28,459 nucleotides of DNA from a virus: IMG/VR virus record IMGVR_UViG_3300030110_005088, positions 1 to 28,459 of that record. The stretch is one strand, 5' to 3'. Shown in pieces: positions 1 to 28,459 of this stretch. How positions within the stretch are numbered: the stretch's first letter is position 1; every line of letters begins with the position of its first letter. The translations under genes and the position numbers were made by a program. The notes beneath the pieces were generated by a model. That model was given only the letters and a program-made list of their open reading frames with translations, searched no databases and was not told the DNA's origin.

Positions 1-120
1 GCTTACTAAGTTAGAAAGCTGTAGAAGCTGAATGCTGATCCGAGTGGCACGGATATAGTAAAGCATCTTGCAGGTTACATATCCAAACACAAACATTAAG
101 ACCATTATTGTATAGTTCAT
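1..120 (-). CDS. Small membrane protein, N-terminal part (cut by left window edge)
   Basis: Reading the minus strand from ATG at 118-120 gives 40 uninterrupted codons to the window edge. The protein begins MNYTIMVLMFVFGYVTC, a hydrophobic stretch that looks like one N-terminal membrane helix or uncleaved signal anchor, followed by a basic, Leu/Gln-rich segment (KMLYYIRATRISIQLLQL). A Shine-Dalgarno-like AGG lies 7 nt before the ATG, immediately after the T-tract of the terminator at 131-167. The rest of the gene is outside the window, so neither family nor function can be assigned. Because it starts a few bases downstream of a terminator, it is probably expressed only by read-through or from a start site not visible here. 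The reading frame is clear; that it is a real gene is likely but not certain. Confidence 0.55.
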   Translation of the reverse strand, partial: MNYTIMVLMFVFGYVTCKMLYYIRATRISIQLLQLSNLVS

Positions 121-130
121 AATTTACCTA

Positions 131-167
131 AAAAAATAACCATCGACACGCATGAGCCGATGGTTAT
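131..167 (-). terminator. Rho-independent terminator after the acidic protein gene
   Basis: A perfect 10-bp stem (ATAACCATCG at 136-145 paired with CGATGGTTAT at 158-167) closes a 12-nt loop. On the minus strand the last arm runs straight into a run of six T (131-136). It lies about 30 nt beyond the stop codon of the acidic protein gene, so it ends the leftward transcript. The next gene's ribosome site and ATG follow the T-tract within about 15 nt. Confidence 0.8.
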
Positions 168-196
168 ATTTTAACACTTTCGTATTACTTTGTCAA

Positions 197-868
197 TTAC
201 TTTGTTAGTCTTTTCATAATGCGTTCGGCTAGCTCATCGACCATTTGAGCTTGCTTGTTCTCTTGCTGAAGGCGCGCAGCGACACGTTTTGTGATTTCTG
301 CTACCATGTCCTCGTCTGATGTATCTTCTTGATACGTAGTCATGCCGGGAGGATCTTCTTCAACGTCCATAACGTCCATCGGGCCCATTTCAAGTTCTTC
401 ACCTCCTTCGTCGGGAACACCCGCGGGCTCAACGTCCATTACGTCTAATTCTGCATCTACTTCTACATCAACTGGCGCGCCGGACTCGTCTTCGACTGCT
501 ACATCGATACCCAGTACCTCGCTAGCAACTTCGGCAAAACGGCTCATGAGTTCAGCGAACTTAGCTTCTGCTTCGGGACCTAAGTCTCCAGCAGGCTCGT
601 CTAGACCCATTGGCTCGTCCATTGGAACGTCCAACTCAGCATCAGCCTCTAATTCGTCAGCGGCAGCTTCGCCGGGTTCGCCGCGTTCAAGATCGCCAGC
701 AGCATAATCTTCCAGCGCTTCAGGGTCCGCCTCTTCTTCTTCAAGGTCGATAGGTGCCTCTTCGGTACCAGACCATTCTTCGATTCTTTCTTGCCCTACG
801 GGGCGCATTTCGGCGAGCTTCATGAATCTGTGAAGTTCGCTCTCGGTTAACAAAGTCTTACGAGCCAT
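197..868 (-). CDS. Highly acidic protein, possible prohead scaffold/core protein
   Basis: A 223-residue protein with a short N-terminal helix (ARKTLLTESELHRFMKLAEM), a long central region (about 30-175) dominated by Asp, Glu, Ala, Pro and Met with near-repeats such as ELDVMDVE and MDEPMG, and a basic helical C terminus (about 185-223, ITKRVAARLQQEN...MKRL). No enzyme motif is visible. This acidic-core, helical-ends design resembles scaffold or prohead-core proteins of tailed phages, but that is inference from composition only. The ATG at 866-868 has a strong AGGAG site 8 nt upstream. A terminator follows and a weak promoter candidate precedes it, so it may form a one-gene transcript. An alternative is an intrinsically disordered, acidic DNA-mimic-like protein. 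The gene is secure; the role is not. Confidence 0.85.
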   Translation of the reverse strand: MARKTLLTESELHRFMKLAEMRPVGQERIEEWSGTEEAPIDLEEEEADPEALEDYAAGDLERGEPGEAAADELEADAELDVPMDEPMGLDEPAGDLGPEAEAKFAELMSRFAEVASEVLGIDVAVEDESGAPVDVEVDAELDVMDVEPAGVPDEGGEELEMGPMDVMDVEEDPPGMTTYQEDTSDEDMVAEITKRVAARLQQENKQAQMVDELAERIMKRLTK

Positions 869-898
869 TATAAAATCTCCTTGTTTATTTAAATAAAC

Positions 899-927
899 TC
901 AACAATAAATAGTAATGTAAATGTCAA
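899..927 (-). promoter_or_regulatory. Weak promoter candidate before the acidic gene
   Basis: A perfect TTGACA (922-927) lies on the minus strand just after the sigma-like gene, but the hexamer 17 nt further on (TGTTGA, 899-904) is a poor -10. It could be a promoter read by a phage factor with a different -10 preference, such as a late promoter, or chance in AT-rich DNA. Confidence 0.25.
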
Positions 928-939
928 TGTGCCTAAAAC

Positions 940-1206
940 TTAGTAAGGTTTCTCTACAAGGTATTTTTTTAACTTAGCAAACGCCTTGCTTTCTATCTGC
1001 TTTACTCTTGCAAAAGAGATGTGTAAGCGGGCAGCTACCTCTCTCAAGGTCATAGGTTTTTGATCATTATTATAAATAGCCACTAATGTACAATTTTGGT
1101 CTTCTGGATAGTCTACCCACATTTTGCATTCCTTTAAGTGGCACTTTATCTTATGCTTTTCGCATGTCCGGGCGCAAGGTGTGAGTCCATCAGTTTTCTT
1201 TTTCAT
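940..1206 (-). CDS. Stand-alone sigma70 region-4-like protein with Cys-rich N terminus
   Basis: An 88-residue protein. Residues 52-82 (MTLREVAARLHISFARVKQI...KAFAKLKKYL) match sigma70 region 4.2, the helix-turn-helix that reads the -35 element, including the characteristic RVKQIE-x-KA-x-x-KL ending. The N-terminal part carries five cysteines (C11, C15, C22, C27, C39), which could bind a metal ion. Regions 2 and 3 are missing, so it cannot be a complete sigma factor. By analogy with small phage transcription factors it may redirect host RNA polymerase to later promoters, or modulate sigma70. Its ATG overlaps the stop of the upstream gene (ATGA), indicating translational coupling. Family assignment of the HTH is confident; the transcription role is inferred. 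Confidence 0.8.
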   Translation of the reverse strand: MKKKTDGLTPCARTCEKHKIKCHLKECKMWVDYPEDQNCTLVAIYNNDQKPMTLREVAARLHISFARVKQIESKAFAKLKKYLVEKPY

Positions 1207-1529
1207 AGGTCTGGGTGTTCCTGTTCTATTAAGTCAAATATGCTTTCTATATCGTCATCATTAAATCCAAGACCGTCCATAGCCTGCTCTCCCTGATCTC
1301 GTAAACGGCGAGATTTCTTTTTAAGTCTCGGAGATTGCTCCTTCACTTCATCAATATATTGTTGGAGGACTGGATCGTCGTTTATATATCCGGTTATAAT
1401 AGTTCGGAAAAACTGGCCCTGCTTGAATCCATCGTGCTTGAGTTTCAAGACGAGCTTGGCATGACGATGTTCATTATCTGTAAACACCACTCGTTTATTT
1501 AGTTTTCCGTAGTCTATTTCGTCGCTCAT
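1203..1529 (-). CDS. Small basic protein, possible ribbon-helix-helix DNA-binding protein
   Basis: A 108-residue protein. Residues about 13-50 (RVVFTDNEHRHAKLVLKLK...GQFFRTIITGYIN) read as a short beta strand followed by two helices, the pattern of a ribbon-helix-helix DNA-binding unit. Next comes a strongly basic patch (RLKKKSRRLR, about 68-77), then an acidic tail (FNDDDIESIFDLIEQEHPDL). No enzyme signature is seen. Its ATG overlaps the TGA of the tiny membrane gene upstream, and its own TGA overlaps the ATG of the sigma-like gene downstream, so the three are translated as a coupled string. Placement next to a sigma-like factor would suit a regulator, but this is inference and homology was not tested. 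Confidence 0.75.
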   Translation of the reverse strand: MSDEIDYGKLNKRVVFTDNEHRHAKLVLKLKHDGFKQGQFFRTIITGYINDDPVLQQYIDEVKEQSPRLKKKSRRLRDQGEQAMDGLGFNDDDIESIFDLIEQEHPDL

Positions 1530-1651
1530 AATGGCATCCCGCAGACACGCAGTATAGTTCCTGCTGCCATACCGATTACGATTAAAATCAGTAAATGCTT
1601 TCCTATTTCGGCCAACATGTCATATACTTCTTTTTTAGTAATCGGGGGCAC
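1526..1651 (-). CDS. 41-residue single-span membrane protein (GTG start)
   Basis: A short reading frame fills exactly the gap between two larger genes. It starts at GTG (1649-1651), which overlaps the TAG stop of the IMPDH/GMPR gene (TAGTG), and ends with a TGA that overlaps the ATG of the next gene (ATGA). A strong GGGAGG ribosome site lies 8 nt before the GTG. The product has a charged N terminus (PPITKKEVYDMLAEIGKH), one hydrophobic segment (residues 20-34, LLILIVIGMAAGTIL) and a short tail with one Cys. The start signal, membrane segment and interlocking overlaps at both ends make it a likely real gene despite its size. Function is unknown. Confidence 0.65.
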   Translation of the reverse strand: MPPITKKEVYDMLAEIGKHLLILIVIGMAAGTILRVCGMPL

Positions 1652-2679
1652 TACCATCGCCTCCCAAGGATGTGGGTGTGGCTTTCACTTAGTCCTGACG
1701 TTGTTTGTCTTATAAAGTGTGCCTTTGCTTGAAGCTCGGGGAGATTTCGGGCGCCTGAATAACTAAAGCCAGATCGAATACCTCGTTCTAGATCTTCCAA
1801 GATCATGGACACTGGGCCGCGATATGGAACTTGCGTAGCTACGCCTTCGAAGGAGGAATATTTACCATGCCAATCCATCTGGGCTTCCTTGCTTGCCATT
1901 CCCCGATATGCTTTCCATGTCATGCCGTCTTTCCCCTTCAGCACACTGCCTGGAGTTTCGGAAGTTCCAGACAACAAAGAGCCAATCATCACTGCGTCTG
2001 CTCCTGCTGCTAATGCCTTCACCATATCGCCTGAGTTTTTAATGCCGCCGTCTGCAATAATCTTAACATCGCGTGTAGTCTGGGCGCACTCAAAGATAGT
2101 CTCAAGTCCTGGGAGGCCATGGCCTGTCTGTATGCGGGTAGAACAAATGGAACCGCCACCAATATTGCAGCGAACACTGTCTGCTCCCCAATCTGCCAAG
2201 TCATTTACACCGCGAAGTGTGGCGACGTTGCCTGCCATGATGTGTATCTCATCTCCAAACTCTTTACGTAATGCAGAGAGCGCTTCCTTAACTTTAATGT
2301 GATGGCCGTGTGCCACATCCACACAGAAAAAGGTTGCCCCCGCATTGAATAGTTTGCGGGCGCGCTTTAAGTATTCTCCATTGACTCCGATAGCCGCGCC
2401 AACGATTGCTCCTGATGTTGTTTTTGAAACAAATGTAGCAACCTCTTCGCGTTGTTCCGGTGGAGTATTATATCTATGAATCACTGCTGTACCTCCGGCT
2501 GCACTCATCGCAGCCGCCATGCGAGCGCCGGAGATAGTGTCCATTGGGGAGGCGATAACAGGAAGGGTGAGTTCTACTCCCTTTCCTAAATCAATTCCAA
2601 TGTCTATCTCCGAACGAGATCGAATGTCGGAGTACTGTGGAACCAACAGCACATCATCGTATGAATATGCCTGGTTCAT
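1651..2679 (-). CDS. IMP dehydrogenase / GMP reductase family enzyme
   Basis: A 342-residue TIM-barrel enzyme of purine nucleotide metabolism. The N terminus YSYDDVLLVPQYSDIRSRSE and the substrate loop GGGSICSTRIQTG, with nucleophile Cys179 and a conserved Thr181, are diagnostic; a further signature is IADGGIKNSGD before the phosphate-binding MIGSLL. The regulatory CBS pair that normally interrupts IMPDH is absent, giving the length of a GMP reductase. The N terminus looks IMPDH-like, but the C-terminal part (GMASKEAQ, EGVATQVPYRG, GIRSGFSYSGA) looks more like GMP reductase, and the Arg-Tyr flap typical of IMPDH is not evident. It could therefore oxidise IMP to XMP or reduce GMP to IMP; I cannot decide which. 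Either would shift guanine nucleotide supply for phage DNA. ATG overlaps the upstream stop (ATGA) with AAGGTGA as ribosome site. Confidence 0.9.
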   Translation of the reverse strand: MNQAYSYDDVLLVPQYSDIRSRSEIDIGIDLGKGVELTLPVIASPMDTISGARMAAAMSAAGGTAVIHRYNTPPEQREEVATFVSKTTSGAIVGAAIGVNGEYLKRARKLFNAGATFFCVDVAHGHHIKVKEALSALRKEFGDEIHIMAGNVATLRGVNDLADWGADSVRCNIGGGSICSTRIQTGHGLPGLETIFECAQTTRDVKIIADGGIKNSGDMVKALAAGADAVMIGSLLSGTSETPGSVLKGKDGMTWKAYRGMASKEAQMDWHGKYSSFEGVATQVPYRGPVSMILEDLERGIRSGFSYSGARNLPELQAKAHFIRQTTSGLSESHTHILGRRW

Positions 2680-3053
2680 TCTTCACCTTTTTTCTTGCGG
2701 GTGCGCTTTTTAACCGGAGGAGGCGCCTTTACCGATTTACGATAAGCTGCTGATTTCTTTAACAGTTCCTCCTCTTTAATTGGCTCCGCATTAACTTCCT
2801 CAACTTGCTGGGGTGGAGGTGCGGGCTGTGTGGCGGTCTGCAGCGCTGTGAGAGTCCCCTGCAACAACACATAGGCGCTCTGAGCCACCGACAGTGCCTT
2901 ACTCCGCTCTACGATGTCTGCAAAATAATCATTGTCTTTAATAGCCGCCAAGGGACTTTCAAGATAGGCGTCGATGATTGTTTTATGCTCCATCATCTCG
3001 CTACGTAAACGAAACATGGCTGCTTCTATATATTTTTCTCTAGCGTCACTCAT
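2676..3053 (-). CDS. Unknown protein with helical N terminus and basic tail
   Basis: A 125-residue protein I do not recognise. Residues 1-75 are predicted helical with alternating charges (MSDAREKYIEAAMFRLRSEM, then ALSVAQSAYVLLQGTLTALQ). A Pro/Gln-rich linker (about 76-85) and a Lys/Pro-rich, strongly basic C terminus (VKAPPPVKKRTRKKKGEE) follow. The basic tail could touch nucleic acid. It lies between the thioredoxin-like gene (1-nt gap) and IMPDH/GMPR (ATGA overlap), with a good AAGGAA ribosome site before its ATG. Its arrangement vaguely recalls small virion-assembly chaperones, but nothing in the sequence proves this. Confidence 0.75.
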   Translation of the reverse strand: MSDAREKYIEAAMFRLRSEMMEHKTIIDAYLESPLAAIKDNDYFADIVERSKALSVAQSAYVLLQGTLTALQTATQPAPPPQQVEEVNAEPIKEEELLKKSAAYRKSVKAPPPVKKRTRKKKGEE

Positions 3054-3054
3054 T

Positions 3055-3423
3055 TTATTTTTCCTTTTCTATAAATTCTTTAATGTCATTGGAATAATAC
3101 CAAGTAGACTTATTTGGTGGGTCAGGATCCTGAAGCATTCTAATTCGCGGCTTTAAAAGTCCTGTTTTGATAGTTGCAATGCTGGGGACTCCATTTAACT
3201 TAATTAGCTTGTCCATCTCGGGAACATCATCAACATTAAAAGCGAAAAAATATACATTCTCCACCCCTTCATAAGACGTGGCGATTTCTTGGTAATATTC
3301 TTGTAGGTTGTGGCAATATTCACAGCCGTTAGAGTAAAACTTTATTACGCACAAAGCTTCTTCGTTGATTGTTTCTTTTAAAAGTTTATGTAAAGATTTT
3401 TCAGAAATTCTATTGACTGGCAT
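3055..3423 (-). CDS. Thioredoxin-like protein
   Basis: A 122-residue thioredoxin-fold protein. The redox motif is C34-E-Y-C37 after a beta strand (CVIKFYSNG), and the expected cis-proline is P80 in NGVPSIATI, facing the active site. The EYC dipeptide differs from the classical GPC of thioredoxin and is nearer to glutaredoxin-like or phage-specific disulfide reductases. The ribonucleotide reductase in this window carries a C-terminal Cys pair that needs such a reductant, so this protein may recharge it; that link is inference. The ATG lies inside the end of the upstream zinc-protein gene (14-nt overlap) and has a near-perfect AGGAGG site 6 nt upstream. Confidence 0.85.
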   Translation of the reverse strand: MPVNRISEKSLHKLLKETINEEALCVIKFYSNGCEYCHNLQEYYQEIATSYEGVENVYFFAFNVDDVPEMDKLIKLNGVPSIATIKTGLLKPRIRMLQDPDPPNKSTWYYSNDIKEFIEKEK

Positions 3424-3664
3424 CTATGGCCTCCTGTGTTTTTTGTATACAATCGGGACAGAAAAGTGTCACCGACTCTTCTTTTTCTCTAACGACCACC
3501 TTCCATGAGAATACCATTTCTTTATTGGTCTTATCAAAAGGAGCATCGCACGCAGAGCAGCTTTCAGGCAAATGTCCGAACAACATAAGTTTATCTTGCA
3601 TGGCCTGGTTGCCATCACCTTTTTTGCGTTTAGCTTCGGCTGCTCTGCGTTGTTTGCGATTCAT
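3410..3664 (-). CDS. Small zinc-ribbon-like protein
   Basis: An 84-residue protein starting with a very basic N terminus (NRKQRRAAEAKRKKG). Two cysteine pairs, C36-x2-C39 and C74-x2-C77, flank a strand-rich segment (EMVFSWKVVVREKEESVTL), as expected of a four-Cys zinc ribbon. No catalytic residues are evident. It may bind nucleic acid through the Arg/Lys-rich head, but function is unknown. Its ATG overlaps the stop codon of the dUTPase gene (ATGA), so the two are co-translated. Confidence 0.8.
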   Translation of the reverse strand: MNRKQRRAAEAKRKKGDGNQAMQDKLMLFGHLPESCSACDAPFDKTNKEMVFSWKVVVREKEESVTLFCPDCIQKTQEAIDASQ

Positions 3665-4125
3665 GTGCCGGTGCTCCCTAGGGCCCCGTCACCTCGATTG
3701 CTGATAGTCATGGGATAATCATACAGATTTCCTTGAGTTCGCTCGGTGGGTCGAAAATGCACCACTGGAATTAATACGACTTGTGCAATCTTCATGCCTC
3801 CGGCAATAAATTGTGGTTCTTTGCCAACATTATGAAGATTAACGAACACCTCACCGTCATAGCCTGAATCAATGACGCAGGCTCCCACAAGTAAATGCTT
3901 CTTAGCTGCGTTACCAGAGCGATTCTTTACCTCCAGCATATACCCATGAGGCACACCAAACTTGAGACCTGTGGCAAAGATGCCGGAGTCTCCAGGTTTA
4001 AGCCAAGTTCCAGCTACCTGATCTCCATCCGGCGCATAGAAAATGTCAAGACCTGCGTCTGATGGGTTGGCCCTATCAGGTGTGCGGGCATTGTGCCTAA
4101 TCTTGGAGTACTCAAGAATCATCAT
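3661..4125 (-). CDS. dut: dUTP diphosphatase (dUTPase)
   Basis: Hydrolyses dUTP to dUMP and pyrophosphate, keeping uracil out of phage DNA and supplying dUMP to ThyX. All five trimeric dUTPase motifs are visible in order: PSDAGLDI (21-28), NRSGNA (68-73), VIDSGYDGEV (84-93, with catalytic-type Asp86 and Tyr89), GMKIAQV (110-116) and the C-terminal P-loop-like NRGDGALGSTG (143-153). The 154-residue length fits the family. An in-frame extension to 4335 exists, but it lies inside the upstream gene and has no family similarity. The ATG pair at 4120-4125 has GGGAG just upstream, so the start is placed there, or 3 nt later at 4122. It overlaps the end of the preceding gene by 14 nt. Confidence 0.93.
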   Translation of the reverse strand: MMILEYSKIRHNARTPDRANPSDAGLDIFYAPDGDQVAGTWLKPGDSGIFATGLKFGVPHGYMLEVKNRSGNAAKKHLLVGACVIDSGYDGEVFVNLHNVGKEPQFIAGGMKIAQVVLIPVVHFRPTERTQGNLYDYPMTISNRGDGALGSTGT

Positions 4126-4366
4126 TGGCTCCCGTGAGTAGATTATAGTTGTCCACCACTTCGTCAATGCTGATCTTTCCCTTAAACAATCGATAAGCTT
4201 TGACAGCGGCGCGGATTTCATTAGTAGTGAGCCATCCGTTCTCTCGAAATTCTCCCCGAAGCTCTCGCTTCTGTTCCTTATATGGTTCCATTGCTTCTTC
4301 AATGGCGTTAAGCGAGCGAATATACTCCTTAACATACTTTTGTTTTTCTTGTAGTGTGTTGGCCAA
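4112..4366 (-). CDS. Small helical protein of unknown function (TTG start)
   Basis: An 84-residue, highly charged, helical protein. The helix EAMEPYKEQKRELRGEFREN followed by GWLTTNEIRAAVKAYRLFKG faintly resembles the DUF2312/GapR small DNA-binding proteins (coiled coil followed by NG...K..R), but the match is too weak to assign. No ATG is available near the front. The TTG at 4364-4366 has a strong AAGGAGG a few bases upstream and is the first gene after a textbook promoter (4392-4420), with a leader of about 20 nt, so this start is well supported. It leads the dUTPase transcription unit. Confidence 0.75.
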   Translation of the reverse strand: MANTLQEKQKYVKEYIRSLNAIEEAMEPYKEQKRELRGEFRENGWLTTNEIRAAVKAYRLFKGKISIDEVVDNYNLLTGANDDS

Positions 4367-4391
4367 GGGCCCTCCTTAATGGTTCATTCTT

Positions 4392-4420
4392 ATTATAACC
4401 GAGTGTGTATTTGAAGTCAA
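4392..4420 (-). promoter_or_regulatory. Sigma70-type promoter P1, for the dUTPase-to-sigma-like gene unit
   Basis: On the minus strand -35 TTGACT (415-420 of the 4 kb block, i.e. 4415-4420), a 17-nt spacer and a perfect -10 TATAAT (4392-4397). An A-tract lies upstream of the -35, as in an UP element. The -35 contains the TGA stop codon of the J-domain gene. The expected start is near 4385, about 19 nt before the TTG start of the first gene. Confidence 0.85.
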
Positions 4421-5133
4421 GTACTTTTTTGAGGAACATCTAAATCGAATAGTTGTTTTAAAAATCCTCGAATGAGAGTGTCTCTCTTTTCATCTGAGTC
4501 GCAATCTGCAAATAAATAATTATATGTTTGCATGTGTTGTTGGATTTGAGTTCTCAATCTTTTGCCTTCAGCTTCCATCCAGGTTATTTGTTCATTATAA
4601 TTCTTTGGAAGCTCAATGTCAAGCTCTTCTGCCATTTCTAATAAAGTAAAATACTTTTGAGCGTCCAATGCGTTCTTTGCGTCTTTAAACTTTTGTTCAA
4701 AAAGAATTCTTGTTTTTTCGTCTTTGGCTTTATCAGGGTGAATATGAACGGCGATAGCTTTAAATAATCTTTCAAAAGTTTCATGTACTTCTTTGTCAAC
4801 TGGCGGCAACTCTTCTTCATCTGTCTGGCCTTGAAAGCGCGCAATCATGGTATCACAAGCATCTAATAGCTCATCTCGCGTTTGCATTTCTTTATCTTGG
4901 ACGCGGCCTAGGTCTTCCTCATCCTTGACTCCAAACGCTTCCTTGACTCGATCAATGTGTTTGGCGTTAAGTTCTGCAATGTCAATGTCGTTTTCCGCGC
5001 AGAACTTTTCATAATACTTTTGAAACTCTGGGCCGGCCGACTTTGCAACGTCTTTTACTAAATCATTTTCTTCATGAAAAAAACGCAGGCTGTTGATGGC
5101 GCGTTTCCATCTAAACTGGGTTGCTATGGACAT
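4417..5133 (-). CDS. J-domain (DnaJ-like) protein
   Basis: A 238-residue acidic, helical protein. Residues about 117-165 (FERLFKAIAVHIHPDKAKD..., then FEQKFKDAKNALD) match the core of a J domain: helix II, the invariant HPD tripeptide at 132-134, then helix III. J domains stimulate the ATPase of DnaK/Hsp70. No Hsp70 gene is present in the window, so it would work on the host chaperone. The J-like segment is internal rather than N-terminal, and the flanking 110- and 70-residue parts are of unknown type. It follows a ClpP-like protease gene by 13 nt, which suggests a shared job in protein remodelling or virion maturation; this is inference. The ribosome site (AGGG near the ATG) is weak. Confidence 0.75.
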   Translation of the reverse strand: MSIATQFRWKRAINSLRFFHEENDLVKDVAKSAGPEFQKYYEKFCAENDIDIAELNAKHIDRVKEAFGVKDEEDLGRVQDKEMQTRDELLDACDTMIARFQGQTDEEELPPVDKEVHETFERLFKAIAVHIHPDKAKDEKTRILFEQKFKDAKNALDAQKYFTLLEMAEELDIELPKNYNEQITWMEAEGKRLRTQIQQHMQTYNYLFADCDSDEKRDTLIRGFLKQLFDLDVPQKST

Positions 5134-5146
5134 ACCCTAAGTAGTG

Positions 5147-5752
5147 TCAGCCGAAGTCGAACTCAACCTTTGCTGCGATTTTCAATTGAGGAATATGAGC
5201 ATGATTAATAAGGTTGTGTTGAGATGCCTCTTCATAATCTAAAAACCAATCAGCGTGACCTTTATCGTGAATGATGTCCAAAAAGTAATCTTCGGGGTGG
5301 CCGCAGTTTTCAGCCATCATGCGATAAACCTTTTTATTTAATCTTTCGGTTTCTTCTGCTGATGCTTTGATCTCCTCAACCTTTCCCCACTGCATCGATG
5401 ATACATCGTGAATCATCATGGTTGCATCGCGATCCATATATCGGTGCCCTTCGTCGCCAAAACTGGAGAGGATAGCTCCGCAACTCATGGCTTTTCCTTG
5501 GATGATGGTTGCGACGGTCAGGTCGGCGTGTCGAATGTCTGATATCATAGACATTAAACTATAGACTTGTCCTCCATAGCTATCGATGATGATTGGAATA
5601 ACCGGCTGGCCTGTGTTGTGAGCCTTTCGCATCAGTTCAGAAAACTCTTTAGCTGCGTCTTCAGTAAACTTTCTTACACGAATGACAACCGGAAGATTAT
5701 CAATAAGCTTGGGCTCTTTTAAGAGCGGGCTAAATTCTCTAAATACATTCAT
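5147..5752 (-). CDS. ClpP-like serine protease
   Basis: A 201-residue protein of the ClpP/crotonase fold. The catalytic triad is intact: Ser90 in GKAMSCGA, His115 in DATMMIHD (25 residues later, the same spacing as in bacterial ClpP) and Asp172 in FLDYEEA. The IDSYGGQV segment (57-63) is the usual oxyanion-side glycine loop. ClpP proteases cut unfolded or adaptor-delivered proteins. In phages, ClpP-fold enzymes also act as prohead maturation proteases, but those usually sit beside portal or capsid genes. Here the neighbours are DnaE (4-nt gap upstream) and the J-domain protein, so a host-remodelling role is equally possible. The ATG has AGGA about 7 nt upstream. Confidence 0.88.
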   Translation of the reverse strand: MNVFREFSPLLKEPKLIDNLPVVIRVRKFTEDAAKEFSELMRKAHNTGQPVIPIIIDSYGGQVYSLMSMISDIRHADLTVATIIQGKAMSCGAILSSFGDEGHRYMDRDATMMIHDVSSMQWGKVEEIKASAEETERLNKKVYRMMAENCGHPEDYFLDIIHDKGHADWFLDYEEASQHNLINHAHIPQLKIAAKVEFDFG

Positions 5753-5755
5753 TGT

Positions 5756-8700
5756 TTATCCTAATAGTCTAAAGTTTTTGCCCACTGCATAAGTCGAAAA
5801 GCCCCAGTTCTCATCGTATTTGAGCTTTGCCATGTACGGGCGGTTAATATGAATCCTGTCTTTGTGCGGTTTGATACCCCAACATCTTATCCTAGTTAGT
5901 TCGTTGTTGGAGTCAATCACTTCAACAATCCAGTACAGCTTTCCATTCTTGGTCTTGCGTTCTGTGATCTTGCGTGGGATAAACCAACATAATAGTAACG
6001 AAGGATCGTATTCGGAGATGGGAGGCACGCACTTCTCTTGAAGGCGCTCGACCTTTTCTAACGAAATCACCAAGTTAATGGGGAATACTCCGGTCAGATC
6101 TGTCTTGAACTGAATAATCTCCTCTTCACTGAAGTTTCCTTCTGGTTTGTACGTTTCGATATTCTCGCGCAAACGTTTCAAGTTCTTGGGTCGATCAACA
6201 ATACATGCAGACCAGAAGTGTTTCATTCCTGTAAAGCGGTCGTCTAGCAGGGTCTCTAACGCACCACCACGACACAATGCATCCAAGCACTTCTTGTTCA
6301 GTTTGGAGTACACAACCTCCTCATTGAACAACAAATCTTCTGCCGTCCTGAACGGCCGATGGTTCAGGACCTGCTCAATCGCAGCACCACCGAATCCTTT
6401 AATCGAAGTCAGCGGCTGAATAAGGGTCTGTCCATCATCGGAGATCTCCCACACAACTCCTGACTTGTTAATATCGAGTGGTGCAATCTTGAAACCAAAC
6501 TTCTGTGCGATGTTGATGGCTTTCTCTTTCCTTGTCTCGGGCTCTTTGTCCAAGAACGCAGCCATCCATTCTGGTCCGTAATAGTTCCACAGCCATGCAC
6601 ACTGATATGAAATAATCGAGTATGATACAGCGTGAGACTTATTGAAACCATATCCAGAAAAGTATTCAAACTTGTCCCAGAGGTTTTGGGCAACGTCTCG
6701 GTCCAAGCCTTTGTCAACGCATCCTGTGATAAACTTCTTGTGCAGCTTACCCTTTACGCTGTTCTTGCCTGTTCCCTTTTTGGTCAAGACCTTACGGAGC
6801 ATATTACCTTCGTCCAAGGTCAGGCCTCCCAGTTTGTGAGCGAGCAGTGCAATCTGTTCCTGGAAAATCAAGAACCCGAAAGTCTCACCTGTAACTTCTT
6901 GGACCTCATCTGAAATGTACTGAATATAATGAGGGCTTTCCTTGGCCTCCACATACTCTTCGTGCACATCAGCGGCCAATGGGCCCGGACGATAGATAGA
7001 CGTGATAGCTGAAACATCAATGATGTTGCGTGGCTTCACTCGGGTACAGAAGCGCTGTGCTCCCTGTTCCGTGAACTGAAAGACACCAGCCCACTTTCCA
7101 GTGTGGAAGATATTCTCATAGACCGCTTGGTCATTCATATCCAGCACGTCTGGGTGTAAGTTCTTCTCGTAGTAATCTCGCACATCAGCAAACGTCGGAT
7201 TCTGAATGCCATGATGGCGACGAAGAATGTGCTCGATGCACCCCTCCATCATCTTTAAAGTCGATAGTCCAAGCAAATCGAACTTAATAAAGCCCATGGG
7301 CTCCAGGTGTCGAACGTTTTGTCCTTCAGCCCATGGAGCCTGCCGCACACCACCAGAGTTAATCAGTGGCATGCTTTGGTCCAAGTTCTCTGCAATCACC
7401 ACACCGCCGGCATGCCGAGAGCACGAACGTACCTGTCCCACAAGCCCCTCAACGTGAGCCTTAACATCTGGATATTTATTGAGATAGTTTTGCAGCGATG
7501 GGGAAAACTCCATCACCTCTTCCCAAGTCGGATTATAGACACCAGCTTTGATGCCATGGCGGCGCTTGGCGTCCGGCATAGCTTCACGCATCATAACCGA
7601 TGTAACCGTGTTGGCTTCCGTAAATGGGATGTTGTAGAACTTAGAAATGTCTTTGATTAGAGAGCGAAGCTGTAGCGTGTTCCAGTTAGAAATCGGTGCA
7701 ACGCAATCCTCTCCCCACATTTCAACCAGCTTTTCTTTGAGAGCCATGCTGTCAGATACATCATAATCAATATCTGGATAGTCTGTGGCATCTGCTCGAA
7801 GGAAACGTGAGAACAGTAGACCATACTTGATAGGGTCAACTTGTGTAATCCCCAATACATACGCTACCAGTGAGCCAGCGGCTGAACCTCGACCTGGACC
7901 AGTCAACATCATATCAGTGGCCGTGTCAACGATAGCTTTCATCGTCAAGAAATACTTGGAGAAACCTCGGTCATCGATAACATCGAGTTCGCTTTTAAGG
8001 CGGTCCACGTACTCCTGGTTCGTGTGTAGCCCTCTACCCCTCAAACCCTCTAGAGAATAGTTTACGAGCGCTTGTGTGGCCGTATAGCCGGCAGGAACAA
8101 CGAAGCTGGGCAAGCGGACAGTATTATCTGGAAGAAAATCCTCAATACGGTCGAATGCGATTCGATATGTCTCCTCGATAGAATCTCGAACCACCGCGTC
8201 ATCATACTCAATGTTAGCTTCTGAAGAGTACTTTTTGTAACTCTCCCAGATCTGGTCACCGTTCTTGGGATAAAGCTCGTAGCCCACCTCTTGTACATCA
8301 ATCGGAAGATCTGATGACATGTATTCGGGGAGACCACCCTTTCCTAACCATCCAAGGCGCGTATATAGTTCGCGATCACGCCACGCTGTCGGCGTTGGAT
8401 AGTGAGAGTCGGCAGTTGTAATCAACCGCAAGTCAAACTCTTTAGCCACTTGGATGATGTGTTGATTCAGGGCGTGCTGCTCGGGCACATTATTCCACTG
8501 AATCTCAGCGTACCAGCGGTCTCCGAAGATATCGACCATCTGGCGGGTGGTCTCCCGCATTGCATCAAGAACCGCGTCGTCTCCATCCTCGCGGTTTTCC
8601 CAATAGTTCCCAGCGTATACGCCCCCAAGACAGGCGGATGCTGCGATGATCCCCTCATTGTACTTCTTAAGCAAAGCATAATCAATGCGAGGATAGCGGT

Positions 8701-9184
8701 AGAAATTCTCTGGCTGGTATGATTCTGACACCAGCTTAAATAAGTTGTTTAGTCCTGTTTGATTCTGGACCAATAGAACGATGTGTCTACGGCGGCGAAG
8801 AATGTCTTGCGTCTTCTTGGACGCACCCTCGTCTTCTACGGTGGCGCCTGACTGTTCATCTTTCTTAATAGAACGTGCGCGCTTCTTGTCTTCCATCGCG
8901 GTGGCATACTCTTCGCGCCACTCCTCTAGCGATGGTAGGAAATAAGCTTCACACCCAAAGATAGGTTTGAAGTCTCTGCCCTCCGACTTCATCTTCTTGG
9001 CGTGCAATACCTGATAGGCGAGACCGTTCATATTTCCATGGTCAGTGAGCGCCAGTGCTTCTCCGCCGTTTTCATAGCAAAAATCCATATGGTCCTGCGG
9101 ATAGCCAATGGCGTCAAAAATAGAGCCTGCAACACTGTGCGCATGCAGGCCAACAAATTTAATATCAGACGTTTTTCTCGTCAT
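5756..9184 (-). CDS. dnaE: DNA polymerase III alpha subunit-like polymerase (family C)
   Basis: A 1142-residue family-C replicative polymerase, near the length of bacterial DnaE. The N-terminal PHP domain keeps all expected metal ligands: H14, H16, D48, H49, E79, H134, C184, D259 and H261, so it may be an active proofreading 3'-5' exonuclease. The palm contains GRGSAAGS (432-439 region), the catalytic pair D471/D473 in YPDIDYD and the third Asp D636 in KFDLLGL. HAGGVVIAE precedes it, as in bacterial DnaE. The C-terminal about 80 residues look like the OB domain. The start ATG at 9182-9184 follows GGAGGG and promoter P2. No clamp or clamp loader is in the window. Family C is uncommon in phages, which more often use families A or B. 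Confidence 0.96.
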   Translation of the reverse strand: MTRKTSDIKFVGLHAHSVAGSIFDAIGYPQDHMDFCYENGGEALALTDHGNMNGLAYQVLHAKKMKSEGRDFKPIFGCEAYFLPSLEEWREEYATAMEDKKRARSIKKDEQSGATVEDEGASKKTQDILRRRRHIVLLVQNQTGLNNLFKLVSESYQPENFYRYPRIDYALLKKYNEGIIAASACLGGVYAGNYWENREDGDDAVLDAMRETTRQMVDIFGDRWYAEIQWNNVPEQHALNQHIIQVAKEFDLRLITTADSHYPTPTAWRDRELYTRLGWLGKGGLPEYMSSDLPIDVQEVGYELYPKNGDQIWESYKKYSSEANIEYDDAVVRDSIEETYRIAFDRIEDFLPDNTVRLPSFVVPAGYTATQALVNYSLEGLRGRGLHTNQEYVDRLKSELDVIDDRGFSKYFLTMKAIVDTATDMMLTGPGRGSAAGSLVAYVLGITQVDPIKYGLLFSRFLRADATDYPDIDYDVSDSMALKEKLVEMWGEDCVAPISNWNTLQLRSLIKDISKFYNIPFTEANTVTSVMMREAMPDAKRRHGIKAGVYNPTWEEVMEFSPSLQNYLNKYPDVKAHVEGLVGQVRSCSRHAGGVVIAENLDQSMPLINSGGVRQAPWAEGQNVRHLEPMGFIKFDLLGLSTLKMMEGCIEHILRRHHGIQNPTFADVRDYYEKNLHPDVLDMNDQAVYENIFHTGKWAGVFQFTEQGAQRFCTRVKPRNIIDVSAITSIYRPGPLAADVHEEYVEAKESPHYIQYISDEVQEVTGETFGFLIFQEQIALLAHKLGGLTLDEGNMLRKVLTKKGTGKNSVKGKLHKKFITGCVDKGLDRDVAQNLWDKFEYFSGYGFNKSHAVSYSIISYQCAWLWNYYGPEWMAAFLDKEPETRKEKAINIAQKFGFKIAPLDINKSGVVWEISDDGQTLIQPLTSIKGFGGAAIEQVLNHRPFRTAEDLLFNEEVVYSKLNKKCLDALCRGGALETLLDDRFTGMKHFWSACIVDRPKNLKRLRENIETYKPEGNFSEEEIIQFKTDLTGVFPINLVISLEKVERLQEKCVPPISEYDPSLLLCWFIPRKITERKTKNGKLYWIVEVIDSNNELTRIRCWGIKPHKDRIHINRPYMAKLKYDENWGFSTYAVGKNFRLLG

Positions 9185-9204
9185 TCATCCCTCCAGATGT
9201 TCTT

Positions 9205-9233
9205 AATATAGCACACTTGATTTGAAAACGCAA
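9205..9233 (-). promoter_or_regulatory. Sigma70-type promoter P2, in front of dnaE
   Basis: Minus strand -35 TTGCGT (9228-9233), 17-nt spacer, -10 TATATT (9205-9210), with an A-rich stretch upstream of the -35. The -35 lies in one arm of a perfect inverted repeat, CACTTG at 9231-9236 and CAAGTG at 9214-9219 as read on the minus strand. This could be an operator or a weak hairpin at the end of the upstream transcript. The -35 deviates from consensus, so strength is probably moderate. Confidence 0.6.
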
Positions 9234-9236
9234 GTG

Positions 9237-10109
9237 CTATTTTTTATTTTCTTTTGTAGGCGCAAGATTATACATGCGCGGCTTGTATATATCGTAGTAC
9301 GGCACCTCGACACGATTGTCTGATGCCATGTAGCTGCGGTATTGATCCCATGAGGTTATATCATAGAACCAATCAATTTCATGTGTCAGAGCTTTTGTCA
9401 GACTCAGCTTTTGAAACACGGTGGGTAGGTCGAAAAACCTTGCTGACCACCTCTCGTTGAGTGGTCTCTTCTCGGTCGGTAATTGACCGGGTGAAGGGGG
9501 TAAATATTCCCTGGTGGTTATTTTGTTGATATTCCGGCGACATTCTAAGTAATCTTCTCCTTTCATTGTAAAACTGATTGGAAGTCCATCCAGTACAGTT
9601 TTATTGTCGTATGTTAATGTAAAGTTCTTGTTTGCATCCTGTATCTGCGGTCTGAGTTCTCGCAGGATGCGATAGTCGTAAACGGACATGGGGAAAGCTA
9701 TAAAGTATTTTTCAGGCAGTATCCATCGAGAGATTTTGTAAGATACAAACCAAGATGAATATATTCCGTGCAACACTGACCAGCCATACGAATTTCGTCT
9801 GTCTAAATCTTTGGGATGTACCGGAACGTAATAAATAGGCACTTCTTTGCGTACATTCGAATAAAACTTAGTAAATTCGCGTTTATAATAAACTGGGTCA
9901 TGAACCCACTCTCCAACTGCCTGCTTTACAATAGGCGCCAAATCATTATTAGCGACGATCCAAATCGTTTTACAGCCCGCCATGGCGCAGGCCATCACTG
10001 CATTTTGAATGGCCGTAAATCGCGGCTCCAGAAGCGTTAAAACGTCCGGTGTGATAGATTCGTGATCGGTCACCAATTGGGCGACCGGAATGATTCCCGC
10101 TAAATGCAT
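9237..10109 (-). CDS. Nucleotidyltransferase-like protein
   Basis: A 290-residue protein whose first 75 residues (HLAGIIPVAQ, then LLEPRFTAIQNAVMACAMAG and KTIWIVANNDLAPIVKQAVG) follow the alternating strand-helix pattern of the sugar-nucleotide/NTP transferase (GT-A) fold. The usual GxGxR glycine loop after IIP is replaced, so the substrate is unclear and catalysis unproven. Similar proteins are, to my recollection, common in marine phages as predicted nucleotidyltransferases without known substrate. The rest (100-290) is rich in Tyr, Trp and Arg and is not recognised. Its ATG overlaps the upstream stop by one base (TAATG). A role in modifying nucleotides, DNA or surface sugars would be speculation. 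Confidence 0.75.
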   Translation of the reverse strand: MHLAGIIPVAQLVTDHESITPDVLTLLEPRFTAIQNAVMACAMAGCKTIWIVANNDLAPIVKQAVGEWVHDPVYYKREFTKFYSNVRKEVPIYYVPVHPKDLDRRNSYGWSVLHGIYSSWFVSYKISRWILPEKYFIAFPMSVYDYRILRELRPQIQDANKNFTLTYDNKTVLDGLPISFTMKGEDYLECRRNINKITTREYLPPSPGQLPTEKRPLNERWSARFFDLPTVFQKLSLTKALTHEIDWFYDITSWDQYRSYMASDNRVEVPYYDIYKPRMYNLAPTKENKK

Positions 10110-10951
10110 TATAGATACTTTAAGATTTGGGCGTAGTTTGCTGAAGCCGCTTCCAGAGACTGAAGCATATCCGTCTGAGACTTGTCGGTAAGCCTGAAGT
10201 GAGGCGATTCAAGTTTAATCTCTTGAGGCGTGTGGTCCACTCTTCGGCCGATACATGATGTTCTAAATTTATAATGTTTTGGTTTTCCGTTGGGTCCGTA
10301 TCCATTAAACTTTCCTTTCATGCCTCGCTCTTCCATCTCATTGACAACTTTAAAGCGAGCCATGGTTTCAGAATAGTTGAAATCACTCAACTCTTGTTGT
10401 GTCAAGTACGAAACTGCACATGCATCTTTAACTAGGGTGTTCCCATCAATCCTGTCGGAAGAATAAAACCAGATCTCTTGAACAAAGTCGTCCTGAGTTT
10501 TCATGTAGTCTACTTGGTGTTTGCCGCCTCGATTAAACGCTATCCAATCATAGCATACATATTTGTCATAATCAAGATTTATTTTTAAAATCTGGTCACA
10601 ACTATCGTCACCGAAGTAAACACACTCATCAAACTTTATATCGATCAACTTTGCATATTTGTCGGAAAAGGTTAACTGGCCCTCTCCATCATAGCGCACA
10701 CTATGAGCGAGATTAGATAGTGGGTTCTGCCCTTGCAACCCTAGCAGAAACAACAGTCGCTCCCAAAGTAAATGCTTTGGGGTGCCAACTTTCTTGTCGC
10801 CATCGAAAGTAAAAAGACGTTGCGGCTCCACATCGAGCTTAATACAGGAAAGATCAACCGCAGGATCGAGATAATCAAACCTAAAAGGTTTCCGCGGTGA
10901 CGTGTAAACCAGAGGCAACTTCTCCGTGAACGCATACAGCAATGCGTCCAA
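10109..10951 (-). CDS. Unknown protein paired with the nucleotidyltransferase-like gene
   Basis: A 280-residue protein I cannot assign. It begins LDALLYAFTEKLPLVYTSPR and is rich in aromatic residues, Asp and Lys, with no membrane segment, signal peptide or obvious nucleotide-binding loop. The conserved-looking segment LLFLLGLQGQNPLSNLAHSVRYDGE (about 66-90) could be a folded core. It is followed with TAATG overlap by the nucleotidyltransferase-like gene, so the two probably act together. The start is TTG at 10949-10951, chosen because GGAGG lies 4 nt upstream and no ATG is near. Function unknown. Confidence 0.75.
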   Translation of the reverse strand: MDALLYAFTEKLPLVYTSPRKPFRFDYLDPAVDLSCIKLDVEPQRLFTFDGDKKVGTPKHLLWERLLFLLGLQGQNPLSNLAHSVRYDGEGQLTFSDKYAKLIDIKFDECVYFGDDSCDQILKINLDYDKYVCYDWIAFNRGGKHQVDYMKTQDDFVQEIWFYSSDRIDGNTLVKDACAVSYLTQQELSDFNYSETMARFKVVNEMEERGMKGKFNGYGPNGKPKHYKFRTSCIGRRVDHTPQEIKLESPHFRLTDKSQTDMLQSLEAASANYAQILKYL

Positions 10952-10986
10952 CGAACCTCCAGCTACAACTCTTTCAAACTGAATGG

Positions 10987-11694
10987 CTATAGCAGACCTC
11001 GATGTTGTCTATATGCTTTTACCGTTATCGGCCAAAGATCCGTCGCAATCTCCAAGCACGCTTCCGCGGTTTGCTGTATTTCCCATTGGGCCCCCACATG
11101 CGTTCGTAGCTCAACGAATTTAAGTAAATTATTAAGATTGACTGTTCCATAATATTCCGTATACATATTTTGCGGAAGTACTCCGCGGGCCTGCTCGCGA
11201 CAGACACCAGCATCAATTAGTGTGTTAAAGAACTTTAGACAATCTTTATTATGCTCTTTTAAAGCTTTAGAGGCAGAATCACACACTAAGTTGCGCCATA
11301 TGGTAGGATTTATTAGATCTTCGGGATTAGATGCCTGTCGATTTGATTTGTGTTGCGTCCTAAAACTCTCCGGCTCATAGAAAGCAAGATTCACATCGGT
11401 GTAACGTCTAGAAATTTCATTATAAGACCAAGTTCTGTGGCGGTGGTGCTGACTGCGCACAAACAAAGGTACGCAAAAACGAAAAGTAACAACGTTATGC
11501 TCCAAAGTGGACGTGTGTCGGTGTCTGATGAGGTAATTGATGAGTTTTGTATCTTTTTCATCTAAGGTCTCCTTCTCTTTGCCAAAGGATACTCTCGCAC
11601 TATTGCAGACAGTGAGGTCTGTTCCCATATGCGAGATGTATTCTACTTTACCCGTGTTGTCATTATATAGTTCAATAGACTTCGAGTAAGTCAT
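10987..11694 (-). CDS. thyX: Flavin-dependent thymidylate synthase ThyX
   Basis: Makes dTMP from dUMP with methylenetetrahydrofolate, FAD and NADPH. The ThyX signature RHR-x7-S is complete: R85-H86-R87 to S95 within RHRTWSYNEISRRY, preceded by the FVRSQ flank. A second family block, AGVCREQARGVLPQN, is the dUMP-binding region. The length of 235 residues is normal. An upstream in-frame TTG at 11730 exists, but ATG at 11692-11694 has GGAG 5 nt upstream and overlaps the stop of the preceding gene (ATGA), so it is taken as the start. With dCMP deaminase and dUTPase in the same window it completes dTTP synthesis. ThyX regenerates tetrahydrofolate directly, so no dihydrofolate reductase is required. 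Confidence 0.95.
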   Translation of the reverse strand: MTYSKSIELYNDNTGKVEYISHMGTDLTVCNSARVSFGKEKETLDEKDTKLINYLIRHRHTSTLEHNVVTFRFCVPLFVRSQHHRHRTWSYNEISRRYTDVNLAFYEPESFRTQHKSNRQASNPEDLINPTIWRNLVCDSASKALKEHNKDCLKFFNTLIDAGVCREQARGVLPQNMYTEYYGTVNLNNLLKFVELRTHVGAQWEIQQTAEACLEIATDLWPITVKAYRQHRGLL

Positions 11695-11951
11695 TCTTTC
11701 TCCGTGTTGTATTGTTTCCAGTCGAGCCAAAATCCCGCTATCACCATGAAGTGCATAAGCAAGGAGGCTGTAATCTCTAATATATCATGATAGTCATTCA
11801 GATGCAAGTGAATATGGCCAATAATCCAGAATGGTATCGCAAACTGTTGACTATACCAGATTAAAAAGAACTTAAAAAACTTCTTTGTGTTATTCTTCTT
11901 CGTTCTCAAGTTCTGCAAGCAACGTTTTAAGGTCGAGCCCAGCACAGTCAA
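11691..11951 (-). CDS. Small membrane protein next to endolysin, possible holin
   Basis: About 86 residues from a TTG at 11949-11951. Two hydrophobic segments are visible (roughly FFKFFLIWYSQQFAIPFWIIG and ILEITASLLMHFMVIAGFWL), joined by a His/Asp-rich loop (HIHLHLNDYHD), with a basic N terminus and charged C terminus. It overlaps the 3' end of the amidase gene by about 60 nt and couples to thyX through an ATGA overlap, which supports it as a true gene. AAGGA precedes the TTG by only 3-4 nt, while a GTG at 11943-11945 is better spaced, so the exact start is uncertain. Size, two spans and position after an endolysin fit a holin, but no specific family was recognised. Confidence 0.6.
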   Translation of the reverse strand: MTVLGSTLKRCLQNLRTKKNNTKKFFKFFLIWYSQQFAIPFWIIGHIHLHLNDYHDILEITASLLMHFMVIAGFWLDWKQYNTEKE

Positions 11952-12804
11952 TCTTCCTTTTACTGATGTGGTAGTGACTTACAAAGCCATTGAAGTTTCC
12001 ATATAGCGCATCTTGGCAATATTTTGTTGAGGTCTTGCCGGTCTGACTGAGAGGTGTTTTATATTCTACACCTGCGGCATCATGAATAGCCTTCCATAAA
12101 GCTTTGGCAGCTTCGATCTGGGCTGGGTAAAAACCCATGAAGGGATCGAGCTTTTCAGTATGCACCCAAGCATCATCGATAATCGGACGTTCTCCAAAGC
12201 CATTCTTCACATACCAATCTTGATATTTTGGATAGTATGCGTTTGAGATCTCCACTCCTACTGATGCTCGATTACCTCGCGCGTGGCCCGCATGCCAAGC
12301 ACCGTGTTGCATGTCAAGAGTCTGATAGATTGTTCCATCGTTATCGATTAGGAAATGAACGGATATGCCGCGGCGGTTTAAAACCTGCGCACAAGATGTC
12401 GAGTTCAAACAAACATCCCAGTGGTTAACGAAAAGACGAATCTTTCTTTTTGGGCGTCCAGTGTAATCATAGTACGTTCCTGGGTTCGCCTTAAGTCCAT
12501 CTTTCTCCGACCAAAGTACTACCTTATCCCACTTGATGGGGTGGAAGTTTCCCTGGTATACAATAAAGTTGGAGTAGTTGAGCGGGCACGGTTCATGATA
12601 GTGAATCTCTGCTTGGCGTTCTGTCCAAACGCGGCGGAAAGTCATAGGACCGCAGAGGCCGTCTGCGGATAAGCCTCTATCTCTTTGCCATTTCTTGATC
12701 GCTCTTACAAGGTTTTCGTCGAAATACTTCTCACCAAACCAGGATGGCTCCCACCCTAATTTCGAAGCAGATGCTTGATTGTAAAAGCTCTTATCGACAC
12801 CCAT
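11890..12804 (-). CDS. N-acetylmuramoyl-L-alanine amidase (endolysin)
   Basis: A 304-residue cell-wall hydrolase. Residues about 29-60 (FDENLVRAIKKWQRDRGLSA then DGLCGPMTFRRV) are a peptidoglycan-binding type 1 repeat. Residues about 122-300 form an Amidase_2 domain: zinc ligands His128 (FVNHWD), His277 or His279 (SHYHIS) and Cys287 (KIDCAG), with Glu185 in VGVEISN near the active site. The domain cuts the amide bond between N-acetylmuramic acid and the stem peptide. No signal peptide is seen, so release would need a holin; the small membrane gene that overlaps its end is a candidate. The wall-binding domain at the N terminus is the arrangement usual for phages of Gram-negative hosts. AGGA lies a rather long 11 nt before the ATG. 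Confidence 0.92.
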   Translation of the reverse strand: MGVDKSFYNQASASKLGWEPSWFGEKYFDENLVRAIKKWQRDRGLSADGLCGPMTFRRVWTERQAEIHYHEPCPLNYSNFIVYQGNFHPIKWDKVVLWSEKDGLKANPGTYYDYTGRPKRKIRLFVNHWDVCLNSTSCAQVLNRRGISVHFLIDNDGTIYQTLDMQHGAWHAGHARGNRASVGVEISNAYYPKYQDWYVKNGFGERPIIDDAWVHTEKLDPFMGFYPAQIEAAKALWKAIHDAAGVEYKTPLSQTGKTSTKYCQDALYGNFNGFVSHYHISKRKIDCAGLDLKTLLAELENEEE

Positions 12805-12823
12805 AAAAAACGATCCTTTTTCA

Positions 12824-13105
12824 TTACCCTTCCGACAAAATCCCTAAAATATAGTTATCTTGAACTACAGTAAATAGTTGGTTGTTCACATTAATTTCTT
12901 CAACCATGGATTTATCCACAATTACCGTGGCGCCTGCCTGAAGGAGAAATCTCGTATCGTCGGCAGACGAAAGCACCTTGGCTGTGCAAAACTTCTCTTG
13001 GGTAGGTTTAAAGTCATCGGGCAATACAATGCCGCTTTCTGTTGTATTTTCTTCTAATGTGGCTACAGAAACCCACACGTATCTATTGACTGGCTTAAGC
13101 ACCAT
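12824..13105 (-). CDS. GroES-like co-chaperonin
   Basis: A 93-residue protein with the beta-barrel pattern of GroES: LKPVNRYVWVSVA at the front, a mobile-loop-like segment (TTESGIVLPDDF, about 20-31), and the closing strands GATVIVDKS, LFTVVQDNYILGIL. In the family the mobile loop with its Gly-Ile-Val/Leu tip docks on GroEL; here GIVLP provides it. Phage versions (such as T4 gp31) replace host GroES to fold the capsid protein; the same role is plausible here but inferred. No GroEL gene is in the window. It starts 9 nt after the RNR stop, with AGAGGTGA directly before its ATG. Confidence 0.8.
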   Translation of the reverse strand: MVLKPVNRYVWVSVATLEENTTESGIVLPDDFKPTQEKFCTAKVLSSADDTRFLLQAGATVIVDKSMVEEINVNNQLFTVVQDNYILGILSEG

Positions 13106-13113
13106 TCACCTCT

Positions 13114-15093
13114 TTAGTTAAATTCTATTTCGCACGATTCGCCATCACAGAACTTCGTGCCTGACCCGCCTTCCTCTTCTACCTCGAATCGTTGAATTGG
13201 GGTCACATTCTTAATTAGTTCTTTGTATCGCTCTTCGCTAATTGGTTCATAAGGTGGCTGCACATATCCTGTGGTCTTATACCTCAAAAATGAAACAGCT
13301 TTCAATCGGCTCTCGTACATTTCCAGAGCGCTCTTGAGTTGCGTAGCCTCTTCATCTTTGAACGTAACAGTGATGGACACCGAGTTATCTGCCCAGTAAT
13401 ATTGATATTGCGCAGCGATCTCTAGCTGCTCCCAAATACTAACTTCACTTTTACCTTTTTCAAAATAAGGCTCATGAATTGGGAATTCGACACAAACCGT
13501 GTTGGGAGAATACTCATCATCCTCCACATGATAGCCGGCGTCTTTGAGTGGAGAGACCAGAGCAGAATCTTTTGAGAATCGGATCCGACGAATATAATAT
13601 TCATCTTCTGGAAAATGAATCCCTGGCGTTGAGCCATTAAGCAACGAGACAGTTCCCGATGGCTTAATAGAAGTCATGCGCACAGATTTAGGAATACATA
13701 ACCAATTGGAGTATTCTTCGTCAAGCTCCTGTACATGCTGATAAGCATTGTCACACCAATTATACATTTCGCGGCGACCATGCTTGTTAAATGCCTGGAC
13801 CACTCCCGACTGAGAAAGGCCGATACGGCGGTTCTTCAACATCTTAGCGTTAGTCTCTGGCCAGTGAGTATTGGACAACGTGATTGTCTTGCCGTAAAGA
13901 TAAGCAATCTTTAGTGTCTTTAGATAGTCTTCATAGTCCTCATGCTTGGCTGGGAATGTTTCAACCAAACAGCAAAGCTCTGCATCTTCAAGCTGCTGCT
14001 CTACGCATGGATTGAAACCTGCGACGTTTACGTCATCCAGGCGAGTACCATCTTTAAAGCGGCCCTTGGTGCGAGCATTGTTAAGCCAAATATATCCAGG
14101 CTCACCGTTTTTTTGAGACTGTTCTGCATGCCAGGTATAATCCATTCCAACCACAGCATTGAATGAGTTGTTGGAACCCCAACGATGGTGCATAAGCTTT
14201 TCAGCGTCATTCTTCATCTGTAGGTAATCAAAGTCATCGTGCGTGCCCATTGCTAGGGCTGCGGAACGGCGAACGTTGCCGGCTACCACGCATCGGCCGA
14301 TGAGGTTTTCAGTATCTACAATATCAATCGAACTGATTGGTTCTCCAACCTTGGCTGAATATAGACTGGTAAGATTCTCGTGTAACTCCTTAAGTGGGCC
14401 ATGGCCGCTCGATGTACCCCCAAAGCCATGGATTGGGGCGCCGAGAGGTCGAATATCGGAATAATCAAACTTGGGAACCTTAGCACCAAAGAAGAAACCA
14501 TCCAATAGCATATGAACAGAATTTACCCATCCCTCGCGGGAATCATCAATCGTCAGTGTGTCATTGGTATATTCGGGTTCTTGGATTGTAATCGTTCCAG
14601 CGCCTTCGGTATCAAATCCTACCCCGATTCCCAGCATGAGAGCGTCCATCATCCATGCAAATAGATAACCACCCTTCTTGGAAACATCGCGCGTAGAACG
14701 AAATGCACAGTTAAAGAGACCAGCAGCGGTGCGTTCCTCAACAAACTTGGTGCCCATCATCCAGAGGCCGCGGCCTGGTGGAGTCCATTTTAGATTAAAG
14801 AGGCGATCAAAAGCGTCTTTCGCAGTGGCCTGCGCTTTGGCATCAACCCACTCTAGGCCCAACATAAAAACATGTTGCTTCTGCATGTTAAACATACCTT
14901 CGATAACACGCTTACATGTCTGCCACCATTCTTCGGTGCCATTAGCGTTGGGGTCGAACTCGCTTAAGCGGCGAGCATAAGTTCTTTTAAAGGTGACGTA
15001 GCCCAAAGGACCCCATGGGACCTCGGCTGTCTTATATGGTTCGATAAATGTATCTGATAATCTAAAGCGACGGATATTTTCAAGTGTTCTCAT
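13114..15093 (-). CDS. nrdJ: Adenosylcobalamin-dependent ribonucleotide reductase (class II, triphosphate type)
   Basis: Reduces ribonucleotides, probably triphosphates, to deoxyribonucleotides using adenosylcobalamin to generate the thiyl radical. All key residues are seen: Cys129 in FNCAF and Cys374 or Cys375 in ELCCLVETFP as the active-site pair, Cys363 and Glu365 in NPCVEQ (radical Cys and acid, spaced 11 from the partner Cys as in the Lactobacillus enzyme), and the C-terminal swinging pair Cys649/Cys654 (CDGESC). Its 659 residues fit the monomeric RTPR subtype. A separate R2 subunit is not needed and none is present. The phage thus depends on host cobalamin. The gene lies 1 nt after the helicase stop, with GAGGAAAA about 10 nt before its ATG. 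Confidence 0.95.
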   Translation of the reverse strand: MRTLENIRRFRLSDTFIEPYKTAEVPWGPLGYVTFKRTYARRLSEFDPNANGTEEWWQTCKRVIEGMFNMQKQHVFMLGLEWVDAKAQATAKDAFDRLFNLKWTPPGRGLWMMGTKFVEERTAAGLFNCAFRSTRDVSKKGGYLFAWMMDALMLGIGVGFDTEGAGTITIQEPEYTNDTLTIDDSREGWVNSVHMLLDGFFFGAKVPKFDYSDIRPLGAPIHGFGGTSSGHGPLKELHENLTSLYSAKVGEPISSIDIVDTENLIGRCVVAGNVRRSAALAMGTHDDFDYLQMKNDAEKLMHHRWGSNNSFNAVVGMDYTWHAEQSQKNGEPGYIWLNNARTKGRFKDGTRLDDVNVAGFNPCVEQQLEDAELCCLVETFPAKHEDYEDYLKTLKIAYLYGKTITLSNTHWPETNAKMLKNRRIGLSQSGVVQAFNKHGRREMYNWCDNAYQHVQELDEEYSNWLCIPKSVRMTSIKPSGTVSLLNGSTPGIHFPEDEYYIRRIRFSKDSALVSPLKDAGYHVEDDEYSPNTVCVEFPIHEPYFEKGKSEVSIWEQLEIAAQYQYYWADNSVSITVTFKDEEATQLKSALEMYESRLKAVSFLRYKTTGYVQPPYEPISEERYKELIKNVTPIQRFEVEEEGGSGTKFCDGESCEIEFN

Positions 15094-15094
15094 G

Positions 15095-16477
15095 TTAGCG
15101 TTTTCCTCTTAGTTTGCTGTATTTGTCTTTGAGCAACTGCTGTTGAAGCCGAGGGCCCAGCGGCGCGGGAGCAGTTGTCACCGTACTACCATTTACTGTA
15201 TTTGAGGATTGTGGGGGCAATATCTTGATTGATACATTGGACGTATCCATGAAAATATTATACACCATTCCATCGGGCCCGTTTCTATTTTTCGCGATGA
15301 ACATTTTTCCAAGATTGTTTTGCTTGTCTTCAATTGTGCGAGAGATAGAAAAAATAAAATCTGCCACGAAACATTTGTTAAATGCCTCGGATATTTGTTC
15401 CATTGTGATTACTTCTGCATTCAACCCCGATCTGTTAGTTTGGGAGGCGGTCCACACGGGACACTGAAACTCAGTTGAAATTGCTCTCAACTCTTCATAA
15501 ATAGATTCGAGTTCACTTCTTTTCTCTTTTCTGATAACTGTTGGCTTTAATAAATCTGCATAGTCTACAATGATCATTCCCGGCTTTATACCTCGCTTTA
15601 GAAGTTTTGCCAGGTGAGACTTGATTGTGTTCGTTGATGCTGATTTAGTCGGATATTCCTTGACAATCAGCGTTCCATCTAGATCTTTAATTTCTTCATA
15701 AACTTCTTCCTTAAAGTTTATAATATCAGAAAGCGGGTATCCAGTAATACAGCTATCATAACGGGTCGCAATAATCGTATCCTGTAACTCCATGGTGTAA
15801 TGAACGACGGTTTTGCCCTCGCGGATTGCTTGAGCCCCCAAATGAACCAGTACCATACTTTTTCCAGCACCAGTTGGGGCCACAACAACCCCAAGTTCAC
15901 TTTTACCTAATCCCCCTCCACAGATTTTGTCAATCTCTGACCATCCAGTTGTCACCGGAATTCGGTGACGTGGAACAAATCGAGCCTCGAAATCAGCCAT
16001 GTAATCGTATCCAAAGTTATTTTCCGAGCCCAACTTAAGAGCATCATTAATAACAGTGGAAATCTCATCGAACGAACAGTTCTGAAGTAATCCGACTGAC
16101 TTCAACATCGCTTCTTTCAAATTCTGCTTGCGGCAGAAATCAAGAGAAGTCTCCTTGATATATTCTACATCCTGCATTTCACGACCGTGAATGCGTAGAA
16201 AATACTCTCGAACTTGACGCTGGATTACTTCGTCTTCTTGATCAAGTTCAGTTTTTAAAATAGACGCAATCGCATCTACAGAGGGGTGACGGCCGTAACG
16301 GTCTCGGTAGTTGGTTATTTTCTGAAGAAAAACACGCAGATAATCAAGCTCTAGAAACTGATGGTCTAAGACTTCTGTGATTTGATCTGCGAAAGGTCTA
16401 TCTTCATAGATAAGCTGTACAAGTCCTTCTTGGAAGGTTTTTCCGTACCTCCCAAAACTTGCTTCTGTTACCTTCAT
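15095..16477 (-). CDS. dnaB: Replicative DNA helicase, DnaB family
   Basis: A 460-residue RecA-fold hexameric helicase. Walker A is APTGAGKS (200-207), Walker B MIIVDY (301-306), followed by the DnaB-type SELESIYEELRAIS helix and WTASQTNRSG. The 170 N-terminal residues are helical and replace the usual DnaB N domain, as in T4 gp41-type phage helicases. Before the core, VTTGWSEIDKICGGGL is the linker entry typical of the family. It would unwind DNA 5' to 3' ahead of the fork and pair with a primase, which is not in this window. Promoter P3 lies directly upstream, and GAGGG 5 nt before the ATG. It leads the long transcription unit that includes nrdJ, the lysis genes and thyX. Confidence 0.92.
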   Translation of the reverse strand: MKVTEASFGRYGKTFQEGLVQLIYEDRPFADQITEVLDHQFLELDYLRVFLQKITNYRDRYGRHPSVDAIASILKTELDQEDEVIQRQVREYFLRIHGREMQDVEYIKETSLDFCRKQNLKEAMLKSVGLLQNCSFDEISTVINDALKLGSENNFGYDYMADFEARFVPRHRIPVTTGWSEIDKICGGGLGKSELGVVVAPTGAGKSMVLVHLGAQAIREGKTVVHYTMELQDTIIATRYDSCITGYPLSDIINFKEEVYEEIKDLDGTLIVKEYPTKSASTNTIKSHLAKLLKRGIKPGMIIVDYADLLKPTVIRKEKRSELESIYEELRAISTEFQCPVWTASQTNRSGLNAEVITMEQISEAFNKCFVADFIFSISRTIEDKQNNLGKMFIAKNRNGPDGMVYNIFMDTSNVSIKILPPQSSNTVNGSTVTTAPAPLGPRLQQQLLKDKYSKLRGKR

Positions 16478-16501
16478 TCACACCCTCGCTTTATATTAAT
16501 A

Positions 16502-16529
16502 ATTATACTGAATCTATCTCAAATGTCAA
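16502..16529 (-). promoter_or_regulatory. Sigma70-type promoter P3, in front of the helicase gene
   Basis: Perfect -35 TTGACA (16524-16529) and perfect -10 TATAAT (16502-16507) on the minus strand with a 16-nt spacer. The expected start is near 16495, about 18 nt before the helicase ATG. It lies just beyond the end of the 5' nuclease gene. This is the best consensus match in the window. Confidence 0.85.
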
Positions 16530-16562
16530 GCCAAAACTTTGAAGTTTTTGGTGTTGACAATC

Positions 16563-17546
16563 TTAATTTTCATTTACAATTCGGTTTAAGTTTGCCCGGA
16601 GATCTTCCCAATTTAGTTCTCCAAAACCATCATCTCGCATCATCCCAATAATCTCAGTTCGATTAAAATCAAACTCAAATTGCTCTACAGATTCTTTTAC
16701 AAACTGCTTTGATTTGATCGACATCTGTGGCGCATACAACTGCATCATTGTATAATTGTGCTGGATGACATCTCGGCTCTCTGCCACGTTAACATAAAAC
16801 TTCAGATTACTTTCTTCTGCTTTGTTCTCGCAATGCTTGATTACGTCGTCAATCGTATAAGTGGTCGATTCTCCTAGGAATCCTAGGCGCTTGGCGACAG
16901 TAGCGAAGCCGGCGCCTTTAATCCCTGGAAGGTTATCAGACGCATCACCAATAATAGAACGAGCTAGAGCCATGTTAGTGGGATGAACACCAAGCTGTTC
17001 TACGATTCGACTAGCATTAAGAACTTCATCCTTGGTAGGTCTCCATAGAACAGTCTTATCGTCGCAGATCTGCATAAAATCTTTATCATTAGAGACAACA
17101 ATCTTTTGCCAATCTGCATACTGCGGCATACTTGTCGCATAAGATATAACATCGTCGGCTTCAATCTCTGGTATCATAAATTGAATCACCGGCATGTTGT
17201 TAAGATATTCTACAATACGAGTCTGCTGCCAGATCTTGTTCTGTAGCTCTTCATCATCTGTCAAGTTGTGAAAAGCTCGATTAAGTCTGATGGGTTTCCG
17301 GCCGGCTTTGTAGTTCTTATCCATGCTCTTGCGCTTCTTGGAACCGTTAGGTCCATCCCACACGATCATAACTTGTGTAGGGCGAGTCTGGCGCACGAGT
17401 TTTTGAAGAATTTTCATAAATCCCTTGATGCCTCCAATGGGTTGTCCGTTAGATGACAATGAGGGGTCTACAATATAGGCTCGTAAATATGCGTTGAGAG
17501 CATCTACAATCAATAGTCTTTTTTGTGATTTGTTTTCGAAAGTCAT
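16563..17546 (-). CDS. 5'-3' exonuclease / flap endonuclease (FEN family)
   Basis: A 327-residue nuclease of the PIN/FEN fold, like T4 RNase H or the 5' domain of Pol I. Metal ligands are visible in LLIVDALNAY (Asp15), EIEADDVISY, VVSNDKDFMQ and GDASDNLPGIKG, followed by the helix-hairpin-helix GAGFATVAKRLG that grips duplex DNA. It removes RNA primers and flaps on the lagging strand. The family-A polymerase in this window lacks its own 5' nuclease domain, so the two gene products together resemble a split Pol I. The ATG overlaps the UvdE stop (ATGA). The C-terminal about 60 residues are acidic and may interact with SSB; that is inference. Confidence 0.93.
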   Translation of the reverse strand: MTFENKSQKRLLIVDALNAYLRAYIVDPSLSSNGQPIGGIKGFMKILQKLVRQTRPTQVMIVWDGPNGSKKRKSMDKNYKAGRKPIRLNRAFHNLTDDEELQNKIWQQTRIVEYLNNMPVIQFMIPEIEADDVISYATSMPQYADWQKIVVSNDKDFMQICDDKTVLWRPTKDEVLNASRIVEQLGVHPTNMALARSIIGDASDNLPGIKGAGFATVAKRLGFLGESTTYTIDDVIKHCENKAEESNLKFYVNVAESRDVIQHNYTMMQLYAPQMSIKSKQFVKESVEQFEFDFNRTEIIGMMRDDGFGELNWEDLRANLNRIVNEN

Positions 17547-18484
17547 GCTGCATTCCTTTTGTCTTTATTATTCATTATATCACGATATCGCAAAAGCGCA
17601 AGTTCTTTATGCTTTGCTTCGATCATCACATCAAAGCTGTTGCCGTAGTCGTCAAACTCATTGATGATATAATCAGAATGAGCTTGAGGTTTGATTTTGG
17701 GATTTTTGTACTCTACAGAACGAGACTCGGCATAGTGAACCACAGGTTTGATATCTCCCCATGTAGAGAGCGCAAGCTCAAGAGCTTCTTGCTCTGTTTG
17801 ATCTCCGGGATGAAGCATGTGATGATGATAGTCAAACACAATTGGGATCCCAATGCGCTTGTAAACACCCTCGTATAGTTCCTGTGTGGAGTATAGAGAT
17901 GCTTTGTCGTCGTTTTCAACCGTAAGTCGTGAACGGACAGATTCTGGCAGACGTTCGAAGTTGCGACAGAAGTTGTCAAGAGCAAAGGGTTTGTCGCCGT
18001 AGGCTGCACCAACATGAATATTAAGCTTGGCGTAAGGGGTGCGAGGCAAACCAATCATGTCAAATAGATCACCGTGAACCTTGAGATCCTTGTATGTAAG
18101 CTGGAATACTCTTTCTTTTGGTGATGCCAACTTGTTGAAAGGACCTGGATGTGAGGTTAGTCGCATGTTGTGCTGGCGAGCAAAGTTGCCCGCGGACTGG
18201 CATGCCTCCAGAATTTGCTCGTAATCTGGCAAGTCCTCCATCGCATATTCACTGGCCCATGGAACAATATCGGAAGATAGACGATAGAAATAAATATCGT
18301 TATCCAGATTCCACTGGAGAATCTTGTATAGATCTTGCGCATTTTGTAGAGCCAGTTCGGATGCGTATCCGATACCTTTCTCCTTGAACGTGCGCTTAAT
18401 CATTGTTCTGTTGGTTGTGATCCGCTTCGACTTAGGGCGATTAGAAAACCCCATGTTGATGCATGCATATCCGTAATTTCTCAT
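17543..18484 (-). CDS. uvdE: UV damage endonuclease (UvdE/UvsE family)
   Basis: A 313-residue TIM-barrel endonuclease that nicks DNA 5' of pyrimidine dimers and some other lesions, starting an alternative excision repair. It begins MRNYGYACINMG, as family members do. Expected metal-site residues appear in order: His112 (SHPGPF), His157 (NIHVGA), Glu190 (LTVENDD), Asp218/His220 (FDYHHH), His250 (VHYAES), His269 (AHSDYI) and Glu289 (MIEAKHKE). The gene is full length. It overlaps the deaminase upstream and the FEN gene downstream by ATGA, and the FEN nuclease could assist in removing the damaged flap. A phage-borne light-independent repair gene fits sunlit-water exposure. Confidence 0.93.
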   Translation of the reverse strand: MRNYGYACINMGFSNRPKSKRITTNRTMIKRTFKEKGIGYASELALQNAQDLYKILQWNLDNDIYFYRLSSDIVPWASEYAMEDLPDYEQILEACQSAGNFARQHNMRLTSHPGPFNKLASPKERVFQLTYKDLKVHGDLFDMIGLPRTPYAKLNIHVGAAYGDKPFALDNFCRNFERLPESVRSRLTVENDDKASLYSTQELYEGVYKRIGIPIVFDYHHHMLHPGDQTEQEALELALSTWGDIKPVVHYAESRSVEYKNPKIKPQAHSDYIINEFDDYGNSFDVMIEAKHKELALLRYRDIMNNKDKRNAA

Positions 18485-18927
18485 AGTTTATAGCTCCCTG
18501 CAATTTTATCGTTGATAGTGAATATAACACGTTTTACCCCCACGTGTCTAAGGGCTGACTCACACATTGGACAAGGTTTTGACATTTTGAATTCTCCGCG
18601 TTTTCCAATGCGAGCAACATAAACATCAGCACCTTCAGTCTTTCGGCGATCTACTCCCAAGATACACCCAAGTTCTGCATGAACTGTGGAGTGTCCCGGT
18701 TGAATATCGCACTTACGAAAACGTCTACCGAATGAACAAAAGTTATTCTTGTTTTCTGAAACATGTACCACTCGGGATCCTCTTGCGAGGACTGCTCCAT
18801 GGCGTGGGCCATTGAACGTAGAGTGGTGAGCTACCCTGCGCGCTAGCTCCATATGTTTTTTGATACGGCCCGTATACTTGTGATACTTTTCTGCACCACT
18901 AGAATGTTGATATTCTATGCCAAGCAT
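18481..18927 (-). CDS. dCMP/cytidine deaminase family protein
   Basis: A 148-residue zinc deaminase. The catalytic signature is present: His83-Ala-Glu85 (VHAELG), then PCPMC with Cys119 and Cys122 (KPCPMCESAL). In this family the Glu shuttles protons and His/Cys/Cys hold zinc. Most likely it turns dCMP into dUMP for ThyX; a broader cytidine or tRNA-type substrate cannot be excluded, since the usual allosteric dCTP/dTTP site is not obvious. The N-terminal 45 residues are basic and extended. The gene starts at ATG 18925-18927 with GGGAGG about 10 nt upstream, and that ribosome site is part of the hairpin/promoter element P4. Confidence 0.88.
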   Translation of the reverse strand: MLGIEYQHSSGAEKYHKYTGRIKKHMELARRVAHHSTFNGPRHGAVLARGSRVVHVSENKNNFCSFGRRFRKCDIQPGHSTVHAELGCILGVDRRKTEGADVYVARIGKRGEFKMSKPCPMCESALRHVGVKRVIFTINDKIAGSYKL

Positions 18928-18972
18928 AAAAAAGTGCCTCCCAGATTTATAGTATACTAAATGTGGGAGGCA
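18928..18972 (-). terminator. Hairpin with T6 tract that encloses promoter P4
   Basis: TGCCTCCC (18965-18972 as read on the minus strand) pairs perfectly with GGGAGGCA (18935-18942) across a 22-nt loop, followed after one base by six T. It therefore has the form of an intrinsic terminator for transcripts arriving from the lipoprotein gene. The loop contains the palindrome TAGTATACTA. The right arm also holds the Shine-Dalgarno of the deaminase gene, so read-through RNA would mask that ribosome site. Confidence 0.6.
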
Positions 18973-18979
18973 TTGTCAA
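18951..18979 (-). promoter_or_regulatory. Sigma70-type promoter P4, for the deaminase-UvdE-FEN unit
   Basis: Perfect -35 TTGACA (18974-18979), 17-nt spacer, -10 TATACT (18951-18956), with an A-tract in front of the -35. The expected start near 18944 falls inside the hairpin, so RNA made here lacks the left arm and cannot form the terminator. The 15 nt AAAAAAGTACTTGAC at the -35 are identical to those of P1. Confidence 0.85.
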
Positions 18980-18988
18980 GTACTTTTT

Positions 18989-19321
18989 TTAACGTCTGTG
19001 GTGTCGACGATGAGGATGTCGATGACCCCTGGGCCTGCGAGGTTCCGAAGGCTTGCGGGCGCCATGATGAAACCGCACATAATGACGAGGATAACGGTTG
19101 AGCATTCGCGGATGTACATCCAAGATTGTCCAATGTCCCTCCACCCATCTTCCTCTGCGCCACTTGCCGTTTACCCATACCCAGGCTTTTACAGTAGCTG
19201 GCGCATGTCGATGAGACGAATAGTTGTGAGAATGTGTGTGAGCGGGGCGCTCCTGCACATGAGCATGCGCAAGGCATCCACTCATTAGCATTCCCAGGAT
19301 TGCAGTTGTTAATAGTTTCAT
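18989..19321 (-). CDS. His/Arg-rich lipoprotein with WxxGxW-like repeat
   Basis: A 110-residue protein. MKLLTTAILGMLMSGC is a short lipoprotein signal with lipobox MSGC, predicting lipid attachment at Cys16 and location in the envelope. The mature part contains 17 histidines (HAH, HTHSH, HRH, HRHPHRRHH) and an Arg-rich tail. In the middle WVWVNGKWRRGRWVEGHW is a double W-x2/3-G-x-W repeat like that of bacterial envelope proteins with YxWxxGxW motifs. It might bind metal ions or polyanions; no catalytic residues are seen. It sits between the recombinase and deaminase genes and has AAGGAAA before its ATG. An envelope lipoprotein among replication genes looks like an acquired cargo gene, possibly for superinfection exclusion; that is speculation. 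Confidence 0.75.
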   Translation of the reverse strand: MKLLTTAILGMLMSGCLAHAHVQERPAHTHSHNYSSHRHAPATVKAWVWVNGKWRRGRWVEGHWTILDVHPRMLNRYPRHYVRFHHGARKPSEPRRPRGHRHPHRRHHRR

Positions 19322-19330
19322 TTTATTTCC

Positions 19331-20479
19331 TTAATCTTTAATTGGAACTGTGAGGTCTTCGGGATCAGCATAGAAAATGTCTGCTGTTCCTTCTCGGCGA
19401 TCAAACTTCTGTACGATCTCCTCATCCATTAGACGTATGACTCTTTGTTTAAATTCATCATCAGATGTAATTAAATCGTTCCATTTAGAAGGTTGAAACT
19501 TTTTAGTGTAACCGTCCGGTGTGGAAAGCGTGTACCAAGCTCCAGCGCTTGTCAGAGAGGTCGATCCTTTGATAGCATCAAACCATGATTCTTCGTCTCG
19601 AATTCCAATCTGATCTGTACCCCACATAATGCGGAAGGCACATGAACGTCCTTGGGTTCCGAAACGAGACTTCTCCAACCTCACTTTAACTTCGGAGCCA
19701 ATACGAAATCCTTTCTCATCCTCAATAAAGGCCGCCTTCGCTTTTCGTCCAGTCAGCCAAATACGCAAAGAATATGCATAATGCATAGCTTTACCACCAG
19801 GCGTGATGTACGGTGTGGTCATGGCCACAATACGTGCATTCGGACCTTGGGGAATGTTAGTCTTCAACTGATTAAGGACCAGAAAGGTTGCTCTCTTATC
19901 TGCGATAGGAATAACCAGTTTGGACATACCTTTGGCTAAAATACGAGCCTTCATAGCCATCGATGACTGTGGGTTGAAGTCGCCTTCAACATCAGATACA
20001 GATGGCGTGAACGCTAGCGAGTCCCAGATGAAAAGCATCTGCTCATCGGTTGCACCAAGGATTTCCTCGATAGTCTCTAAGACAAACTCTACCGATGCCG
20101 CTTGAACATACATAAGATGCTCAAGATCACAACCGGCGCGCTCCAAAAACGATGGATCAATAGCCGACTCTGAATCAAAGTAAACTACCATCATACCCAT
20201 TTTTTGAGCATTTGCTGCTACCTGTACTGCCATGTACGACTTACCAGTAGCTTCTAGGCCAGCGATTTCAGTAACCTTTCCAACAGGAATACCTGACACC
20301 TGACCTTTACTAATAATACTGTCAAGCCAGCGAGAGCCCGTAGGGATCCACTCCTTAACTTCCGTGGGATTATCGCCGGTCAAATCATGAGCGACCGTAA
20401 CCCCTGCTTTTTTATTAACAAGACTCATCAAATCTTGCATAGAAACCTTTCCAGGTTTAGTTTTGGCTTTTCTTGCCAT
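19331..20479 (-). CDS. uvsX: RecA/UvsX-type recombinase
   Basis: A 382-residue RecA-fold strand-exchange protein. Walker A is GLEATGKS (74-81), Walker B LFIWDS (149-154). Further RecA landmarks are VVYFDSESAID (98-108, the E of which senses ATP) and the glutamine switch region FLVLNQLKTNIPQGPN. DNA-binding loops are likely at the segment after MTTPYITPGGKAMHY. In T4, UvsX drives recombination-dependent replication and repair with gp32. Here it directly follows the gp32-like gene, fitting the same partnership. AGGAGG lies 4-5 nt before the ATG. A terminator-like hairpin in the gap upstream may lower read-through from the SSB gene. Confidence 0.93.
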   Translation of the reverse strand: MARKAKTKPGKVSMQDLMSLVNKKAGVTVAHDLTGDNPTEVKEWIPTGSRWLDSIISKGQVSGIPVGKVTEIAGLEATGKSYMAVQVAANAQKMGMMVVYFDSESAIDPSFLERAGCDLEHLMYVQAASVEFVLETIEEILGATDEQMLFIWDSLAFTPSVSDVEGDFNPQSSMAMKARILAKGMSKLVIPIADKRATFLVLNQLKTNIPQGPNARIVAMTTPYITPGGKAMHYAYSLRIWLTGRKAKAAFIEDEKGFRIGSEVKVRLEKSRFGTQGRSCAFRIMWGTDQIGIRDEESWFDAIKGSTSLTSAGAWYTLSTPDGYTKKFQPSKWNDLITSDDEFKQRVIRLMDEEIVQKFDRREGTADIFYADPEDLTVPIKD

Positions 20480-20493
20480 TGTGCCTCCTATGT

Positions 20494-20528
20494 AAAAATG
20501 TGGCAGACTATTTTAACCCGGTCTGCCA
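20494..20528 (-). terminator. Terminator/attenuator-like hairpin between SSB and recombinase genes
   Basis: TGGCAGAC (20521-20528 as read on the minus strand) pairs perfectly with GTCTGCCA (20501-20508), 12-nt loop, followed by CA and five T. The recombinase ribosome site begins just beyond it. The loop contains TAAAAT (20510-20515), with TGGACC 18 nt upstream, a weak promoter candidate. It would let the abundant SSB transcript be partly stopped before uvsX. Confidence 0.5.
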
Positions 20529-20559
20529 TCGGTGGTCCACGAGCCTAGTTACTCTAGTA

Positions 20560-21327
20560 TTAGGACATCAGTTCCTCGAACGCCTTATCTACATCGTTCG
20601 TCGTCTGGGCGGAGTACTTCGTGGTCTCTTTCGAACGACTCTCAGCAGAACCATCGCCAGAGAGTTGTTCGTCCAGAATAGCACCGACTTGATCGCTTGT
20701 CAAGCGTTCGAATATAGTATCGAACTCAGGTACGCGGTCTAGGAGGGCAGGGATAGATTCCGCGTCGGCGAGCAGGGGGGATGTGTTGCGGCGCATCTTT
20801 AGGCTCGTTTGGGGGTATGCACCAGGCTTGTTGGGCTTGGTGTAAGTTAGAGTGATATCGGTGCCCTCATGAGCATCAGTAATATCACCGTATTCTGGGT
20901 CAAGGATATAGCCCAAAAGAAGTTCGTATGCCTTCTTTCCATATCCATAGACCTTGACACCTTCGTCTTCACGACCGCGAACGACCACGGGCGAGAAATA
21001 ACGTTGGCGTACAAAAAGTGACTTAGCAAGCGTTTTGCTTTCCTCGTCGTTGTTGGAGGTGCCTTCGCGCCATAACGCAGAAGCAAACTCGCAGATTGGA
21101 CATGCTTCGCCGAAGTTACGCTTCGGGCAAAGAACGCCGCCGCGATGCTCGCCCACATTATAGTGGAAGTGCATCTCCTTAAGGGGATCCCCGTCATTGG
21201 TTGGGATAATACGAATGTCCGTATCGCCCTCATCTGGCTTAAACCAGACAGATGGAGTGTTATCTCCGTTTCCTTCTCCTCGAAGGGATGCAAGTTTTCG
21301 TCGCATCAGTTCCATATCAATTGCCAT
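20560..21327 (-). CDS. Single-stranded DNA-binding protein, T4 gp32-like
   Basis: A 255-residue ssDNA-binding protein. The basic N terminus (MELMRRKLASLRG) resembles the gp32 LAST/B domain used for cooperative binding. The OB-fold core contains a zinc site of the gp32 type: His residues at 53, 55 and 61 and Cys67, Cys76, Cys79 (VLCPKR, EACPICE). The core continues through FVRQRYFSPVVVRG and VKVYGYGKKAYELL. The tail is a Ser/Thr-rich linker with an acidic end (DVDKAFEELMS) that in gp32 recruits other replication proteins. It starts with AGGAG 10 nt before the ATG and has two promoters upstream, in keeping with high expression. Confidence 0.9.
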   Translation of the reverse strand: MAIDMELMRRKLASLRGEGNGDNTPSVWFKPDEGDTDIRIIPTNDGDPLKEMHFHYNVGEHRGGVLCPKRNFGEACPICEFASALWREGTSNNDEESKTLAKSLFVRQRYFSPVVVRGREDEGVKVYGYGKKAYELLLGYILDPEYGDITDAHEGTDITLTYTKPNKPGAYPQTSLKMRRNTSPLLADAESIPALLDRVPEFDTIFERLTSDQVGAILDEQLSGDGSAESRSKETTKYSAQTTNDVDKAFEELMS

Positions 21328-21352
21328 GTTTTTTTGTCTCCTTGTTGACTAT

Positions 21353-21361
21353 AGTATACCA
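21353..21361 (-). promoter_or_regulatory. Extended -10 promoter P5b for the SSB gene
   Basis: TGGTATACT on the minus strand is an extended -10 (TGn plus TATACT, 21353-21358). No good -35 lies at 17 nt, as is usual for extended -10 promoters. The start would be near 21346, about 19 nt before the SSB ATG. It shares GTATACTATA with P4. Confidence 0.6.
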
Positions 21362-21379
21362 AGCGTTCCTTGATATCTT

Positions 21380-21408
21380 ATTGTGGCACACTCGACGTAG
21401 CTTGTCAA
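21380..21408 (-). promoter_or_regulatory. Sigma70-type promoter P5a upstream of the SSB gene
   Basis: Perfect -35 TTGACA (21403-21408), 17-nt spacer, -10 CACAAT (21380-21385, 4 of 6). The -35 lies in the palindrome GCTTGACAAGC and contains the TGA stop of the tubulin-like gene. With P5b it forms a tandem pair. Confidence 0.6.
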
Positions 21409-22244
21409 GCGTAATTTTGTACTACGTTAGTAAGGGCAACGCAGAACCCAAAATCAGTAAAATCAGTTTCGTAAATCGCATAAGAAATTTTTCGAAAAGC
21501 ATTTGTTGGTTTTGCCTTAAGCAAATCAACCAAACGTTTATGAAGCTCCCCATCTGTCTCCAATTTTTCCCTGTTTATACACATATAATAACATATGTCT
21601 CGATCCATGTCAAGAGGAAAAAGCCATTTTTCTTCAAGATTTTTCATATTGAGCAAACCGATGGTTCTAATACGACAAATATCCAATGGCTTGGAGACCA
21701 TCCCGATTTCTGGCTCATTGTGCTGAAAGAAATTAAGATAATGTACCGTCTGAAAAATAGATTCATTGAGGGTATCGTAATATTTCTTAATCGGCACACT
21801 TCCAATGTGCATTTCAAGCAGTTCGTTGTTCATGATAGTTAAAGACTTAAGGAGGCCTGAACGAGCATACTCCTGAAGAACACTAAACACTACTTTGTCG
21901 AGTAATTTTGGAACACCTGTCAAGAGAGTAGAATCAGGCTTAATGTAAAAGACCTCGATTTCTTTATCTTTTAATTGCTCTAAAACACCGAGCGTATAAT
22001 TAGAACTCATTGAAGAGCCCACCACAAAGAACTGAACCCTATCATTGACGGATTTAAAAAAAGTTTTTAGCTGTGGTATGTTTGCTTCATATTCTTCTGA
22101 AGTGTCGTATGTTTTTAGCTTACGTTTATATTTGCTATGGGATTCTACCGCACTATTCAATTGAAAAACCTTATAGTTTTTAACAGGTTTGAACTTTTCT
22201 ACAATTTTAGATGCGCCGTTTCCAAGACCAATAACCGAGATCAT
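21405..22244 (-). CDS. Divergent FtsZ/tubulin-like protein
   Basis: A 279-residue protein with the layout of the FtsZ/tubulin fold. It starts with ISVIGLGNGASKIVEKF (compare the FtsZ T1 loop GxGGAG...). A strand plus loop QFFVVGSSMSSNYTLGVLEQ (71-90) sits where the GGGTGTG signature should be, but the glycines are mostly replaced. Then come VFYIKPDS, a long helix (PKLLDKVVFSVLQEYA), and RSGLLKSLTIMNNELLEMH (128-146), matching the FtsZ segment around SLITIPNDKLL. PLDICRIRTIGLL (186-198) fits the T7 synergy loop. Phage tubulins (PhuZ, TubZ) move or centre DNA. The degraded phosphate loop raises doubt about GTP turnover. It overlaps the family-A polymerase stop by ATGA. The fold call is by pattern, not proven. 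Confidence 0.65.
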   Translation of the reverse strand: MISVIGLGNGASKIVEKFKPVKNYKVFQLNSAVESHSKYKRKLKTYDTSEEYEANIPQLKTFFKSVNDRVQFFVVGSSMSSNYTLGVLEQLKDKEIEVFYIKPDSTLLTGVPKLLDKVVFSVLQEYARSGLLKSLTIMNNELLEMHIGSVPIKKYYDTLNESIFQTVHYLNFFQHNEPEIGMVSKPLDICRIRTIGLLNMKNLEEKWLFPLDMDRDICYYMCINREKLETDGELHKRLVDLLKAKPTNAFRKISYAIYETDFTDFGFCVALTNVVQNYA

Positions 22245-23431
22245 ATCCCCAACTCTTTCAATTCAAAATAGTTTTTGCCTGCCTTGATTGTGCTAAGATA
22301 GTCATCATCGCCCTCAAACGTTTTTTGAATATCTTTAATCAATGGCCGATCATCATTATGAAAGTCTATCACAATTTCATCATGAAGTAAATGGGAAATA
22401 AAAGATTTTCTTCCCTCCAGCATCTTATCGATAGCTACAGCCTTCTCAAATACGCGGTCGGCGGTGGTACTTTGAATCAAATAGTTGAGGGCGCGCCGGT
22501 CATCGATTTCCATCTTGCGATTATAAGGCGTTCTCACATACTCTCCGTCGTACCATTCTCTCAACAAAGTGCTCTTGTTATAAACTTCACTCAATGGTTC
22601 TTTCTCATCAGAATTATACAACCATGCAAAGAATTCAATCTTAGCTTCATCTCTGGATAGTGAGTTCGCATACACGTTGCGCACGTTCCATTCGTGAATA
22701 TCATGAAGTGGTTGCTTGTATCCACACAAATCAAGAAACGTGCGAATCTCAGCGCCATTATAATCTAAGGCCACAAAAAGCTCGTTATTTGGCTTCAGAA
22801 GCTTTCTAAAGTCCTTCTTAACAGTTAGTATGGGAAACGAGCCAGGACGCGTTGTGAGGCGTCCTGTGGCCGTTCCGAACAGGTTGTAGTCGATATAACT
22901 GTAGTTCTTTACAAGTTCTTGGGCTTTAGTACGATCAAGACTTGATAGCATCAAGTGCCGACAGTCTTCGGTATTCAGATTGAGCTTATTATACCTTATT
23001 TTATATAGGAGCTTTTCAGTGTCGCACAGATGTTGATAGTTTGCAGGCTTTTCGTAGTTATCAAAAACGTGTTCTGTGATGCGGTTTTTTACCTCGCAGT
23101 ATCGTTTTAAAAAATCATGTGGAACCAAATCAAAAATACAATGATCGTTTAAGTTGACCTTCGCAATTTTGAACGTCTTGATATAGGCGCGCAGTTTTTG
23201 TTCGGTGCTCTGCAACTCCTCAACATATCCATTAGGACAACATTCTGCTAATGTGCCCCCGTCAGTGTATAGCCATGCATACTCCACTTCGTCGTCCAAA
23301 ATGGAGCCGGTGTATCGCCAGGTTCTTTTTAGGTTTTCAGGAAAATTATCAAAATGTAATTTACCATCTACGTACATACCAATACATTCAGATTTATCAT
23401 CAATTGACTGAAAATACAATTTTATCCCCAA
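22241..23431 (-). CDS. Family-A DNA polymerase core (Pol I Klenow-like, no exonuclease domains)
   Basis: A polymerase of about 396 residues. Motif TGRLTTRPGSFPIL (189-202), motif A ALDYNGAEIR (Asp223, Glu228, Arg230), motif B with R260, K264, F268 and Y272 at exact Pol I spacing (SRDEAKIEFFAWLY), the helix LNYLIQSTTADRVFEKA, and motif C H350-D351-E352 (LHDEIVID) are all present, so nucleotide addition should work. Only about 130 residues precede the thumb, too few for a 3'-5' exonuclease domain, and no DxE motif is seen; the 5' nuclease is a separate gene. The fingers are shortened. No ATG lies near the front; TTG at 23431 or 23419 (the latter with GGGGA 6 nt upstream) or ATG at 23377 may be used. 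It may fill gaps or help repair beside DnaE. Confidence 0.88.
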   Translation of the reverse strand: MGIKLYFQSIDDKSECIGMYVDGKLHFDNFPENLKRTWRYTGSILDDEVEYAWLYTDGGTLAECCPNGYVEELQSTEQKLRAYIKTFKIAKVNLNDHCIFDLVPHDFLKRYCEVKNRITEHVFDNYEKPANYQHLCDTEKLLYKIRYNKLNLNTEDCRHLMLSSLDRTKAQELVKNYSYIDYNLFGTATGRLTTRPGSFPILTVKKDFRKLLKPNNELFVALDYNGAEIRTFLDLCGYKQPLHDIHEWNVRNVYANSLSRDEAKIEFFAWLYNSDEKEPLSEVYNKSTLLREWYDGEYVRTPYNRKMEIDDRRALNYLIQSTTADRVFEKAVAIDKMLEGRKSFISHLLHDEIVIDFHNDDRPLIKDIQKTFEGDDDYLSTIKAGKNYFELKELGI

Positions 23432-23443
23432 TATTTATTTAAT

Positions 23444-24766
23444 CTAAGCCGGTGTCGGTGGTAGGTCAGAACGATCAGGATTGTCTTCATATAGATCTTC
23501 GTCGCTAATGGACATGAGACCTCCACCAATGCCCTCAACAATATCCAATGGCTGCCCATCATTCATTTGTTTTTCCAATCCTTCTAAGTCAACCTTGTTC
23601 ATATAATAATGTAGAGATCCTATTTTGTCAAACTCTTTGTTTATAATGCTTTCAAAAAATAACGACACAGGTTGGTAAGACCTACTGGATTGGCACATTT
23701 CTATAGTATCTCTTACAATTTTATTCATATCTTCTTCAGGCATGTGTGGCTGCTCTTCGTACAGCCGCAGATAAAGATAAAGTTTAAGAAATGATTTTCG
23801 AGATCTGGCTGTAGACAGCAACTTTCGCAAATCATACTCAACTGGTTTAATCTCTGTTGTTATAATATCACCTTTGCATTCTTCTGTCAAGGAAAAATTG
23901 CCTTGTCGACAAAAATTATAGAGTCTCAAGAGTTGCTCTATAAATTTTGATAGTCCTATCATACTAGCAGACCGATATCCTTTTGTCAAAATGGACACCG
24001 TATTAGGAAGGCGGTATCTTGAGCTAATCTGGTGAACTTCTGGTGCTGCGATATCCATAACAATTCGCCATGGAATATTAGCATCTATCCTAAATCCATA
24101 TGAATTACAAGCATTAACAAAATATAACCAGTTAGGGCTGTTGATAAAATCTTCAATTTTCTTATCATCGTTTGTGTAACTAAGGTCAGCAATTTCTAAC
24201 GCTAACCCAGACGCTAAAACGGAGCAACTTCTGCTTTTTACATATCCAGCAAACGTGAAACGAACGCGGTGGACCATATGTTGCAAATAGGGCATCAGTA
24301 TATCAATAAACTCTTCGAAATTAGTAAAATATTTTTGATTTTTTAAAATGTATTTTTTAATATTATTAAAATAGATTTGTTGGTGGTGCAAGTATCCGGC
24401 TTGCGGAGACTCGTATGCCTTATACACTTGTAAATTTGTTAAGTATGGATCTTTGGTCGAAATCTTTCCTAACATTGCACTTTTTTTAAACTGATTTGCC
24501 ATCTCTACAAAGATATCATTAACAAAATTTAAAAGCTGCAATTGTTGGCCATCTGGTGCTTCATATGGAAGAGTTTTCAAAAAAGCATCATCCACCACGA
24601 CTGGCGCCATATCGCGTGATACTCTACCATAGTATAATCTTTCTCCAAAATTAAAATCTACAATATTTTTGTGACCTTGGCTTGATATTTTAAGACTATA
24701 GTTGATTTTCTTATTAAAAAGGTTATAAGCAGTCTCATTGTTGCTCTGTGCGTAATCTTCTGACAT
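23444..24766 (-). CDS. Conserved phage-type protein, probably virion-associated
   Basis: A 440-residue protein without recognisable enzyme motifs. Residues 224-240 (GFRIDANIPWRIVMDIA) resemble a segment (YGF...D...PWR.V..) that I recall from hypothetical proteins of marine myophages, though I cannot name the family. N-terminal residues 1-60 mention a possible small beta domain; residues 130-175 and 300-350 are helical and basic. The C terminus is acidic and glycine-containing (GIGGGLMSISDEDLYEDNPD). It follows the giant gene after 3 nt and precedes the polymerase after 12 nt. A structural or assembly role is suggested only by the neighbour. The ATG has GAGG about 11 nt upstream. Confidence 0.8.
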   Translation of the reverse strand: MSEDYAQSNNETAYNLFNKKINYSLKISSQGHKNIVDFNFGERLYYGRVSRDMAPVVVDDAFLKTLPYEAPDGQQLQLLNFVNDIFVEMANQFKKSAMLGKISTKDPYLTNLQVYKAYESPQAGYLHHQQIYFNNIKKYILKNQKYFTNFEEFIDILMPYLQHMVHRVRFTFAGYVKSRSCSVLASGLALEIADLSYTNDDKKIEDFINSPNWLYFVNACNSYGFRIDANIPWRIVMDIAAPEVHQISSRYRLPNTVSILTKGYRSASMIGLSKFIEQLLRLYNFCRQGNFSLTEECKGDIITTEIKPVEYDLRKLLSTARSRKSFLKLYLYLRLYEEQPHMPEEDMNKIVRDTIEMCQSSRSYQPVSLFFESIINKEFDKIGSLHYYMNKVDLEGLEKQMNDGQPLDIVEGIGGGLMSISDEDLYEDNPDRSDLPPTPA

Positions 24767-24769
24767 CTA

Positions 24770-27700
24770 TTACTGTGCCTCCTCGGCAGCTTTCTGACGT
24801 TTATCCAAGAATACCTTGCAGGAAGCGTTTGATGCGCCGGGTGCTACTGGGTCGGAAGTTAGTTGGGCGCAATTTTCGGCGGCATCTACTGCATTGACCC
24901 ATTTCGCATACAACGTGGTGTCGGCTCGGCCGGCCATAAAGTTGTGTTCAGATCTATAAATCATATAATATCCACCAACTCCTAGTTTAGTTAAATCCAG
25001 TATACTACCTCCTTGTCCTGTGAACATGGGAGTATTTGGGGCGAAACCTCGGGGATCCACGAACAAGTAAGTGCCCGGAAACGTGTTAACATTACAATAT
25101 GTATCGATCTGCACATCATACACCACTCTTAATTGTTGCAATCCGTCATAGCCATCTTGTTCAAACCGAACCTCGGCTAATCCTTTTGTTTGAGTTTTTG
25201 TGAGTTTTATATTCTTAATTAGTCCCTTGTTACGACCCAGAAGATAATGAAAAATTCCCTTTTCCTCATCATCGGCACGAATTCCTTTCATTTGCTCAAG
25301 AGGCATCGTCCGACCAGCAGAGTAAACAAAATAATTAAACTCATTATTCAAAGGGACGCTGGTTCTTGCACTGTCGTGAGGGCCAGATACGGGCAAAATT
25401 GGTTCAGAAGATAGAAGATCTTTTATATTGGCTCTAAATTCAGTAGTCTTGGCGGCCGATCGCTTGCCTCTGGGGGAAGTGTTAATAATTTTTCCTGTTA
25501 CCACATCTTGTGTGTCACTATCCGAGTAAGCTGTTATAGCTGCTTGGTTTACTCGGATCCTTTGAGATTGCCCTAACGCTGTTCCACAATTATCGCTATT
25601 AAAGGCATCTCGCACAAGCGTATTGAAAAACTCATTTAAAAACTTTGTCAATCCATAATAGCTCTCTTCTTTGCTTAGCATTTTGGAAGTTAAAAATTCT
25701 ACAAAGTAACGAATAGAAACCGGGATATCACCTAAGTTAATGAAACTGACATCTTCTGGAGATGCACCATCTTCATTGGGCACAGTGTGGCGTAATTCCA
25801 TGGGTCCCAATAAAATTCTAAGTTTTTGGAAGTTTCTTAGGGCGATCTTATGCTCTTTGGCCATTTCAGTTATCCTGTCTGCAGACACCGCCACCGGGTT
25901 ATTAAGGTTTGCAACACCATATGACTTTAAGTTAAAGCCGGTCAATCCGGCGTTGATTGTTTCAATTTCTGATAAATCATCTAATTCGCTCTCTATATTA
26001 GCCAAAATCATATCGATTAAATCACTAACATAAAAATAAGTTAACAGTTGGTTTCCGGTACCAGCGCCAAATATAGCGCGAGCTACAGCATCTTGTTCGG
26101 GGGCGCCCTCTTCGGGGTTACTGGGGTCTCTATTTGCTTCTTCCTCATATGCCTTGGTGGCCTCTTCAAGTTCTGATTCTGTTAGGGACCCTTGACCGGA
26201 TTCATAGTCCTTTATATTTAGCGCCGACTCGTTGAGAATCCACTTATGAACTAACACCCTAGCATCTGCATTGCTTCGATAACGTGCGTATGCCCTAACA
26301 GTGCCCAATGGAACAGTGAGATATTTCATTTTGTTACTTTCAATAAGGTCTTTTGTCAATTTTTTAAAAGCGTTAGAGTTTTCAGAAGCAATTTCATCTC
26401 TAAATTCTTCTTTCAAAGCTGATACTACTTCTGCAGAATTTTCACCGCACGATTTAGAGTATGTCTCTATAGCTGCGTTTCTGGCTATTCTACGGGGAGC
26501 TATTTTTCCTGTAGCGCTCTTGGCACCAGCAAAAATATTAAATTTATTAGTATCGAAGAATTGCTCAATATAAGCAAGATAATTTATATTAAAGGTTACT
26601 CTTCCCTGGTCATCAAACTCAAAATTATGAACCGTGGGAGTAAGATTGAGACTAACGAAAGATTCTCGCAGGGCTTCACGCAATTGACTACTGAGGATTG
26701 GGCTATTATCTCCAGGCAATTTTTTGGCTGCAGCCCAACCGACTTCTGCTTTAAGTCTAAAATTAAGCTCTTGCAGAGTAATATTTTGATGTTCTAAATC
26801 TTGACAATTCATTTTCTGATCTTTGGCTTTCCCCCCAAAGTTACCAGTCTTCAAGGCTAAATCGATGTACCGAAATTTATGCTCTCCGTTAGCGGGAAGT
26901 GATTTTTTTAGAGTGCGCTCATTAAGCAACTCCTTCATATTATTAGCAAAAATTTTAAGATTACCTTTGATGCTCTTCTTTACCGCAAAAGGATTGCTTC
27001 CTTCATAAGAAAAAGTAAAACTTTTTATACCGACTCCGGTGCCTCTGGATCCTTGGCCTTTTGTGAAAAATTGTAATTCTCTGCCAGTTGTGTTGGTCTC
27101 AAAAGGCACTTCAACTTCAAAACTATCGTCTCCGTTCTCATCGAACACTACTTTATAAAGTCGAATTTTAGGTTGCAGCGCCGATAATTCATAACCTTCA
27201 ATATCCATTAAATGTTTTAATTTAGGACTTAAAGTCAGCCGATTCATAAAAGCATATGGATCTCCGTTCAATAACAAGGTGGCGTTCGATGAGCCGGCCG
27301 TTTTGGCAGTCTTATCATTGTTGTCCGAATGAACATAAGGCAGTCTTTTGGATGCTTTTTTACCATTGGTGTTCGTTTTATCACTCATGATCTTTCTTTT
27401 AGCGAAGATATCCGCATGATTCATCAAAAAACACTGCTCTTTGATTAGTGTGCGGCGACGATCAACAATCTCGCGTACTTGCTGCAGCGTTGAGCCGGCG
27501 TTTTGGGCGCGGCGCTCATGCTGATCGCGGCCTTGCTTCTGTCTGACTTTCCTCAGAAAAATGGTCTCACCCCAACCACTTGGCTTGTCGGCGTCGAGGC
27601 CGGCATTGGCCATAAACTCGGCAAACTCTTGAGCATCAATTAACAGGTCAACGACCGCTTGTTGTAGCAAGCAGTGAGCCATTGTTTTTAGAGCTTCGTA

Positions 27701-28459
27701 ACGTGGCGCGATTTGAGCATGATAGGCTTTCAGCAAGCTGCTAATTGCTTGCAACATGGTGGACTCAGAATCTGTGAAGTTGCCGATATCGGGATCGACG
27801 CCATCAAAAAAACCATTACCGGTCAAATTAGAGGGACTTAGGTTTTGAGCAGCAGTGTCTAGTTTACTTAAAAGAGAACGCAAGTCTGGTTGATAGGTTA
27901 GTAGTTCGCCGGCCGTACTCGACCGACTTCGGCGCAATTCTTTTTTTTGTTCATGTGATATTGTCATTACGTTTGTGCCGCGGGCGCGGTTATATCGGTT
28001 GTTGTTAGCGCGCTTATAGGTCTGAGCATGCCAGCCTTCGAAGCGATTATTGGAATCTGTATAATAATTTACAAAGGTCAGCGGCTGTGGAATGGGGCGT
28101 ACACCGGTCGACATGGCCGCGGCCACTCCACTCGATGGCTTAGGAATATCAAAGTCAATTCCTGCATAGGTTCCTTCATAACCTTTTTCGCTATTTCCAT
28201 CGTCATCGACGCCATGGTCATAAATGTCATAAAGACCTGCGAATGCTTTGGCTCCTTCTTCCCAGTTTGTGACAGCGGCACCCATCGTTTCCCATTCATC
28301 TGTAATTTTACCTTTTTCAACCACCAAGTCACTAATCCACATAACAACACTCAACAAGGTAGCCCATCCAGATGGGTAAGCTTGTGCTTGACCGGTAGCA
28401 CTTGTCATGTTTGCGGAGTCATCACCGCCGGCACCTTGTTCAACAACGAGGGTGACCAG
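24770..28459 (-). CDS. Giant protein, 5' end outside window; probable virion structural protein
   Basis: At least 1229 residues. An ATG at 28406-28408 exists, but the frame is open for 17 more codons to the window edge (LVTLVVEQGAGGDD...) and no ribosome site precedes that ATG, so the true start lies outside. The first 350 residues are helical and Ala/Arg-rich (KELRRSRSSTAGELL, KQGRDQHERRAQNAGSTLQQ). A stretch of strand-rich sequence follows (SFTFSYEGSNPFAVKKSIKG and later QLRVVYDVQIDTYCNVNTFP). Near the end, GGYYMIYRSEHNFMAG then TTLYAKWV resembles the last strands of baseplate-hub/late-control-D proteins, a weak clue to a tail or baseplate role. No protease, lysozyme or nucleotide-binding motif was recognised. 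Family unknown. Confidence 0.85.
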   Translation of the reverse strand: MVTLVVEQGAGGDDSANMTSATGQAQAYPSGWATLLSVVMWISDLVVEKGKITDEWETMGAAVTNWEEGAKAFAGLYDIYDHGVDDDGNSEKGYEGTYAGIDFDIPKPSSGVAAAMSTGVRPIPQPLTFVNYYTDSNNRFEGWHAQTYKRANNNRYNRARGTNVMTISHEQKKELRRSRSSTAGELLTYQPDLRSLLSKLDTAAQNLSPSNLTGNGFFDGVDPDIGNFTDSESTMLQAISSLLKAYHAQIAPRYEALKTMAHCLLQQAVVDLLIDAQEFAEFMANAGLDADKPSGWGETIFLRKVRQKQGRDQHERRAQNAGSTLQQVREIVDRRRTLIKEQCFLMNHADIFAKRKIMSDKTNTNGKKASKRLPYVHSDNNDKTAKTAGSSNATLLLNGDPYAFMNRLTLSPKLKHLMDIEGYELSALQPKIRLYKVVFDENGDDSFEVEVPFETNTTGRELQFFTKGQGSRGTGVGIKSFTFSYEGSNPFAVKKSIKGNLKIFANNMKELLNERTLKKSLPANGEHKFRYIDLALKTGNFGGKAKDQKMNCQDLEHQNITLQELNFRLKAEVGWAAAKKLPGDNSPILSSQLREALRESFVSLNLTPTVHNFEFDDQGRVTFNINYLAYIEQFFDTNKFNIFAGAKSATGKIAPRRIARNAAIETYSKSCGENSAEVVSALKEEFRDEIASENSNAFKKLTKDLIESNKMKYLTVPLGTVRAYARYRSNADARVLVHKWILNESALNIKDYESGQGSLTESELEEATKAYEEEANRDPSNPEEGAPEQDAVARAIFGAGTGNQLLTYFYVSDLIDMILANIESELDDLSEIETINAGLTGFNLKSYGVANLNNPVAVSADRITEMAKEHKIALRNFQKLRILLGPMELRHTVPNEDGASPEDVSFINLGDIPVSIRYFVEFLTSKMLSKEESYYGLTKFLNEFFNTLVRDAFNSDNCGTALGQSQRIRVNQAAITAYSDSDTQDVVTGKIINTSPRGKRSAAKTTEFRANIKDLLSSEPILPVSGPHDSARTSVPLNNEFNYFVYSAGRTMPLEQMKGIRADDEEKGIFHYLLGRNKGLIKNIKLTKTQTKGLAEVRFEQDGYDGLQQLRVVYDVQIDTYCNVNTFPGTYLFVDPRGFAPNTPMFTGQGGSILDLTKLGVGGYYMIYRSEHNFMAGRADTTLYAKWVNAVDAAENCAQLTSDPVAPGASNASCKVFLDKRQKAAEEAQ

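Follow-up and report, generated by a model that had tools for sequence, protein, structure and literature searches.

In the DNA of an uncultured virus, we identified a gene, termed tub1, whose product is predicted with high confidence to have the FtsZ/TubZ fold, very probably does not hydrolyze GTP, and is translationally coupled to a short family A DNA polymerase (PolA); the start of tub1 sits in the ATGA that closes the polymerase gene (stop at position 22241). Our tentative reading is that tub1 is a pseudo-GTPase and the obligate, cotranslated partner of PolA, with docking onto a second, canonical tubulin (tub2) as the most likely mechanism. The window, i.e., the whole stretch of DNA analyzed, is a 28.5-kb record, which also contains genes for DnaE, a DnaB-like helicase, ribonucleotide reductase, ThyX, dUTPase, a 5'-3' exonuclease, UvsX/RecA, and a gp32-like single-stranded DNA binding protein (SSB). 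A preliminary description had reported the open reading frame (ORF), its length of 279 residues, a series of sequence blocks, and the overlap with the upstream polymerase, all of which we found as described, on the minus strand (Table 1).

TABLE 1 Features of the window and residue positions of the tub1 loops
Feature	Position	Strand	Evidence
tub1: 279-aa tubulin-fold pseudo-GTPase (predicted)	21405..22244	-	ORF, AlphaFold2, Foldseek, loop conservation
4-nt ATGA stop/start overlap, polA/tub1	22241..22244	-	sequence
polA: short exonuclease-less family A DNA polymerase, 396 aa, start TTG as listed	22241..23431	-	Pfam DNA_pol_A 3e-10
gp32-like SSB, next downstream of tub1	20560..21327	-	Pfam gp32 1.6e-15, phrog_1192 3.3e-22, synteny
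UvsX/RecA-type recombinase	19331..20479	-	phrog_97 3.2e-60, Pfam RecA 5e-33, synteny
u440: protein of 440 aa, encoded upstream of polA with conserved synteny	23444..24766	-	no convincing family match
DnaE-type (family C) replicative polymerase	5756..9184	-	phrog_405 1e-230
tub1 loop positions (residues)	T1 6-12; T4 76-83 (GSSMSSNY); T5 102-110; T6 Asn140; H7 Asn160; T7 about 177-188		

The structure of tub1 was predicted twice with AlphaFold2 without templates, using alignments of 30 sequences (pLDDT of 87.6, pTM of 0.88) and 57 sequences (pLDDT of 92.2, pTM of 0.90, all five models at 88.7 or above); both runs concern the same protein and differ in alignment depth, so that they are not fully independent. 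When either model was compared with the Protein Data Bank (PDB) using Foldseek, all top 50 matches were FtsZ, TubZ, or CetZ, aligned over the whole length with E values of about 1e-12 to 1e-10, a probability of 1.0, and query TM scores mostly of 0.64 to 0.74. In a viral library, the best-ranked named matches were phage FtsZ/tubulin entries (query TM score of up to 0.75, 6.7e-12), followed by nontubulin Rossmann proteins, namely, nucleotide-sugar epimerases (query TM score of about 0.34, E value of about 1e-3). The elements that define the tubulin/FtsZ fold, which are an N-terminal Rossmann-type domain, the core helix H7, and a C-terminal mixed-sheet domain, were all found in the predicted structure: a 23-residue helix (residues 152 to 174) is located at the H7 position, a C-terminal strand-helix-strand domain follows, and the order of elements is that of the superfamily. 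Two structure predictions thus back the tubulin-like fold proposed in the preliminary description, as do three fold searches, in which no other fold was the best match. At the level of sequence profiles there was no significant match of any kind in Pfam, NCBIfam, PHROG, and PDB HMM searches, PF00091 and TIGR00065 included, and hhalign comparisons of tub1 with tub2 or Escherichia coli FtsZ gave E values of 0.02 to 0.1 at probabilities below 3%.

The nucleotide pocket was inspected in a representative set of 57 tub1 sequences that share less than 80% identity, with pairwise identities down to 44%. We relied on predicted secondary structure to locate T4 and T7, the register of T7 being approximate; a MAFFT alignment of tub1, tub2, and FtsZ positioned T1, T6, and the H7 asparagine sensibly in one mode and misplaced T4. 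A number of features emerge. (i) T1 is shortened to G6-x-G8 followed by N/T/S, A/G, A/G, and S, and some members of a more divergent clade possess a more FtsZ-like GxGxAGxN (e.g., GIGTAGCN). (ii) The GTPase signature GGGTG(S/T)G is absent from T4, which reads G76-S-S-x-S-S-N-Y, such that GGGTGTG is swapped for a fixed, glycine-free S-x-S-S-N-Y. Positions 77 to 83 contain no glycine in 53 of the 57 members and a single one in the other 4; the loss of the phosphate-loop glycines, originally noted for one protein, hence extends to the family. (iii) P103 and D104 of T5 are invariant. (iv) Asn140 of T6 (55/57) and Asn160 of H7 (57/57), which we take to be the guanine-contact positions of tubulins, are retained. 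(v) Catalytic acids of the NxDxxD type are missing from T7; there is no DxxD between H7 and S7, and this region contains P186 (55/57) and, as the nearest conserved acid, E/D188 (50/57). Since the replacement residues are conserved, the pocket seems repurposed and not eroding, which makes a loss of GTP hydrolysis likely, and the asparagines kept in T6 and H7 point to a specialized pseudo-GTPase instead of a decaying gene. Judged from these motifs, it is highly probable that tub1 does not hydrolyze GTP and that its old nucleotide pocket has become a remodeled, fixed site; nucleotide binding is still conceivable, as tub1 retains the acid at position 188 and the presumed base-contact asparagines.

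A search of IMG/VR with the single tub1 protein retrieved 73 related loci, an alignment of tub1 used as the query led to at least 590 confirmed stretches, and a query from the more divergent clade resulted in 100 loci; these numbers are not additive, since the same contigs recur across searches. In marine viral contigs, the family runs to hundreds of members. No relative was detected among 50,697 cultured phage records (best E values of 2 to 4, corresponding to chance), in which the PolA of tub1 loci likewise had no tblastn match, and neither tub1 nor tub2 was found in a prokaryote genome collection using a few short peptide patterns that could miss distant members. We found no description of the family in the open-access literature that we searched. 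The median dN/dS ratio of tub1 was 0.062 (665 pairs, which are not independent and in many of which dS is high). Tub1 is a real gene under strong purifying selection, and this ratio together with the conservation rules out a pseudogene. The term "degenerate," used initially for tub1, therefore applies to its altered GTP loops and not to the gene as a whole, given the purifying selection, the conserved replacement residues, and the presence of both complete domains in the model. A role as a defense system was also discarded, as there was no PADLOC match. The larger relatives that carry tub1 are about 190 kb in size and encode the T4-type capsid protein gp23, which argues against nucleus-forming phages (Chimalliviridae). 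Many tub1 relatives have a short tail beyond the fold, e.g., QQKTLDKLEQE or KKTLDMLDQE (L069:5001-5861, L050:5001-5864), which may be a docking peptide; the clade of the window's own tub1 stops at NYA and has no such tail.

The polymerase belongs to family A according to its motifs A, B, and C (DYNGAE, R...K...F...Y, and HDE), which are conserved in 58 nonredundant members and indicate a catalytically intact enzyme; at about 396 amino acids there is no room for the usual exonuclease domain. Among 157 distinct loci with both genes, polA and tub1 overlap by 4 nucleotides in 156 and are separated by a gap of 9 in one, and tub1 begins with ATGA (143 loci), GTGA (11 loci), or TTGA (3 loci). To counter the bias of a tub1-based selection, loci were also gathered by PolA alone from the best 80 matches, a sample that does not extend to remote PolA relatives; tub1 was present with the same 4-nucleotide overlap in 65 of the 65 loci that had downstream room. 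Neither a PolA of this type without tub1 nor a tub1 without PolA was seen in the sampled loci, and the gene order u1212-u440-polA-tub1-ssb-recA is widely kept in relatives. The coupling of tub1 to the polymerase, first noticed in a single locus, is thus a fixed family trait. The overlap is not due to chance; it shows coexpression and is not evidence of contact. In a mirror-tree comparison of tree distances, tub1 followed PolA slightly more closely than SSB and RecA (partial r of 0.38 versus 0.24 and 0.25, respectively). The phage has two DNA polymerases, the short family A enzyme and the family C enzyme DnaE, the latter being 72 to 82% identical in four large relatives. With DnaE encoded in the window, the main replicase is probably an enzyme other than PolA.

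Several other genes of the window deserve mention. The 440-amino-acid protein and a 1,212-amino-acid protein (24770-28408) are large, conserved, and syntenic with polA-tub1, and the latter also lacks a convincing family match. The dUTPase ORF (3661-4335) overlaps an 84-amino-acid ORF in another frame (4112-4366); the dUTPase domain begins near residue 82, so that the true start is probably internal. Further genes encode an IMP dehydrogenase/GMP reductase family protein (1651-2679; PF00478, E value of 1.4e-101), a UvdE-type UV damage endonuclease (17543-18484; PF03851, E value of 8e-60), and a ClpP-like/head maturation protease-like protein (5147-5752) that is located directly downstream of DnaE, outside any head gene cluster.

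A search of the large relatives with PF00091 revealed a separate ORF of about 380 amino acids, tub2, that scored above the curated cutoff in three genomes and was partial in a fourth. Tub2 keeps the motifs GVGGGGN, GGGGGTGSS, and DNER as well as the DxxD of T7, which are essentially invariant over 22 members (22/22 for DxxD, which is absent from tub1). Sequence searches link it to FtsZ in the PDB and, weakly, to phrog_4733 (tubulin PhuZ; E value of 0.006), and it possesses the intact GTPase loops typical of PhuZ and TubZ, whereas tub1 does not. The tub2 gene shares the strand of tub1 and lies about 39 to 46 kb upstream of it; in G001, the ends of the contig fall within this interval, as they would in a circularly permuted genome. 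Among the records searched, both genes were found in all 11 contigs spanning both positions (three with an end-cut tub2: G006, G007, and G022); in other contigs, the expected position of tub2 or tub1 lies beyond the contig end, as judged by hand from the coordinates, with G010 near the limit, where the gp23 position puts tub1 just off the end. The window is too short to include tub2, and we infer from the relatives that its phage carries the gene. In the vicinity of tub2 are genes for a DnaG-type primase, a RuvC-like resolvase, and a fused SbcD-SbcC protein, and a terminase gene lies downstream. At L147:2897-6004 (+), SbcD and SbcC (T4 gp47 and gp46 type) are apparently fused into a protein of 1,035 amino acids upstream of tub2. 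Of 38 loci, 11 show a 4-nucleotide overlap of tub2 with SbcCD; in the remainder, intervening sequence mostly separates the two. An acidic, conserved N-terminal extension of about 65 amino acids (NEFDFLPPAEPPPSF...EDFGMVEDFGLQMEYSDEDLLP) precedes the GTPase domain of tub2, as seen at L143:1297-2445 (+), L144, L145, and 66 loci, and is a possible interaction tail.

The mechanism that we propose has three steps. (i) Tub1 would have a remodeled, fixed pocket and would not hydrolyze GTP, of which we are largely convinced. (ii) Tub1 would bind PolA stoichiometrically, which we consider reasonably likely. (iii) The tubulin face of tub1 would dock on tub2, by which PolA-dependent synthesis or repair would be tethered on or near the filament; this step is doubtful. 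A complete two-tubulin system, in which tub2 would polymerize and the GTPase-dead tub1 would plug PolA into the filament to organize viral DNA synthesis or repair, is more speculative still. Tub1 and tub2 each belong to the core genes of the phage clade, so that their co-occurrence says little about an interaction; the two genes also lie about 40 kb apart.

A plain role as a dedicated PolA accessory subunit, in which the tubulin fold would be reused for processivity, fidelity, or substrate delivery with no link to a filament, is nearly as likely as the view that links PolA to tub2, and we regard it as a genuine if minority possibility. It is in line with the obligate coupling to PolA and with the location of tub1, which adjoins the SSB and RecA genes and not tub2, and a polymerase devoid of an exonuclease could use a helper; however, it leaves unexplained why the same phages encode a canonical tubulin and why the presumed guanine-contact asparagines are retained in tub1. 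Tub1 might instead be GTPase dead and serve the tub2 filament as a cap, seed, or spacer, the adjacency to polA concerning only the timing of expression. The presence of both tubulins in all informative contigs is consistent with this idea, as is the lack of the T7 acids and of the phosphate loop, with which tub1 could not trigger hydrolysis in a neighbor. We nevertheless consider such a cap unlikely, since the coupling partner is always PolA and never the distant tub2, and there is no significant sequence relation between the two tubulins.

Many phages block host division, and FtsZ is the closest solved fold to tub1, so that tub1 might mimic an FtsZ subunit and poison the host FtsZ ring, as the preliminary description had considered alongside a cap, a scaffold, and a replisome tether. 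The obligate tie to polA and the location among replication and recombination genes speak against this, as does the fact that the gene has long been constrained in a clade whose hosts are presumably diverse, and we judge it quite improbable. On context, a tub2 cap and a host FtsZ poison are both less likely, and the obligate PolA link favors a role as a PolA partner or tether over poisoning. An artifactual fold call, with tub1 being another Rossmann protein that binds, e.g., NAD, deserves hardly any credence. Some members do show weak Pfam matches to F420_oxidored and GARS_N (best E values of 0.0008 to 0.002), and the Pfam Tubulin family was matched by just 1 of the 57 members (E value of 0.15); yet F420_oxidored and GARS_N represent generic nucleotide-binding N-terminal domains, and the two models of different alignment depth both led to full-length FtsZ/TubZ matches.

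Known phage tubulins move or center DNA and depend on GTP. Here, the tubulin fold takes the form of a conserved, predicted pseudo-GTPase that we encountered only together with its DNA polymerase. The ocean phages concerned are abundant and also have a motif-complete tubulin, and this combination suggests that viral DNA replication or repair has put the cytoskeletal fold to a second use. If the link between PolA, tub1, and tub2 is physical, a viral cytoskeleton would be directly joined to DNA synthesis, and PolA-tub1 plus tub2 form a compact set for direct biochemistry. Tub1 represents a branch of the tubulin superfamily that is missed by profile searches, so that such proteins may be undercounted in viral dark matter.

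Among known systems, bacterial and archaeal FtsZ proteins are the best PDB matches and share with tub1 the two-domain fold with strands S1 to S6, the core helix H7, and the C-terminal sheet. Tub1 differs from FtsZ in sequence (about 11 to 13% identity), in the missing T4 glycines, the shortened T1, and the lost DxxD of T7, and in sharing its operon with PolA instead of with division genes. TubZ of Bacillus plasmids and phage c-st resembles tub1 in fold (2xka, query TM score of 0.73; 4ei7) and in being encoded by mobile elements. TubZ has intact GTP loops and works with TubR in DNA segregation; in contrast, tub1 lacks these loops, and no adjacent partition gene was identified. PhuZ of nucleus-forming jumbo phages is also a phage-encoded tubulin fold and centers the phage nucleus (PMC4244570, PMC13282480); PhuZ and TubZ both form filaments in a GTP-dependent manner (PMC4244570, PMC3678025, PMC13282480). 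Unlike PhuZ, tub1 is a putative pseudo-GTPase, is coupled to PolA, and occurs in T4-like phages (gp23 type, about 190 kb), whose PhuZ-like protein is tub2. A survey of jumbo phages describes two distinct FtsZ/tubulin representatives among them, and its passages on these mention no PolA-linked or inactive form (PMC7824862). Likened by description only, ARC3 is a working analogy to tub1, namely, an altered FtsZ-like protein that regulates a canonical FtsZ. ARC3 carries an altered FtsZ-like domain and, unlike tub1, is a eukaryotic plastid protein with no polymerase link. According to one report, it regulates the FtsZ ring in chloroplast division (PMC13335998). Some archaeal FtsZ paralogs lack functional motifs (PMC2875224) and, together with FtsZl1 and FtsZl2, are diverged superfamily members like tub1; FtsZl1 and FtsZl2 differ from it in being cellular and in keeping the GGGTG(S/T)G loop, and FtsZl1 is found in a membrane-remodeling context (PMC2875224).
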